Below are positions 1 to 64,000 of a stretch of DNA of 64,000 nucleotides, in pieces. Position 1 is the stretch's first letter. Each line of letters opens with the position of its first letter. Below the pieces are notes generated by a model, which was not told the origin of the DNA, did no database searches, and was given only the letters and a program-made list of their open reading frames with translations. Source of the DNA: Cerasicoccus sp. TK19100. Lineage in GTDB: Bacteria; Verrucomicrobiota; Verrucomicrobiia; Opitutales; Cerasicoccaceae. Position numbers and translations under genes: made by a program. The DNA is taken from positions 558,001-622,000 of the forward strand of contig NZ_JAPWDU010000001.1 of assembly GCF_027257155.1 (NCBI RefSeq), read 5' to 3'.

Positions 1-336
1 TTGGTAGCTCTCGATCGTCTTGTCACCAACGGGTGCGAAGGTGGGAGAGAAGAGGGCACCGGTGCGCAGGTTTTTCAGGTAAATGTATTGCGCGCCAGTC
101 CAATTTAAGAGCACGATCCGTCCATCGTTATAGCGCTTGTAGCTGATGCCCCCACTGGCTTGCGTTGGCTGTGTATTGAAGGTCTTATTCCAGAGGATGT
201 TTTTCCAGGGACGGGGCGCAAACGGCGTCTGCAGAATGAATTCATTCGATTCCAGGTCGAATTCTCCCCATGGTGGTGTGGGGATTGTCGAATGGGGCTG
301 CGCGCTTACTGGCTCGGGAGCGGTTAAATGACTCAT
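1..336 (-). CDS. GH94-like glycoside phosphorylase, N-terminal fragment (runs off the window)
   Basis: Reading the minus strand from an ATG at 336 gives 112 codons with no stop up to the window edge, so the 3' part is missing. The visible protein has a proline-rich start, then a segment (PRPWKNILWNK) followed by GGISYKRYNDGRIV and YIYLKNLRTGALFSP. This order resembles the N-terminal beta-sandwich of GH94 cellobiose/chitobiose phosphorylase-type proteins, which carry PWxNYLxN, then GGYSxY, then YIYLRD and WSP. Those enzymes cleave beta-glucosides with phosphate in the cytoplasm, and no signal peptide is seen here. A LacI-type operator lies 20 bases upstream of the start, and the gene diverges from the lacI-family gene at 538. 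The family call rests on the N-terminal domain only; the catalytic domain is outside the window. Confidence 0.6.
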   Translation of the reverse strand, partial: MSHLTAPEPVSAQPHSTIPTPPWGEFDLESNEFILQTPFAPRPWKNILWNKTFNTQPTQASGGISYKRYNDGRIVLLNWTGAQYIYLKNLRTGALFSPTFAPVGDKTIESYQ

Positions 337-355
337 GGTGTAAAACTTTATAAAA

Positions 356-369
356 CTATAACGTTTTAA
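356..369. promoter_or_regulatory. LacI-type operator, site 1
   Basis: CTATAACGTTTTAA, a near-palindrome with central CG, lies 20 bases upstream of the leftward GH94-like gene. It shares the core TAACGTT with six other sites in the first 16.2 kb. The central AACGTT is typical of LacI/PurR-family operators. Confidence 0.6.
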
Positions 370-521
370 CAATGAAAAAACATCTTTTCACGTGATTATT
401 GCTCAGCGCATCCCGAGCGAAGGGGAGTCTTTATTGCGCAAGGGTATTGGTAAGCTGCGGAATATGTCTTGCTGAACTTACCAGCAGCGCATTTTCGTTG
501 TTGGCTTGTTGTATAAAAAAC

Positions 522-535
522 CGGTAACGTTTTAT
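522..535. promoter_or_regulatory. LacI-type operator, site 2 (autoregulatory)
   Basis: CGGTAACGTTTTAT ends three bases before the ATG of the LacI-family gene. It is the least symmetric of the seven sites. Its position over the start region suggests the regulator limits its own expression. No clear Shine-Dalgarno sequence is visible between the site and the start. Confidence 0.55.
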
Positions 536-537
536 GC

Positions 538-1578
538 ATGCCCAAGAAAAAAACAGCCAAATCCAAGTCTGGACGCCCGACGATCCTGCAAGTTGCCAAG
601 CTGACTGGATTTTCTCAGGGCGCGATCTCGAGAGCCTTTAATGGGCAGGGCGGCATCAGTGATGCGACTCGGGAAAAAATCATGAAGGCGGCGAAGGAGA
701 TTGGCTACCACCCGAACCCATCGGCCCGAAATTTTAAGCGTGGCTACACGAAGCGGTTGGGGATGATTTTGCCGAACCTGGCGAATGCAAACTATTCTGA
801 GCTCTATGAACAATTGGATTTGGTGACCGCTGAGGAAGGTTATTCGTCGATCTTAGCGTTGACGCATCATTCTCCCGAGCGGGAGCGAAATCTCATGCTC
901 CAGCTTTCGGCGGGGGAGGCGGATGCATTAGTAGTTAACCCGGTATCGAATCTGGAGAATCTTGATGTTTACCGGAAATTGAAATCCTGGCGTTATCCGG
1001 TGCTATTCATTTACAAGAGTTATGATGAGGAGTTCGACAGCCTGGGTGTCAATTATTACGCCAGCCTGCAGAAGGCTCTTGGGTATTTACGGGATGTTGG
1101 GCACAAGCGTGTTGCTTATGTGGGAATGGCACCGATGGGCGCTGAGCCGGTGGGTAAGCATGCGGAAGTGATTCGAGTTTTGAGTGAGCTAGGTATGGGC
1201 TATGATCTCGAAGGTTCAGTGCTGGGAGTGGCTGCTGATGTCGCTGGCGAGCAGGCGTTTCGCCAGTGGCGGGAGTCTCGTAAGCAGCCTACGGCAGTAG
1301 TTGCTTACAATGACCAAACGGCCATATCGTTAATGACGGAGGCAAAGCGTATGGGGGTCAATGTGCCACAGGATCTGTCAATTCTGGGCAGTGATGACAT
1401 TCAGGCGGCTGAGCCGTCCGAGCTTTCCACGGTTCGTGTTGATCGGGCGCAGATGGCGCAGAAAATTTTTGAAATCCTGGAAGATCGCATTCGTGACTTT
1501 GATGCGCCAGTGCGCCTACAATCGATTCGGTCTGAATTTATTCTGCGCAACTCGATGGGGCCTCCGAAGTCCCATTAG
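538..1578 (+). CDS. LacI-family transcriptional regulator
   Basis: 346 residues, the usual length for the family. After a basic N-terminus (KKKTAKSKSGRP), a LacI helix-turn-helix spans about residues 14-40 (ILQVAKLTGFSQGAISRAF). The hinge helix NPSARNFKRG follows at about 60-70. The rest is a periplasmic-binding-protein-like effector domain, including a canonical segment near residue 255 (VVAYNDQTA) and the ILGSDDI motif near residue 280. It probably senses a sugar released by the neighbouring hydrolases and represses from the TATAACGTTATA-type palindromes found here and before six other units. That link is inferred from proximity and operator form; the second LacI protein at 16.3-17.3 kb is the alternative binder. 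Confidence 0.9.
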   Translation: MPKKKTAKSKSGRPTILQVAKLTGFSQGAISRAFNGQGGISDATREKIMKAAKEIGYHPNPSARNFKRGYTKRLGMILPNLANANYSELYEQLDLVTAEEGYSSILALTHHSPERERNLMLQLSAGEADALVVNPVSNLENLDVYRKLKSWRYPVLFIYKSYDEEFDSLGVNYYASLQKALGYLRDVGHKRVAYVGMAPMGAEPVGKHAEVIRVLSELGMGYDLEGSVLGVAADVAGEQAFRQWRESRKQPTAVVAYNDQTAISLMTEAKRMGVNVPQDLSILGSDDIQAAEPSELSTVRVDRAQMAQKIFEILEDRIRDFDAPVRLQSIRSEFILRNSMGPPKSH

Positions 1579-1649
1579 AGCACACTTGCTTCAAAATTGG
1601 TCGTGATTTGATCTTTTTGCTTGTCGCATGGTGAACGCTGAATTTATTG

Positions 1650-1663
1650 CTATAACGTTATCC
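1650..1663. promoter_or_regulatory. LacI-type operator, site 3
   Basis: CTATAACGTTATCC lies 29 bases before the GH172 start codon. Twelve of fourteen positions match the perfect palindrome at 2912-2925. Confidence 0.6.
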
Positions 1664-1691
1664 TAATTGAAATTTCTCGTATATTTGGCTC

Positions 1692-2849
1692 ATGGATCAC
1701 GGTTTGTATAACTCTTTGGAAAATTTAGCGATGCTCTCCAATGCCGAGAGCCGAACCATCACCTCAGAGAATCCGGATGGCTCGCGTCGCGGTGGCGGGC
1801 GTGCGGAATTGCCAAAAAGTGGCGATCCTGCGTTGGATACACACTGCTCGCGTGAGTTGGGGCGGGGGTGGAAGGTGCGTCCTAACCAGCAGGTGGGATC
1901 CGGGGAGACGTTTACCGTTGCTGACATCGAGGGGCCGGGGTGCGTCCAATCAATATGGATGACGACCGCACATGTGCGCTATCGTGACTTGATTTTGCGC
2001 GTCTATTATGACGACCAATCGATCCCTTCCATCGAATGTCCACTCGGTGATTTCTTCGCTTCGGCATTCACGCGCACAGATTTGTATGCACCTCTAAACT
2101 CACAGATGGTTTGTTTGAATCCCGGGTGTGCGTTTAACTGTTATTGGCCAATGCCGTTTCGTGGCCGCTTCCGGATGACCCTGGAAAATCGCGATCCTCG
2201 CAACGCTCTGACGCTGTTTTATCAGGTCAATTACAGTCTACAGCCTGTTCCAGAAGATGCGGCATACCTTCATGCGCAATTCCGACGGGTCAATCCGGTG
2301 CCGGAGGGCAAGGTTTACACGATTCTAGATGGGGTCGTGGGGCGTGGTCACTATGTGGGGACTTATATGGCATGGGGTGTCAACAGCGGTGGCTGGTGGG
2401 GCGAGGGTGAGGTGAAGTTCTACCTCGACGACGACTTGCCGGCTGGGCGCAGTGTGGCAGATTCCGTGGCTGAGCACGGTGGCGACTGTTTTCCGACGAT
2501 CTGTGGTACGGGCACAGAGGATTATTTTTGCGGGTCCTATAACTTCGAAGACAAGGAGAAGAAATGCTACCAAGAGTTTTCGACACCCTATGCGGGCATG
2601 CCGCATGTCGTAAGGCCAGATGGGCTCTACAGCTCTCAAATGCGTTTTAGCCTGTACCGCTGGCATGTGCCGGATCCCATTCGCTTTAAGGAGCGCATTG
2701 CCGTTACGGTTCAGGCACTTGGTTGGCGCAGTGAATGGCGTTATCATCCGTTGCAGGATGACCTTGCCTCTGTTGCCTTCTGGTACCAGACGCTCCCGAC
2801 GGCTCCTTTCCCTCCTTTGCTGGGGCGTGATGGGCTAGAAATCATCTAA
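1692..2849 (+). CDS. GH172 (DUF2961) family glycoside hydrolase
   Basis: 385 residues, with no signal peptide visible, so probably cytoplasmic or exported by an unknown route. Family features are clear: an N-terminal NAESRTITSENPDG segment (as in the DUF2961 start R-R-x-S-S), GETFTVADIEGPGCVQSIWM at about 75-95, CPLGDFFASAF at about 117, and GTGTEDYFCGSYNF at about 273. The last motif holds one of the conserved acidic residues. Characterised GH172 members act on furanosides such as arabinofuranosides or fructofuranosides. The arabinose operon 16 kb downstream makes an arabinofuranosidase role plausible, but the substrate is inferred. A LacI-type operator sits just upstream. Confidence 0.85.
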   Translation: MDHGLYNSLENLAMLSNAESRTITSENPDGSRRGGGRAELPKSGDPALDTHCSRELGRGWKVRPNQQVGSGETFTVADIEGPGCVQSIWMTTAHVRYRDLILRVYYDDQSIPSIECPLGDFFASAFTRTDLYAPLNSQMVCLNPGCAFNCYWPMPFRGRFRMTLENRDPRNALTLFYQVNYSLQPVPEDAAYLHAQFRRVNPVPEGKVYTILDGVVGRGHYVGTYMAWGVNSGGWWGEGEVKFYLDDDLPAGRSVADSVAEHGGDCFPTICGTGTEDYFCGSYNFEDKEKKCYQEFSTPYAGMPHVVRPDGLYSSQMRFSLYRWHVPDPIRFKERIAVTVQALGWRSEWRYHPLQDDLASVAFWYQTLPTAPFPPLLGRDGLEII

Positions 2850-2911
2850 AATGTAGCGCTGGTAAAAGGACCGAATCACGTATTTTTTTATTGAAGCAAC
2901 AAACTTAAAGG

Positions 2912-2925
2912 CTATAACGTTATAG
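2912..2925. promoter_or_regulatory. LacI-type operator, site 4 (perfect palindrome)
   Basis: CTATAACGTTATAG is fully self-complementary. It lies 209 bases before the large surface-protein gene, in a 285-base gene-free stretch (2850-3134). The long distance implies an extended untranslated leader. Nothing else is recognised in that stretch apart from a GGAG-type ribosome site near 3122. Confidence 0.65.
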
Positions 2926-3134
2926 AATGCGGCGCGAGTATTAAGCCTAGGCCTGTCTCGCTTCGTTGAAATCCCCAACCCCTAGAGTCAACCAGTCCCA
3001 TGAAGGTATCAACCGATCCGCATGATTTAAAGCAGGCGCTTTTTGCAGCAATAGTCGTCCACTTCGGCAAAAAACTTGCGTAAGTTCCAGCGCCGGACTG
3101 TCGATTAATCGAAATACATTTCGGAGAGTTTTCT

Positions 3135-6100
3135 ATGAAATCCAAATCCACCCCCATCATTGCCGGGAGCAAAGCCCAACAGACTGGTTGTCGACTGAAG
3201 CGACAATCCGGTGGTTTTGCTTTGGTGATCTCTTTATTGCTGATGGGCTTTATTGTGCTGATGTTACTGAGCTTGGTAACGGTGAGTCGCGTAGAAATGT
3301 TTAGCGCGGCAACCCAGCAGACACGGACTCAAGCTGAGCAAAATGCTCTACTGGGGCTAACTGTAGCGATAGGGAATTTGCAGGAAAATCTGGGGGTCGA
3401 CCAGCGTGTAAGCGCTTCGGCGCTAATGCTCGATAAAAACCTGGCCGATGATTCACATATGGTGAACTGGATCGGTGCCTGGGATACTGCTGAAAAGATG
3501 CCTGATGGAAGCCAGAATCCAAAGTATGGACAGCATATTGCCTGGTTGGTATCCGGGTTTGATGATGTGTCGGATGCTGGAGCTATTCCTGCCTACGTTA
3601 ACCCGCTCAATCAGGATGGTGAGTTGGTTGATCCCGATGTCGATGCTTTGCTGTTGGGGGAGGGGACTGTTGGCAATCTAACCGTCACCGATTACGTTGC
3701 CGCACCGAAGGTATCGGTCGCAGGCGGTGGCAGCTACGCTTACTGGGTGGCGGATGAAGGCTTGAAGGCCAGGATCAATTTGGCCAGTCGCGAGGACATG
3801 GATTTAGCCAATTATCCAGGGACTACGGATATTCTTCAGGGCTCCCTCGCTCTCAGCGCTCCATCCGGTGGGGCTGCGAGTGTGTTTAACGGATTAGAAA
3901 CGATGGATGTCAGCAATGATTCTGCATTAGCGAAGAATGTCGCGCGTGCGGAAACGCATAGTGAGCTCTTTCTTGCTGATCCTCTTTATACTGGTTCAGG
4001 GACTCCTCGATGGCAGGCCGGTCTTCAGGAACACTACCATTCAACCAGTTTGAATTCCCTGTCACTACAGACGGATACCAAGTCCGGTGGCCTAAAGAAA
4101 GACCTTAGCCTCCTCTTTGAATTGGACGATAGCGATTTTTCCCGAACACCCTACACTGGGGTGGCTGATATGGATGCTGTCTTCGCAGATAACTGGACAG
4201 TCTTTCCACCATATGATTCTGAGGATGTCTATCTGGACCCGGTTTCAATGGACGAAGTCAGTTACTTGTTTAAGGAGCCGGTGCCCGCCTATGGCAGTAA
4301 TGCCTTTGTGCGCGGTCCGACATGGAGCTACTTGCGTGATTTTTATCGCCTCTATAAGGGCGCGGAAAGCACAAGCAGTATGACTCAAATGAAAATCCGT
4401 CCATTTGGTCCGAATACATCGGATTTTCCGGATGATGGAGGGATGAGTGGCATCATCTCAACGTGGGAAACTGATGGTGTGGGTAATATCCGAACAAAGG
4501 ACAACTACATTAACACGACCGTTTATAACAATGCTTCCAATCGGACTGAATTTGTGACGCGGCTTACCGAACATGAATTGCTGCCGGTTCTGAATCGTGT
4601 CATTTTTATCTACTCACTCTATAATGATAGCAACGTCGATGAGTATGAGTATGTTCCTGAAGAGGAACGTGCAGAGGGTGAATCCATGTTTCAAGCGACT
4701 GGAAATACGACCTCGGCAATCGCTATCACAATTGAGCCATTTGTGTATCTATGGAATCCATATAACGTCGCTTTGGAGTTTGACGGCGGGTTAAAGGTGC
4801 ACGCCAGAGATTCTCCTTTTGGTTTGATGATCTCTGTGGCTGATCCGAGTGCTGACATCATACCGCCAATCAGTGATGTATCGGTACCGCAAATGTCAGG
4901 TTTTCTGGACGGTTATGGTAGAATTACCGGTAGGAGGTTTGGAACCCTGGATCTTTTGATTGGTGATGAGGCGGAACCGATTCGCATGGAGCCGGGTGAG
5001 GTTTTACTTTTCTCTGCGGCCAATAGTTCTCCGGCAATCATTGATAATCTCCCGCGGTCTAATGAAGAGCATGGTACGCGCAGCGCTCCTTATCTGAAGA
5101 TGGAGCAAGGGTTTCGCAATACGGGAGGCATATTACTCGGACGCCGTTTAAGGACCGGAGAACATGTTGATCAGGATGGCTTGTTTCACCAACTGCCGGT
5201 TGTTAGTGATGCCCCGCTTGAGATCAATGTTTATAACTGGGGCCTGAACAATTTTTATAGGGAGGATTCTGGTAAAAACACAGAAGACCGCCGTTATAGC
5301 ACGAGTCGCGCATTTAATCTGGAGTATGCCTATGTTCCGGAGGATGAGCTTGATGATGGCGGGAGCCTATACACTTCCGATACTTTCATTCAGCGTTTAT
5401 TCTTGAATATTTATGGACCGCTCACGGGTAGCACTAGGGGACCATTGGTGGATTTGTTGTATGATGGTCCTGACGCGTCATTTCCCAAAAGTGTGGATCG
5501 AAGCCTGCTGCTGGCCGGTGCTAGGCAACCGTTTCTTTATTTGGGACTGTATCAGAATCCTGTTGTCCCGGACCCCGATCGCGTGCCTACGACTTCAGAG
5601 TTTATTGGCACAATGTCTCCCTTTGCCCCATTGTTAGATAAGCAGTTTTCTAATCATTCCATCGATAGTCCGCCCTACACAGTTCAGATGGGGGGCACGG
5701 ATTCTTACTCGGAAATTCAACAGGATTCTGGCCGGGGGTATTTTGGTGACAAGTATTCCGCTGGTGGTCAGACGAACATCGTAGTTTCCGAAGTGCCAAC
5801 CTACCCAATGCAATCGCTGGCGAGTTTTCAGCATGCTCGCGTCTCACCCTCGACTTATATGCCGGGGCAAGCGATTGGTAATTCCTGGGCGTCTGGCTTT
5901 GTCGATTTGGACAAAACTTTAGAGGCTAGTGGCCGCTATACACTTTATGATATTTCCTACCTAAGCAACGATGCTTTGTTTGATGGCTATTTCTTTTCCT
6001 CCCTGATTCCCGGTGCGGATTTTACCGCAGGTGAAGTCAATCAGGTTGATCTAGAAACCACGCTTCAGCAAATGGCTGATGCTTATGTGACCCAGGGAGA

Positions 6101-6980
6101 AGCGCCCGAGGTGATGAACGAACGCATTGCATTTATCGGTTCGCCGGATTCACTGGTCACCACGCGCTTTGTTGACGACCTTAACGCCATTGACGGATTT
6201 AGCAAAAGCGCATCGTATTTTGCGGTGAAGGGTGGCTTTAATGTTAACAGCTTGTCGGTGGATGCGTGGGATTCATTTTTGGCTTCTACTCTGGGGGCCG
6301 ACTACACCTTTATGCGACCTACTGGCGGTTTTACGGAAGAGAATAGTGGTGATCTGACTATATTTCCGCGATCCACTTTGCCCAATGGAAGTGCTTCCGG
6401 TGGGGATAGTGAATGGGTAAGCCCCAGGGCATTGTCGCCGGATGAAAGACGTAGCTTGGCAACTTCTATTGTTGAGGAGGTTCGTGCCCGTGGACCGTTC
6501 TTGAGCCTAGGGGACTTTGTTAACCGACGTCTGGTTGATGACGAAGTCGGCAAAAAAGGTACTATTCAGGCCGCGATCGATCGTCTTGATATTAATGAGA
6601 GTGCGGAGTTCGTGGATGCCTACACGGAAGGCGTGGCTTCGGGGACCTTCGATATTAGTCATGTAACCAGCAAGTCCGGGGTGGGGACTCCTCAATATCT
6701 TACTCAAGCAGATGTGCTCACGCCCCTGGCTGCTGCCATGACGGTTCGGTCGGATACTTTTTTGATCCGGTCTTACGGTGAAGCTAATGATCCGCTGACG
6801 GGGGAAGTTCAGTCCCGCGCTTGGTGTGAGGCACTTGTTCAGCGCGTTCCCGAGTTTGTGAATCCGGACCGCGACGCCCCCGAAACTCAAATTTCCAATC
6901 TTCAGGATGAGGCAAACAAAACGATGGGCCGACGCTTTCGGGTAATCTCGTTCCGTTGGCTGGGGGAGGACGATGTATAG
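3135..6980 (+). CDS. Large membrane-anchored PilX / Verru_Chthon cassette A-like protein
   Basis: 1281 residues. A basic N-terminus (about 1-27) is followed by one hydrophobic helix (about 28-50, starting GGFALVISLLLMGFIVLMLL) and then a very long extracytoplasmic region. This matches the layout of PilX-like minor pilins and of the largest protein of the Verru_Chthon cassette, which begins with a similar helix and a QAEQNALLGL-type segment. The helix lacks the Glu5 typical of true type IV pilins. No cassette B, C or D partners are visible. The last eight bases overlap the next gene, so the two are probably co-translated. A GGAG ribosome site supports the start. The role is unknown; a surface or secretion-linked structural protein under sugar control is the best guess. 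Confidence 0.65.
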   Translation: MKSKSTPIIAGSKAQQTGCRLKRQSGGFALVISLLLMGFIVLMLLSLVTVSRVEMFSAATQQTRTQAEQNALLGLTVAIGNLQENLGVDQRVSASALMLDKNLADDSHMVNWIGAWDTAEKMPDGSQNPKYGQHIAWLVSGFDDVSDAGAIPAYVNPLNQDGELVDPDVDALLLGEGTVGNLTVTDYVAAPKVSVAGGGSYAYWVADEGLKARINLASREDMDLANYPGTTDILQGSLALSAPSGGAASVFNGLETMDVSNDSALAKNVARAETHSELFLADPLYTGSGTPRWQAGLQEHYHSTSLNSLSLQTDTKSGGLKKDLSLLFELDDSDFSRTPYTGVADMDAVFADNWTVFPPYDSEDVYLDPVSMDEVSYLFKEPVPAYGSNAFVRGPTWSYLRDFYRLYKGAESTSSMTQMKIRPFGPNTSDFPDDGGMSGIISTWETDGVGNIRTKDNYINTTVYNNASNRTEFVTRLTEHELLPVLNRVIFIYSLYNDSNVDEYEYVPEEERAEGESMFQATGNTTSAIAITIEPFVYLWNPYNVALEFDGGLKVHARDSPFGLMISVADPSADIIPPISDVSVPQMSGFLDGYGRITGRRFGTLDLLIGDEAEPIRMEPGEVLLFSAANSSPAIIDNLPRSNEEHGTRSAPYLKMEQGFRNTGGILLGRRLRTGEHVDQDGLFHQLPVVSDAPLEINVYNWGLNNFYREDSGKNTEDRRYSTSRAFNLEYAYVPEDELDDGGSLYTSDTFIQRLFLNIYGPLTGSTRGPLVDLLYDGPDASFPKSVDRSLLLAGARQPFLYLGLYQNPVVPDPDRVPTTSEFIGTMSPFAPLLDKQFSNHSIDSPPYTVQMGGTDSYSEIQQDSGRGYFGDKYSAGGQTNIVVSEVPTYPMQSLASFQHARVSPSTYMPGQAIGNSWASGFVDLDKTLEASGRYTLYDISYLSNDALFDGYFFSSLIPGADFTAGEVNQVDLETTLQQMADAYVTQGEAPEVMNERIAFIGSPDSLVTTRFVDDLNAIDGFSKSASYFAVKGGFNVNSLSVDAWDSFLASTLGADYTFMRPTGGFTEENSGDLTIFPRSTLPNGSASGGDSEWVSPRALSPDERRSLATSIVEEVRARGPFLSLGDFVNRRLVDDEVGKKGTIQAAIDRLDINESAEFVDAYTEGVASGTFDISHVTSKSGVGTPQYLTQADVLTPLAAAMTVRSDTFLIRSYGEANDPLTGEVQSRAWCEALVQRVPEFVNPDRDAPETQISNLQDEANKTMGRRFRVISFRWLGEDDV

Positions 6981-7659
6981 CCCAATGAGAAGTCTGTATT
7001 GTATCTTATTTTGGTTCTGCTTTGGCAGTTCCGTATACGCCCAAAGCGGAGAAATCGTTTCTGTTCGTTTTCGCTGCCTGTCGCTGGATGCACCAATTCG
7101 GACGCCCTTATATGTGCAACCGGAAGGCGGGCAGGGGGTTCGCATTTATAATAATGTGCGGACGGGCTGGATCAACTATCAGGGGACATTGCCGATCGTT
7201 TTCTATAAAGATTCGGACGCTGAAAATGCTCCGCGTATTCCAGTGGCAAGGTATAATCTTCCCCCGGACAACCCCGCTCCACTGTTGTTGTTCTCCAGGA
7301 CTAAGTCGGGTCCGGCCGAATATGATGTATATTCCATCAACGACTCGGCCTCGCTTTCTCCAGTCGGGAGTTTTCGTATTTATAATTTTACCGAAAGGGA
7401 TGTCGCCGGGAAGATCGGAGACCAGGTTTTTCGGGTAAAGCCCAATGCCTATGCAGTCACCGAAATGCCGGAAACGAACTCCGTCTCTGTGAGTGTGAAG
7501 CTTGCTGAAGGAACCAATGAGGGAGTCAAAAGACTTTTTGCCGCAACGTGGGATTATTCCTCCAAATGCCGTTATCTGGTTTTCATCATGCCCACGGATG
7601 ACCCAACCCGTGGGAATATTCAAATACGGAAAATCACCGATTTTGTGAGCGGTAATTAA
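6973..7659 (+). CDS. Exported protein of unknown function, partner of the 1281-residue protein
   Basis: 228 residues. The start ATG lies inside the end of the preceding gene (8-base overlap), which strongly suggests an operon. The N-terminus (SLYCILFWFCFGSSVYAQ, cut after AQ) looks like a Sec signal peptide. The remainder is beta-rich with no cysteines in obvious pairs and no recognised domain. It includes SFRIYNFTERDVAGKIG, which resembles a segment seen in small exported verrucomicrobial proteins encoded with pilin-like cassettes. The function is not known; it may be a periplasmic accessory to its partner. Confidence 0.7.
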   Translation: MYSPMRSLYCILFWFCFGSSVYAQSGEIVSVRFRCLSLDAPIRTPLYVQPEGGQGVRIYNNVRTGWINYQGTLPIVFYKDSDAENAPRIPVARYNLPPDNPAPLLLFSRTKSGPAEYDVYSINDSASLSPVGSFRIYNFTERDVAGKIGDQVFRVKPNAYAVTEMPETNSVSVSVKLAEGTNEGVKRLFAATWDYSSKCRYLVFIMPTDDPTRGNIQIRKITDFVSGN

Positions 7660-7661
7660 TC

Positions 7662-7672
7662 GTAACGGTTAC
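7662..7672. promoter_or_regulatory. Degenerate operator-like palindrome
   Basis: GTAACGGTTAC, two GTAAC half-sites around a central G, lies three bases after the preceding stop codon. It resembles the LacI-type sites but has odd spacing, so it may be an auxiliary or decayed site. Confidence 0.25.
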
Positions 7673-7717
7673 ATTTTGTTATCAGTCAAAATATGCAGAA
7701 TTTCCTTGGTTTATTTG

Positions 7718-7731
7718 CAATAACGTTATAG
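7718..7731. promoter_or_regulatory. LacI-type operator, site 5
   Basis: CAATAACGTTATAG lies 127 bases before the PEP-CTERM gene. Only the outer positions deviate from the perfect palindrome. Confidence 0.6.
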
Positions 7732-7858
7732 TAATCTTCTTAAACGATAGCATAGCCCCTAAAATTAGCCCCCACCGGATAATATATTTTGATCTTTCTC
7801 TTGGCGTTACGGATGCCAAACGAACCAATCTACCAACCCTAAAAACAAAGATATCAAT

Positions 7859-8725
7859 ATGAATAAAAATCTCCCCTTCGCATTTGCCGGGCGCACCGCG
7901 ATGATTGTCGCTGCGGCTTCGCTGATGACCGCATCCGCACAGGCGGACGTGCTGGTTTATGATGGTTTTGACTACACTCCGGGCAGTAATATGTCTGGCC
8001 TGAATGGAGGTAGTGGCTGGAGCAACAGCTGGTTCACTTCCGGTACCTATACTGCGACCAGTGGCTCTATTGCGCCCTCTTCACTTTTGAGTGAGGATGG
8101 CTTTGTGTCCGCACCGAGCGCAGGTGGAACTTTCAGCCGCGAGTATGGTACGAGCGTTGTAGGAACTGGAGACGAAGAGTTGTGGTTTAGCTTTGCGATG
8201 AATCGTGCGGCTGACGGTGGAGGTAGCGCTAAAAAGGTGTCTGTTAATCCGTTCTCTAATACCACAAACGCTGACGCTGGGCAGTTTTTGGGCATCTTCT
8301 CGGACAATAATACCACTGATGCAGTTGCCCGAATTCGTTGGGGTACATCGTCGCAGATTGATACGTCATCGACTTTCACTCTGGGTGTAGGCACGAACTA
8401 TTTCATCTACGGTCAGGCTGTATTCACCGAAGCGGGCACCACGACACTGAATCTTTGGGTAGTGGAAAGTTCCACGGATATTTCTACGCTTTCGCCTTCA
8501 GATCCAGCTACCGCTACGGTCGTTAGCACCAGCTTTTCGTCCAGCAACCAAAATGCATTGGATACCTGGGCGACCGCCCAGGGCGTTGAACCATCCAACT
8601 TTGATGAATTCCGAATTGGCGATACATTTTCTGATGTTGTCGTGGTCGTTCCAGAACCATCTACCTACGCTTTGATGGGCGGTATGTTGGTACTTGGCCT
8701 CGCTGTCCTGCGTCGTCGTAGGTAG
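7859..8725 (+). CDS. PEP-CTERM sorted extracellular protein
   Basis: 288 residues. A Sec signal peptide (about 1-29, ending SAQA) precedes a beta-rich, Ser/Thr/Gly-rich body containing VLVYDGFDYTPGS near the start, a pattern common in PEP-CTERM proteins with a jelly-roll body. The C-terminus has the full sorting signal: VPEPSTYALMG, a hydrophobic helix, and a terminal RRRR cluster. Such proteins are cleaved by exosortase and are usually linked to exopolysaccharide or the cell surface. No exosortase is in this window. An upstream LacI-type operator ties it to the glycan locus, so it may bind or display on polysaccharide. Confidence 0.88.
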   Translation: MNKNLPFAFAGRTAMIVAAASLMTASAQADVLVYDGFDYTPGSNMSGLNGGSGWSNSWFTSGTYTATSGSIAPSSLLSEDGFVSAPSAGGTFSREYGTSVVGTGDEELWFSFAMNRAADGGGSAKKVSVNPFSNTTNADAGQFLGIFSDNNTTDAVARIRWGTSSQIDTSSTFTLGVGTNYFIYGQAVFTEAGTTTLNLWVVESSTDISTLSPSDPATATVVSTSFSSSNQNALDTWATAQGVEPSNFDEFRIGDTFSDVVVVVPEPSTYALMGGMLVLGLAVLRRRR

Positions 8726-8750
8726 ATGCTTTTGTGAAGCATATCTTCTC

Positions 8751-8779
8751 AATGGCCCGAAGTCACTCTTCGGGTCATT
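8751..8779 (+). terminator. Hairpin after the PEP-CTERM gene, possible terminator
   Basis: AATGGCCCGAAG and CTTCGGGTCATT pair across a 5-base loop (12 pairs, one G-T). There is no T-run after it, so factor-independent termination is uncertain. Confidence 0.4.
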
Positions 8780-8792
8780 GACTCCTGAATCG

Positions 8793-8806
8793 ATATAACG
8801 TTATAT
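8793..8806. promoter_or_regulatory. LacI-type operator, site 6 (perfect palindrome)
   Basis: ATATAACGTTATAT is fully self-complementary and ends 12 bases before the next start codon, so bound repressor would block both transcription and the ribosome region. Confidence 0.65.
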
Positions 8807-8817
8807 TATTTCTTTGA

Positions 8818-11577
8818 ATGTTTCCCCTTGTTTTTAGACTTTCGCTATTAAGCGCATCACTAATGGTGGCTACAGCATCGTTCGCCATTAGTTCTGACGA
8901 CGTTCCGATGGAACAAATATCTATCACCCCGCAAATGCTATCGAACGCTGATGCTGCAACTGGGTTGTTTGATGAGCAAGGTATGGGTGCAAACCCAACG
9001 ATGTTCGCGCCAAAGACACAATGGACGCCTGCTAGTAAGGCACCAGTCAGCTTTGTCATCGATTTGGGCGAAGAGGCGCACCTTGGCAAAATCATGTTCT
9101 GGGACCTGAATGGTAACGGCGATGTGGTGGTTTCGTCAGGCGCTGAGGGCAACTGGACAGAGCTTCTCGTCGAAGATGGTGTTGGCTTCAAGAAATGGAA
9201 GATCCACGAGGGCCTTGATGCGAATACCCGCTACCTCAAAGTAGACAAGATGACCGATGGTGCCGCCTACGGCGAGATGCTTGTCTATGCCTACACACCT
9301 GAAGGTTCTGCCATGGTTGCCGAAGCAAAAGCGGAGGCCGAGCGTCGCGACGCCATTATCGCGAGTGCACTCGCTGAAGCAAAGGACCGTCCACTCGTGG
9401 ATACTGGCACTTTATTTGGTGAGCTGCCTTTGGTGGATGAGGTAAACCCGGGACTGGAGACTACGCATTCCTTTGTTGATTTCCCGGCCGGTGTTTCTCA
9501 GGTAGAGAACGTCCTCGGCAAGCCCGTTCGCGTGTTGCCCAATGAAGGCGAGGATGTGAAATACTTTGCCTACCAGATGGCTGAAAATAAATATCTGGAG
9601 CCCGGTAAACCATACCTGCTGACCGTTGAATTTCCGGATAATGCCCCGCGCTCATTCCATGTTGCAAATCGTGGTGGCGATATGACGAGAGGCATTCAAA
9701 CGGGTAAGGCACTTGGCGATGTTATCTTTACATACACCAGCACGAACCTTGAGCCGCTGGACATTCCGCTCTCGAACAAATTCATGACCTTCCAACAGCT
9801 GTTTTGGCTGAATGATGGCTATGACGGCATTGAGCAGAGTCGTAATCCTAAAGAACGTATTTTCTCACCCGTCAGTGGTTTCCGCGTCATCGTTGGCCAG
9901 CCTGGTGCCGAGCAAGCACCGTTATCCAAGGGGGCAGCGGTTGCGCGTATTCGTCTCTTCGAGGTGCCGGATGTAGAACGCTTCTTCGTTCCCTTGAACC
10001 TCCCGGAAGGGTTGCCGTCGCGTCACCTTTTCTATCGCGAGGAGATGGCCGACGCGGTTATCAATTCCGCAAATGAGTCGGAGCGCTCGGTCACCAATCC
10101 GACCGACTGGTATGAGTATCACATGCGCCTGATGCGCTTCCTGGGTATGAATACCTTCTCCAAGGATCTGCTTGAGTTCGGCCATGCCCAGCACTGGGAT
10201 GTGGAAAACCCTTCGTGGTATAACTCGCACAAGTTCCCGCATGTGTGGGGTGAGGTGGTGGACCTCGTGCAGCAATACGGCCTAACGCTGTTGCCATACT
10301 ACGAGTATGCTGGAAGCACGGGCCGACAGGGCCGTGGACAACGCGGTAAGGGCGATCAACTCGTTATGCCGCTGGATGGCGATGACTTCACGCACGTAGG
10401 GTTTGCCGAAAAGAACCGCGTCGATCTTACCGATCCGGAAACGCTGGCTGAATTTAAGCACATCATCGATTTAACGATTCTCAAATACAAAGATCGCGCG
10501 GAGTTTGTGGGTCTTTGGTTGCGACCGCGTGTTGCGCAAATGCCGATGAGTTTTTCGGACAAAACGTTGGCCCGCTTTTGCGAGGAAACCGGTCGCGCTA
10601 AGATGACCCGTAAGGAACTCAAGGACGATAAGGCGACGCTGGACGCCTACTACGAATGGTGGTTTGGCAAGCGCAAGGAGTTTCTCTTTGCAATCTATGA
10701 TTACCTAAAAGTCAATGGTGTTGGTGAAGACGGTGATCCTGAGTTGCTATTCATGGCGGTTCCCAAGGAACCGGTGCCCGACATCTTTGTTCGCGGTAAT
10801 CACCGCATCGTGGTCACGGATGATACCGAGTTGTGGAAAGATATTTCTACCCGGCGCGAAGACTACGAAAATTTCTATGTGATCGACGAAAATGACGTGC
10901 CCGCACAGCATCTTTACTTGGATGCCATCACGCGGCCGCTGAAGACATGGGGCAGTTGGGAGTGGCACCACGCCGCGCCGCAGGCCGATCCACAGAATTA
11001 CAAGGACACTGAGGGCATCCTCATGGTCTATCCCTATAACCGTAAATACACGGTCACGGATCCAACTGCGATGGACGCGTTCAGGAATGATACCGGTTTG
11101 GCAATGGTTCGGCACTTTCCGTTGAACGAGAATACGATGGACTACGTAACGGGCTATTTCGTCACGGATTTCGAGCGCGTGGGCACCTACCAAATGATGC
11201 CCGAAGCGCTGGCGGTGGCGAATGGCGATCCTTGGTATCTGGGTTACACGAGCGGCCATGTGTTCAATCGCGGATTCCCATCGTATGCGCGCCGCTTTAA
11301 TGCAAACTTCCTGGCCTTGCCCGCGTTGCCTAGCCGCGTGGTGGAAGGTGCCGCCAGCCATGAAAATGTGGTTGTTCGGGAAATTAAAACGGATGGCAAA
11401 GGCACCTACCTTGCGATCGTGAACACTGGAGTCGAGCCGTTGAAATCTGTTCAAGTTAAGGTTCCCGGTAACGGCCGTGTCACCGCAGCGGCGACTGGAC
11501 GCGTCGTCTCAGAGGGTGGCAAGTCGGTGACTCTGGACTTGGACGCCTACGAGCTTCAATCCTTACATATCCAATAA
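8818..11577 (+). CDS. Large secreted protein with discoidin-like N-terminus and possible TIM-barrel hydrolase domain
   Basis: 919 residues. A signal peptide covers about 1-23 (ending SFA). Residues about 35-150 look like an F5/8-type C (discoidin) fold, with FVIDLGEEAHLGKIMFWDLN and YLKVDKM. A short Ala/Glu-rich helix (about 155-185) leads to a beta-rich section. From about 420 to 720 there is an alternating strand-helix section (MRLMRFLGMNTFSKDLL, YGLTLLPYYEYAG, FVGLWLRPRV, LLFMAVPKEP) like a (beta/alpha)8 barrel. The C-terminus (about 845-919) is a small beta-sandwich, as in many glycoside hydrolases. I cannot assign a GH family or catalytic acids. The operator immediately upstream and the neighbours suggest polysaccharide cleavage. 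Confidence 0.6.
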   Translation: MFPLVFRLSLLSASLMVATASFAISSDDVPMEQISITPQMLSNADAATGLFDEQGMGANPTMFAPKTQWTPASKAPVSFVIDLGEEAHLGKIMFWDLNGNGDVVVSSGAEGNWTELLVEDGVGFKKWKIHEGLDANTRYLKVDKMTDGAAYGEMLVYAYTPEGSAMVAEAKAEAERRDAIIASALAEAKDRPLVDTGTLFGELPLVDEVNPGLETTHSFVDFPAGVSQVENVLGKPVRVLPNEGEDVKYFAYQMAENKYLEPGKPYLLTVEFPDNAPRSFHVANRGGDMTRGIQTGKALGDVIFTYTSTNLEPLDIPLSNKFMTFQQLFWLNDGYDGIEQSRNPKERIFSPVSGFRVIVGQPGAEQAPLSKGAAVARIRLFEVPDVERFFVPLNLPEGLPSRHLFYREEMADAVINSANESERSVTNPTDWYEYHMRLMRFLGMNTFSKDLLEFGHAQHWDVENPSWYNSHKFPHVWGEVVDLVQQYGLTLLPYYEYAGSTGRQGRGQRGKGDQLVMPLDGDDFTHVGFAEKNRVDLTDPETLAEFKHIIDLTILKYKDRAEFVGLWLRPRVAQMPMSFSDKTLARFCEETGRAKMTRKELKDDKATLDAYYEWWFGKRKEFLFAIYDYLKVNGVGEDGDPELLFMAVPKEPVPDIFVRGNHRIVVTDDTELWKDISTRREDYENFYVIDENDVPAQHLYLDAITRPLKTWGSWEWHHAAPQADPQNYKDTEGILMVYPYNRKYTVTDPTAMDAFRNDTGLAMVRHFPLNENTMDYVTGYFVTDFERVGTYQMMPEALAVANGDPWYLGYTSGHVFNRGFPSYARRFNANFLALPALPSRVVEGAASHENVVVREIKTDGKGTYLAIVNTGVEPLKSVQVKVPGNGRVTAAATGRVVSEGGKSVTLDLDAYELQSLHIQ

Positions 11578-11589
11578 TACCTCTTTCAC

Positions 11590-11875
11590 ATGGACGCGAA
11601 GCGATGCAACAACACACCGGCAACTGCTAGCACGAACCGCGCAGTCCGGCTGGTATTGTGTCATTCGTGGCATTGGCGACTTCGCAACCTGGTTTTTGAC
11701 TTGGGGGTAAAACTGAGGGACTCGGTCGATAAGGCGGTTCCTGGTCTTGGGGAGAGTGCGAACTCTCCTCAAGGCCGAATTGCCTTGCATGACAGGGCGA
11801 TGCCTTGGCCAGAATCGTCGCTCCCATTTGTTGGCTATCGTTGGGCGTTCGGTTGATCGCCGACGCACTTTTTAT
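11590..11875 (+). ncRNA. Candidate structured RNA with terminator, unassigned
   Basis: This gene-free stretch contains dense, nested base pairing. The first long hairpin pairs 11596-11601 with 11680-11685, 11602-11607 with 11670-11675, 11612-11616 with 11657-11661, 11617-11620 with 11646-11649, and 11623-11627 with 11641-11645. The second pairs 11731-11740 with 11777-11786 and 11746-11757 with 11762-11773 around a GCGA (GNRA) tetraloop. GTTTT and AAAAC flank a G-rich loop between them. The segment ends in a terminator hairpin plus T-run at 11845-11873, so the likely transcript is on the plus strand. It does not match the conserved parts of RNase P RNA, tmRNA, 6S RNA or SRP RNA that I can recall. 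It could also be a long 3' leader or an inserted element. Short ORFs in both directions here look like shadows. Confidence 0.4.
11845..11873 (+). terminator. Intrinsic terminator
   Basis: GCGTTCGG pairs with CCGACGC (one bulged base) around a 7-base loop, followed after two bases by TTTTTATA. It closes the structured segment and sits 50 bases before the next gene. Confidence 0.65.
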
Positions 11876-11922
11876 ATCAGCTAATTGCCCCTTACATTTG
11901 TTGATCTAACTGGAAAAATATT

Positions 11923-14793
11923 ATGCGTGTTATCCCCTGTGTCTCCCTGCTGTTAGCTGCTGTCATTGCGCCATCACTGCATGCAGTGGATCCTGTGAAC
12001 GCTGATGACTTCGAAGTCTATGGCTTTGATTTTCGCAGTGACGGATCTATCGATATGAACGGTCGGCTGCTGGTGCCGGAGAACTATGATCCGGCGATCT
12101 CTTATCCGATTGTGCTTCTCTTTCATGGCGCAGGTGAGCGTGGCTCGGACAACCGGATTCAGGTCGAAAGGAATATCGCTTATCTCGTGGAGGCTGCCAA
12201 GGCGCGAGATTTCTTTATCTACGCACCGCAACTTCCATCGGGAGGGTGGAGCTCATCGCAGACCGATAACGCTTGGCGTGCGTTGGGTAATGTGATGGCG
12301 GACTACAACATTGACCGGCAGCGGATATATACGTCGGGCATTTCACTGGGTGGCGGCGGCATCTGGCAGTCAGTCGAGATATATTCCGATGTGGTTGCTG
12401 CGACATCTGCCGTGGCGGCCGTAGCCTTTAGTGCGGACGTTGGTTCGCACTCGATGGGTGAGCCCATCTGGCTGTTTCATGCGCAAAATGACGGAACCGT
12501 CGGCGTAAATACATCGCGCAATCGCGTGAATGAAGTGCTTGCTGCCAATGGTGAGCCGACGGTTACCTTTCCTTTGGCCAATAACGATGGCTCGCCTTAT
12601 CATTCCGACGGAACTACCTATTTGGAAGCGAATGACCTCCGCTACTCGGAGTATCCCAATGGTGGACACTCTATTTGGAACAAAGTCTATGCCCAATCAT
12701 TCCTCTATGACTGGATGCTGGCGCAAGAGGGAGACAATGACTGGGCAATCGGTGACACCTTTTTGATCGATCTAGGTAATCGCTCTTTCACTGGCCTAGA
12801 TAGCGATGGCAAACAGTGGAACAGCACGGCATACGGCTATCACGACACCATGGGCGCGAGTATTGTGTTCCCGCGTCTGGAAAACGCTGGCCGGGCGCAA
12901 GCAGTGGTTGAGCTGATAGAACCTTTTGCCGGACATTTCTTGGTCACCTATCCATCCGGAGCGCTTTTCGATGAGGAGATCTCCAATGACGGTTGGGTCA
13001 CCCAAAGTAATGCCACCGAAACGGATGGGGCAGGGGTATTGGCTTTTACCGGCTTGTATCCGGGCGGTGTTTACGAGGTGGAGATCTACGCCTATGAGGC
13101 GAATGACGATGGTGGCCGCGGGCGTATGACTCGATATAAAATCGGCGATGAAGTTCGCGATCTTGACGTGACCTTGAACCTCGATTCGACGGCAGTCTTT
13201 AGTACAGTCAGTGCGAACAGCGAAGGGCGCTTTGAGCTGAAGGTTTTCCCCACGCCGGATTCCGGTGCCCGCTATGGCCACATCAGCGCGGTGCGTGTTA
13301 CGTTTGTATCGGGTCCAAGTGGTCCTCTTGATAGCCCGCCAGTCGTGGATGCAGGCACGGATCAGGAGTTGGTTTTAACGCATGGTTCGACGGTCTCGGG
13401 TAGCTTGTCCGGGGCGGTTTCGGATGACGGGCTGCCATCAGGCACGTTGACCTCGCAATGGTCCGTCGTGGATGGGCCGGTGGGCTCGACTCCGCTTTTT
13501 GCCGATGCGCAATCGCCAAGCACGAGTTTCAGCTTTGATGAACCGGGTGTTTACTTACTGCGACTGTCCGGTAACGACGGTGCAACCACGACCAGCGATG
13601 ACGTTACGATAATCGTTCGGCTGGATGGAGGTTCCCTGGGCGGTGAAACGGTTTTCTATCAGAATTTCGACAGCTCCAGCGTCTTGTCGGATTACGTTGC
13701 CGCGAGTGATCCAGCGGTAGGTGAATTCGACGATATCAGTGCGAACACCAATGGCGGTAGCTGGGAGATTGATGCAGGTAAGCTCGTTCATCAGCGTGAT
13801 GGTGGAACGGGTGCGGCGGGCTTTCAGCGTATTCTTTCAACGGGCGGTGGCATGTCGTTTGTCCGTATGGAGTTTGAGCTCTCGGTCGAAGATACTTCCA
13901 GCTATAGTGATATTGCGGCGTTCATTCTGGGCGACTGGAATACTGCGTTTACTGACAACGCTAGTGGCAGCAATGCGCAGCGCTCATTTGGCCTAATCGT
14001 TAAAGCGCGTGGTGAGGGTCAATACTATCTTCGGCTGACGGATGGGACGACGAATTATGATACGCCGAATATGCCGGCCAGCGCTACACCGCTGAGGGTA
14101 ATTTGGTATTCCAACATGTCCGGTGAAGCGAAAACTTACCGAGGTGTGGACGGTATCGAGTATGGGCTGCCGAACAACTGCTCTGATCTTTGGGTAGATG
14201 ATACTTTGCTAATCGATGACGCTCCGCGCCAAAGCAACTATAGCGCCTCCACGATTAGCGCGTTTCGTTTTCTCTGCTCTTCGGGCCAAGCCGTTCGCAT
14301 GACCTTTGATGAATTACGGGTGGTGGATCAGTCAATCATGACCGCGCTGCCAAGCGCTTACCAAGCTTGGTTAAGCGAGTGGCTCGATGCTGGTGAATTG
14401 GGGGATGCCGCGCTAGTCGACGCCGAGGCCGATCCCGATCACGATGGCCGCAGTAATTTGGTTGAATACTACCTTGGCACGAACCCGACTGATCCCGGTG
14501 CGCGCGGCGGTGAAGTATTTGCGATGAATGCGGCACGCGATATCCAGCTAAGCCGCGATCCTGGTAAGGACGACTTGGTCGTCGAACTATGGTCTAGCGT
14601 AAACCTTGCGGACTGGGAGTTGATCGCCGTGAGCACCGAAGGTGGCCCGTTTGTGAGCACGAACGCCTACGCGATAACGATCGAGGAAAATGGCGAGTCG
14701 CCATCGGAAGTGACGATCAATGATCCCCGTAGCACGGGGCCGGATGCAGAGGCGCAGCTGTTTTACCGACTGCGCCTCACGCGGGCTGAGTAG
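11923..14793 (+). CDS. Secreted alpha/beta-hydrolase esterase with PKD-like and C-terminal accessory domains
   Basis: 956 residues. A signal peptide ends near residue 21 (SLHA). Residues about 35-265 form an alpha/beta-hydrolase of the CE1/phospholipase type: oxyanion motif LLFHGAGERGSDN, nucleophile Ser141 in SGISLGGGG, Asp190 in AQNDGTV, and His249 in YPNGGHSIW. Next come a beta-rich section (about 275-465), a PKD-like domain (about 470-570, PPVVDAGTDQELVLTHGSTV to FDEPGVYLLRLSGND), and a concanavalin-like beta domain (about 575-800). Near the C-terminus is a calcium-loop motif (DADPDHDGRSNLVEYYLGTNP type). It may remove acetyl or feruloyl esters from pectin or arabinan, which would fit the convergent GH28 gene three bases away. 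The substrate is inferred. No operator is seen upstream. Confidence 0.75.
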   Translation: MRVIPCVSLLLAAVIAPSLHAVDPVNADDFEVYGFDFRSDGSIDMNGRLLVPENYDPAISYPIVLLFHGAGERGSDNRIQVERNIAYLVEAAKARDFFIYAPQLPSGGWSSSQTDNAWRALGNVMADYNIDRQRIYTSGISLGGGGIWQSVEIYSDVVAATSAVAAVAFSADVGSHSMGEPIWLFHAQNDGTVGVNTSRNRVNEVLAANGEPTVTFPLANNDGSPYHSDGTTYLEANDLRYSEYPNGGHSIWNKVYAQSFLYDWMLAQEGDNDWAIGDTFLIDLGNRSFTGLDSDGKQWNSTAYGYHDTMGASIVFPRLENAGRAQAVVELIEPFAGHFLVTYPSGALFDEEISNDGWVTQSNATETDGAGVLAFTGLYPGGVYEVEIYAYEANDDGGRGRMTRYKIGDEVRDLDVTLNLDSTAVFSTVSANSEGRFELKVFPTPDSGARYGHISAVRVTFVSGPSGPLDSPPVVDAGTDQELVLTHGSTVSGSLSGAVSDDGLPSGTLTSQWSVVDGPVGSTPLFADAQSPSTSFSFDEPGVYLLRLSGNDGATTTSDDVTIIVRLDGGSLGGETVFYQNFDSSSVLSDYVAASDPAVGEFDDISANTNGGSWEIDAGKLVHQRDGGTGAAGFQRILSTGGGMSFVRMEFELSVEDTSSYSDIAAFILGDWNTAFTDNASGSNAQRSFGLIVKARGEGQYYLRLTDGTTNYDTPNMPASATPLRVIWYSNMSGEAKTYRGVDGIEYGLPNNCSDLWVDDTLLIDDAPRQSNYSASTISAFRFLCSSGQAVRMTFDELRVVDQSIMTALPSAYQAWLSEWLDAGELGDAALVDAEADPDHDGRSNLVEYYLGTNPTDPGARGGEVFAMNAARDIQLSRDPGKDDLVVELWSSVNLADWELIAVSTEGGPFVSTNAYAITIEENGESPSEVTINDPRSTGPDAEAQLFYRLRLTRAE

Positions 14794-14796
14794 ATT

Positions 14797-16128
14797 TTAC
14801 GCGGGCGCTTGTTCGACGAGTTGGATCGAACCTGAGACGGTGTCGGTGGCAACATTGATGCTGTCGATGTCGGACTTGTCCGTATTGATCAAGGCGAGCT
14901 TGTAGTCGTGGACTGGGCGCAGGTCAACGGTTTGGCCTTTCTGCTTAAACAGTGGATCAGGTTGGTGGCTGAGCTGGCAGTTTTCAAAGGAAATGTCGCG
15001 CACGGTGCCTTCCTGGTCGGCATAGAGGAAGGCGGGGGTGGGGGCCGTCATCTGGATGTTTTTGAAATGAATGTTCCACACCTCGCCCAGAGGGGCCGAA
15101 AGATTCTTGAGCCGGTGAATTGAGCTTATGGAAATCGGCTCGCCGTTGCCCCACCAACTGCCGGCCATGTAGCGGGTTTGGATTTTGATATTCTCGCAAT
15201 GCACGTCATGGATGTCGCCAGCGTCGCGAGCCTGAATCAGGATGCCGCGATTGCTGTCGTAGATCTCGATATCCTTGAGATGAATTTGAGACATGTTGTT
15301 CTCACCGTAGCCGATACGGATGCCGGATGAGCGGCTGGAAAGGCGGCAATTTTCAACATGGATATCCAGCAGCTCGCCTTCCAGGTTGGTGAAGCCAAGC
15401 TCAATCTCCGGCTCGCCTTTGAGATCACGGAAACCAGTCAGTGCGATGCAGTCATCTCCAGATTGGATATCCAGATTTTTCAAGACGGCATGTCGGCAAG
15501 AGGTCATGTGAATGCCATCGTTGTTCGGGATGTTTTGGTTATGCGAGATCGTGAGGTTTTCGACTTCGATATTGACGCAATCAGCCAAGTGAATTGTCCA
15601 GTATGCCGATCCACGCGCGCTGAAGTCTTTGAGGGCGACTTTTCGGCAGTTGGAAAAGATGAGCATGTTGCCCGGGCGTTCTTTGGGTTCGACGGGGCCA
15701 TCTTGAAATGGATTGTCGAAGGCAACGAACTCAGCGCCTTGTTGGATCGAGTTGATGTCGTAGTCGATGTAGGTGCGCGATTGGTCCATGAAGAACCAGT
15801 TCAGTTCGTCGCCATTGATTTCGCCAACACCAGTGACGGAGATATTTTCCAGATTTCGCGCAAGCAGAATACCGCCAACTTTGTCTTCGTGTCGGTGGTG
15901 TTCATATACCGGAGAAGCTTGTAGAATTGCGCCTTTGGCAAGGTGGATTTCGGTGTTCGATTTCGGGTAAAGCAGGCCGGTCACGAAGCGCCCCTTAGGA
16001 ATGAGAACACGCGTTGGCGTTACGCCATCCACGGAGTCGAGCGCGCGTTGCAGAGACTCGGTGCAAATCGTTTGACCGGACGCGTCCGCGCCAAAGTCGA
16101 GAATGTTGATAACGGGATTTGTCGACAT
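14797..16128 (-). CDS. GH28 polygalacturonase-like enzyme
   Basis: 443 residues, about usual for the family, with no signal peptide, so it probably acts in the cytoplasm or periphery on short oligomers. A right-handed beta-helix is evident from repeated hydrophobic strands. The GH28 landmarks are present: INILDFGADASGQ at the N-terminus, NNDGIHMTSC (NTDG equivalent), and SGDDCIALTG (the catalytic Asp pair). The usual GHG motif is replaced by SSRSSGIRIGYG, so the catalytic-site histidine is absent, and activity on ordinary polygalacturonate is doubtful. Many verrucomicrobial GH28-like proteins differ in this way and may act on rhamnogalacturonan or other uronides. A LacI-type operator lies 34 bases upstream. 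Confidence 0.85.
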   Translation of the reverse strand: MSTNPVINILDFGADASGQTICTESLQRALDSVDGVTPTRVLIPKGRFVTGLLYPKSNTEIHLAKGAILQASPVYEHHRHEDKVGGILLARNLENISVTGVGEINGDELNWFFMDQSRTYIDYDINSIQQGAEFVAFDNPFQDGPVEPKERPGNMLIFSNCRKVALKDFSARGSAYWTIHLADCVNIEVENLTISHNQNIPNNDGIHMTSCRHAVLKNLDIQSGDDCIALTGFRDLKGEPEIELGFTNLEGELLDIHVENCRLSSRSSGIRIGYGENNMSQIHLKDIEIYDSNRGILIQARDAGDIHDVHCENIKIQTRYMAGSWWGNGEPISISSIHRLKNLSAPLGEVWNIHFKNIQMTAPTPAFLYADQEGTVRDISFENCQLSHQPDPLFKQKGQTVDLRPVHDYKLALINTDKSDIDSINVATDTVSGSIQLVEQAPA

Positions 16129-16161
16129 TGTGAGTTAATTGGTGGGTTCAATATCGCTTGT

Positions 16162-16175
16162 GTATAACGTTATAG
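16162..16175. promoter_or_regulatory. LacI-type operator, site 7
   Basis: GTATAACGTTATAG, with a 12-base perfect core TATAACGTTATA, lies between the GH28 start and the end of the second LacI gene. It faces the GH28 promoter region. Confidence 0.65.
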
Positions 16176-16250
16176 TTAAGCTTGCGTGCCGCGCGTCAAG
16201 CATGATGTTTAATGCCAAGGCGAAAGTCTTGGGCTCGACTTCAGGTGTGC

Positions 16251-17339
16251 TTAGTTGGCCAGCTGTCTTTCGGCTTCTATGCTTTGAATCAGTGACCTCG
16301 TTGTCGTGCCGTCGGTCCAGGAGCCACCGATAAGGGTCGCTTTGGGATACTCCGGCACACCGACTTCTCCGGAGTGAATCATGCTGATGACCATGTCGAC
16401 CGCAGCTTCACCAGCGTGGTCATTGTGCTGCTTCATGCCGGACCATTCCGGGCGGTCTTTACGCCACTCTAGCTGGATGAGGCCGATGTCCTCTGGCACA
16501 CGAAAGTTCAGGTTGCTCAACCAAAGCCGCACGACATTGTAGAGGGTGAAGATGACATCGGGCTTCTCGCGGTCCAACCACTGCTTAAAGAGGGATGGGT
16601 CGGATTTTGCCGCCGTTACCTGGTAAAAGGGCTTCAGGCGCTTGCGTTGCGGCAATGAGCTTTGGCCAATTTGGTAGCCTGCCGTGAAGCGGCCTTCCAC
16701 CAGATCGTCGATCGTTTTATCGAGGACCAGGGCGGGGCGCTGATAGCCCAGTTCGAGCGCTTTCTCAAAAGCGCGCAAGGCGATGATGTGGTGGTCCGTA
16801 CAGGCAAAGGGAAGTGCTGGCTCACGCGTTCGCACACCGGTAACGACGCATGGGTAGGCATCCCAAGTCGGGGCAAAAGCGCGGGGCAGTCGATTGGTAT
16901 TCATGAGGCCGACAATAATGATGCCGCGAATGCCGCGTGCATGAAGAATGCGGTTCAAACGCTCGCCATCCAGCTCCGGATCGTGCAGCCAAAAGGTGTC
17001 AAAAGTATAGCCCAGATGCTGTGCTCTTCTTTTACAACCTGCGACGTAGGTGGGGATGGTTGGGTGCTGCTGAAAGGCAAACTTATCTTTGTTGGCGTTG
17101 ATCAAGGCCAGGGTGGCTTTGGGGCCGGCGTTTTGTCCGGAGCGGAGCTGTGTCATGAGGTGCGCCACGATAGGATTTCGCTGATAGCCCATGTCATCGG
17201 CGATTCGTTGAATGCGCTCACGGGTCCGGGGTGGAATTTGCGAATCGTTCCGCAATGCGAGGGAAACGGTATTCTTGGAGACACCGGCTTCACGGGCAAT
17301 GTCAGTCATCGTTACGCGTTTCATAGCCGACATTTTCAC
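16251..17339 (-). CDS. LacI-family transcriptional regulator, divergent from the arabinose operon
   Basis: Up to 362 residues; the start at 17324 (MKRVTMTDIAREAGVS) is as likely as the one at 17339. The helix-turn-helix is TMTDIAREAGVSKNTVSLAL, followed by the hinge NPIVAHLM, which departs from the standard NPxARxL. The effector domain is LacI-like, with RGIRGIIIVGL and PEDIGLIQLEW. This looks like a verrucomicrobial LacI subgroup with atypical hinge. Its divergent position 152 bases from the arabinose kinase gene points to control of the araBAD-type operon. No TATAACGTTATA site lies in that intergenic space, so it probably binds a different sequence from the first LacI protein. Confidence 0.88.
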   Translation of the reverse strand: MKMSAMKRVTMTDIAREAGVSKNTVSLALRNDSQIPPRTRERIQRIADDMGYQRNPIVAHLMTQLRSGQNAGPKATLALINANKDKFAFQQHPTIPTYVAGCKRRAQHLGYTFDTFWLHDPELDGERLNRILHARGIRGIIIVGLMNTNRLPRAFAPTWDAYPCVVTGVRTREPALPFACTDHHIIALRAFEKALELGYQRPALVLDKTIDDLVEGRFTAGYQIGQSSLPQRKRLKPFYQVTAAKSDPSLFKQWLDREKPDVIFTLYNVVRLWLSNLNFRVPEDIGLIQLEWRKDRPEWSGMKQHNDHAGEAAVDMVISMIHSGEVGVPEYPKATLIGGSWTDGTTTRSLIQSIEAERQLAN

Positions 17340-17422
17340 GCGGGCGACATTACTGTCAAGCCGCGTCGCGATTTACAGGATGATTCTGGTAACTATGATT
17401 ATTAAAGTAACTCATTTCCCCG

Positions 17423-17452
17423 TCTCTCGTCGTTACCCAAACCATCGAGAGA
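17423..17452. promoter_or_regulatory. Inverted repeat in the arabinose-operon leader
   Basis: TCTCTCG and CGAGAGA are separated by 16 bases, 39 bases upstream of the kinase start. It could be an operator with spaced half-sites or an RNA hairpin. GTAACT also occurs twice as a direct repeat around 17389-17412. Confidence 0.3.
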
Positions 17453-17491
17453 GTCGGCAGCGCCGCGTCGCAGATTTCTACTTATAGCCCT

Positions 17492-19081
17492 ATGAACAAT
17501 TACGCAGAAGAAATACAAAACGGCCAGGCTGTGCTTGGCATTGAGCTGGGCTCTACACGGATTAAAGCGGTGTTGGTTGGCACTGATAATCAGCCAATCG
17601 CATCGGGCGGATACAGCTGGGAAAATCAACTGATCGACGGCGTCTGGACCTACTCTTTGGATGAAGTTTGGGCGGGCGTCCAGGCCAGCTATTCAGCGTT
17701 GAAGAAAAACGTGTTGGCCGAGCATGGCGTAGAGCTTTCCACTATCAAAGCCATCGGCTTTAGCGCGATGATGCACGGCTATCTGGTCTTTGGCGCGGAT
17801 AACGAGCAACTGGTCCCGTTTCGCACTTGGCGCAATAACATTACCGGGCCTGCCTCGGAGAAATTAGGTGAGCTTTTTGATTACCCAATACCTCAGCGGT
17901 GGAGCATTGCGCATCTCTATCAGGCTATTCTCAATGGTGAGTCGCACGTTGGCGAAATCACTTACATGACGACGCTTGCCGGCTATGTGCATTGGAAGCT
18001 AACCGGGCAAAAAGCGATGGGCATTGGCGAGGCATCAGGCATGTTCCCCATCGACATTGGTTCGCAGGATTTCAACGCAGGGATGATCGCGCAGTTCGAT
18101 GAGTTGGTGCAAGAGAAGGGCTATGGCTGGAGCCTGAAAGAACTGTTGCCACAAGTGCTATCCGCGGGCGAATCGGCAGGTGCGCTGACGGAAGAAGGTG
18201 CCAAGCTGTTGGACCCTTCTGGCTCGCTCAAACCGGGGATTCCGTTCTGCCCGCCAGAAGGCGATGCGGGCACGGGCATGGTGGCGACCAACAGCGTCGA
18301 AGTGCGCACGGGTAATGTCTCGGCGGGCACCTCCGTTTTCGCAATGCTGGTTCTAGAAAAAGAGCTGACCAAAGCGCACCATGAAATTGATTTAGTCACG
18401 ACGCCCGATGGCAAGCTCGTGGGCATGGCGCACACGAATAATTGCTCCTCGGATATCGATGCATGGATCGGCTTGCTCGGAGATGCGGCCAAGACCATGG
18501 GGGCTGATTTTAGCACGGACGAACTCTACGCCCGGCTTTTCAATCTCGCGCTGACGGGGGATGCGGACTGCGGCGGCCTCCTTGCCTACGGTTATGTTTC
18601 CGGTGAGCACGTGACGGGTTTTACCGAGGGGCGACCGCTCTTCGTGAGGTCACCGGATAACCGCTTAACGTTGCCGAATTTTATCCGCACGCATTTGTTC
18701 ACCGCGCTTTGTGCGCTGCGCACCGGCCTCAATGTTCTCTTCGTCGATGAGGGCGTGGAAGTCGACGAGATCCGTGGTCATGGCGGATTTTTCAAAACAC
18801 CGGTTGTCGGTCAGCGTATCATGGCGGCGGCGACGGGCGCACCGGTTTCCACGCTGGACACCGCAGGCGAGGGTGGTGCCTGGGGCATCGCACTTTTGGC
18901 CGCATACATGATGCGCGCAGATCAGGCCATGACGCTGCCCGAATTTTTAAAACCTGTTTTCGCCGACAGCATGGGAGCAGCGGTTGAACCCGACCCGGAG
19001 GATGTCGCGGGCTTCCTTCGCTTTTTTGAACGCTACCACCGCGGCCTCTCAATCGAGCGCGCGGCAGTAGACGCGATTTAA
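17492..19081 (+). CDS. araB: FGGY-family carbohydrate kinase, probable L-ribulokinase
   Basis: 529 residues, shorter than the classical E. coli AraB (566). The ATP-binding motif [15 protein letters not shown] begins at about residue 16. [11 protein letters not shown] and the C-terminal [13 protein letters not shown] segment fit the two-lobed FGGY fold. The sequence type, with an SGGYSWENQ-like N-terminus, resembles the alternative ribulokinases found in arabinose operons outside the enterobacteria. It would phosphorylate L-ribulose to L-ribulose 5-phosphate. The gene is followed after 29 bases by araA and then araD, so the substrate call rests mainly on context. No sugar transporter is present in the operon. 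Confidence 0.8.
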
Positions 19082-19110
19082 TGGTTAAACCTTAGCAATG
19101 ATTTAATACA

Positions 19111-20604
19111 ATGAGCACGAAACAAGTTTGGTTTGTCACCGGTAGTCAGCACCTTTACGGCCCGGAAACGTTGAAGCAAGTGGCGGCGAACGCCGAAGAG
19201 ATCGCCAAGGCGCTCAACGCCGATGCATCGATACCGGTCGAGATCGTCTTCAAGCCGATTGTCACCACTCCGTCGGAGATTCGGTCGACCCTCGCCGCGG
19301 CTAGCAGTGAGGCGAGCTGCATCGGTGTTATCACATGGATGCACACATTCTCGCCGGCGAAAATGTGGATCAGCGGCCTGAATGCGCTGACCAAGCCGAT
19401 CTGCCATCTGCACACGCAGTTCAACCGCGACATCCCTTGGGATATCATCGACATGGACTTCATGAACCTGAACCAGTCGGCGCATGGTGGGCGTGAATAC
19501 GGTCATATGCTGACCCGCATGCGCATTCCGCGTAAGGTGATCGTGGGCCACTGGGAAGCATCTTCGGTCCGCAATCAATTGGCAAAGTGGGCGGGCGTTG
19601 CGCTTGGTTGGGATGAAATGCGCAACCTGAAAATCGTCCGCTTTGGCGATAACATGCGCTATGTTTCGGTGACTTGTGGGGACAAGGTCGAGGCCGAGCG
19701 GGTGTTCGGTTTTGAAGTGAATACGCATGCCGTGGGCGACTTGGTTGCGGTGATCAATGAAGGTGCGGATGCGGAAATCGACAATGTATGCCAAGAGTAT
19801 GCCGACCTGTATGATTTGGCTCCAGAGCTGGCTAAGGGTGGGGCGCGCCACGACTCTTTGCGTGAAGCCGCGCGCATTGAGATTGGCCTGCGCCGATTCC
19901 TGGTCGACGGCGGCTATGGCGCATTTTCCGATACCTTTGAAGATCTCCACGGCATGGTGCAGTTGCCGGGCTTGCCGGTGCAGCGTCTTATGTCCGACGG
20001 ATACGGGTTTGCCGGTGAAGGAGACTGGAAGCACGCCATGCTGGTGCGCGTGCTCAAGGCGATGACTCCGGGCATGAGCGGCGGCACCTCCTTTATGGAG
20101 GACTATACTTACCACTTCGATCCGGCTGGCGCGCGCTGCCTGGGTTCGCACATGTTGGAGATTTGCCCGTCCATTTCGGCGACCAAGCCACGTGTCGAAA
20201 TTCATCCTCTGGGCATCGGGGGGAAGGCTGACCCGGTTCGCCTGGTTTTCAATGGCTCCACGGGTTCGGCGATCAATGTTTCGCTGGTCGATCTCGGCAA
20301 CCGTTTCCGCTTCCTCGTGAATGAGGTGGAAAGCGTCGAGATACCCCATGAAATGCCGAAGCTGCCAGTGGCCCGCGTCCTCTGGGATGCCAAGCCGAAC
20401 CTGGCAACGGCGGCCGAAGCCTGGATTCAGGCGGGCGGGGCTCACCACACGGCGTTCAGCTTTGACGTGACTGCGGACCAGATCGAAATGCTCGCCGAGA
20501 TCAGCGGCGTCGAGTGCGTTTTCATCGATGAGGCGACCGAGATGCGCCGATTCAAGCAGGACCTGCGCACGGGCGAAGTTTATTACGGCATCCGGGGGAT
20601 CTAA
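19111..20604 (+). CDS. araA: L-arabinose isomerase
   Basis: 497 residues, against about 500 for known AraA. The start WFVTGSQHLYGPETL is diagnostic. The metal and active-site region GGTSFMEDYTYHF followed by LGSHMLEICPSI is intact (the two Glu residues and first His expected for Mn-dependent isomerisation), and a C-terminal HHTAFS gives the second His. It converts L-arabinose to L-ribulose in the cytoplasm. It is the second gene of an araB-araA-araD order, with three bases between its stop and the next start. Confidence 0.97.
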   Translation: MSTKQVWFVTGSQHLYGPETLKQVAANAEEIAKALNADASIPVEIVFKPIVTTPSEIRSTLAAASSEASCIGVITWMHTFSPAKMWISGLNALTKPICHLHTQFNRDIPWDIIDMDFMNLNQSAHGGREYGHMLTRMRIPRKVIVGHWEASSVRNQLAKWAGVALGWDEMRNLKIVRFGDNMRYVSVTCGDKVEAERVFGFEVNTHAVGDLVAVINEGADAEIDNVCQEYADLYDLAPELAKGGARHDSLREAARIEIGLRRFLVDGGYGAFSDTFEDLHGMVQLPGLPVQRLMSDGYGFAGEGDWKHAMLVRVLKAMTPGMSGGTSFMEDYTYHFDPAGARCLGSHMLEICPSISATKPRVEIHPLGIGGKADPVRLVFNGSTGSAINVSLVDLGNRFRFLVNEVESVEIPHEMPKLPVARVLWDAKPNLATAAEAWIQAGGAHHTAFSFDVTADQIEMLAEISGVECVFIDEATEMRRFKQDLRTGEVYYGIRGI

Positions 20605-20607
20605 GCG

Positions 20608-21303
20608 ATGAATTACCAATCCATTCGCGAAGAGTGCTGCGAGGCGAACCTCGCGTTGCCCAAGACCGGCCTGGTCGATTTGACCTTCGGCAATGTCAGT
20701 GTGCTCGATGCTGACGCCGGTGTCTTTGCCATAAAGCCAAGCGGGGTGGACTATGCCGCCCTCCGCCCGGAGGATATGGTGGTCGTGGATCTGGATGGCC
20801 AAGTCGTTGAAGGGAAGCTGCGATACTCATCGGACACGCCGACCCATCGCTGCCTGTTCCTTGCTTTTGCGGCAGCAGGAGTGCGCTCGGTGGTGCATAC
20901 TCATTCGCGTTGCGCCGTGGCCTTTGCACAGGCCGGTCGTGAAATCCCCTGTCTGGGGACGACGCACGCCGATCATTTTTACGGCCCGGTTCCGGTAACG
21001 CGAAAGATGACCGCCGAAGAAATAAACGGCCAATACGAATGGGAAACTGGCCAAGTGATCGTCGAGCGCTTTCAGGGCATCAATCCCATGGATGTGCCGG
21101 CGGTTCTGGTTAACGACCACGGACCTTTTGTGTGGAATGTCTCCGGAGCCAAGGCGGTCGAGTATGCATTCGCCCTGGAAGTGGCGGCGGATATGGCGCT
21201 GAAAACGCTATCCATTTCGCCTGATCAGCCCCCGGTCGACCCGGTGCTGCTCGATAAACATTTCCTGCGCAAGCACGGCAAAAACGCGTATTACGGGCAG
21301 TAG
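20608..21303 (+). CDS. araD: L-ribulose-5-phosphate 4-epimerase
   Basis: 231 residues, identical to the E. coli protein in length. It is a class II aldolase fold with the zinc ligands in VVHTHSRCAVAFAQ and the third His in VNDHGPFVWN. SGVDYAALRPEDMVVVDLDG is the usual phosphate-site region. It makes D-xylulose 5-phosphate for the pentose phosphate pathway. It closes the arabinose operon; a tRNA gene on the other strand follows 43 bases later. Confidence 0.96.
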   Translation: MNYQSIREECCEANLALPKTGLVDLTFGNVSVLDADAGVFAIKPSGVDYAALRPEDMVVVDLDGQVVEGKLRYSSDTPTHRCLFLAFAAAGVRSVVHTHSRCAVAFAQAGREIPCLGTTHADHFYGPVPVTRKMTAEEINGQYEWETGQVIVERFQGINPMDVPAVLVNDHGPFVWNVSGAKAVEYAFALEVAADMALKTLSISPDQPPVDPVLLDKHFLRKHGKNAYYGQ

Positions 21304-21345
21304 TCCGGTTTCCTGATTTGCGCCTGAAAAATCAATGGAATCAGA

Positions 21346-21421
21346 TGGAGCCGGGTATCGGACTTGAACCGACGACCTGCTCATTACGAATGAGCCGCTC
21401 TACCAACTGAGCTAACCCGGC
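21346..21421 (-). tRNA. tRNA-Thr (anticodon CGT)
   Basis: The minus strand folds as a full cloverleaf. The acceptor stem is GCCGGGT/ACCCGGC, the D-arm is GCTCAGTTGGTAGAGC, the anticodon stem GCTCA/TGAGC holds loop TTCGTAA, and the T-arm contains GGTTCAAGTCC. The anticodon CGT reads ACG (Thr). The 3' CCA is encoded. The discriminator base is T. Confidence 0.95.
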
Positions 21422-21617
21422 ATCCAAGAAAGCCTATACAAACAACATTCCACTGCGCTCCGGTCAAGTGTGATTTTTCGATGATCGAGAATCTCCCCAC
21501 GGGCGCAGAGTAATGATTAAGTGAGGATTTGATCAGCGCGAGTTAGGAGGGCGTCCGTGTTGTCTCCTGGCAAACGGCCCATGAGGTCATTAAAAAACGA
21601 GCACTTAGGTTTTCTAA

Positions 21618-21755
21618 AACAACGCAGGCTATGTTGCTTCAACAACACTAGCTATGTTGACCCAACAACAGTGGCTATGTTGAGGAAACAACAGTAGTGG
21701 CTTTTTCAAAACATAGCATAGGGCTTTTTAAAAACAACAGTATAGGGAAACGCAC
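21618..21755. repeat. 23-bp tandem repeat array, six units
   Basis: Units start at 21618, 21641, 21664, 21687, 21710 and 21733, an exact 23-base period. Five of the six begin AACAAC (the fifth begins AACATA). The first three share the pattern AACAAC-N4-GCTATGTTG-N4, with CAAC and GTTG able to pair inside each unit. The last three drift toward GGCTTTTT or TATAGGG. The array lies in the 510-base gene-free stretch between the tRNA and the protease gene. It has no spacers and is not a CRISPR. Confidence 0.8.
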
Positions 21756-21792
21756 TTTTGGCTCAGTTGCTTTGGTTGGCGTGCTTTTGCTA

Positions 21793-21811
21793 CAATTTGG
21801 TATGCAAATTG
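21793..21811. promoter_or_regulatory. Inverted repeat upstream of the HtrA-like gene
   Basis: CAATTTG and CAAATTG are separated by 5 bases. The site lies about 120 bases before the start and could be an operator. No further elements are recognised between it and the gene. Confidence 0.3.
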
Positions 21812-21931
21812 GACTGTCGCGCGGTTCCTGCGGAGGCGAATCGACCATGACTGCGGGGCCACTATCGGCCAGTTGATCGAAAATGCGCATTTCGAAGCAG
21901 GGCTTGCCATCGGCATTAGGTCGCGCATCTT

Positions 21932-23317
21932 GTGGCTATGTTTAGTCTGCGCAAATGTGTGATTCCCTTCTGGTCTGGTTTGATGGTGCTTGTGGTCTTT
22001 TTGTCCGGCTGCGCACACCAAGGCAGCACGTCAGAGGTCGCAAACGGCAACGAGGCAGAGTTCGATCAGCTGCTCGACAGCGTCGTGCGGCTCGATGTTT
22101 GGGAAACGACGTTTGAGGGCGGGGCCAAGCGCACCGCGCGCGGCGTTGGCAGCGGTGTGATCATGACCGAAGACGGCTTAATCCTGACCAATGCCCACGT
22201 GGTCAACCCATACGCGGAGCGGATTTCCGTCACATTGAACAATTTGGAGCGGGTGCCAGCGACGCTGCTTGGGTGGGATCATTGGACGGACCTCGCCGTC
22301 GTGAAGCTGGACGCCGATGAAATTGCCAAACGCAACTTAACGTTCTCCCATGCGCAGTTTGGTGACAGCAGCCAATTAAGGCCCGGGCAAACGGTTTATG
22401 CCGTGGGGACTCCAAACGGTCTGACGCGCACCGTTTCGCGGGGGATTATTTCCAACACCAATCGCTACTTCGAGGGACGAACGGTGGGGCAGGGCTACGA
22501 AACTGGGATGTTCAACACCTGGCTGCAAACGGATGCCGCGATCAATCCCGGCAACAGCGGTGGCCCGCTCGTGCTGCCCAATGGCTTGGTGATTGGCATT
22601 AATACCCGCGCGTATCTGGGCGCGAACAATTTGGCCTTCGCCGTACCCAGTGATATTGCCCGCGAGGTATTGAGTGAACTCATTGAGGCCGAGTCCGTCT
22701 CGCGTAGTTATATTGGCCTGATCCCCGGGCCGCTACAAGATCTGGAGAACTTCTACCAGCTTGAGGCCAATCAGGGAATGCTTGTGCAAAGTGTGGACCC
22801 CGGCTCACCGGCGAGCACCGCAGGCATCAGCCCGGGCGACATTGTTTTGTCAATCAACGGCGAGCCGATCGATGGTCGGTTTCCGGAGCAACTGCCAGCG
22901 ATTCAGCACTCTATCGCCAGTAGCCCGGTGGGCAGTGAGCTGAGATTTGAAGTGCGCCGGGGCAGTGCGACTAAAGTAGAAACAGTGGTTTCGGAGCCGC
23001 TGGAAAGCCGGGTCGGTGCGATGGAGGCCTTCGAGAAGTGGGGGCTGAGTGTGCAGCGCATTTCCAAAGCGGTAGCCCGCGAGGAGAAGTTAAAAAGCAA
23101 CGACGGCGTTCGCGTAATGGGGGTCCAGGCGGGTTATCCGGCCGCAGAGGCAGGTGTGCGCCGCGGCGATATCATCCTTAAAGTTGGAGATCAGTCGATA
23201 ACGACATTGGACAGCATTCAAGCCGTGTATGAGGGCTGGGTGGCGAACCCCGAGAAGGTATTGGTCGAGGTCGACCGTGGCCATCAGGCATCGTATCTGG
23301 TCCTCAAGCCCCGATAG
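21932..23317 (+). CDS. HtrA/DegP-like serine protease, predicted lipoprotein
   Basis: 461 residues from GTG at 21932; an ATG two codons later is an alternative start. The N-terminus ends in a lipobox (VFLSGC), so the protein is likely anchored to a membrane. The trypsin-like domain (about 45-245) carries His in LTNAHVVNP, Asp in WTDLAVVKL, and Ser in NPGNSGGPL. Two PDZ domains follow (about 250-345, QGMLVQSVDPGSPA; and about 370-460, VMGVQAGYPAAEAGVRRGD). It should degrade or refold damaged envelope proteins. It is a single-gene unit, convergent with the lipid operon ten bases downstream, and has an unusual repeat-rich upstream region. Confidence 0.93.
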   Translation: MAMFSLRKCVIPFWSGLMVLVVFLSGCAHQGSTSEVANGNEAEFDQLLDSVVRLDVWETTFEGGAKRTARGVGSGVIMTEDGLILTNAHVVNPYAERISVTLNNLERVPATLLGWDHWTDLAVVKLDADEIAKRNLTFSHAQFGDSSQLRPGQTVYAVGTPNGLTRTVSRGIISNTNRYFEGRTVGQGYETGMFNTWLQTDAAINPGNSGGPLVLPNGLVIGINTRAYLGANNLAFAVPSDIAREVLSELIEAESVSRSYIGLIPGPLQDLENFYQLEANQGMLVQSVDPGSPASTAGISPGDIVLSINGEPIDGRFPEQLPAIQHSIASSPVGSELRFEVRRGSATKVETVVSEPLESRVGAMEAFEKWGLSVQRISKAVAREEKLKSNDGVRVMGVQAGYPAAEAGVRRGDIILKVGDQSITTLDSIQAVYEGWVANPEKVLVEVDRGHQASYLVLKPR

Positions 23318-23327
23318 CCCGGGTTAT

Positions 23328-24647
23328 TCAAAACTGCCGCTTGAGCTTTCGCCGGTCGACTTTTCCGCGAGCATTCACTGGCAGTTGCGGAACGCATTTT
23401 ACCTTAAACCGGCTACGCCATGGCTGAAACTTATCGGCAAGGTGGCTGCGTAATTCAGCTTCGTTAATTTTGCCTTCGTAGGCGATCAGTAGTTTGTCCG
23501 TGATCTCGTCGTGAAGTGCTGCCGCGGATTTTACGTCTCCGGCCTGGAGGGCAATGTTCTCGATCGAAGACAGATCAATGCGCCGGCCAGCACATTTGAC
23601 GATACGATCCGAGCGGCCACGGATGACGATGCTGCCATCGTTTCGGATAGTAACTTTGTCCTGCAAAGTAATCTTCGCGTGTCCGCGGGGATTGGTCGTC
23701 CGCCGGTAGGAACTAACCGCCGCAGATGTCACCGTGAGCCGTCCATGTGAATCCGTGGAGAGGGTTACATTGTCCATGGCCTGCCCGATGCTCTCACCCT
23801 GCTGGCCCAATTCTCCAGAGCGGTCATAAGCGATGCCGCCGCATTCGCTGGCTCCGTAAAAATTATGAATAAGCAGGCCTGTATGCTGATTGAACTCATT
23901 GGCGAGCTCGGCGGGCAGGGGTGCTGCCGCCGATATGCAGAGCCGTAACTTGCCAAGGCGAATGCCTTCCGTGCGCGCGATCGACTCAAAGACTCGCGGT
24001 ACACTGGGAAATACGGTGGCTCCGTGTTGTGCAATTTCATCGGCGATCACACGGGGCAGGGCGGCGCTGCCAATGGCCATGGGGATGCCCGCCGCGAGTA
24101 GCGGCACGACTAAATTCCCCAGGGCATAGCTGTGGGCAAATGGTAGCAGGGCGAAGTTCACATCGTCTGACCGTAGTCCCATGGTCGAAATGATGTTGTC
24201 GGCATCCGCGCAGAGTTCGGCCTCGGTGAAGGCAAATGCTTTGGGGTTACCGCTGGTGCCGGAGGTTAGCTTGAGTAGCGCGATGCCGTCCTTCCAGCCG
24301 CGTGCATTTTGGTCGAGGATTTCGAGGCTTTTACTTTGCATCGCAAAGCAACGGGTGGCCGTCGCTTGCTGGCGGCAAAATGCAGTATCTGCCACGCCGT
24401 CTATTGGAGCTACCACGGCACCTGCCCACCGAAGCGCGAGAAACGTGGCCAGCCACTCAACGCTGTTTGGCAGGTGTAGGGCGACTGCTTTTCGCTTCAG
24501 ATTTTGCAGGCGAAATAGTTCCAGCTTTGTCATCGCCAACTCATGCAGTTGAGCGCGAGTCCAATGCTGGCCGTCCTCAATGACAGCTAGTGCACCGGCA
24601 TCCTGTTTGAGGAGCTTCGCCCAACGATCGGTCAGCGGAGTCTTCAC
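23328..24647 (-). CDS. AMP-forming acyl/aryl ligase (ApeH-like)
   Basis: 439 residues, somewhat short for an adenylating enzyme. The ATP-binding signature LLKLTSGTSGNPKAFAF is present at about residue 125, then NFYGASECGG, and a C-terminal lid with GRSDRIVKCAGRRID and VNARGKVDRRKL (catalytic Lys region). It would activate a carboxylic starter or fatty acid and load it on a carrier protein. It is the last gene of the operon and overlaps the preceding dehydratase by 4 bases. Two copies of a CTTTGC-N3-GCAAAG-type palindrome lie inside it, one encoding CFAMQSK near residue 100. Confidence 0.85.
   Translation of the reverse strand: MKTPLTDRWAKLLKQDAGALAVIEDGQHWTRAQLHELAMTKLELFRLQNLKRKAVALHLPNSVEWLATFLALRWAGAVVAPIDGVADTAFCRQQATATRCFAMQSKSLEILDQNARGWKDGIALLKLTSGTSGNPKAFAFTEAELCADADNIISTMGLRSDDVNFALLPFAHSYALGNLVVPLLAAGIPMAIGSAALPRVIADEIAQHGATVFPSVPRVFESIARTEGIRLGKLRLCISAAAPLPAELANEFNQHTGLLIHNFYGASECGGIAYDRSGELGQQGESIGQAMDNVTLSTDSHGRLTVTSAAVSSYRRTTNPRGHAKITLQDKVTIRNDGSIVIRGRSDRIVKCAGRRIDLSSIENIALQAGDVKSAAALHDEITDKLLIAYEGKINEAELRSHLADKFQPWRSRFKVKCVPQLPVNARGKVDRRKLKRQF
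23654..23668. repeat. CTTTGC-N3-GCAAAG palindrome, copy 1 (one mismatch)
   Basis: CTTTGTCCTGCAAAG, inside the AMP ligase gene. Confidence 0.4.
24334..24348. repeat. CTTTGC-N3-GCAAAG palindrome, copy 2
   Basis: CTTTGCATCGCAAAG with perfect 6-base arms, inside the AMP ligase gene (protein segment FAMQS). Confidence 0.6.
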
Positions 24648-25060
24648 TTTGCCAGAATGGTTAGCTGACCCTCCACGAGTAGCATTTTACCGGAGGATAG
24701 CTGGGCATTAAAGATAAATGCACCGACTTCGCTGTCGGCTACCAGATCCGCAGAAATGAAAATTTCTCCATCCTCTGGTAAGGTGGCTTGGCGGAGGTCC
24801 CACTGTGAAACTTTGATCAAGCGACCTTCACGATAGCCTCGCTCAGCGTAGTATTTCCCAATGATTGCGGCGCATGCCTGAGAGGCGATTTCCAGGGACC
24901 AAGCCGAGTCGATTGTTTCCCCCGATTTGATGTAAGGATGGTTCAATAGACATGTGCTGCAGCGAACGGACCCGGCCGAAATATCGTGAATTCGGTCGAG
25001 CAAAATCATGGGCGACTCGTGCGGAATCAGGTCGCGAATCTCGGTTGCTTCATTTGTCAC
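24644..25060 (-). CDS. ApeP-like 3-hydroxyacyl-ACP dehydratase (hotdog fold)
   Basis: 138 residues. RDLIPHESPMILLDRI matches the start of FabA/FabZ-related ApeP-like dehydratases, in which this His is catalytic. WSLEIASQACAAIIGKYY is the central hotdog helix. It would remove water from 3-hydroxyacyl chains during polyene or fatty-chain elongation. It is one of two dehydratase-like genes in the operon, 10 bases after the MMPL exporter gene. Confidence 0.85.
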   Translation of the reverse strand: MTNEATEIRDLIPHESPMILLDRIHDISAGSVRCSTCLLNHPYIKSGETIDSAWSLEIASQACAAIIGKYYAERGYREGRLIKVSQWDLRQATLPEDGEIFISADLVADSEVGAFIFNAQLSSGKMLLVEGQLTILAK

Positions 25061-25070
25061 TGGAGTGGAT

Positions 25071-27344
25071 TCAGTTCGTTTGTCGGGATGAGGGCAAGCA
25101 TAGTAGTTCGGAGATCAGCCAAGCCATGGCTACGGTTAGGACCACTACTTGCCCCAGTTGTGCCACGGCGGGAATGGAGCACAAGGAGAGCACTAAAAAC
25201 GCACTGAAGGTCGTCGCTGCGGAAATGCGAATCGAAGACGGGGGCTCCTCGGCTGAGGCGGCAAACGCGCCATAGTCCAGGGCCAGGCAAAAGGCCAAGA
25301 CGCCACCAATCAAGGCGAGTAGGCCAATCGCCCCGCTGGCAAGCACGGTGAGCGCCAGGCCGATAACGACGGACCAGAAGGGGACAAGCATTGCGCGCAT
25401 GGCGTGCTTGCGGAAAAAGACTACGACACAGAGTGTAATCGCGATCAGGCCGAATGCGGCACTGTTCAGTATGCCTTCGCGCGCATGCTGGAGCACTTCG
25501 TTGAGCTTGTTTCGCTGAGACAACTCTCTCGTGAAGGCAGTGAGTGAGTCGGGGATGCTGTTATCGGCGGGAGCGTTGATGACCGCTACCCAATGATCGC
25601 CGTCGTGCATGAGCAGGGCTTGTGCGGGCCCATGCAGGGCGTCAGCAATGTTGCGATAGGCCGCGTGTATCTTTTGAGGCGAGTCCCATTCCGCGGCGTA
25701 GGAAAGCCGGGAGAAAAATGGCTGAAAGGCATTTGCCTCAAATCCTGCTTGCTCCAGCTCTTGCTTTAACTCTTCGCCGAAGTGTTTGCTTTGCGATGCA
25801 AAGTTCTGCTGGAGAGCATCATCACCTCCTGAGTAGTTGACGCTTTCAGGAAATTGCTTGGACACCTGTTGAATGCGATTTCTAAGCTGGGCTGGTGAAT
25901 TGCCAAAAACATACCACTGCGTGCTGTCGCCGTCTGGGCGGATGTTTTCGGTCAATGTGCTGAAGCGGTCGATGGCTTCAGAAACAGGCATTTGAAAGTC
26001 TGTAATGTCGTCCGAAAAAACGTGCGTAGAAGCCAGATAGCCCATCGCACTGATCCATAGGACGAGCGCGAAGGGTGCCCATGCCTGCCAGCGTAGCGCA
26101 GGCAAGGGCCGCTTGATCAGGCGCGAAATCTCGTAGTTGCCCGCGATGGGCTCAAGCCACGGGAGGAGGAACTTTACTGACAGGAGTGCGGCGAGCATGC
26201 CTGCGGGCACCATGACCGCAACTTGCTTCATGGCGACCATTGGGGATAGCCATAAAAACAGAAACCCGTAGCAGGTGGAGAGGCAACTGGCCGTGAGTGG
26301 CAGGCGGACTTTTTTCCACGCCGTTTGAAGGTTTCCGTTTTTTCGATTTGCTGCCAAATGGACGGCATAGTCGACCGCTAGCCCAAGGACCACGGAGGCC
26401 ACGGCAATCGCTATGACGTGGATGTGCCCGAAGATCACCAGACCAGCTACCATACACCACAGGACGGCGACACATGCTGGCACTGCGGTGAGAAGTATGA
26501 AGCCCGGGTGCCGGGTAAGCGCAAGAATCAGCGCAAGCATCACGACGACCATACCGATGTTGAGCAGGCTCACTTCGCTCTTGGTCTTGGCTGCACTCTC
26601 ACGCGCAATGTCGTAAACACCGCTGGCTAGCTGCTCATAGCCCGGGTAGCTGGCGCGCATCTTTGCCTCGATGGCTCGCAGTGAATCTTCAATCTCCTGC
26701 TGGCCTTCCGAGGTGAGCGGGTCGACATTGATGGGCAGCCAGAGCATTAGCTCGTCAGCAGAAAGCTCGGGCTGGGCGGGTAACGACTCCAGCGCGTGGG
26801 GGACGAGCAACAGCGGGTCTTCAGGAATTTGATCCGCGTAGCCCATACTCGCTGGGTTATCTAGAAACGTATTTAGGCGACTGGCTGAATCTTTCGCTAG
26901 CCATGCAATGAATTCCTGACTGGGCTCATCTGCCTGACGGTATTCGCGATGCCGGTCGCTGAGCCATCCACTAAACAACAAAGCCTCACGGTGCTCTTGA
27001 ACCACCCCGGCCAGTGCTTCAAACTGATTAGGTTGGTTGAGCAGGATGGCTTCGCTAAAAGCGGTTTGCTGCTGCGCGGTTTCTCGCAAATCCGCAGTTG
27101 CTTGCTTTAAATCTGCACCTTCTACCATGGCGCGAAGCATGACCGGATACGACAGGCGCTCATTCAAAAGTTTGCGAACGGCCTGATCCTCCGGTGCCTC
27201 GCTCTCTTCGGGTAAGAGTTCCAGAATATTGTCATTAAAGGCCTGCGACCAATCAACGAAAGGCAGATATGCCAACGGCGCGACGATCAGCAATAGAATT
27301 GCGATCCAGGGCGTCGATACCTTTCGTTGGGCAGGCGCACTCAT
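25071..27344 (-). CDS. MMPL/RND-family exporter
   Basis: 757 residues with the duplicated RND layout. One helix near the N-terminus is followed by a large periplasmic loop, a bundle of helices (about 265-410), another helix with a second loop, and a final bundle (about 620-755). VVLGLAVDYAVHLAANRK is the conserved helix-4 motif. In aryl polyene clusters the equivalent gene is thought to move the lipid product toward the outer membrane. Its start overlaps the stop of the LolA-like gene by one base. A CTTTGC-type palindrome at 25789-25803 encodes FASQSK. Confidence 0.9.
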   Translation of the reverse strand: MSAPAQRKVSTPWIAILLLIVAPLAYLPFVDWSQAFNDNILELLPEESEAPEDQAVRKLLNERLSYPVMLRAMVEGADLKQATADLRETAQQQTAFSEAILLNQPNQFEALAGVVQEHREALLFSGWLSDRHREYRQADEPSQEFIAWLAKDSASRLNTFLDNPASMGYADQIPEDPLLLVPHALESLPAQPELSADELMLWLPINVDPLTSEGQQEIEDSLRAIEAKMRASYPGYEQLASGVYDIARESAAKTKSEVSLLNIGMVVVMLALILALTRHPGFILLTAVPACVAVLWCMVAGLVIFGHIHVIAIAVASVVLGLAVDYAVHLAANRKNGNLQTAWKKVRLPLTASCLSTCYGFLFLWLSPMVAMKQVAVMVPAGMLAALLSVKFLLPWLEPIAGNYEISRLIKRPLPALRWQAWAPFALVLWISAMGYLASTHVFSDDITDFQMPVSEAIDRFSTLTENIRPDGDSTQWYVFGNSPAQLRNRIQQVSKQFPESVNYSGGDDALQQNFASQSKHFGEELKQELEQAGFEANAFQPFFSRLSYAAEWDSPQKIHAAYRNIADALHGPAQALLMHDGDHWVAVINAPADNSIPDSLTAFTRELSQRNKLNEVLQHAREGILNSAAFGLIAITLCVVVFFRKHAMRAMLVPFWSVVIGLALTVLASGAIGLLALIGGVLAFCLALDYGAFAASAEEPPSSIRISAATTFSAFLVLSLCSIPAVAQLGQVVVLTVAMAWLISELLCLPSSRQTN
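25789..25803. repeat. CTTTGC-N3-GCAAAG palindrome, copy 3
   Basis: CTTTGCGATGCAAAG with perfect arms, inside the MMPL gene. Confidence 0.6.
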
Positions 27345-27973
27345 TAGTTGGCAAACGGCGTGGCCGCGTCATCGCCACTGGTCCAAACGACTTCTCCGAA
27401 TTCGTAATTGCGCGTTGCCTGATTGCGCTGATGAACGCGCACTGACTGCACACTTTGCGATGCAAAGTAAACTTCGATGAAGTCTATGCTCGCCGCTATT
27501 GAATCATTCTTCGGCGAGAGCTTTAGGCCGTCCGCAGTCGGTTCAATATTCCAGTTTGCCTTTAGCTGTTGCACGTCGCCGCGAAGCAGGTCGCTGATCG
27601 CGTGCCCATCGAAGCGGTCACTGGGGATCGTTTGCAGCGCCCCGCTGCCGTCATCTAATTGAATACTGTCGCCGCGTATGAGTAGCCTCATGCTGCGGGG
27701 CGAATCGTAAACAATGGCGAGGTCACCCTCAGGCGAGCGATACATTTTGCCGGTATAGCGTTTGGGGAATCGGCGAAATGGAAAAGTCCGCTCTTCGTTG
27801 AATGCGAGCATGGCGGTCTCGGGGCGTTCGGGCCATGCCAGACGCTGTAGCATGTCTTCCACCGGCTCTGCGCGCAGGCAAGGGCTACCCAGACCAAACA
27901 GCATCGCTATCAGGAATATTACTTTGCCGATGTTCGTCGAAAGCGGCGCTTTAACTGGGCAATGTGAAAACAT
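27344..27973 (-). CDS. LolA-like outer-membrane lipoprotein carrier
   Basis: 209 residues from the ATG at 27973, chosen because it gives a clean signal peptide (KVIFLIAMLFGLGSPCLRA); an upstream ATG at 28012 would put 13 extra residues before it. The body shows the LolA pattern of beta-strands: FNEERTFPFRRFPKRYTGKM, GDLAIVYDSP, and a C-terminal VHQRNQATRNYEFGEV. It would carry a lipid or lipoprotein across the periplasm and works with the adjacent MMPL exporter. A CTTTGC-type palindrome encodes YFASQSV near the C-terminus. Confidence 0.8.
   Translation of the reverse strand: MFSHCPVKAPLSTNIGKVIFLIAMLFGLGSPCLRAEPVEDMLQRLAWPERPETAMLAFNEERTFPFRRFPKRYTGKMYRSPEGDLAIVYDSPRSMRLLIRGDSIQLDDGSGALQTIPSDRFDGHAISDLLRGDVQQLKANWNIEPTADGLKLSPKNDSIAASIDFIEVYFASQSVQSVRVHQRNQATRNYEFGEVVWTSGDDAATPFAN
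27453..27467. repeat. CTTTGC-N3-GCAAAG palindrome, copy 4
   Basis: CTTTGCGATGCAAAG with perfect arms, inside the LolA-like gene; identical to copy 3. Confidence 0.6.
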
Positions 27974-28692
27974 TTGAGGAGGAATTCTGGCAACAAACGG
28001 ACATGCAGGCAAACCATTGTAAGGTTGTCACGCAGATAGTGAAAATGGCTGATGCCGCCTTCGTCTTTGGGCACATAGCGGACCGCTGCTTTGAGCTTAA
28101 TTGGCCGGACACCTGCCCAGAACAGGCGCACGGCCGCAGCGGGATCGAAGTCATAGCGTCGGCCCATGGTGGTTTGTTTGAAGGCATCGAGCAGCGGCCT
28201 TACGGGATAGACGCGAAAGCCGTATAGTGGGTCCGCAATGCCACCCCAAAGAGTCTCAACTTGCGTTAGCGCAATACTCAGTTGGCGACCAGCGAGGCGG
28301 ATCATCGGTGCGTCCGGGCCAAAGTCGGGCTGCCCCATGATGGTTGCGTCCGGGGCCTCGACGGATGCCGCCATAAATTCAGCGACTTGGTGGGTGGGGT
28401 GCTGCCCGTCGGCATCCATGAGCAGCATGTGGGTGTAGCCGGCATTCATGGCTTCCCGAGCGGCCAGAAGCGCCGTCGCGCCCTTACCGGCGTTCTCTTT
28501 TTGGACGAAGACGCGCAGGCCCGGCCACTGTTCAGGGTTCTTAAGAAACTCCTCGTGGGCCCCGTCCGTGGAGCCGTCGATAAAGAGCCATACCGGGTTC
28601 CAAACGGCGAGTGCTTCGGTGATCGTGCGTCGAAGAATCGGCCCGGTGTTGTAGGACGGGATGACGACGACATGCGTGCTGGACTCAGTCAT
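27919..28692 (-). CDS. Family 2 glycosyltransferase
   Basis: 257 residues. GT2 landmarks: VVVIPSYNTGPILRRTI at the N-terminus, LFIDGSTDGA, and the metal-binding LLMDADGQHP at about residue 93. There is no acyltransferase extension, unlike the fused ApeJ of some proteobacteria; separate acyltransferases are encoded next to it. It may add a sugar to the lipid product. It overlaps the upstream hotdog gene by 8 bases. Confidence 0.88.
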   Translation of the reverse strand: MTESSTHVVVIPSYNTGPILRRTITEALAVWNPVWLFIDGSTDGAHEEFLKNPEQWPGLRVFVQKENAGKGATALLAAREAMNAGYTHMLLMDADGQHPTHQVAEFMAASVEAPDATIMGQPDFGPDAPMIRLAGRQLSIALTQVETLWGGIADPLYGFRVYPVRPLLDAFKQTTMGRRYDFDPAAAVRLFWAGVRPIKLKAAVRYVPKDEGGISHFHYLRDNLTMVCLHVRLLPEFLLKCFHIAQLKRRFRRTSAK

Positions 28693-28984
28693 GCCGGACT
28701 AGGGAAATTTGGGCGTAAGGGCCGTCTGCGTCGGACACCTCGCCTTTAAACCCTAACTTGGTTGGTGCGAGGGAGATGTCGACATCGCACCCAGGTTGGA
28801 GCTCACGCAGCAACTTGAGTTGGCGGATTTTCCAGCCACTTGTTTCCGGCGAAATGTCACTGGCAAAGCGGATGAGCCACTGAGCCTGCACGGCGGCCGG
28901 CACAATGGCGTGGCCGGGGAAATGCCCCGCGCAGTGTCCATTGTCGAAGGTTACTTTGAGGCTTTTGCTCGTTGTTTCTGCCAT
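28685..28984 (-). CDS. Small hotdog dehydratase (ApeI/FabZ-like)
   Basis: 99 residues. GHFPGHAIVPAAVQAQWL carries the hotdog catalytic-His context (GHFPxxPxxPG type). It is shorter than FabZ (about 150), as is usual for the ApeI-like dehydratases of polyene clusters. It overlaps the acyltransferase gene by 34 bases and the glycosyltransferase by 8. Confidence 0.8.
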   Translation of the reverse strand: MAETTSKSLKVTFDNGHCAGHFPGHAIVPAAVQAQWLIRFASDISPETSGWKIRQLKLLRELQPGCDVDISLAPTKLGFKGEVSDADGPYAQISLVRHD

Positions 28985-29742
28985 GGGGCGAAGTCGTCGG
29001 TGGAAAGTTCGTGGCGGAAGAATGACTCAACTCGCTGGCAAAAGTGAACTGCTTTTTCACCCTCATTGACCTCGAAAATTTGTCCCGGCGTGAAGACGTA
29101 TTGGAAGGGCGTGGCGTAGCGGCGAAGGAGGCCGCCACCCTTGGCAAGCAGACCGCACGAATTGCGGATGACAATGGTGCGAACCCGGACGTCGGCCCGG
29201 CGGGCGACGAGGGCAAAGCCTGCTTTGAACTCGTTCAGTGGCGGGATTTCCGTGCGCGTGCCTTCCGGGAACACCAGGATCGTCTTGCCGAGGGCCAAGG
29301 CATTGCTCATGGCGTGAAGGAGGTCCAGCCCCTCGTCATTGGCGATAAAATCGTTCTCGCGAATCACGCCGCAAAAGAATGGGCTGCGTCGCAGGCTGGA
29401 TTTAAAGATGCACACGACATCCGGCAGTTCGGTTAGGAGAAAGAGTGCATCGAGCAGCCCGGTATGATTGGCCACGATGATCGACGGGCCCTTGGGGATG
29501 GCCTCGCGGACGCCTTGAAAACGGACGCGACCAACGCCGCCTGCTTCGATCGCGGCGATGAACGTCTTGAGTAGCCAGACCATGATTCGCCGCGAGAATT
29601 GCTGGCGTCGTTCGCTGGCGGGCAGCCATTGGGTGAGCAGGCAGAGGGCGTTGTAGGCCAGTGCTCCGCTGCCAAAGAAGAGCACCAGGCCCAGATAAAT
29701 AATGTAGCGCCCGAGGGGAGCCTCTGTCCGGTTAGCGGCCAT
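28951..29742 (-). CDS. 1-acyl-glycerol-3-phosphate acyltransferase family protein (PlsC-like)
   Basis: 263 residues. One N-terminal membrane helix (about 13-37) precedes the catalytic block: NHTGLLDALFL (NHxxxxD) at about 91 and VFPEGTRTE (FPEGTR) at about 160. It would transfer an acyl chain onto a glycerol-type or glycan acceptor at the inner membrane. It lies inside the polyene-like operon, so it may build a dedicated lipid anchor rather than bulk phospholipid. Confidence 0.88.
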   Translation of the reverse strand: MAANRTEAPLGRYIIYLGLVLFFGSGALAYNALCLLTQWLPASERRQQFSRRIMVWLLKTFIAAIEAGGVGRVRFQGVREAIPKGPSIIVANHTGLLDALFLLTELPDVVCIFKSSLRRSPFFCGVIRENDFIANDEGLDLLHAMSNALALGKTILVFPEGTRTEIPPLNEFKAGFALVARRADVRVRTIVIRNSCGLLAKGGGLLRRYATPFQYVFTPGQIFEVNEGEKAVHFCQRVESFFRHELSTDDFAPWQKQRAKASK

Positions 29743-30646
29743 CAGGAGAAGGATCTTGGGCCTGGGCCGGGTTTAACGGAAGAAAATTAAACCACTGATA
29801 GGGATGCGCCTTGAGCAGGGATTCCAGCCAATTCAGGACACCCTGAAAATGCTCATGCGCGGCGGTCTGGGCTGCTTGGCGATTTCCGCTCGGGCGAAAC
29901 GCTTCGCTGGCGTAAACATCGAAGCGATCCCGGGAATCACCGTGGGGCAGGGCGATGCAAAATTGCACCGGCCGCTGGTAAATCGCTGCGAGCCGATAAA
30001 TGGTTACCGGAAAAAGCCGTGGCTTGCCGAGGAATTGAAACGCCTCCAGCTTGGAGGCGTGCTCGACCCGGTCGCACTGCATGGCGATGGATTTACCCGC
30101 ACCGAGGGCGTCCTTGAGCGCAAAGACAATCTCCGACTCGTCGTTGACCCAGATGATCTCGATCATTTCGCCAGCCTGAGCGAGAAGGCGCTCGATGTCT
30201 TCAGAGTTTTCGACGCGTTGGCGAATCATGGTGACGCGTCGCCCGGTCTGCTTGATGTGAAAGCCCATCAGGTCCGACGCACCCACGTGAAAGGTGCCCA
30301 GCATGATTGGCTCATCGGCATACAGCAGATGCCCGCGCTCGCGATTGGCGTCATCACGCCAGTCGATTTTAATCGTGCCCGGTTGGTTGGCGCGGAGCTT
30401 GGCCAACAGGCTATGGGTAAACTCCGCAAAGTGGCGCATGCCTTCGCGCTTCGTTGCGGGGCGTTGCCGGAGGGCGGTTAAATACTCGTGAGAGGCCGCG
30501 CGCTGCCCAGGCATCGAGCTGTAGGCAACCGCTCCGCCGATGCTGACGACGGCATCCCGCAGTGGTCCGGGCAGATGCTTGTCCCACCAGTGGATGGCCC
30601 GATAGCCCCAGCTGGGGCCGGGGTTTCTGGGCGGAGCTACAGCCAT
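29732..30646 (-). CDS. LpxL/HtrB-like acyltransferase
   Basis: 304 residues from ATG at 30646, which overlaps the previous stop region; a longer reading from 30685 adds 13 residues without motif support. GTFHVGASDLMGFHI holds an H-x4-D-like acyltransferase motif (here HVGASD), and the protein has the overall length of lipid A-type late acyltransferases. Similar genes occur in aryl polyene clusters, where they acylate the head group. It ends 11 bases inside the PlsC-like gene. Confidence 0.75.
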   Translation of the reverse strand: MAVAPPRNPGPSWGYRAIHWWDKHLPGPLRDAVVSIGGAVAYSSMPGQRAASHEYLTALRQRPATKREGMRHFAEFTHSLLAKLRANQPGTIKIDWRDDANRERGHLLYADEPIMLGTFHVGASDLMGFHIKQTGRRVTMIRQRVENSEDIERLLAQAGEMIEIIWVNDESEIVFALKDALGAGKSIAMQCDRVEHASKLEAFQFLGKPRLFPVTIYRLAAIYQRPVQFCIALPHGDSRDRFDVYASEAFRPSGNRQAAQTAAHEHFQGVLNWLESLLKAHPYQWFNFLPLNPAQAQDPSPDGR

Positions 30647-31290
30647 GTTAACCGGATGACGCCGCGTTCGGGCAAGTGTGCGCAAAGGTCTTGTCGCTGG
30701 GCCAGACGTTTCGCTGCATCCTGGTGTGTGTGGCTGGCCGCCTGGCTATCGCCGGGCTGCAGGGATACTTCGCCGAGTGCATTCACGGGGTCGCGACTGA
30801 GGCGCAGGTAAAAGCCAAAGGTGGCCCCGGAGCCCAAGCCGTGCTGAGCTGCCCACTGAGTGTATTCTTCGCCTGCCGCCAAGTGGACCACCTCGGCGCG
30901 AGAGATGAGGGCCGCCAGCAAGGACTCAGCCAGTAAATTTTCAGCACCAATGATCGGGGTTAACTGAGCCGCAGATTGCCCGCGCACGACGTTGATCAGG
31001 TCCAAGGGGCCAGGCTGGATTGAGTTTTGGAAATGCAGCGGACTGGGCGTGGGAAAGCTCTCCAGATACTTTTCCAAGCTGATGGAGCCGCCATACTCCG
31101 AAGCGAAAATCCACTCATCGTTGGGCTGTGGGGCAGCATTCTTGGTCAGCTCGCCGAGGATCAGGGGCAGAGCAGTAAGCCGCCGTGCCGCCAGTGGTTT
31201 AAAATTTTTGCGCAGGTCTTTGCGCACCTCATCGGACAGTTCCTGAACGGGCGCAAAGGCAGATACTTGCTGAATGTAGCGCTTATTCAT
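30637..31290 (-). CDS. Beta-ketoacyl-synthase-like protein without active-site Cys (chain-length-factor type)
   Basis: 217 residues from the ATG at 31290, which overlaps the ketosynthase stop (8 bases). A longer open frame to 31620 is only a shadow of the ketosynthase. The sequence resembles the short Ketoacyl-synt_2 family: FAPVQELSDE, LPLILGELTKN, IFASEYGGSISLEKYLESF, PGPLDLINVVRGQSA. I see no catalytic Cys in a thiolase-like context. In aryl polyene systems such a partner pairs with the active ketosynthase and sets chain length. Confidence 0.75.
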   Translation of the reverse strand: MNKRYIQQVSAFAPVQELSDEVRKDLRKNFKPLAARRLTALPLILGELTKNAAPQPNDEWIFASEYGGSISLEKYLESFPTPSPLHFQNSIQPGPLDLINVVRGQSAAQLTPIIGAENLLAESLLAALISRAEVVHLAAGEEYTQWAAQHGLGSGATFGFYLRLSRDPVNALGEVSLQPGDSQAASHTHQDAAKRLAQRQDLCAHLPERGVIRLTWL

Positions 31291-32380
31291 GGGTGATGAG
31301 GTGGCCGGCATGCGCGCCGCCAAATGCACTGCTGAGCAGAACCGCGGCTTGGTAGTTTTTCGTCGAAAAGGCTTCTGCCTGAACGTTAGCCGAGCAATAG
31401 GGGGCCGACGAACCGACGTTGCCCGGGGCCCGGCCTTGGCGCATGGATTCCAGGGCAATGGCGAGCTCCACCAGGCCACATGAGCCAAGGGTGTGGCCGA
31501 GCGATCCCTTCCAGGAGACCAAGGGGGCCTTGGGAAATGCTTTGGCGGTTGCTGCGGCTTCGAGTCGCGCGGCCTCAAGGGTTCCGGTTCCGTGCCCCTT
31601 GACCCAAGCGGGTGCGCCATCCAGAACGGCGGCCAGCGGAGCGACTACGGCGTTGAACCCGGAGCCGCTTGGGTCATTGCCCGTCATGTGGTGAAACTCG
31701 GAATACGATGATGACGCGGCAATACGAAATGGCGACGGCTGGCGACTGAGTAAGGCGAAACCCGTCCCGTCACCAAGGCCAATTGAACCGGTTTCACGCG
31801 CGGCGTAGGGTTGCGGGAAGTCGTTGTTAAGAATCTTCAGCGAGTGGAATCCGCCCACTACGAAATGGCTGAGGTAATCGAACGAAAACACCAGTGCTTC
31901 GTCAGCCAGGTCGTTTTCCAAGAGGCGTTGCGCGTGGATCAGCCCAAGTTGAGCCGAGACACAAGCATTGGAAATGATGGTCCGGTTACCGCCCCAGTTC
32001 AGGCGAGTGGCAAATGCCTGCACCGCGCTGACTGCGGTGGCTTGCTCCCGGTAGTGCGCATGGCCCTGCTGATGGAATGCGAGCATCTGATCGATGCCGA
32101 AATTACTGCTGGTGATAACGATCGGATGGCGCGCGTCGCCCCATGCTCTTTGCGGGACGCTGGCAAGCAGCTCGAGGCATGGCTCCAGCCAGCGGGGCGG
32201 ATCGCAGTCGGCGAGATTTCCAGTCAGCGCCAGCGGCACCGCGTCATCGGAACCGGGCAGGGGAGGCATCGCGCGCAGGGCAATTTTCCCATCGACCAAG
32301 CCTTGCCAGGACTCATGGGCGTTACCCAGCGCCGTGCGGCAATCGCACGCATGTAGGTAAACGTCGGTCTGTGGGGTCAT
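31283..32380 (-). CDS. Beta-ketoacyl-ACP synthase
   Basis: 365 residues, a little short for a KAS I/II protein. The catalytic set looks complete: Cys in ISNACVSAQLGL (about 156), His in WVKGHGTGT (about 270), and Lys/His in WKGSLGHTLGSCG (about 300). It would condense malonyl-ACP with a growing chain. It is the only apparently active ketosynthase in the cluster; many aryl polyene clusters have more than one. Confidence 0.9.
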   Translation of the reverse strand: MTPQTDVYLHACDCRTALGNAHESWQGLVDGKIALRAMPPLPGSDDAVPLALTGNLADCDPPRWLEPCLELLASVPQRAWGDARHPIVITSSNFGIDQMLAFHQQGHAHYREQATAVSAVQAFATRLNWGGNRTIISNACVSAQLGLIHAQRLLENDLADEALVFSFDYLSHFVVGGFHSLKILNNDFPQPYAARETGSIGLGDGTGFALLSRQPSPFRIAASSSYSEFHHMTGNDPSGSGFNAVVAPLAAVLDGAPAWVKGHGTGTLEAARLEAAATAKAFPKAPLVSWKGSLGHTLGSCGLVELAIALESMRQGRAPGNVGSSAPYCSANVQAEAFSTKNYQAAVLLSSAFGGAHAGHLITHE

Positions 32381-32395
32381 AGAAATCGTTAGCGA

Positions 32396-32665
32396 TCAGC
32401 TTTGGCGGGACTGAATGAACGCAGCCAAACTGTTGATACTGGCAAGCGCTTCGCGGGCTTCCTCACTGTTTTTAATTTTGATGCCGAATTCCTTCTCCAC
32501 GCGGACAACGAGCTCCAGCGCATCGATGGAGTCCAGCCCAAGGCCGTTGTCCATCAGGGGCTCGTCGTTGTCGAGTTCTTGGGGTTCGACGTCATCCAGT
32601 TGCAGGGCGTCGACAATCAGGGTTTTTAATCGGTCAGTCAGGTCGCTCATTCGTTCTGCGGTCAA
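32396..32665 (-). CDS. Acyl carrier protein
   Basis: 89 residues (84 from a better ATG at 32650, MSDLTDRL). GLGLDSIDALELVVRVE holds the DSx phosphopantetheine-attachment Ser. Acidic overall, as expected. It is placed between the ketosynthase and the VTT protein and overlaps the latter by 4 bases. Confidence 0.92.
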   Translation of the reverse strand: MTAERMSDLTDRLKTLIVDALQLDDVEPQELDNDEPLMDNGLGLDSIDALELVVRVEKEFGIKIKNSEEAREALASINSLAAFIQSRQS

Positions 32666-33336
32666 GTTGTTGAGGCTTCGGATTGAGTCAAGTCCGCATG
32701 CCGCCGTTTAAAGGTCACGCGAATGCCGAGCATCGTCACCAGCACGACAAATCCACCCCAAAGTGCGAGCTGTCCATCCTGCGTAATGGCACCATTGGCG
32801 GTCAGCGCGACGCCCAGCAAAAAGCAACCCTGTATGGTCCAGGACAAGGCCAGGTAAGCGGCAAACGGCACGGCGAGCACGCCAAGGATATAATTTTGCA
32901 TCCAGAAGGGGATGCCGGGGATTGCGCGCACGAGGATGGTCAGGCGCAGTGCGTTGCCCTCGTTGAGGGAAAAAACCTGCGGCCAGCGTCGGGAAATCTT
33001 TTCCCGCAAAGGCTCGCGCCAGCAGTAGCGGGCCAGGAGATAGCTGGCGGACATGTTAATCGCCAGGCAAACCAGGCCTACTGGAATGCTCTGCCATGGT
33101 GAAAACGCGACTCCTGCGCAGACGTAAAACACCGAAATCGGAAAGCCGACCATCGGCAGGAAAATCATCAGCAGGGCAAAGATGGCCAGGGCCCAAGGCG
33201 AACCATTGTCCAACAAGGTCCGCCATCCGCCATTGAGCATAATCAGTGACCAGGCGAGGATTGCCATGGTGGCCCAGCCAATCGTCAGCGGTATCCAGCG
33301 CCGACTGCGGTTAGTTGATGGCGCGCTTTTGCTCAA
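32662..33336 (-). CDS. VTT/TVP38-family membrane protein
   Basis: 224 residues with about six hydrophobic helices. The VTT-type motif VRAIPGIPFWMQNYILGVL is at about residue 137. VTT-domain (DedA-related) proteins are linked to lipid movement across the inner membrane. It is an unusual member for an aryl-polyene-like operon and may replace a missing membrane component. It overlaps both neighbouring carrier-protein genes (26 and 4 bases). Confidence 0.85.
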   Translation of the reverse strand: MSKSAPSTNRSRRWIPLTIGWATMAILAWSLIMLNGGWRTLLDNGSPWALAIFALLMIFLPMVGFPISVFYVCAGVAFSPWQSIPVGLVCLAINMSASYLLARYCWREPLREKISRRWPQVFSLNEGNALRLTILVRAIPGIPFWMQNYILGVLAVPFAAYLALSWTIQGCFLLGVALTANGAITQDGQLALWGGFVVLVTMLGIRVTFKRRHADLTQSEASTT

Positions 33337-33709
33337 TGAGATTTGCCAAGTCGTTCAGGTTCTCCAGCTCCACGAGGTCCTGATTATTCATCGTCACGTC
33401 GAACAACTCCTCCACGGCAAAAGCGACTTCGGCCAGCATCATGGAATCCGAGCCGAGATCGGTCCGCAGATTCAGCGTTTCTGCGTGTGCGGCCAACCAC
33501 TCCTTGGAGAGGTCTTCCACGTGATGTTCCAAAAGTCCGAGCGCCAAGGTGCTCAGGCAACTACGGTCACCTGTCGACATGAAGCGCACAAACGCGTTCT
33601 GAAAATCCGGAGAATAATGACGCGCGCGATACCGCCATACCGCTTCCTGGTCGGTAGCGGTATCGGTTGGGGCTGGGTTATTCATCGTGTTGGTAGTATT
33701 CACGTGCAA
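33311..33709 (-). CDS. Acyl carrier protein with N-terminal extension
   Basis: 132 residues (124 from ATG at 33685). The C-terminal 80 residues are a carrier domain: RTDLGSDSMMLAEVAFAVEE with the attachment Ser in SDSMM. An N-terminal stretch of about 45 residues (VWRYRARHYSPDFQNAFVRF) is not part of a normal ACP and may dock a partner. First gene of the thirteen-gene operon; 118 bases separate it from the divergent HAD gene. Confidence 0.85.
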   Translation of the reverse strand: MHVNTTNTMNNPAPTDTATDQEAVWRYRARHYSPDFQNAFVRFMSTGDRSCLSTLALGLLEHHVEDLSKEWLAAHAETLNLRTDLGSDSMMLAEVAFAVEELFDVTMNNQDLVELENLNDLANLIEQKRAIN

Positions 33710-33827
33710 CGACCATTAAATGCCATTCTGGTGCATATTCGCAAGAGGAATAGTTTTTCAGACTCTATCCAGTGGCAAATCACGCTCGCCGTTGACTTTT
33801 TTTTAGCGGCGGCGACTGTCATCTCCA

Positions 33828-34481
33828 ATGGCTTACAAGCACGTGATTTGGGACTGGAACGGCACACTGATGGACGACGGCTGGCTATGCGTGGACATCA
33901 TGAACCGCTTTTTGGCGCGGCGCGATAAACCGACGATCGATAACGAATTCTACCGCCAGCATTTTCAATTTCCCGTGCAGCGCTATTATGACGCGCTGAA
34001 TTTTGACGAGACGGTGGACCCGTTTAAGCAAATCAGCCACGAGTTTATTGCCGCCTACGAGGCCCAGAAACGCGAATGCGTGCTCTACCCCGATGCTGAG
34101 TCCGTGCTGGCTCGGTGGCATGCTGCGGGCGTTGAACAGGTGGTTCTCTCGGCTTACCGTCAACCGCTGCTGGTGGAGATCATCGATTTCTACGGCCTCA
34201 ATGACTACTTCGACCGTCTGATCGGCCTGGACAATATCTACGCGGAGGGGAAGACCGGCAACGCGCTGCAACACGTGGCGTCGATCCCGCATGAGCCGCA
34301 TGAGTTGCTACTGATCGGCGATACCGTGCATGATTACGAGGTCGCCAATGCCGTCGGTGCAGACTGTGTGCTCGTTTCGCACGGGCATAATTCGCGGGAG
34401 CGTCTGGAGGCGACGGGCGCTGTCGTAGTCGATTCGCTAAAGGAGGTTGCGGCGCGAATCCCGGTGGCACCCCACGAATAA
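33828..34481 (+). CDS. HAD-superfamily phosphatase
   Basis: 217 residues. Motif I is DWNGTLMDD (DxNGT, a variant of DxDGT seen in some phosphatases), motif II is VVLSAYRQ, and motif IV is LLIGDTVHDYEVANAVG. A helical cap lies between. This is the phosphoglycolate-phosphatase-like group; the substrate is not predictable. It is divergent from the lipid operon and convergent with the membrane protein at 34.5 kb. Confidence 0.85.
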   Translation: MAYKHVIWDWNGTLMDDGWLCVDIMNRFLARRDKPTIDNEFYRQHFQFPVQRYYDALNFDETVDPFKQISHEFIAAYEAQKRECVLYPDAESVLARWHAAGVEQVVLSAYRQPLLVEIIDFYGLNDYFDRLIGLDNIYAEGKTGNALQHVASIPHEPHELLLIGDTVHDYEVANAVGADCVLVSHGHNSRERLEATGAVVVDSLKEVAARIPVAPHE

Positions 34482-34495
34482 CTAAACGGCCGCGC

Positions 34496-35251
34496 CTAGC
34501 TCTTGCCGCCGCGAATCAGGCGGGCGACAGCCTTGGAGCCGGTTTCCTTGCGGGCCTGCTCCAGCGCCTTGCGCAGGTGAGTGGGCGTGCGTTTTTCGGC
34601 TGGGCCGATGTCGTCGAGACTGGTGGGCAAATTGGCCTCTTCCTCGTCGAGGTCGCTATCGGCCAAGGGTGCCTTGCTAATGCGAAAAGGTGGCTTGGAT
34701 TTAGGCTTGGCCGGTGGCTCTGGCTCTGATTCCTCAATCTGTTCGGGCGCTACGGTTTCGGGCTCCGACTGGTGTTTTTTGCCAACGAGGTCTGCGCCGG
34801 TAGGGCCGAACTTTAGCTGGGTCGCCGCGGGCTTGGACTCGGGTTCCTCGGGTTTTTGCTGTTTGACGACTTCACCGATGCCGAGGTCTTCATCGTCCGA
34901 ATAGCGGTTAAAACGGCTCTGGGCCAAGCGTGCAGACTCCGGTGCCCCACCACTATTCAGCTCTATTTCGGCCAGGCGAAACTCCAGCTTCATCACATGG
35001 TTGCGCACTTCTGCCCAGTCGCCGCCGCCATGTTTGGCGGTCACGTAGTATTCCACGATGTAGGGCGCGCAGGCCAATACGGCACCGCTGACGATAGAAA
35101 TGACCACCCAGGCCATCGCAAGCGGGGGCAGGGGCGCTCCCTGAGAGAAGGCCAGGCCGATGCCGGTGGCCACTAGCAATGCATCGCCAACGAAAAACGG
35201 CCACTTGGCAATGTGTCGCTTAGGTGTCGGCATGAAGGAATCACTGGGCAT
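34496..35251 (-). CDS. Membrane protein with disordered acidic tail, unknown function
   Basis: 251 residues from ATG at 35251 (a longer reading from 35305 adds residues without support; 35233 is also possible). Two adjacent hydrophobic helices (WPFFVGDALLVATGIGLAF and LAMAWVVISIVSGAVLACA) are followed by a helical segment (NHVMKLEFRLAEIE) and then about 140 residues rich in Pro, Glu, Ser and Lys, probably disordered. The C-terminus is basic (RKETGSKAVARLIRGGKS). No family is recognised. Confidence 0.7.
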   Translation of the reverse strand: MPSDSFMPTPKRHIAKWPFFVGDALLVATGIGLAFSQGAPLPPLAMAWVVISIVSGAVLACAPYIVEYYVTAKHGGGDWAEVRNHVMKLEFRLAEIELNSGGAPESARLAQSRFNRYSDDEDLGIGEVVKQQKPEEPESKPAATQLKFGPTGADLVGKKHQSEPETVAPEQIEESEPEPPAKPKSKPPFRISKAPLADSDLDEEEANLPTSLDDIGPAEKRTPTHLRKALEQARKETGSKAVARLIRGGKS

Positions 35252-35332
35252 GCAAGTTGAAGTAACGGCTCGGTGCCGCCGCTGGCAATGATAATTCCCG
35301 CCCATTCGCGGGCGGTTTAAAGTGAAACTGTT

Positions 35333-36202
35333 TTAGATCCCCGGTATGGTCGGCTCGACGTGTGGCTTGTTGACGTAATGGGTCGTTAGTTCCTCAATAA
35401 TCCAGTCCCGCGCCTCGTCGATATCGTCCATGATGCGGAACAAATTGAGGTCCTCATCGCTGATCATACCCCAGTCTCGAAAGGCTTCGAAATTGAGAAT
35501 ATCGTTCCAGAATTCCGAACCAAGCAGCACGATCGGCATGCGCTTTTGGATCTTGTGGGTTTGAATGAGCGTCATGATCTCGAAAAGCTCGTCCATCGTG
35601 CCAAAGCCGCCGGGGGTGGCGACCATCGCCTTGGCCATGTAGGCGAACCAGTATTTGCGGATCATGAAGTAGTGAAATTCAAACTGCAGATCGTGCGGAA
35701 TGTAGGGATTGAGCTCCTGCTCGAAGGGCAGGCTGATGCCGAGGCCCACAGACGGCTGATCGGCGAGGTAGGCACCGTGATTGGCTGCGCGCATCATGCC
35801 GTCGCCACCGCCGGTGCAGATAAAAAAGCGCTTCTTGGGATCGGTGATAGTCTTGGACCATTCGGCGAGCTGGCGGGCCAGTTCCATCGCCATATCGTGA
35901 TACTTGGAGGCACGCATGTGGCGCTTGGCGACGCGAAGTCGCTGGGCCAGGGCTTCGTCGTCGGGTTTGCCTTCAGCGGCTTCTTTTTCGGCGACGGTCA
36001 GGTGTTCGCGGGCGGTATTGCTATCGGGGATGCGGGCCGAGCCAAAAAACGCGATGGTGTTATACACGCCCATGCGTTTCAGGCGCTTTTTGGGCTCTGC
36101 CAATTCGCAAAGGATACGCACGTGACGTGCCTGGGAGCTATTGAGGAATTCTAGATTTTTGTAGGCCTTTGGTGGCCACTCATTTGTGTAATTTGTGTCT
36201 TT
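35333..36202 (-). CDS. LOG-family (Rossmann-fold) nucleotide-binding protein
   Basis: 289 residues from ATG at 36202 (MKDTNYTNEW); a start at 36232 is possible. FFGSARIPDSNTAR marks the nucleotide-binding start, FICTGGGDGMMRAANHGA follows, and the family signature PGGFGTMDELFE is at about residue 200. LOG proteins hydrolyse nucleotide 5'-monophosphates; some make cytokinins. This member has an extended N-terminal helical part compared with the minimal about 190-residue form. Substrate unknown. Confidence 0.88.
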   Translation of the reverse strand, partial: KDTNYTNEWPPKAYKNLEFLNSSQARHVRILCELAEPKKRLKRMGVYNTIAFFGSARIPDSNTAREHLTVAEKEAAEGKPDDEALAQRLRVAKRHMRASKYHDMAMELARQLAEWSKTITDPKKRFFICTGGGDGMMRAANHGAYLADQPSVGLGISLPFEQELNPYIPHDLQFEFHYFMIRKYWFAYMAKAMVATPGGFGTMDELFEIMTLIQTHKIQKRMPIVLLGSEFWNDILNFEAFRDWGMISDEDLNLFRIMDDIDEARDWIIEELTTHYVNKPHVEPTIPGI

Positions 36203-36262
36203 CATGATGTTATCAATCGACACTACTCCCAAATGCTAAACTTTCCCAGCCAAGATCGTGCT

Positions 36263-38224
36263 TTATTTCGCCTTTTTCTTGACGGTTTTCTTCACCTTAT
36301 CGCCCGGTGTCAGGTAGGTTTTTTGGTTGAGCATATCCGTGTAAAGATTGAGCAAGCGGATGCCTTCGCGGGGCTTCACGACGTCGTTGCGGGTGGCGAC
36401 GTCGATCTGCTTTTTCATGGCTCGGGTTAGGTCCGCGCCTTTGTATTGGATAAAGTCGAGCACCTCGTCCGTGGAGAAGCCGCGGATGGTTTCCTCAATG
36501 TAGAAGCCGTCCTCTTCGTCGTCTTCAAGGAATACGTGCACTTCGTTGACGCGGCCAAAGAGGTTGTGCAGGTCGCCCATGATGTCCTGATACGCGCCGA
36601 CCAGGAAAATGCCCAGGTAGTATGGTTTTTTGCCCAGCGGATGCAGGCGCAGACTGTGGCGAACGTCTTCCAGGTCGACAAAGTCCGTGACCTTGCCATC
36701 GCTGTCACAGGTAATGTCCACCAGCGTCGCTTCGATGGTCGGCTCTTCGTCGAGGCGCTGTAGCGGTGCAATGGGGAAGAGCTGGTCCAGCGCCCAGTGG
36801 TCGAGCAGGCTTTGGAAGACGGAGAAATTGCAAACGTATTGCTCTGCCAGCAGGGCACCGAGGTTTTCAAGATCCTCGGGGACGTAGCCGTCCTTCTTGA
36901 GGCCGGTGTGGATGTCGGCGCAAATTTGCCAGTAAAGGGTGTCCGCCTGGGCGCGGGTAGGGAGGTCCAGGTAGCCGAGGGAGAACAGATTTGCAGCCTC
37001 GTCTTTCTTTTGTTGGGCATCGTGAAAACGCTCCTGCGGGCCGTGTGCATCCTTGTTGGTCAGGATGTATTGCAGGTCGGCCAGTATTTGGTGCTTCTTG
37101 ATCTTAGGCGTCTTCCCTTCCTCGGTTTCCGGAATTTTGACAATGCGATCCACGGCTTCAATCACGAGGATCGAGTGGGGGGCCACCAGCGCGCGCCCGC
37201 TTTCAGAAATGATGTCTGGCACGGGATGGCCAGCCTGCTCGCAAACGCTCTTGATGTTAAAGACGACATCGCGCGCATACTCGCCCATTGAGTAGTTCAT
37301 TGAGCTCTCGTAGTTGGTCCGGCTGCCATCGTAGTCGATGCCCAGACCGCCGCCCACGTCGAGATATTTGATGTCGAAGCCCATTTGGCGAATCTCGCAA
37401 TAGAAGCGTGCAGCCTCGCGGACGGCCTTCTTGATCGTCAAAATATTCGGCACCTGCGAGCCGATGTGGAAGTGCACGAGGCGCAGGCAATGGCCGAGCT
37501 TGGCGCGCTTCAGCTTTTTACCGGCGGCGACGATTTCCGCGGCGGTCAGGCCGAACTTTGCATTGTCGCCGGTGGACGTCGCCCATTTGCCTTCGCCGGC
37601 GATGGACAGCTTGACGCGGAAGCCGATATGGGGCTGCACGTTCATTTCGCGGGCCACCTTGATGATCGCGTCCACTTCGGAAAATTGCTCGATGACGAGG
37701 ATGACTTCGCGGCCCAGGCGCACGCCGAGCAAGGCCGCGCGAATATAGTCCATGTCCTTGTAGCCATTGCAGACGAGCAGGTCGTTCTTGCGATCAAGCT
37801 GGGAGAGGGCAATGAGCAGCTCGGGCTTGCTGCCGGCTTCGAGGCCAAAGTCATAGGAGCGGCCAGCGTCGAGAATTTCTTCCACTACCTCGCGCAGTTG
37901 GTTGACCTTGATCGGGAACACGCCCCGGTAATGCCCCGCATAGCCTTCCTCTTCGATGGCGCGGTGGAAGGCTTCGTTGAGCATTTCCACGCGGCGGCGG
38001 AGCAAGTCCTGCACGCGAATGGTCAGCGGCGGGCGTAGGCCGTGCTCGGCTTCGGCTTCGGCCAGGACATCCGCCAGGCTGATGCTGGGACCGTCTTCGC
38101 CTAGTGGCTGGACACACAGATTACCTTTTGCATCCGCGCTAAAGTGGCCTTGGCCCCAGCGGGGCAGGCCGTAGTATTCTGCGGATTTTTCGGGGGACCA
38201 GTTGGACTTGTCTGAAGCAGGCAT
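36263..38224 (-). CDS. speA: Biosynthetic arginine decarboxylase
   Basis: 653 residues, the usual SpeA length. PLP-binding Lys lies in GVFPIKVNQLREVVEE (about residue 104). The barrel motifs LDVGGGLGIDYDGS and SESGRALVAPHSIL are present, and VCNFSVFQSLLDHWALDQLFPI carries the second active-site region. It converts arginine to agmatine for polyamine synthesis. The C-terminus ends in a Lys-rich tail (KVKKTVKKKAK). It stands alone; no speB-like gene is adjacent. Confidence 0.96.
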   Translation of the reverse strand: MPASDKSNWSPEKSAEYYGLPRWGQGHFSADAKGNLCVQPLGEDGPSISLADVLAEAEAEHGLRPPLTIRVQDLLRRRVEMLNEAFHRAIEEEGYAGHYRGVFPIKVNQLREVVEEILDAGRSYDFGLEAGSKPELLIALSQLDRKNDLLVCNGYKDMDYIRAALLGVRLGREVILVIEQFSEVDAIIKVAREMNVQPHIGFRVKLSIAGEGKWATSTGDNAKFGLTAAEIVAAGKKLKRAKLGHCLRLVHFHIGSQVPNILTIKKAVREAARFYCEIRQMGFDIKYLDVGGGLGIDYDGSRTNYESSMNYSMGEYARDVVFNIKSVCEQAGHPVPDIISESGRALVAPHSILVIEAVDRIVKIPETEEGKTPKIKKHQILADLQYILTNKDAHGPQERFHDAQQKKDEAANLFSLGYLDLPTRAQADTLYWQICADIHTGLKKDGYVPEDLENLGALLAEQYVCNFSVFQSLLDHWALDQLFPIAPLQRLDEEPTIEATLVDITCDSDGKVTDFVDLEDVRHSLRLHPLGKKPYYLGIFLVGAYQDIMGDLHNLFGRVNEVHVFLEDDEEDGFYIEETIRGFSTDEVLDFIQYKGADLTRAMKKQIDVATRNDVVKPREGIRLLNLYTDMLNQKTYLTPGDKVKKTVKKKAK

Positions 38225-38292
38225 TCTGGCGCGAAATTGTGGATAAATCGGGCGTTCGTCAAAGGCGAAAGCAAATGGATCGAGTCACCGGC

Positions 38293-39171
38293 TTAATGAT
38301 TACACTGGCTATCGCCGAAATCTTCGGGCCCAAGAATGCCCGGATAGTGCTCCTGGCCGCATTCTGGGCAAAGGCTGTGGCTGAACTCTGCAGTGGAATG
38401 CGCGCGAATGTAGCTCTCCACTTCGTGCCAGTAGCCTTTATCGTCGCGCACTTTTTTACAATAGGAGCAGATCGGTAGCAGGCCGCGCAGTGTTTCAATA
38501 CGATCCATGGCCATCTGCAATTTTACGCGAGCCTGGTGCTCGCTTTGCCATTGTTGGAACTCGGCGATACGCGTTTGGTGGAAACGCCAGTTAACATACA
38601 GCCCGCAGATGACCGTAATGGGGAAAATCATCGTAGCTTCCCACCACATCTCCGTGAAACCACCATGGGCATGCAGCATCCAAATATGCGCCGTGGCAAA
38701 AAAGGTGCCGGAGATCAGCTGATACGACAGCCGGTTGGGCATGAAAATGAAAATCGAGATCAGATAGGCGAGATCCGCCATGGAGTTCTGATAGGCATTA
38801 ACGGGCAGTAGGTGGTCAGTCCAGACGAACAAGGTGCTGCAGATAAGTTGCCACGCCAGCACCAGTTTCTGCAGCATGGTTGTGGACCGAATAAACGGGA
38901 TCCAACTGGCGAAAGCGAGGGAAAGCGCCAGCAGCAGCGCACGCATCTGCACAACACGGCCGCTGTCCAGGGAACCACTCGGCAGCGAAAATTCTTCAAC
39001 GATGAAGGCAAAGTTCACCAGCCCAATCAAAATGACGGCAGTGACCGTTAACCGGCGGTCGGCCTTCGCGTAGCGGCAATGAATGACACTGCTTAAAACC
39101 CTGCCTTTAAGTTCGGAGGGTTCCGGTTGGTCAGCGTTAGGTTGGCTATCGTCGGAATCGGCGATGGTCAT
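38293..39171 (-). CDS. Six-helix membrane protein with C-terminal Cys-rich signalling tail
   Basis: 292 residues. About six hydrophobic helices span residues 40-200, then a short coiled coil (HQARVKLQMAMDRIETLRG), then ICSYCKKVRDDKGYWHEVESY and HSLCPECGQEHY. This Cys-x2-Cys-K-K-x-R-D-D-x-G-Y-W tail occurs at the ends of many bacterial histidine kinases, diguanylate cyclases and response regulators and likely binds a metal. Here it is attached to a membrane sensor without any output domain, so the protein may be a stand-alone sensor or scaffold. Confidence 0.7.
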   Translation of the reverse strand: MTIADSDDSQPNADQPEPSELKGRVLSSVIHCRYAKADRRLTVTAVILIGLVNFAFIVEEFSLPSGSLDSGRVVQMRALLLALSLAFASWIPFIRSTTMLQKLVLAWQLICSTLFVWTDHLLPVNAYQNSMADLAYLISIFIFMPNRLSYQLISGTFFATAHIWMLHAHGGFTEMWWEATMIFPITVICGLYVNWRFHQTRIAEFQQWQSEHQARVKLQMAMDRIETLRGLLPICSYCKKVRDDKGYWHEVESYIRAHSTAEFSHSLCPECGQEHYPGILGPEDFGDSQCNH

Positions 39172-39248
39172 TCGGCTTGGTGTAGAAAGGGCTTAGGTGA
39201 GAGGCCTTTATCCTTTACACTGCCGGGGGCACCTTAAAGAAAAAAATC

Positions 39249-39581
39249 TTAATCTTTCAAATTATCTGACGGTGTATCGGCCTCGGGTCGTCGGCCTTCC
39301 GTCGCTCGGGGCAGGCCATAGCTAAACCAATAAGCCGGCACGGTGATCGGAGCGAAAATAACCCCGAGCACCGTCCACCAAATCTTTTCGTCCTGCGTTT
39401 TCCGTGACTGCCATAGATCTATCGCGATCCAGATTAATCCCGCCAATGCGACGATACGCGGGATGTCGCCCAGCTTAAGCACCAGGCTCTCGATGGCAGA
39501 GATACCCAGCCAGGGACCGAGCAATTGAACGGGCAGCCAGACGGCCGTAAATGTGCAGAGGGCGATTTTGATTTGTTTCAT
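39249..39581 (-). CDS. Small membrane protein of unknown function
   Basis: 110 residues with three likely helices (near residues 7-24, 40-58 and 68-88) and a charged tail. Its ATG overlaps the TAA of the decayed pyrophosphatase relic (TAATG), so it was probably once co-translated with that gene. No family recognised. Confidence 0.65.
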   Translation of the reverse strand: MKQIKIALCTFTAVWLPVQLLGPWLGISAIESLVLKLGDIPRIVALAGLIWIAIDLWQSRKTQDEKIWWTVLGVIFAPITVPAYWFSYGLPRATEGRRPEADTPSDNLKD

Positions 39582-39900
39582 TACAGTAGCTGAAATCCGG
39601 TGCTCACGCTGGCCATAGCGATGGAGATCACGCTCATCAGCTTGATGAGGATGGTCAAGCTCGGACCGCTAGTGTCATAAGGGGATTACCGACGGTGTCG
39701 CCGAATACCGTGGCCTTGTATTGCTGTTTTAAGTAGGTGCGCGTCGTCACTGACGTAGCTGACGATCTCGACCGTGCGGTCGTTACCGGCGGGTTGTTGG
39801 ATCATACCAACTTAGCATGTTCACGCTAAAAACAACGCCACGAGGGCGGAGGTGGTGGCAAACCAGAAGAGGGGGGTAGTTCTGGGTTTTACGGGGTTCT
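39581..39900 (-). pseudogene. Relic of a membrane pyrophosphatase (hppA) with a large internal deletion
   Basis: The minus strand encodes broken pieces of H+/Na+-translocating pyrophosphatase. An N-terminal piece, KPRTTPLFWFATTSALVALFLA, ends in a stop near 39821. In other frames follow MIQQPAGNDRTVEIVSYVSDD (first cytoplasmic loop), TYLKQQYK (start of the second helix), then directly ATVFGDTVGNP and DTSGPSLTILIKLMSVISIA (the extreme C-terminal motif), ending at the TAA at 39583-39581. About 600 internal residues are missing, and at least two frameshifts and one stop are present. The gene is therefore dead. The open frame extends upstream to about 40009 without recognisable similarity. Confidence 0.75.
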
Positions 39901-40100
39901 CTTTGACTGTTAGCGGTCTATTCAGGGACTGTCCTTGGATGGTTGGATTTTTCCTGACAAGCTGTCCATCAGCGGCTTGCGTTATGCCAAATACACACAC
40001 TATTTCCAACTACGGCAATTGTGTTTAAATTGGGGACGTCAAATCATGGCTGGACGCGAATTAGTTTGCTCCGGTGATTTAAATCCGGTGAACTATTGGT

Positions 40101-40850
40101 ATGCTGATTAAGCACTTTGCGTTATCTCTTTCCTTGGCGTTGTTTGTTTTAACCGGTTGCGAAAGCACGGACCCGGGCTCCGGTTCCAGTTCCAGCGAGC
40201 CTATGGGAAATAACTTCTCGGGCCACGTGGCGGTGCTGCCGTCTGAGGTGCTCAGTTACCTGCCGCAAAATTACGCGTATATCTGCCCGATGGTCAATGA
40301 GGCCACGGCAGATGAGCTCATCCAGGAAGGCTATCTCGTGGCTCCGGAAGACCTGGTAGCCAACGCCCTGGCTGCCAACGGGGAATCGCTGCGCCGTCAA
40401 ATTCAGTCCAGCGACCCCAAAGTGATGGCCAAGGGCGTCAGTGATCTGATCTGGAAGCTCAACGACGAGACCAAGGTGGAAATGCTGATTGTCCCGCAGA
40501 TCTTGGAGCAATCCGTCACGCTTAAGTCGCCGTATAACGGCCACAGCTGGGGCGGCGTATCGCGGGAGTTCCACGTCAACGGCGATCGTGGCGGCGAACA
40601 GATCCTGCAGGTCGACACTGCCTCCGTCATCATGGGGGCGTACAATAAGTTCGGGCAGGCGGTTTACTTTGGGCAGGGGGGCATGGACTTCCTCGAAAAT
40701 GCCACACGTGCCGGCGATCACCTCTATCTTTCACCCAAACTTTCCGGGCAGATCCCCACCGTGTATGTGCAGGATGCCGTGGCTAAGGCCTTGGCCCGCT
40801 GGCAGATGGAAGCCCCCGTTTCGATGAGCGGTCGGGATTACCAGCGTTAG
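40101..40850 (+). CDS. Predicted lipoprotein of unknown function
   Basis: 249 residues. The signal peptide ends in a lipobox (FVLTGC). A Ser-rich linker (SGSSSSEP) follows, then an alpha/beta domain with HVAVLPSEVLSYLPQNYAYICP and MLIVPQILEQSV. DTASVIMGAYNKFGQAVYFGQGG suggests a membrane- or complex-associated beta part. No family is recognised. It precedes the yajC-secDF genes, but a stem-loop lies between, so co-transcription is not certain. Confidence 0.75.
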   Translation: MLIKHFALSLSLALFVLTGCESTDPGSGSSSSEPMGNNFSGHVAVLPSEVLSYLPQNYAYICPMVNEATADELIQEGYLVAPEDLVANALAANGESLRRQIQSSDPKVMAKGVSDLIWKLNDETKVEMLIVPQILEQSVTLKSPYNGHSWGGVSREFHVNGDRGGEQILQVDTASVIMGAYNKFGQAVYFGQGGMDFLENATRAGDHLYLSPKLSGQIPTVYVQDAVAKALARWQMEAPVSMSGRDYQR

Positions 40851-40876
40851 AAGGAGTAAGCCACTCACTATTTAAT

Positions 40877-40936
40877 GCCCACGGGTGCGGGTGAATCACC
40901 CTGATTTGTGGCTGATTCACGCTTGCTTTCCGTGGG
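40877..40936 (+). promoter_or_regulatory. Structured leader or terminator upstream of yajC-secDF
   Basis: CCCACGG (40878-40884) pairs with CCGTGGG (40930-40936), enclosing a second stem GTGAATCA/TGATTCAC with a 14-base loop. Inside, GGGTGAATCACCC offers an alternative smaller stem. There is no T-run, so it may act as a leader switch rather than a terminator. The yajC start lies 37 bases further on. Confidence 0.4.
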
Positions 40937-40973
40937 TGCATCCGTTTGTCTGCCCGATTTCCCGAATTTAAAC

Positions 40974-41366
40974 ATGCTCGAAACACCCAACATTGCATCT
41001 TTTTTCACTATTTTAGCCCAAGCGGAAGGCGGCGATCAAAGCCCGATGAGCTTTTTCCTGATGATCGGTCTCTTTATGGCCGGTTTCTGGTTCCTCATCG
41101 TTGCCCCGCAGCGCAAAATGCAGAAGGAGCACGACGCACTGGTCAAAGGCCTGAAAAAGGGCGATAAAATCATGACCAAGGGCGGCGTGTTCGGCACGAT
41201 TGTTAACGTCAAGAGCGACCGCGTCTCGGTGAAGGTCGCCAACAACACCAACATCGAAATCTCCAAGCCCTTCATCCAAACCGTTCTGAATAAGAAGGAC
41301 GACGCCAAGGGTGATGAAGCGGCGGAAGACACCACCGACGAGCCGGAAAAAACTGAGGCTAAGTAA
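40974..41366 (+). CDS. yajC: Preprotein translocase subunit YajC
   Basis: 130 residues from ATG at 40974 (MLETPNIAS); an in-frame ATG at 40908 would add 22 poorly supported residues that overlap the leader hairpin. One helix (about 27-47, FFLMIGLFMAGFWFLIVAP) is followed by the YajC signature QRKMQKEHDALVKGLKKGDKIMTKGGVFGTI. The tail is acidic. YajC associates with SecDF at the translocon. The secDF fusion follows 62 bases later. Confidence 0.95.
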   Translation: MLETPNIASFFTILAQAEGGDQSPMSFFLMIGLFMAGFWFLIVAPQRKMQKEHDALVKGLKKGDKIMTKGGVFGTIVNVKSDRVSVKVANNTNIEISKPFIQTVLNKKDDAKGDEAAEDTTDEPEKTEAK

Positions 41367-41428
41367 GTTTTCCACGAACATAATCCCCGCATCAAGGACC
41401 AAGGAAACTTTGGTCAACTGCCAAACCC

Positions 41429-44113
41429 ATGAAAAATTCCATTATTTGGAAACTGATCTTCACCGCCGTCATCATGGCCTGGGCGGTGCTCTCGCTGTTC
41501 CCGATTAAAGACACGGATTTCCGCGACTACGTGCTCGCCGAGCCGGTGGACAACGCCGCCGAGTTCAATGAGCTGGTCGAGGAAGCTGATAGTCGGGTCA
41601 CCGAGAACTACCCGTTCGTCGCCGCCTTGCGCGATACGGCCAATGAAAAGAAGGTCAACCTGCACGATCAATACTTCCCGCACATTAAGATGGTGCGTGA
41701 GCCGAATCTGCAACGTGCCAACAAGATCATCACCGATTATCTTTACCAGCAATCACGCGGTAAACTGCACCTCGGTCTGGATCTCGATGGCGGCGTCTCG
41801 CTGGTGCTGAGCATCGATGCGGAGCAGGACCCCAATGCGCAAAACGTCCGCTTGGAGAAGGCGGTCGAAATTATTTCCGGCCGTATCAACGCGCTTGGCG
41901 TTGCCGAGCCGCTGATCCGCCCGATCCCGCCGAACCGCATCGAAGTGCAGCTGCCAGGCGTCGACCTTCAGCAAAATCCGGAGCTGATCGTAAACCTCGT
42001 TAAGGCTGCGCGTTTGGACTTCCGCACCGGGCACCGCTACCTGCGCCCGAATTCAGATCCTAACAGAGGACCAATAGACAACGTGGGCGACTTGAAAAGC
42101 CTGCCGCTCAACCCCGGCAATCCCAATGGCCCCAGCGCCATGTATGAAGTGCTCGCCGACGAGCGCACCGACGCCAAAACCGGCGAGACCACCATTGTGA
42201 AGTATTGGGTCAAGAAGATCCCCGAAGCCCATGGTGATATCATTGACGAAGCCTACATTGACATGAGCACCGGCTCTCCGATGGTCGGCTTCACTACGAC
42301 TTCCGAAGGCTCCGAGATCATGAAAAACATGACTCAGCGCATCGTCGACGAGAATGCCAGCACCCGCACTGACGAGCTGCTGGTCGTCGTTCTCGACGGC
42401 GAGTTGGAATCCGCCGCCACGGTGCAGAGCGCGATTTCCCGCAACGGCCAAATTACTGGCAACTATTCGCAGGACGAAGTGATCCAGCTCGTCAGTGCGC
42501 TGAACAATCCGCTGGAGTTCGCCCTGAAGGTCGACCAAATGCAGGAAGTCGGCCCGAGCCTGGCGAAGGACGCGCAGGATGCCTCCATCAGCGCCGCCAT
42601 GTATGGCGCGATTGCGGTGGTGGCCTTCATGGTGATTTATTACCTGTTCTCCGGCGTTGTCGCGGTGGTTTCCGTGTCCCTCAGCTTGGTCATCGTGCTC
42701 GGTGTGCTTGCTGGTGTTGGCGCGACGCTTTCGCTGCCAGGCATTGCCGCGTTGGTCCTGACCATGGGTATGGCCGTGGACGCGAACATCCTGATTTTCG
42801 AACGTATCCGCGAAGAGCTCGTCGCTGGCAAGTCCATCAAGAACGCGCTTAAAATCGGTTACGACAAGGCGCTGTCGACCATCGTTGACGCGAACGTCAC
42901 CACGATGATCACGGCCGTGATCCTGTTCGTGCTCGGCGTCGGCCCAGTCAAGGGCTTTGGTTTGACGCTGGCCGTCGGTATCGGTGCCTCGGTGTTCGCC
43001 GCGCTGATCATCAGCCGCGCACTGTTGGAAATCATCGTGCATGGCGGCATTGCCGAAAAGGTGATTCCGAACTTCAGCATCCAGAAGGGCTTGGGTATCA
43101 AATCGCTTAACTTCCTGGGCAAGCGCAAGCCGGCCTTTATCTGCTCCTGGGCGCTGGTCCTGGCGGGTGTGGTCGCGATCTTTATCGCCAAGGACGACAT
43201 CATGGGCATCGACTTCCGCGGTGGCGCGGAGGTGGTGTTTGAGTTCGATCCGGGCTCGAAGGACACCCTTGAAATCGCCGCGATTGAAGACATGGCCGTT
43301 GCCAACGAGCTGGGCGAAGTCATCCCGGTCTTCCAGTCTGAAATTGGCCAAAATATCGAGCGTCTGCGCATTCAGGTAGACTCGGAAGAGGGCCGCACTG
43401 AAGCCCTCGTCAACGCCATGCTGGCCACGTTCCCGAACGCCGAGCTGGTGAAGGTTTCTGAAAACGTCATTGGTGCCGCCGTGAGCGACCAGATCGTCTT
43501 CAACGCCATTGAGTCCATTGCTTTCGCGCTAATCGGCATTCTGCTCTACGTCGCGTTGCGCTTTGAGATCGGTTACGGTGTTGGCGCGGTCGTAGCGACG
43601 ATTCACGACGTGCTGATGTCGATTGGCCTCTTCGTGATCCTGGGGCAGTTCCTGGGAATAGGCAGCGGTCAGTTTACCGCGCCGATGGTGGCCGCCGTGC
43701 TGATGATCGTGGGTTACTCGATTAACGATACCATCGTTGTGTTTGACCGTATCCGCGAGGAGCTGGAGCTCAACCCGTCCATGAAGCTGTTCGACGTGAT
43801 CAACCGCGCCATCAGCCTCACGCTGAGCCGAACTTTGCTCACCAGTATCACGACTTTTGTCGCTGCCTTCGCGCTGTTTATCTTCGGCGTTGGCGTGGTG
43901 ACGGACTTCGCGCTGGTCTTCCTGATCGGTATCGTCACCGGCACGTTCTCGTCGATCTTCATTGCGAGCCCGGTCTTCTACGCCTGGCACAAGGGTGACC
44001 GCAAGCACGTCACCGATCACGAGTATGCCAAGCCGACCTACGAATGGGAAGCGGGCAGCAAGCGCGCCACCAAGGAGTCGGATTCCGACAAGACCTCCGG
44101 CGCACCGGCCTAA
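41429..44113 (+). CDS. secDF: Fused SecDF protein-export subunit
   Basis: 894 residues. The N-terminal half is SecD: one helix, periplasmic P1 domain with GLDLDGGVSLVLSID, and five C-terminal helices with GMAVDANILIFERIREEL. The SecF half begins near residue 565 (MGIDFRGGAEVVFEFDPGS) and ends in a second RND bundle with GYSINDTIVVFDRIREELE. Both conserved proton-path Asp/Arg motifs are present. SecDF uses the proton or sodium gradient to pull proteins out of SecYEG. Fusion into one chain occurs in several phyla. A strong terminator follows. Confidence 0.97.
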   Translation: MKNSIIWKLIFTAVIMAWAVLSLFPIKDTDFRDYVLAEPVDNAAEFNELVEEADSRVTENYPFVAALRDTANEKKVNLHDQYFPHIKMVREPNLQRANKIITDYLYQQSRGKLHLGLDLDGGVSLVLSIDAEQDPNAQNVRLEKAVEIISGRINALGVAEPLIRPIPPNRIEVQLPGVDLQQNPELIVNLVKAARLDFRTGHRYLRPNSDPNRGPIDNVGDLKSLPLNPGNPNGPSAMYEVLADERTDAKTGETTIVKYWVKKIPEAHGDIIDEAYIDMSTGSPMVGFTTTSEGSEIMKNMTQRIVDENASTRTDELLVVVLDGELESAATVQSAISRNGQITGNYSQDEVIQLVSALNNPLEFALKVDQMQEVGPSLAKDAQDASISAAMYGAIAVVAFMVIYYLFSGVVAVVSVSLSLVIVLGVLAGVGATLSLPGIAALVLTMGMAVDANILIFERIREELVAGKSIKNALKIGYDKALSTIVDANVTTMITAVILFVLGVGPVKGFGLTLAVGIGASVFAALIISRALLEIIVHGGIAEKVIPNFSIQKGLGIKSLNFLGKRKPAFICSWALVLAGVVAIFIAKDDIMGIDFRGGAEVVFEFDPGSKDTLEIAAIEDMAVANELGEVIPVFQSEIGQNIERLRIQVDSEEGRTEALVNAMLATFPNAELVKVSENVIGAAVSDQIVFNAIESIAFALIGILLYVALRFEIGYGVGAVVATIHDVLMSIGLFVILGQFLGIGSGQFTAPMVAAVLMIVGYSINDTIVVFDRIREELELNPSMKLFDVINRAISLTLSRTLLTSITTFVAAFALFIFGVGVVTDFALVFLIGIVTGTFSSIFIASPVFYAWHKGDRKHVTDHEYAKPTYEWEAGSKRATKESDSDKTSGAPA

Positions 44114-44134
44114 TCGGGTCAGTCAACTTTTCCC

Positions 44135-44177
44135 AAAAGGCGAATGCACGCATCGGCGGCATTCGCCTTTTTTCTTT
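44135..44177 (+). terminator. Intrinsic terminator after secDF
   Basis: AGGCGAATGC pairs with GCATTCGCCT (perfect 10 bases) around an 11-base loop, with AAAA before and TTTTTTCTTTT after, so it could work in both directions. Confidence 0.9.
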
Positions 44178-44198
44178 TCCCGTGTGCGTCCGCTTGGC

Positions 44199-44612
44199 AT
44201 GTTGGAGCGCATGGAGAAAGCCCGCATCCTACATCAGGCAACTGGCCAGAAAAACGCCGCCCAGCGCCTGGGCCCCTACGTGCTGGAAACGCTGATCAAG
44301 GAGGCCGACGAAATCGGCGTCACCGCCTACCGCGTGACGATCGAGCCGCACTCCACGACCGCTATTAGCTACCACAAGAAGGCGGAGGAAATTTACTACG
44401 TGCTCTCCGGGGAGGGAACCGCGCTGCTCGATGGCGTGGCGCATTCACTAGTGGCGGGAGATTTTTTACGCCTGCCGCCTGGCGTGAAGCACGGCTTTAT
44501 CACGACCGCCAAGCCCCTGGTCATGCTGGATATCCACAGCCCGGGTTCGCGTCCGGATCGCGATGTCTATTTCGAAGGTGAACCACCTTCAGGCTTCTCA
44601 GATAACGAGTAG
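44199..44612 (+). CDS. Cupin-domain protein
   Basis: 137 residues from ATG at 44199; 44211 (MEKARIL) is equally possible. A longer open frame to 43962 is a shadow of secDF. Cupin motif 1 is ISYHKKAEEIYYVLSGEG (metal-type His and Glu), and motif 2 is GDFLRLPPGVKHGF. Often such small cupins are sugar-phosphate isomerases or sugar-binding regulators; no substrate can be read from the sequence. Confidence 0.85.
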   Translation: MLERMEKARILHQATGQKNAAQRLGPYVLETLIKEADEIGVTAYRVTIEPHSTTAISYHKKAEEIYYVLSGEGTALLDGVAHSLVAGDFLRLPPGVKHGFITTAKPLVMLDIHSPGSRPDRDVYFEGEPPSGFSDNE

Positions 44613-44619
44613 CCAGAGG

Positions 44620-45201
44620 CTACTTCATAATCAGATACTCGAAGCGGATGTAGCAGATGTAGTCATCCGTGCCGCCTTCGAAATGGATGCTCTTCAGCAC
44701 GTATGAGTTGTCATCATCCTTGTCTAGGATAACGGGGTCGTTGCCAAGGGCCGCGCTTTCGCGCTGTTTGGCTGCTTCGAGCGCTTCCTGCCTCTTGCGT
44801 CGTTCTTTGGCGGAATTCAGGCGGTCGTTGATCATGCGCTCGGCCTTGTAGCGGGCATCGATTTCGGCAAGCTGGATCGTGCGCCCGTAGCCGACCGTTA
44901 CTTCCTGCAAAGGCCTGCGGTTATTGGGGCGGTAAATGTCGTGCTTTATTTTTATGCGGCAAAAGTGGGTGTCTCCCCGATTTTCCAGTTTAATCCAATC
45001 CAGGATATAATCACCGTCGAAGGCCTTGTTTTTAGCCTGGTCAAGAACGGCTTCTTCGGCGCGTTCGCGCGAGCGTCCGTAGTCCACCAGCATTTCGTCG
45101 ATGGTGGTATTGGGCTTGCGCGTACGTGGTTGCTCCTGGGCGGGGAGCAGGCCGGCAAACAAAAATAGGGGAATGATAATCGATAGAGAGAGCCGCCGCA
45201 T
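44620..45201 (-). CDS. Exported protein of unknown function
   Basis: 193 residues from ATG at 45201, chosen because it gives a clear signal peptide (RRLSLSIIIPLFLFAGLLPAQ); an upstream ATG at 45237 adds 12 residues. The mature part has two similar beta-rich segments: GDYILDWIKLENRGDTHFCRIKI and SYVLKSIHFEGGTDDYICYIRFEYL. This looks like a repeated unit of about 40 residues. A Lys/Arg/Glu-rich helix (about 105-150) lies between them. No family recognised. Confidence 0.7.
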   Translation of the reverse strand: MRRLSLSIIIPLFLFAGLLPAQEQPRTRKPNTTIDEMLVDYGRSRERAEEAVLDQAKNKAFDGDYILDWIKLENRGDTHFCRIKIKHDIYRPNNRRPLQEVTVGYGRTIQLAEIDARYKAERMINDRLNSAKERRKRQEALEAAKQRESAALGNDPVILDKDDDNSYVLKSIHFEGGTDDYICYIRFEYLIMK

Positions 45202-50382
<5,181 letters not shown>

Positions 50383-50441
50383 TCTTCCTTAGTTGGATTG
50401 AGATACACATAGCCCGGTGGTTGGTTTCCGGGCAACCCAAG

Positions 50442-50471
50442 CAGGGCGCGGTTCACTCCGCGCCCTGTTTC
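50442..50471 (+). terminator. Intrinsic terminator after the multi-catalytic enzyme
   Basis: CAGGGCGCGG pairs perfectly with CCGCGCCCTG around TTCACT, followed by TTTCT. A smaller GCCCGG/CCGGGC hairpin lies just upstream at about 50412-50433. Confidence 0.8.
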
Positions 50472-50496
50472 TATAAACTATGTCACGCTGCCGCAC

Positions 50497-50581
50497 CCGT
50501 AGCATAGGCGTCCCGCCTGTGCCCGAATCAATGATATCAAAATGTTGGAGCAGGGGCACAGGCGGGACGCCTATGCTACGG
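50497..50581. repeat. Perfect 28-bp inverted repeat (MITE/REP-like)
   Basis: Arms at 50497-50524 and 50554-50581 are fully complementary over 28 bases, separated by 29 bases. The arm contains GCATAGGCGTCCCGCCTG; from memory, related sequences are widespread as intergenic repeats in Verrucomicrobia and Planctomycetes. Both arms encode peptide shadows such as GGTPMLR. The dispersed copies would need a genome search to confirm. Confidence 0.8.
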
Positions 50582-50700
50582 CTGCCAAACAGCCAACAAA
50601 ACCCTGCCCCCAAGCACATTTTTCATTCGCTTCAAACGCTACTTCCTGCCATACTTTCATTATGAAAAGTCGGCCCACCAGAAGCCCCCACCGCTGGCTA

Positions 50701-50788
50701 AGTATCGCCGACTGCGCGACCAAGCGTCGCCGACTGTAGCTCGAAGCGTCGCCGACACTTCTACGGAGCGTCGCCGACGCTTCACCCA
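50701..50788. repeat. 22-bp tandem repeat, four units
   Basis: Units start at 50701, 50723, 50745 and 50767. Each has the constant half AGCGTCGCCGAC (AGTATCGCCGAC in the first unit) and a variable 10-base half. The period is exactly 22. Between this array and the gene at 51064 lies AT-rich sequence with no recognised feature. Confidence 0.8.
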
Positions 50789-51063
50789 AAGCCTACCCCG
50801 GTGTTTACCATACTTACGCCCGTCTTTCCTCCCAACACACGGGTTGTTCTTTACTGAAACCTCGGACGTCATTCCTAGATAATTCCTCCGCAGTGAGTTA
50901 GTAGTCATTGTGCTAATTGATTTAATTGTAAATCAGTTTCTTGTATCATCCTCAAGCCTTGACGGATGGGGCCCATTGGGTTAATCATTCAATCATGAAA
51001 TTCCAGAAGGTCACTCAGTTTAGATCATCTTGGGCGTGAACAGTAATACTGTCGTGCTAATAA

Positions 51064-51501
51064 ATGAAAACCGAAGACGTAAGTAAAATTTGGGGTAATG
51101 AGATTATCCCAGTTGTCCATCGCCCAGGAGGGAAGCATGACATAAGAGTTAGGCTACCATTTTCCAATGATAACAGAAGTTTTCTTGGCGGAGGAACACG
51201 CAAGCAAGAGCCAGTTTGGAACAAAGAAAAGAAGTTCTGGTCATTGCCGAGGAGTAGATTTAATGAGATTGTTGAACTTATCTTGAGACGACATTCTAAA
51301 GTCTATATCATACAGCCTTATATTGAGACAGAGAAGTGCGCACCAGCATGCCGAAATGCTATAGGTCACGAATGCCAATGCTCTTGTTTAGGAGCAAATC
51401 ATGGAATTGGGAACGATGGAAGTTGGTTTGATATATCTGAGAGTCTAGCGTTGCGGCACAGAAATCGGACACTCGGGTGTCGATTGCTAGTGTCAAATTA
51501 A
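51064..51501 (+). CDS. Cys-rich protein of unknown function in an AT-rich island
   Basis: 145 residues. The first 85 residues are basic and alpha/beta-like (IRVRLPFSNDNRSFLGGG, PVWNKEKKFWSLPRSRFNEIVELIL). Then a compact metal-binding cluster CAPACRNAIGHECQCSCLG with following HG gives five or six Cys/His ligands. Similar clusters appear in uncharacterised proteins of phage or accessory origin, but I cannot name the family. Base composition is clearly more AT-rich than both neighbours, and rare codons such as AGA and ATA are used, which suggests recent transfer. The upstream repeats may mark an insertion edge. Confidence 0.65.
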   Translation: MKTEDVSKIWGNEIIPVVHRPGGKHDIRVRLPFSNDNRSFLGGGTRKQEPVWNKEKKFWSLPRSRFNEIVELILRRHSKVYIIQPYIETEKCAPACRNAIGHECQCSCLGANHGIGNDGSWFDISESLALRHRNRTLGCRLLVSN

Positions 51502-51565
51502 GCATCAACAACTCTGGTGCATGTTTCTTCTGGCGGTGGGACGGCACTTTGCTACGTTGCGCTAC

Positions 51566-52111
51566 ATGACGCCCAAGCTATTTGAATCCTTCCAGCATTG
51601 CCCCATGTGCGGCTCGGCCAACTTGTGCCAGGGCGCGTTGCAACGGAAATGCGGGGACTGCGGGCATGCGATGTTTAACAACCCGATTGCCGCGGTGGCG
51701 GTTTGGATATTCGACGCCGAGAATCGGGTGCTGCTCATCGAGCGTGGACGCGAACCGGCCAAAGGGAAGCTGGCACCGCCGGGTGGATTCCTCGATGCGG
51801 GGGAGTCGTTGGAAGTCGCCGCCAAGCGCGAGATCGAGGAAGAGGTCGGCCTGAAAATCAAGGACCTGCAGTTCGTCTGCTCGCACCCAAATGACTACCT
51901 TTACGGCGGCAAAACTTGCTCGACGTGCGATGTATTCTTCACCGCTCAGTTAGCCGAACCGGCAGGCAACGGCGTGGCGCAGGAAGGCGAAGTCACCGCG
52001 ATGAGTTGGCGAGCGCTGGCGGACATTTCGCGCGACGACTTGGCGTTTGAGTCGATGCGGGTGTCATTGGATAAGTTGCGGGGATTGCGCTTGTTATGCA
52101 GAAAAAAGTGA
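51566..52111 (+). CDS. Nudix hydrolase with zinc ribbon
   Basis: 181 residues from ATG at 51566 (MTPKLFESF); the longer reading from 51521 adds unlikely residues. A zinc ribbon (CPMC...CGDC, about 12-35) is followed by the Nudix box GGFLDAGESLEVAAKREIEE with EEVGL. The layout resembles NudC-like or ADP-ribose-type hydrolases that cleave nucleoside diphosphate derivatives. The last 16 bases overlap the next gene. Confidence 0.9.
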   Translation: MTPKLFESFQHCPMCGSANLCQGALQRKCGDCGHAMFNNPIAAVAVWIFDAENRVLLIERGREPAKGKLAPPGGFLDAGESLEVAAKREIEEEVGLKIKDLQFVCSHPNDYLYGGKTCSTCDVFFTAQLAEPAGNGVAQEGEVTAMSWRALADISRDDLAFESMRVSLDKLRGLRLLCRKK

Positions 52112-52608
52112 ATCTGGCATCGGTGCTGACAGCGATTGTCTTGTTTTTCCTTCCTTGGGTGCAAGTTAGCTGTCAAGAGGGGGTCGTTCGACAATCGGGG
52201 GTGCAGGCTATCCGAGGTGATGTCACCGTCATCAAGAATGGCGAGGCGCAGAAGCAACCAAGAACCGTTGAAAAGAAAAATGATTTTCCGGAGCCTGCTT
52301 GGCTGATACTGGCGGCTTTTGTCTCGCTCTGCGGAGCGGGAGCTTTGGGGATTTGGTCTTGGTTTGCCAAGCGTAGTGCACTGGATCAGGCAGTTGTGTG
52401 GATTTGTGTGGGGGCGCTTATTTTAGTTTTGGCTCAAAGCTTCGTTGGCTTTCCGCTCTTTACCTTCATACTGCAAGCGACCGACAAAGCCGCCTTTGAT
52501 GACGAATTGTGGCGAAGTTACCAACCTGCTTTTTATGCACTCTGGGTCGCCTTGTTTCTGCCCATTACATGGCGTATCGCGGATAAGAAGTTTAAGGGTG
52601 CTGGATAA
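52096..52608 (+). CDS. Four-helix membrane protein of unknown function
   Basis: 170 residues. One N-terminal helix (about 8-24), a polar loop of about 40 residues, then three helices (about 70-90, 100-122 and 142-160). The start lies within the Nudix gene (16-base overlap), so the two are probably co-translated. No family recognised. Confidence 0.7.
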   Translation: MQKKVNLASVLTAIVLFFLPWVQVSCQEGVVRQSGVQAIRGDVTVIKNGEAQKQPRTVEKKNDFPEPAWLILAAFVSLCGAGALGIWSWFAKRSALDQAVVWICVGALILVLAQSFVGFPLFTFILQATDKAAFDDELWRSYQPAFYALWVALFLPITWRIADKKFKGAG

Positions 52609-52697
52609 GGTGGCGCGGATCGTCTCGATTCGCAGTTTCAGTTGATTGGCCAGTAGGATGCTGGCGGCTTGTCTGGAGACTGCGCCCTACCTTTTTG

Positions 52698-52712
52698 CTT
52701 TGCGTTGCAAAG
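52698..52712. repeat. CTTTGC-N3-GCAAAG palindrome, copy 5
   Basis: CTTTGCGTTGCAAAG with perfect arms, in the space between two convergent genes. Confidence 0.6.
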
Positions 52713-52798
52713 TAAACGGCCCGCCTGAGCAGAAATCAGGCGGGCCGGGTGGGGGATAATTCGCTATTATGCGAAATACTAAATGGACGTATTGTGGC

Positions 52799-53551
52799 TT
52801 AGGTCGCGGCGCGCATGGAGGCAACGCAGTCTTTGAGGGCGGGGACAGGGTCTTCCGGGTCGCCTTCATATTCGATGACGGTCATGCCCTCGAAGCCGCC
52901 GTTTTCCAGCGCCTTGACGAAGCCCGGGAGGTCGAGGTTGCCGGTGCCGACAACGACATCGGTCCACTTGCCGTCCTTGCCGAAGGTGAAGTCCTTGTAG
53001 TGGACGCCGTAGATGTGGCCGGCAAATTTTTCCGCCCACTGGATTGGCTTGCCCTGGTTGGGGCCGATTTGCATGCACCAGGCGGTGTCGATGCAAAGGC
53101 CGATCTGTGGGCCGCCGAGCTTGATCAGGTATTCGAGGACGTCGGGGCTGCCGCCAAACATGTAACCGCCGTGGCAGTGAATGCCCACGCGGATGCCGAA
53201 CTCTTCCGACCACTGGCGGACCTTGGGCACGGCCTGCATGAAGCTGTCGATGCGGAAGTGGGCGGAGATGTGCTTAGCACCTGCGGCGGCGGCGCACTCG
53301 AACTTTTTGCGCTCGTCGTCGCAGCCGACGAAGGTTTCCACGCCAATGGAGCAGATGGAGACGCCGGCATCGTTGTAAGTCTGAACGACTTCCTTGAAGG
53401 ACTCCGGGTCGTTGAAGTCGGCGTGAATGCCGCAGATTTCGATTTTGCTCAGGCCGATTTCCTTCACCTTGGCGGCGACGGCGGCGTTGTCTTTGGTGTT
53501 GCGGAAACAATAGCTTTGCACGCCAAAGTTTCTTGCGGGGGTGGTGCTCAT
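52799..53551 (-). CDS. Sugar-phosphate isomerase/epimerase-like TIM-barrel protein
   Basis: 250 residues. AP-endonuclease-2/xylose-isomerase-like fold: IEICGIHADFNDP, ICSIGVETFVGCD, FGIRVGIHCHGGYMFGGSPD, IGLCIDTAWCMQIG, HIYGVHYKDFTFG. The Glu, His and Asp ligands expected for a metal-dependent sugar isomerase or epimerase are in place. It pairs with the Gfo/Idh/MocA gene upstream (117 bases apart) and the AraC gene, a usual set for inositol or uncommon sugar use. Substrate unknown. Confidence 0.85.
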   Translation of the reverse strand: MSTTPARNFGVQSYCFRNTKDNAAVAAKVKEIGLSKIEICGIHADFNDPESFKEVVQTYNDAGVSICSIGVETFVGCDDERKKFECAAAAGAKHISAHFRIDSFMQAVPKVRQWSEEFGIRVGIHCHGGYMFGGSPDVLEYLIKLGGPQIGLCIDTAWCMQIGPNQGKPIQWAEKFAGHIYGVHYKDFTFGKDGKWTDVVVGTGNLDLPGFVKALENGGFEGMTVIEYEGDPEDPVPALKDCVASMRAAT

Positions 53552-53668
53552 AATAAGTGTTGGTTGAGGTTTTTAACTACGGATGTCGCAGATGAGCGCA
53601 GATATTGATATGAAAACTTATCGGTGTGAATTTGCGTTATCCGTAGTTCCTAAATTCTTAGTTTCAGT

Positions 53669-54721
53669 TTAAAGAATGACTTCCTTGCCGGTGGCACTGG
53701 ATTCCTGGATGGCGTCGAGAATCTTCTGCACGACGAGTGATTGCTGCGGAGGCGTGGCAAGTTCTTCGCGTCCGAGGATCACGTTGGTGAAGTTCGCAAA
53801 GCGGCAGCAATGTTTGTAAAGCGGCTCAGCCTTGACGCTCTCAATGACGTCGTAATCGGCGCGGAGCGGGTCGTTGCGGAACAGCTTGGCTGTGGCGACA
53901 TCCGCGCCGGCTTCGGTGCCAAAGAGCTGCACGCCGTTGCGGTTCGGTGTTTCCATGTGGCAGGCCCAGCTGGCGTCGAGGGCAACAGTGGCACCATCGC
54001 TAAAGCGAATCAGTGCAGTAGCAAAATCATCCACGTCGAAGACGGACTCCGTCTTGTCGGAGATGCCCCAGCCGCCGGCACCCAGGCCGCGGTTACCAAA
54101 TTTGGTGTAGGTCGCGCCATAAACCGAAACCGGATCGAAGCGGTTGATGGAATACAGGCACAGGTCGAGGAAGTGAACGCCGATGTCGTTCAGGCAGCCG
54201 CCGCCCGCGAGGACCTTATTGCCGAACCAGGTGCCCATGCCCGGGATGCCGGTGCGGCGATTCCAAAATGCCTTGGCGTGGTAGATCTCGCCAAAGGTGC
54301 CCTGGCGCTGCAGGGAGACGATCTTCTGGTGAGTTTCGACAAAGCGCTGATTCATGCCGACGGTGAACTTTTTGCCAGCGCGTTCAGAGGCGGCAATGAC
54401 GTCCGCAGCTTCCTTGGCATTGAGCGCAAACGGCTTTTCGAGGATGACATGTTTGCCGGCTTCGAGTGCTTGAATCGCGAGCGGTGCGTGAAACTTATTG
54501 GGCACGGCGATGTAAACCGCGTCGACATCCGGGTTGGCCAGCAGCTCATCCGCCGAGGCGTAGCTGTTGGGGATTTGCTTGTCCTCGCAAAGCTTCTTCA
54601 GGCGCTCGGCGCTGAGGTCACTCGCGGCAATGACAGAGGCGTCGTCGTGCTTGTTAATTTGGTCGGTAGCGGGCCAGGCAATGGAGCCGGCACCGATGAG
54701 GCCGTATCGAACTTGAGACAT
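53669..54721 (-). CDS. Gfo/Idh/MocA-family oxidoreductase
   Basis: 350 residues. The NAD(P)-binding motif GLIGAGSIAWPA is at the N-terminus, IAVPNKFHAPLAIQALEAGKHVILEKPF has the catalytic-region EKP motif, and GCLNDIGVHFLDLCLY carries the D-x3-H of the substrate domain. It would oxidise or reduce a sugar or cyclitol. It is divergent from an AraC regulator 155 bases away. Confidence 0.9.
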   Translation of the reverse strand: MSQVRYGLIGAGSIAWPATDQINKHDDASVIAASDLSAERLKKLCEDKQIPNSYASADELLANPDVDAVYIAVPNKFHAPLAIQALEAGKHVILEKPFALNAKEAADVIAASERAGKKFTVGMNQRFVETHQKIVSLQRQGTFGEIYHAKAFWNRRTGIPGMGTWFGNKVLAGGGCLNDIGVHFLDLCLYSINRFDPVSVYGATYTKFGNRGLGAGGWGISDKTESVFDVDDFATALIRFSDGATVALDASWACHMETPNRNGVQLFGTEAGADVATAKLFRNDPLRADYDVIESVKAEPLYKHCCRFANFTNVILGREELATPPQQSLVVQKILDAIQESSATGKEVIL

Positions 54722-54876
54722 GTTTTATTCAGGGTTTATTTTTTAAATGTCGGGTATGGCTCTTATCAAAGGCCTTTGATTGAGGATTGCTAGAATATAG
54801 AATTTACAAAAGCTATGATATTTTACCGATTTCTCTGCTTGCCCCAACGGGCGAGAAACTGATTGGCTAACGGTTA

Positions 54877-55665
54877 ATGTTTAGTAGCTTGCGCAAGTTG
54901 GAAATTCTATCGGTGGCGCATTTTCACCATCCGCCGGGACTGCATCCCAAGCCGCGTATCATTGCCAAGGACCAGCTCTGCATCGAATTAGTAACCGGGG
55001 GCCGCGGCTGGATTGAGCACGAGAATGATTGGGTGGAGGTGAACCCTGGTGCCTTACTCTGGAACGGCCCCGGTGAATACACCATCGGGCGCAATGATTT
55101 CGAAAATCCCTATCGCTGTCTCTCGGTGCGTTGCCGATACCAAGGGCGTTTTCAGCGCGCCACGCCGCGTATCACCAAGTGGGATGACTTGGATTCGGTG
55201 CGGCAGTTTACGGATCAGGCCGTGCGCCTCTTTTACGAGGAAAGTTTTAATGTGGAGTTGCTGACCGGCCGCATCATGGGGGAGCTCCAGTTTCGCGCCG
55301 GTTATTACGCCTGGGCGAGTGACCGCCAGGAAGCGCCCAAGCCATTGCTCTTAGCGCAGCAGGCAATTGAGCGCGACTATGCGCAACCACTTTCAGTCGA
55401 AGACCTGGCGGAACTCAGTGGGTGGTCGGCCCCTCATATGCACGCGGAGTTTCGGCGGCACTTCGGGGAGTCGCCACATCAGGCCTTAATTGCCCGGCGG
55501 ATGCGCGCGGCGAAGGTGCAACTGGCCGCGACGAATAACCCGATTAAGCAGATCGCCGTCGAATGTGGCTTTTCCGGAGCCTCGGCTTTTTGCACGGCGT
55601 TTCGTCGCCAGACGGGGGTGACTCCCGCTGTTTTTCGTCAACAACAGCAGCACGGAGCCCGATAG
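54877..55665 (+). CDS. AraC-family transcriptional regulator
   Basis: 262 residues. A cupin-like sensing domain (about 15-145) is followed by a double helix-turn-helix (about 160-258): PLSVEDLAELSGWSAPHMHAEFRRHFGESPHQALI and NPIKQIAVECGFSGASAFCTAFRRQTGVTPA in sequence. It likely responds to a sugar and controls the divergent oxidoreductase gene. Confidence 0.92.
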   Translation: MFSSLRKLEILSVAHFHHPPGLHPKPRIIAKDQLCIELVTGGRGWIEHENDWVEVNPGALLWNGPGEYTIGRNDFENPYRCLSVRCRYQGRFQRATPRITKWDDLDSVRQFTDQAVRLFYEESFNVELLTGRIMGELQFRAGYYAWASDRQEAPKPLLLAQQAIERDYAQPLSVEDLAELSGWSAPHMHAEFRRHFGESPHQALIARRMRAAKVQLAATNNPIKQIAVECGFSGASAFCTAFRRQTGVTPAVFRQQQQHGAR

Positions 55666-55936
55666 TTTCAGATCGAGGGTTGCATTGTGGTAAGGGCGTG
55701 GCTTACCATGCCATCTTCGTTTCCTAATAGGTAACACTAAAGAAGCAGAGACCCAGAAATATCCATCAAAGACAGCGCCAGCTCCGGCGAGCCACCGTTA
55801 TAGGCTACGAGCATGCCCGTGGGCCCCAAGACAGATTTCTGTTCGGGACGGGTGAGGATAGAAGAATCTGGTTTCAAGCCGCACCGCAGGCATGGCCGTG
55901 TACGACTACTTTTTTCGCAACCTGGCTGTAACCTCC

Positions 55937-55963
55937 ATTATTATTATTATTATTATTATTATT
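55937..55963 (+). repeat. Nine ATT trinucleotide repeats directly before a start codon
   Basis: Nine ATT units run without interruption into the ATG of the glycine/sarcosine methyltransferase at 55964. Upstream, ACCTCC resembles an anti-Shine-Dalgarno rather than a ribosome site. The stretch from 55666 to 55936 holds no gene and no recognised riboswitch. Confidence 0.9.
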
Positions 55964-56779
55964 ATGACAGATGTCACCAAGACCACCGAACAGGACTACG
56001 GGGAAAACCCAATCGGAGTCCGAGAAACAGACACTTACAAAGGCGAATACGTCCATTCCTTCGTGGATAAATGGGACGAGCTGATTGATTGGGACGCACG
56101 CGCCGAGAGCGAGGGTTCGTTCTTCATTAAATTACTGAAGGAGCGCGGCTGCAAGCGGGTGCTGGATGTTGCCACCGGCACGGGGTTTCACTCCGTTAGG
56201 CTGATCAAGGAAGGCTTTGAGGTGGTGAGCGCTGACGGCGCACCGGAGATGCTCGCCAAAGCATTTAATAATGGCCGCAAACATGGCGAAATCCTGCGCA
56301 CGGTACAGGCAGACTGGCGTTGGCTAAACCGCGACGTGCACAACAAGTTCGATGCCGTGATTTGCCTGGGCAATTCCTTTACGCACCTTTTCTCCGAACG
56401 CGATCGGCGTAAGGCATTGGCCGAGTTTTATGCCTGCCTGAGACATGATGGTATCCTGATTCTCGACCAGCGAAACTACGACATGATCCTGGATGAAGGC
56501 TTTAAGACTAAGCACACGTATTACTACTGCGGTGAGAATGTTCGCGCCGAGCCAGAGCACGTTGATGAGGGGCTGGCGCGTTTCTGCTATTCCTTCCCGG
56601 ATGGCTCTAAGTTCCACCTGAACATGTATCCGCTACGCGCTAATTACGTGAAGCGGCTGATGACCGAAGTCGGTTTCCAGAACATCGAAACGTTTGCGGA
56701 CTTCCAGGAAACTTACCGTCAGGACGACCCGGATTTCTATATCCACGTCGCCGAGAAACGCTACCCGAACGCCAAATAA
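55964..56779 (+). CDS. Glycine/sarcosine N-methyltransferase
   Basis: 271 residues from ATG at 55964. The longer open frame from 55892 would put nine Ile residues in front and is not supported by family length. GENPIGVRETDTYKGEYVHSFVDKWDELIDWDAR is the typical start of the GSMT family, and RVLDVATGTGFHSVRL is the SAM-binding motif. The enzyme methylates glycine to sarcosine and dimethylglycine using SAM. It forms an operon with SDMT (6 bases) and a BCCT transporter. Confidence 0.92.
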   Translation: MTDVTKTTEQDYGENPIGVRETDTYKGEYVHSFVDKWDELIDWDARAESEGSFFIKLLKERGCKRVLDVATGTGFHSVRLIKEGFEVVSADGAPEMLAKAFNNGRKHGEILRTVQADWRWLNRDVHNKFDAVICLGNSFTHLFSERDRRKALAEFYACLRHDGILILDQRNYDMILDEGFKTKHTYYYCGENVRAEPEHVDEGLARFCYSFPDGSKFHLNMYPLRANYVKRLMTEVGFQNIETFADFQETYRQDDPDFYIHVAEKRYPNAK

Positions 56780-56785
56780 TACGAT

Positions 56786-57616
56786 ATGAGCAACGCGACT
56801 GTAGAAAAAGCAAAAACCTATTACGACAGTAACGACGCCGATAACTTCTACTTCAATGTATGGGGTGGGGAGGATATCCATGTGGGCATTTACCTGCGCA
56901 AGGGTGAGTCGATTTTCGAGGCCAGTCGTCGCACGGTGGAGACCATGGCTGCGCGGCTCGATGGCTTTCCGGCGAGCTCACGCGTGGTTGATCTAGGCGC
57001 TGGTTATGGCGGTTCCGCGCGCTACCTTGCGCGGGAAAAGGGATTCCACGTTACGTGCCTGAATCTCAGTGCCGTGCAAAACGAGCGTAACCGCAAGATG
57101 AACGAAGAGCAGGATTTGGCCGATCAGATCGATGTCGTTGATGGCAATTTCGAGGAACTGCCTTTTGCGGATAATTCCTTTAACATTGCCTGGACACAGG
57201 ATGCGATTCTCCACAGTGCCGACCGCGAACGCGTATTTGCCGAAGTGGACCGTGTGCTCAAGCCTGGAGGCGTAATGGTGATGACTGATCCGATGATGAA
57301 GGAGGGTGCCGATCAATCCGTCCTTCAGCCAGTCTTTGACCGGATTCATCTGGCCTCAATGGGCAGCGTGGAGAAATATGCGGCTTATGCGCAAGAGCTT
57401 GGCTGGACTGTCGAGCCCATGGAAGAGCGCACCAAGGATCTCGTGACACACTACTCACGCGTTTTGGAAGAGCTGGAATCGCGCACTGAAGAGCTATCAC
57501 GCCACTGCAGCGTGGAATACATTGAACGCATGAAAAAAGGTCTGCGGCACTGGATCAACGCTGGTCAGAATGACGCCTTGTTCTGGGGTATTCTGATGTA
57601 TCGCAAACCAGAATGA
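56786..57616 (+). CDS. Sarcosine/dimethylglycine N-methyltransferase
   Basis: 276 residues, the family's normal length. YYDSNDADNFYFNVWGGEDIHVGIY is the diagnostic N-terminal region, VVDLGAGYGGSARYLA the SAM site, and NIAWTQDAILHSADRE the following motif. It completes glycine betaine synthesis from sarcosine. Its stop overlaps the transporter start (ATGA). Confidence 0.94.
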   Translation: MSNATVEKAKTYYDSNDADNFYFNVWGGEDIHVGIYLRKGESIFEASRRTVETMAARLDGFPASSRVVDLGAGYGGSARYLAREKGFHVTCLNLSAVQNERNRKMNEEQDLADQIDVVDGNFEELPFADNSFNIAWTQDAILHSADRERVFAEVDRVLKPGGVMVMTDPMMKEGADQSVLQPVFDRIHLASMGSVEKYAAYAQELGWTVEPMEERTKDLVTHYSRVLEELESRTEELSRHCSVEYIERMKKGLRHWINAGQNDALFWGILMYRKPE

Positions 57617-59190
57617 GCGAAGCGAAAAATGACAAGCCGGCGCGCAAACGCATCGACGTACACGCGCCGGTTTTCTTCTGTTCGGCCGGGCTGATAATCT
57701 TCTTTGTCATTGTGAGTTTGGTCTCGCTGGAAACAGCGGGCCAAACTTTCTCTGCGATGCAAAGTTGGATATCGAAGAACTCACGCTGGTTCTTCATTGG
57801 CGTGGTGGATCTGTTTTTGCTGTTCATCGTTTGGCTGCTTTTCACGCGCTTCTCCCACATCCGTCTGGGCGGGAAAGACGCGAAGCCGGAGTTCAGCTAC
57901 TTCTCCTGGATGTCGATGCTGTTCAGCGCAGGCATGGGTATCGGCCTGTTGTTCTACAGCGTGGCCGAGCCGATCATGCACGCTTCGAATCCGCCCTTTC
58001 ACGGTGTGGAAGCATTGACGGAAGATGCCGCGCGCGACGCCATGCAGCTCACGTATTTTCACTGGGGTTTCCATGCCTGGGGCATCTATGCGCTGGTGGG
58101 GTTGTCGCTGGCTTACTTCTCCTTTAACCATAAGGCTCCGCTCACGATTCGCTCTGCGTTTCGTCCGCTACTGGGTGACCGGGTGGATGGGCCAATTGGC
58201 AACTCGATTGATATCCTCGCCGTCGTTGCGACCTTATTTGGCGTGGCGACTTCCTTGGGGCTCGGTGTGCAGCAGGTTAATGCGGGCTTGGACTACTTGT
58301 TCGGCATTGGCGAATCGAGGATTACTCAAGTGCTGCTGATAGCGGGCATCACCGCGCTGGCGACGATTTCCGTCGTCTCTGGTTTGAATGGGGGCATCCG
58401 CCGTCTGAGTGAGCTAAACCTGTCGGCCGCCGCACTGCTGCTACTCTTTGTATTGTTTGCTGGGCCGACTCTGTTTCTGCTCGGCGGCTACGTGCAAAAT
58501 ATCGGCTCTTATTTGCAGAATTTTCTTAAGCTGAGCACTTGGACGGAAACCTATCAGCGTACAAACTGGCAAGAGGGATGGACCGTTTTTTATTGGGCCT
58601 GGTGGATCGCCTGGTCGCCGTTTGTGGGGATGTTCATTGCCCGCATTTCACGCGGTAGGACGATACGGGAATTTATTCTGGGTGTGTTATTGGCACCGAC
58701 CTTGATGACGTTTGCCTGGTTGTCGATATTCGGCAACGCCGCGTTGTTTGAACAGCTTTACGGCGCTGGCGAGCTGGCGGGAGAGGTTAATAAGAGTATC
58801 CCTGTGGCGCTCTTTGAAATGCTCGACGCCTATCCGCTGTCCAAAGTCGCTTCACTACTTTGCGTGGTGGTGATCATCACCTTCTTCGTGACTTCGTCTG
58901 ACTCGGGTTCGCTGGTGATCGACATCATCACCGCAGGCGGCAATACCGACCCGCCCGTGGCACAGCGTGTTTTCTGGGCGGTGATGGAGGGCGTCGTGGC
59001 GGCTGTTTTATTGCTTGGTGGCGGCCTGGGTGCTCTGCAGACGGCTTCCATTACGACGGGGTTGCCGTTTGCCATCGTGTTGGTGGTAATGATGTTCAGC
59101 CTCTACAAGGGGCTCTCGCAAGACCCGGCGGCACCCCCTTCGTATCAACAGCTACGACGCAAGGTCGAAAAACTGGAGCAGGATCGCTAA
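57613..59190 (+). CDS. BCCT-family betaine/choline transporter
   Basis: 525 residues with about twelve helices. The BCCT signatures are present: GMGIGLLFYSVAEPIMH, TYFHWGFHAWGIYALVG, and AWWIAWSPFVGMFIARISRG, the last covering the substrate-site Trp cluster. It imports betaine or related osmolytes with sodium. Placed after two betaine-synthesis genes, it lets the cell both make and take up the osmolyte, as expected in saline habitats. A one-mismatch CTTTGC palindrome lies in its N-terminal part (57750-57764). Confidence 0.95.
   Translation: MSEAKNDKPARKRIDVHAPVFFCSAGLIIFFVIVSLVSLETAGQTFSAMQSWISKNSRWFFIGVVDLFLLFIVWLLFTRFSHIRLGGKDAKPEFSYFSWMSMLFSAGMGIGLLFYSVAEPIMHASNPPFHGVEALTEDAARDAMQLTYFHWGFHAWGIYALVGLSLAYFSFNHKAPLTIRSAFRPLLGDRVDGPIGNSIDILAVVATLFGVATSLGLGVQQVNAGLDYLFGIGESRITQVLLIAGITALATISVVSGLNGGIRRLSELNLSAAALLLLFVLFAGPTLFLLGGYVQNIGSYLQNFLKLSTWTETYQRTNWQEGWTVFYWAWWIAWSPFVGMFIARISRGRTIREFILGVLLAPTLMTFAWLSIFGNAALFEQLYGAGELAGEVNKSIPVALFEMLDAYPLSKVASLLCVVVIITFFVTSSDSGSLVIDIITAGGNTDPPVAQRVFWAVMEGVVAAVLLLGGGLGALQTASITTGLPFAIVLVVMMFSLYKGLSQDPAAPPSYQQLRRKVEKLEQDR
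57750..57764. repeat. CTTTGC-N3-GCAAAG palindrome, copy 6 (one mismatch)
   Basis: CTCTGCGATGCAAAG, inside the BCCT gene (protein segment SAMQS). Confidence 0.4.
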
Positions 59191-59286
59191 CTTTTTCATA
59201 TAAAAACCCGCATTGATTGGCGGCGATGTGATATTTAACATTAGCGCTTGTTGATGAATTAGAGTATATCGTAACACTGCGGGGCC

Positions 59287-59318
59287 TCGCAGGCTTTTTA
59301 ACCCAGAAAGACCTGCGA
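59287..59318 (+). promoter_or_regulatory. Stem-loop just before the pseudopilin start
   Basis: TCGCAGG pairs with CCTGCGA around an 18-base loop, ending three bases before ATG at 59322. It would cover the ribosome-binding region and may control translation. Confidence 0.4.
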
Positions 59319-59321
59319 ATT

Positions 59322-60014
59322 ATGAAAAGAAAGCAACTTGGTTTCACTTTGGTGGAACTCCTGACCGTGGTCGCGATCATTGGAATCTTGGCGGCCATTT
59401 TAATACCTGCGGTATCCAACGGCTTAAAGCGGTCGCGCCAAGTGGCAGCGATGGCGAATGCCGGGGGTGTCGCATCTGCTTATCAAAGTTACCTCATTGA
59501 CCGGGGCCGCGCGATGCCACCCGATAGCATCGAAAGTGTCGGAGACTTTGCTGCGAAGCTGGCTGAGTTTGATTATCTGGCCAGCGCTGAGCCGTTTTTT
59601 ATCTCGGATGATCCACTGGCTCCGGACCCGATCCCCCGCTCGCTGGCTGCGAAGCAAGGCGACGAGTGGAAGGCGACTGAGCCGTTTAGTTCCGTCAACG
59701 CTTATAGCCTGGATGTGGCGATTGGCATCTCACCGCATCACGCGACTTCGACGACACCGATGCTCTGGACACGCGGGCTAACGACGAGTGGTGAGTGGTC
59801 GGAGGACGCCGTTTGGGAGAATCGTGGTTTTATGATCTATGCCGATGGGCATTCCGAAATGATCGACACGATGGGCTCGGGGGAGAACGCATTGCTCTTG
59901 CACTATACGAATCGCACGCCGACGGCAAATGTGCTGCAAGCGCTTCCCAGCCGTGTGGTGGTTCGTGGTAAAGGAAGCGGCTCGCTGAATGGTCAATCTG
60001 GAGTCGGGAACTGA
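59322..60014 (+). CDS. Type II/IV prepilin-like pseudopilin
   Basis: 230 residues. A short basic leader (MKRKQLG) precedes FTLVELLTVVAIIGILAAILIPAV, the full prepilin cleavage and Glu5 motif. The C-terminal globular part is polar with GHSEMIDTMGSG. Verrucomicrobia carry many such proteins, and most are of unknown role. It is a single gene with its own terminator. A stem-loop sits over its ribosome site. Confidence 0.9.
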   Translation: MKRKQLGFTLVELLTVVAIIGILAAILIPAVSNGLKRSRQVAAMANAGGVASAYQSYLIDRGRAMPPDSIESVGDFAAKLAEFDYLASAEPFFISDDPLAPDPIPRSLAAKQGDEWKATEPFSSVNAYSLDVAIGISPHHATSTTPMLWTRGLTTSGEWSEDAVWENRGFMIYADGHSEMIDTMGSGENALLLHYTNRTPTANVLQALPSRVVVRGKGSGSLNGQSGVGN

Positions 60015-60032
60015 CTCCGTAGTGTGCCCCGC

Positions 60033-60070
60033 AGAGCGGTGCCTTCGGGGGAGGGCACCGCTCTTTGTTT
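60033..60070 (+). terminator. Intrinsic terminator after the pseudopilin
   Basis: AGAGCGGTGCC pairs perfectly with GGCACCGCTCT (11 bases) around a 10-base loop, followed by TTGTTT. Confidence 0.8.
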
Positions 60071-60134
60071 GCGTTGACTTATCAACCGCGAAGCAGTCTG
60101 CTGTGGGCGTCGCGACGCGAGTTTGCTTAAGCTA

Positions 60135-60149
60135 CTTTGCGTCACAAAG
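60135..60149. repeat. CTTTGC-N3-GCAAAG palindrome, copy 7 (one mismatch)
   Basis: CTTTGCGTCACAAAG, in the promoter region of the VOC-family gene, 25 bases before its start. Confidence 0.4.
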
Positions 60150-60173
60150 TTTACGCCCAATTGCTTTATTTCC

Positions 60174-60617
60174 ATGTCGAACCAAACCTCACCTCTCGGC
60201 GTTCAGCGCCTCGCCCACGCCTGCATTCACGTAGCGGATCTCGACCGCTCACTCGCGTTCTATTGCGAGACCCTTGGGTTCGCCAAGAAGTTCGATTTTA
60301 TTGGCAAAGCCGGTGACCGCTTCGGTGCTTATATCGAGCTGGCACCGGAGACCTTTCTGGAAATTTTCTGTGTGCCGGATTCGCCCAAGGGCCAGTCTCC
60401 GGTGAATCACTTCTGCCTCGAAGTCGCAGACATCGACGCCGCGGTGGCGCACCTGAAAGCGAAGGGAGTGGAACTGTTTGTGGACAAGAAAATGGGAGCC
60501 GATCATTCCTGGCAGGCATGGTTTGGCGACCCCGATGGCACACGCATCGAGCTGCATCATTACACCGATAAAAGCAGCCAGCTTACCGGGGCGGATTGCC
60601 ACGCGGATTGGCGATAG
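60174..60617 (+). CDS. VOC-family (glyoxalase-like) protein
   Basis: 147 residues from ATG at 60174; the longer reading from 60123 is not supported. Two VOC half-domains are visible: RLAHACIHVADLDRSLAFYCETLGF and NHFCLEVADIDAAVAHLKAKG, with metal-type His and Glu residues in each. WFGDPDGTRIELHHY ends the fold. It may be a lactoylglutathione lyase or a dioxygenase/epimerase relative; substrate unknown. Confidence 0.88.
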   Translation: MSNQTSPLGVQRLAHACIHVADLDRSLAFYCETLGFAKKFDFIGKAGDRFGAYIELAPETFLEIFCVPDSPKGQSPVNHFCLEVADIDAAVAHLKAKGVELFVDKKMGADHSWQAWFGDPDGTRIELHHYTDKSSQLTGADCHADWR

Positions 60618-60656
60618 GCTTGCCAAGCGCGCATCGGCTGCCCAAAGGTAGTGACT

Positions 60657-61355
60657 ATGCCGAAACCGACTGAATTGATTCTTGCCTTGGATGTGCCCGA
60701 TAAGGCCGCTGCGATCGAGATGCTTGATCGCATTGGCCCCGACCTGAAGTGGGTCAAAATCGGCCTGCAACTCTTCGTGAAAGAGGGGCCAGCGCTGCTC
60801 GATGCCGTGGCCGCACGTGGGCAAAACATATTCCTCGACCTGAAGCTGCACGACATCCCCAATACCGTTGCCTCTGCCATTAAGAGCCTCAAGGGCAAGC
60901 CCGTGGGGCTGCTTACCATTCATGGTGCCGGTAGCAGCGAGATGATTCGCTATGCTGCTGAGGCTGCTGCCGAGGCGCTGCCGGATGCGACGGTTCTCGC
61001 TGTGACGGTGCTGACTTCCATGAACCGCGAGCAGTTGGCAGACATCGGCATCGACGCCGAGCCGCAGGAGCAGGTACTTCGCCTCGGCAAACTTGCTTTG
61101 GCCAAGGGGGCCGGTGGATTGGTTTGCTCGCCGCAAGAGTTGCGGACCCTACGGGAGGAGTTGGGCCCGGACGCCGTGCTGGTAACGCCTGGTATTCGGC
61201 CGGCGGGTGCAGACCTGAACGACCAGCAGCGCGTCATGACGCCTGCCCAGGCCGCCGAGCTCGGTAGTAGCTTCATCGTCGTGGGCCGACCCATCCTCAA
61301 GGCCGACGATCCGGCAGCCGCGGTTAAAGCGATTCAGGCCGAGCTGGCGCAGTAG
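60657..61355 (+). CDS. pyrF: Orotidine-5'-phosphate decarboxylase
   Basis: 232 residues from ATG at 60657, with AAGGTAG as a plausible ribosome site; GTG at 60651 is an alternative. LALDVPDKAAA, FLDLKLHDIPNTV (catalytic D-K-x-x-D), and TPGIRPAGADLNDQQRVMTP (phosphate loop) define the family. It makes UMP in pyrimidine synthesis. A histidine kinase gene follows after 48 bases. Confidence 0.96.
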   Translation: MPKPTELILALDVPDKAAAIEMLDRIGPDLKWVKIGLQLFVKEGPALLDAVAARGQNIFLDLKLHDIPNTVASAIKSLKGKPVGLLTIHGAGSSEMIRYAAEAAAEALPDATVLAVTVLTSMNREQLADIGIDAEPQEQVLRLGKLALAKGAGGLVCSPQELRTLREELGPDAVLVTPGIRPAGADLNDQQRVMTPAQAAELGSSFIVVGRPILKADDPAAAVKAIQAELAQ

Positions 61356-61403
61356 CGCTTTGGCGTTGAAAACCGGGGCGTCTGCCAACAGCATTTTCGC
61401 AAC

Positions 61404-62606
61404 ATGGCCGCCCGCAGCAAATCCTCGCCCCTGGAGCGCATCCTGGGGCGACTCGACGATCTCGATACGACAAACCTTACCATCCTGGTGCAGCGCTTGG
61501 CGCGTGAGCGCGAGTTATTGGAGGCGGTCTTTAACACGATTCGCGAGGGCGTGCTTGTCATTGGAAAGAGCGGTTTGGTGGAATATGCCAATGCAGCCGC
61601 GCTGATAATTCTAGGCCTGAAAGACGACGATGTCGGCACGATCCCGGTTTGGAAGGCGGTGCCGGACCTCGCGCGCACGATGAATCTCAACTCCACGGGA
61701 CTGGATGGTTCCGGCCACCGAGTCCGCCCGGCCGCGCTTGCCCGGGAGCTGGAGATCACCTATCCCGAGCACCGCTTTGTGCGGATTTACCTGACGCCGT
61801 TTGAGGCTGAGTCAAACGACAAGGAGGCACCGCTCTTCACGATGATCCTGACGGATATCACCGAGGACAAGCTGTCGACCGAGCAACTGATTCAGGACGA
61901 GAAAATTTCCAGTATCTTCGACCTCGCCGCGGGAGTCGCACATGAGCTGGGTAATCCGCTGAACTCGATCAACATTCATCTGCAACTCCTGGAGCGTCAG
62001 GTGAATAAATTAGACGATCTAGTCGCGGCGAAAAAAATGCGCAAGGCCGTCGATGTTTGCACGAACGAGGTTCAGCGGCTGGATGGAATTATCTCAAATT
62101 TCTTGCAGGCGATTCGGCCACAGGCGCTTGATCTACAGGAGGTCCCCTTGTTGGATATTCTGGATGAAGTGCTGAATTTTCTGGGGTCGGAATTGACGAA
62201 TCTCAATGTGAACATCGACGTGACGGTCGATGGCGAATCGCCAGTGGTGCTTGGTGATCGCAACCAGATAAAACAGGTGTTTTTTAACGTCGTCAAAAAC
62301 GCCATGGAGGCCATGGATGCCGGCGGCGATCTCCGCATTGCTTCGCGCGAGGATGACGAGTTCGTGTTCCTTTCTTTCGCCGACACGGGCGTGGGCATTG
62401 CCCAGGAGGATCTCTCAAAAATCTTCCAGCCTTACCACACAACGAAGTCTTCGGGTAATGGGCTTGGCATGATGATTTGCCGCCGAATCATGCGTGACCA
62501 TGGCGGACAAATCGGCCTGGATAGCCGCCCGGACGCGGGCACTGTTGTGACGCTGCAATTCCCGAAAAAGCACCGGCGCATGCGCCTGCTGGAAGCTGCG
62601 GATTAA
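61404..62606 (+). CDS. PAS-domain sensor histidine kinase
   Basis: 400 residues, no membrane helix, so probably cytoplasmic. A PAS domain (about 30-160) includes FNTIREGVLVIGKSGLVEYANAAA. The dimerisation box has His180 in AAGVAHELGNPLNSI. The ATPase domain holds N-box QVFFNVVKNAMEAM, DTGVGI, and GNGLGMMIC. No response regulator is next to it, so it is an orphan. Its stop overlaps the stop of the converging surface-protein gene. Confidence 0.93.
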   Translation: MAARSKSSPLERILGRLDDLDTTNLTILVQRLARERELLEAVFNTIREGVLVIGKSGLVEYANAAALIILGLKDDDVGTIPVWKAVPDLARTMNLNSTGLDGSGHRVRPAALARELEITYPEHRFVRIYLTPFEAESNDKEAPLFTMILTDITEDKLSTEQLIQDEKISSIFDLAAGVAHELGNPLNSINIHLQLLERQVNKLDDLVAAKKMRKAVDVCTNEVQRLDGIISNFLQAIRPQALDLQEVPLLDILDEVLNFLGSELTNLNVNIDVTVDGESPVVLGDRNQIKQVFFNVVKNAMEAMDAGGDLRIASREDDEFVFLSFADTGVGIAQEDLSKIFQPYHTTKSSGNGLGMMICRRIMRDHGGQIGLDSRPDAGTVVTLQFPKKHRRMRLLEAAD

Positions 62607-64000
62607 TCCGTAGTTACACGCAAGCGCATGAAGCGGTGGCCAGCCAAGTCGTCTTCGATCGCCGTGGTGTCGCGGAAGGTGCGTATTGCATTGCCGTGGC
62701 CATCGGTGGGTACCGGGTTGGCAGTTATTTCCACGACTTCACCTGGATTACTGCTCCACGGCCCGTTGGGGTCGTTGGCGACTTCGACGATGAATTCCAA
62801 ATCGGTGGCGTCACTGGCTTCCGTGTAGGTAAGCGTCAGGTAGCGTTTGCCGTCACCGGGGTTGGGCACGCTGACGATTTGTGGAACGTCGATGGCGTCG
62901 TTGACCGCTGGGTCCAGCGCGAGCGCGAACTCCAGCAGGTTCTTGATACCATCGAGCTCGTAGTCTTCGCCAAGGCCGGTGCCGGGTTGTCCAGCGTTGA
63001 GGCCAAACATGCGGTAGCGCCAGTCATCGGTCGGCTTATCCTTCAAGGTAAGCGTTGCCGAGTCGGGCGCACCCAGGTTGTAGGCCGGGTCTTCCACGAG
63101 CGTGACCATAATCGTCTCGTCGCCTTCTGCCAAGGTGTCGGTGAGTGGCGTCACGACAACCTGGGTCGCAGTGCTTTGCGCGGGAATGGTCGCGAGATTA
63201 CTCAGTGCATCGTAGTCGGCATCGGGCGTGGCTGTGCCGCCAACGGTATAAATGACATCCAGTGGTTGGCTGACATCGCCACCCGGGCGGGTAATGGTGA
63301 AGGCGCCTGCGATAAGCCCAAATTCCTGAGCGGCAGATCCCGCGGTGATGGTCACACCGTCACTGGCCGGAATGCTGAGTGGATCTGTCGGGTCGCTACC
63401 AGCATTGGCTTCGACACGGTTGGTGAAGGTATCGCCATCGAAGTCGTCGCCGGGGAGAACTTCGGTGAGCAGTTTCAATTCATCCTCGGGGTCGAAATCG
63501 ATGATCAAGTATTCCGGCAGGTCGAGCATGCCGTCGCCATCGCTGTCATTGATCGATAGGCCTTCCTCATAGCTGACGATAAATTTTCGCAGCTCGATGG
63601 GGCTGTTTTCATAAAGGGCGAGCACTTCGATTTCGGGGTTATCCAGTGGTGAAACTTGCACGTCGTAGTAGCGGCCATTCTTGTTGTTGGTTAGTCTGTT
63701 GGGGCCGGCCAGGAGGTTGCCATCCGGATCCGAGAAGGCGTAGTAAATTTCGCTGCCGTTCATGGTTGTGGAGGTCCAGACATAGGCGACGACGGGGTCT
63801 GTCGCGTCGTCGAGATAGTGTGCTTGTAGCTGGCGCGGGACCTCCATTAACACGAAATCATTGTCGCGAATGTAGTTCGTTCCACCGGGTTCCAGCACGT
63901 AACGCAACAGTCCCTGATCAGTGGAATTGGAGATTATGACAAACGTGCCGTCGGGTTCTCCGTAGGCGGTGGCACCCAGATAGGTGTTGTACGTGTTGGT
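62603..64000 (-). CDS. Extracellular Calx-beta domain protein, partial at 5' end
   Basis: The reading frame is open to the window edge, so the N-terminus and start are missing; 465 codons are seen. The visible order is: a beta-rich region (with YLGATAYGEPDGTFVII at the edge and repeated strand motifs, possibly BNR/propeller-like), a calcium-loop motif (NDSDGDGMLDLPEYLI, about 190 codons in), another calcium loop (GDDFDGDTFTNRVEANAG), then a Calx-beta domain (ITRPGGDVSQPLDVIYTVGGTA to LAEGDETIMVTLVED). The C-terminus is the GxDxELDGIKNLLEFALALDP type seen at the ends of many secreted verrucomicrobial proteins. Probably a secreted or surface protein that binds calcium; function unknown. Confidence 0.8.
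   Translation of the reverse strand, partial: TNTYNTYLGATAYGEPDGTFVIISNSTDQGLLRYVLEPGGTNYIRDNDFVLMEVPRQLQAHYLDDATDPVVAYVWTSTTMNGSEIYYAFSDPDGNLLAGPNRLTNNKNGRYYDVQVSPLDNPEIEVLALYENSPIELRKFIVSYEEGLSINDSDGDGMLDLPEYLIIDFDPEDELKLLTEVLPGDDFDGDTFTNRVEANAGSDPTDPLSIPASDGVTITAGSAAQEFGLIAGAFTITRPGGDVSQPLDVIYTVGGTATPDADYDALSNLATIPAQSTATQVVVTPLTDTLAEGDETIMVTLVEDPAYNLGAPDSATLTLKDKPTDDWRYRMFGLNAGQPGTGLGEDYELDGIKNLLEFALALDPAVNDAIDVPQIVSVPNPGDGKRYLTLTYTEASDATDLEFIVEVANDPNGPWSSNPGEVVEITANPVPTDGHGNAIRTFRDTTAIEDDLAGHRFMRLRVTTD

Follow-up and report, generated by a model that had tools for sequence, protein, structure and literature searches.

A putative aryl polyene operon of Cerasicoccus and other Opitutales encodes no ketoreductase and may depend on a second locus for its aryl starter

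Few bacterial pigments are as widespread as the aryl polyenes, of which gene-level accounts come mainly from the Proteobacteria and Bacteroidetes. In Azoarcus sp. BH72 the arcuflavin (arc) genes lie in two unlinked loci, both of which are required; they encode a chorismatase, a halogenase, a methyltransferase, a PS-deacetylase, a LolA protein, an exporter and an AMP ligase, and arcH encodes a 3-ketoacyl-ACP reductase (PMC3949708). In the genome of Congregicoccus parvus ASA1, antiSMASH 7 predicts an arylpolyene region at 5,402,678-5,443,805 (PMC10927696, PMC12193912).

The operon described here lies in a window of 64,000 nucleotides from Cerasicoccus sp. TK19100, a marine member of the Verrucomicrobiota, where thirteen genes run on the minus strand from 33709 to 23328:

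33311..33709, minus: ACP1, acyl carrier protein with an N-terminal extension (PF00550, E 3.8e-7; start uncertain, ATG at 33685)
32662..33336, minus: VTT-domain membrane protein, DedA-like (PF09335, E 1.7e-14)
32396..32650, minus: ACP2, ApeE-like acyl carrier protein (PF00550, E 1.5e-11; best E. coli APE match ApeE, 64 bits, versus ApeF, 27)
31283..32380, minus: ApeO-type ketosynthase with the full catalytic set (ApeO, 85 bits, versus ApeR, 32; PDB matches; tree)
30637..31290, minus: ApeC-type chain-length factor without the catalytic Cys (profile matches and predicted fold)
29732..30646, minus: LpxL-type acyltransferase, equivalent to the acyltransferase part of ApeJ (PF03279, E 1.9e-6; ApeJ, 40 bits)
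28951..29742, minus: PlsC-type acyltransferase, ApeD (PF01553, E 1.5e-15; ApeD, 84 bits)
28685..28984, minus: ApeI-like hotdog dehydratase subunit with His (Pfam ApeI-like, E 0.039, sub-cut-off; ApeI, 17 bits; top profile match 6qsr_A; GHF)
27919..28692, minus: GT2 glycosyltransferase, equivalent to the glycosyltransferase part of ApeJ (PF00535, E 2.3e-12; ApeJ, 139 bits)
27344..27973, minus: LolA-like periplasmic carrier, ApeL (position; E. coli ApeL against orthologues, 16-29 bits)
25071..27344, minus: MMPL/RND exporter, ApeM (PF03176, E 3.1e-7; ApeM, 82 bits)
24644..25060, minus: ApeP-like hotdog dehydratase subunit with Glu (Pfam ApeP-like, E 0.0084, sub-cut-off; ApeP, 14 bits; top profile match 6qsr_B; E57/Q61)
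23328..24647, minus: AMP-forming acyl-ACP ligase in the ApeH role (PF00501, E 6.5e-38; ApeH, 14.5 bits)

A preliminary description of this DNA had spoken of thirteen overlapping genes; the number stands, but overlap holds for nine of the twelve junctions, the genes at the remaining three being 10-15 nt apart. Pfam matches bear out the families it named for the two ACPs, the ketosynthase, the LpxL- and PlsC-type acyltransferases, the GT2, MMPL and VTT proteins and the AMP ligase. For the two hotdog proteins the sole Pfam matches are sub-cut-off ones to ApeI-like and ApeP-like, and the LolA assignment rests on weak relatedness to ApeL, the window copy giving no Pfam match. The LpxL-type protein carries the HX4D motif as HVGASD. 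In pairwise comparison nine of the thirteen proteins pair with an Ape protein of E. coli CFT073. The earlier reading, an aryl-polyene-like operon of Opitutae in which no ketoreductase is encoded, is supported; the matches of the AMP ligase, the hotdog subunits and the LolA-like protein to their putative Ape counterparts are weak.

The operon is real, intact and conserved. The search of other Opitutae suggested in the preliminary description found it intact in three other Cerasicoccus genomes and recognizable in 14 further Opitutales genomes, and the arrangement is therefore not due to chance. In a phylum-wide sample it was present in 21 of 388 genomes, all of them Opitutales. The orthologous operon of ASA1 has its ketosynthase at 5,422,717-5,423,799, the center of the region that antiSMASH calls arylpolyene. 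The ASA1 cluster also holds a FabB-like ketosynthase, a chorismatase and halogenase-like genes, which are not clustered with the operon in Cerasicoccus. In many relatives the ACP1 gene is directly followed by a FabB-like ketosynthase gene, and the VTT protein, which we take to be a lipid-flipping helper, was matched in 31 of 97 loci.

The ketosynthase and its partner most resemble ApeO and ApeC, a pair whose structure has been solved. The ketosynthase retains Cys140, HGTGT, Lys291 and GHTLGSCG in all 18 orthologues compared, with C140, H263, K291 and H296 invariant, and its best PDB matches, 7f28_B and 6qsp_A, are ApeO chains (PMC8358021; 6qsp title). It is divergent enough that a genome-wide PF00109 scan missed it, while scanned alone it passed narrowly. 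The partner proposed earlier to lack the Cys is indeed a 217-residue protein without a nucleophile Cys; its profile matches are 7f28_A (E 1.1e-4) and 6qsp_B (E 2.4e-3), and the top three Foldseek hits of its AlphaFold model (pLDDT 87) are ApeC chains. One relative has the two proteins naturally fused. The resemblance of the parts to type II FAS could suggest a FabF-type duplicate of ordinary fatty-acid synthesis, a reading that we consider scarcely credible: a chain-length factor is present, the primary fabG-acp-fabF genes are located elsewhere (L055), and an unrooted tree sets the ketosynthase apart from FabF, FabB and ApeR at 99/99 support. The grouping with primary FabF/FabB that the preliminary description had named as a refutation of its reading is thus not seen. 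The dehydratases likewise point to an ApeI-ApeP heterodimer, with His on one subunit and Glu on the other. Among orthologues GHF is invariant in the ApeI-like subunit and E57/Q61 in the ApeP-like subunit, and profile searches give 6qsr_A and 6qsr_B, respectively, as top matches, each profile including the E. coli protein as one row, which favors such matches.

Set against the APE clusters (ApeA-R) of E. coli CFT073, X. doucetiae and A. baumannii, the operon has counterparts of ApeC, D, E, H, I, J, L, M, O and P, the single ApeJ being represented by separate GT2 and LpxL-type genes, and has none of ApeQ, ApeR, ApeK, ApeN, ApeG, ApeA or ApeB. The ammonia lyase reported missing is absent from the entire genome (PF00221). 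The view that its absence is unusual, or a sign of a new, non-aryl product, is not supported: the APE cluster of E. coli also lacks one (PMC8253772), and the rest of the genome holds a second locus that tracks the operon. At this locus, on contig C7 of the same genome (G000), a chorismatase of the FkbO/Hyg5/XanB2 family (94477-95412) is adjoined by a halogenase-like flavoprotein and a UbiE-like methyltransferase. The chorismatase scores 161.6 bits against TIGR04444, below the cut-off of 325, and has PDB matches of the Hyg5/FkbO family; at a position occupied by Ala in FkbO it has Cys, as in the Hyg5 type that forms 3-HBA (PMC7170507), although the product of a chorismatase cannot be fixed from sequence alone (PMC3949708). 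An in-frame TAG in this gene is its normal stop codon, with the next in-frame gene after it. Among NCBIfam models the flavoprotein comes nearest to that of the halogenase CmlS, though its 201 bits fall far short of the cut-off, and it carries GxGxxG and WxWxIP (PMC5945002).

Raw counts, uncorrected for shared ancestry, tie the two loci together across 234 Opitutales genomes: 45 have both operon and chorismatase, two the operon alone (G129 and G543, where no chorismatase was detected), four the chorismatase alone and 183 neither, so that the chorismatase occurs in 45 of 47 operon-bearing and 4 of 187 other genomes. Where wide flanks were available (36 loci), it lies no more than about 10 kb from the cluster in 27, and the C7 order of methyltransferase, chorismatase and flavoprotein is that found directly ahead of the operon in two genomes of the same family (G004 and G006). 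We infer that the aryl source in Cerasicoccus is the chorismatase at the second locus, as against UbiC in the E. coli-type clusters. A fatty acyl starter, leading to a polyene without an aryl group or to a modified acyl glycolipid, would suit the low similarity of the AMP ligase to ApeH, the two acyltransferases and GT2, and the lack of an aromatic-precursor gene inside the operon; the near-perfect co-occurrence with the chorismatase, whose gene clusters with the operon in relatives, makes this unlikely.

The arcuflavin and xanthomonadin (Xanthomonas/Lysobacter) clusters, compared by published gene content (PMC3949708), share with Cerasicoccus a chorismatase as the probable aryl source, a methyltransferase, LolA, exporter, acyltransferase, AMP ligase, dehydratases and a ketosynthase with an N-terminal-only partner, as well as the spread of genes over unlinked loci; their halogenase may have its counterpart in the C7 flavoprotein, and their PS-deacetylase occurs in some Opitutales loci. 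They carry their own ketoreductase (PMC3949708), whereas the Cerasicoccus operon has none, and Cerasicoccus has in addition the VTT protein and no recognized dialkylresorcinol genes. Arcuflavin is itself a hybrid with dialkylresorcinol (PMC3949708), and such a flexirubin- or arcuflavin-like ester might be imagined here too, since a type III PKS-like gene (C2:395733) is present. The genome has three KS-III-type genes, which by eye read as a strong FabH-like gene, an OleA-like gene next to an OleB-like gene, and this type III PKS-like gene. None is recognized as DarB and none is near the operon, and we regard the ester as very improbable.

The lack of a ketoreductase is genuine and extends across the order. 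As described earlier, the operon encodes no FabG-like enzyme, nor does the C7 trio; the surroundings of the clusters revealed no recurring SDR, and ApeQ-like matches lie near only 4 of 80. The best candidate by homology is housekeeping FabG, the enzyme that the preliminary description supposed to be borrowed: the primary FabG (C2:349589-350386) is by far the genome's best ApeQ homologue, scoring 183 bits where the next SDR scores 80. The same polyene machinery could instead use a dedicated, unlinked SDR, and we give this somewhat less than an even chance. E. coli ApeQ has five other SDR matches in the genome at E <= 1e-10, and in E. coli every ape gene, with the possible exception of apeR, seemed to be required despite FabG (PMC8253772), which suggests that FabG may not suffice; however, in this genome and in G003 only a single further SDR comes within E 1e-30 of FabG, and thus neither has a close FabG paralogue. 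The earlier claim of no second active ketosynthase is true within the operon, but other ketosynthases exist elsewhere in the genome. Many relatives carry a FabB-like second ketosynthase (KS_R, ApeR-like) within the cluster, at 42 of 80 related loci, and it is absent from the clusters of Cerasicoccus; E. coli apeR mutants still make APE lipid (PMC8253772). An ACP-dehydratase-ketosynthase set at C2:281k, whose homologous FabB-like gene lies at C2:281770, was considered as a displaced ApeR and rejected; it is treated as a housekeeping paralogue, since 34 of 54 genomes of the order have it whether or not they carry the operon.

Taken together, our data are best read as a split, ketoreductase-less variant of the xanthomonadin/arcuflavin-type APE pathway. 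Very probably the operon serves the synthesis and export of a yellow, membrane-anchored aryl polyene of this type, with the second-locus chorismatase and, most likely, housekeeping FabG as parts of the pathway. By homology, the chorismatase would convert chorismate to 3-hydroxybenzoate, possibly also 4-hydroxybenzoate, which the AMP ligase would load on the ApeE-like ACP. The ApeO-ApeC pair would add malonyl units, a ketoreductase encoded elsewhere, most likely FabG, would reduce each ketone, and the ApeI-ApeP pair would dehydrate to a conjugated polyene; the C7 flavoprotein and methyltransferase may tailor the ring. The PlsC- and LpxL-type acyltransferases and GT2 would then anchor the polyene on a lipid or glycolipid. 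The MMPL pump and the LolA-like carrier, perhaps with help from the VTT protein, would carry the product to the outer membrane to serve there as an antioxidant pigment. More tentatively, and with rather more doubt than assent, we suggest that across the Opitutales the aryl polyene synthase has no dedicated ketoreductase and uses FabG for every reduction, and that halogenase-family tailoring of the chorismatase-derived ring gives a halogenated xanthomonadin-like lipid.

A search of the literature on Cerasicoccus pigments, by title and abstract, returned nothing on point; if these pigments are polyenes, they may have been mistaken for carotenoids. The operon provides an order-wide Verrucomicrobiota version of the pathway with an aryl source that can be named from genomes, and the consistent absence of a ketoreductase allows the connection of polyene synthesis with fatty acid synthesis to be tested.

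The window spans C1:558001-622000 of a Cerasicoccus genome. The operon, whose limits were set by a divergent HAD-family gene upstream and a convergent trypsin/PDZ protease gene downstream, is placed as follows:

Window 33709-23328, minus strand: 13-gene operon

The preliminary description called its genes overlapping, which is true of nine junctions, but gaps of 10-15 nt separate VTT from ACP2, ACP2 from the ketosynthase and MMPL from the dehydratase. Elsewhere in the window (17492-21303, plus strand), a sugar-kinase-like gene, one resembling arabinose isomerase and one with a class II aldolase domain follow one another much as in araB-araA-araD, with profile evidence covering the aldolase domain only; a tRNA-Thr (21346-21421) comes next.

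Pfam families are clear for both ACPs, the VTT protein, the two acyltransferases, GT2, MMPL and the AMP ligase; the match for the ketosynthase N-terminal domain is marginal, and the sole matches of the two hotdog dehydratases, ApeI-like and ApeP-like, are sub-threshold. In pairwise comparison with the 18 aryl polyene (Ape) proteins of E. coli CFT073 (locus L060; names from PMC8253772), nine window proteins had a match.

Matches of operon proteins among the CFT073 Ape proteins
Ketosynthase: ApeO, 85 bits (ApeR, 32)
GT2: ApeJ, 139 bits
LpxL-type acyltransferase: ApeJ, 40 bits
PlsC: ApeD, 84 bits
MMPL: ApeM, 82 bits
ACP2: ApeE, 64 bits
Hotdog 1: ApeI, 17 bits
Hotdog 2: ApeP, 14 bits
AMP ligase: ApeH, 14.5 bits

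The top matches of the hotdog profiles were 6qsr_A and 6qsr_B, with some bias, as one row of each profile is an E. coli protein. A GHF histidine is invariant in one hotdog protein and a glutamate in the other, an arrangement on separate subunits that would be expected of a composite active site. We infer a lipid anchor on the product and a role for the VTT protein. At 18 loci, GT2 and LolA-like parts lie within a single open frame, possibly a recurrent fusion (L100, L101, L104, L107, L118, L119, L121, L126, L135, L138, L142, L152, L155, L157 and L161, among others).

The top PDB matches of the ketosynthase are 7f28_B and 6qsp_A, chains that represent ApeO from A. baumannii and X. doucetiae (PMC8358021; title of 6qsp). 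Its 217-residue partner has profile matches to 7f28_A and 6qsp_B, and the three top Foldseek matches of the partner's AlphaFold model (pLDDT 87) are chains of the chain-length factor ApeC, with moderate TM-scores of about 0.5-0.6. In one relative (G006) the two proteins are fused in a single open frame of 618 residues (L042:8770-10626), and this natural fusion directly supports a heterodimer. An ApeO-type fusion of the same 618-residue form was also seen at L145:9920-11776. Descent of the ketosynthase from primary FabF/FabB was weighed in a maximum-likelihood tree, unrooted and with long branches. It unites E. coli FabF, FabB and ApeR with the window genome's own FabF and the FabB-like R ketosynthases in a single group (99/99), and leaves outside this group the ketosynthase of the window with its orthologues, together with ApeO of E. 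coli and two further ketosynthase types from polyene clusters. The placement with primary FabF/FabB that would have spoken against the preliminary description was not recovered.

The same operon was sought in other Opitutae: of 54 genomes sampled, 17 besides the window's own have orthologues at 45-74% identity, with gene order nearly always kept. Three close relatives of the window genome match Cerasicoccus frondis, C. arenae and C. maritimus. Scanning named genomes yielded 80 loci; almost all come from records titled as Opitutae, Opitutales or Verrucomicrobiota bins ('bacterium' only in two, Pedosphaera in one). The operon is present in 21 of 388 genomes sampled across the phylum, every one from the window's order, and in 47 of 234 sampled within the order.

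As first described, no operon gene has an ApeQ-like ketoreductase match, and such matches lie near just 4 of 80 related clusters. The genome's top ApeQ match is the FabG of a fabG-acp-fabF set (C2:349595; 183 bits, the next 80), and no close FabG paralogue was found in that genome. This FabG may serve the operon; since every ape gene apart from perhaps apeR seemed required in E. coli (PMC8253772), its sufficiency is not to be assumed. A FabB-like second ketosynthase occurs in 42 of 80 related loci and was not found in clusters of the window's family, which bears out its reported absence from the operon. In vitro, ApeO-ApeC alone made full-length polyene, and ApeR raised throughput (PMC8358021). 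The window genome also holds an ACP, a FabA-domain dehydratase and a FabB-like ketosynthase (L056:6697-9024; C2:281k), a set widespread in the order whether or not the operon is present; an OleA-like gene adjoining an OleB-like one of the olefin pathway (L207; C10:9455) and a type III PKS-like gene (L208; C2:395733) were identified by eye.

A candidate aryl source is a chorismatase (PF21168; PDB matches 4bps FkbO, 5a3k/5ag3) that repeatedly adjoins the operon in relatives, lying within about 10 kb of the cluster in 27 of 36 loci with wide flanks. The window genome has its own:

Contig C7, 94477-95412: chorismatase, with a UbiE-like methyltransferase on one side and a halogenase-like flavoprotein on the other

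Because this trio stands immediately ahead of the operon in G004 and G006, of the same family, the Cerasicoccus pathway is split in two. Genome lists compared by eye gave, among the 234 genomes of the order, 45 with both operon and chorismatase, two with the operon only (G129 and G543, of one genus; L203, L204), four with the chorismatase only (G007, G399, G453, G458) and 183 with neither, raw counts that ignore kinship. G007, of the same family, carries another cluster with ketosynthase, AMP ligase, MMPL, FAD and ACP genes (L052, C57:62000-81999). A different APE-type cluster, in which ApeQ- and ApeK-like genes accompany large ketosynthase open frames, was seen in another family of the order (L053, G044 C1:138000-157999; L054, G025 C2:212000-231999); no chorismatase was detected in these two genomes. 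Relative to FkbO, the window genome's chorismatase has Cys for Ala in the DICR motif and Gly for Ala in ISGT; Cys and Gly of this kind mark the 3-HBA-forming Hyg5 type (PMC7170507), and sequence does not safely separate that type from XanB2, which makes 3- and 4-HBA (PMC3949708).

In gene content there is a match to the Azoarcus arcuflavin loci, which are two and unlinked, both being needed for pigment (PMC3949708). The computations establish the gene families, their conservation, the catalytic residues, the co-occurrence and the lack of a clustered ketoreductase; each enzymatic step and the product are proposals, and the product may be halogenated. The orthologous ketosynthase of ASA1 is the centre of antiSMASH region 4 (PMC10927696), and antiSMASH had already given this family the label arylpolyene; the class had thus already been predicted in Opitutales. 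What appears new, relative to the parts of the literature covered by our searches, is the link to chorismatase, the division between two loci and the fact that a ketoreductase is consistently missing.
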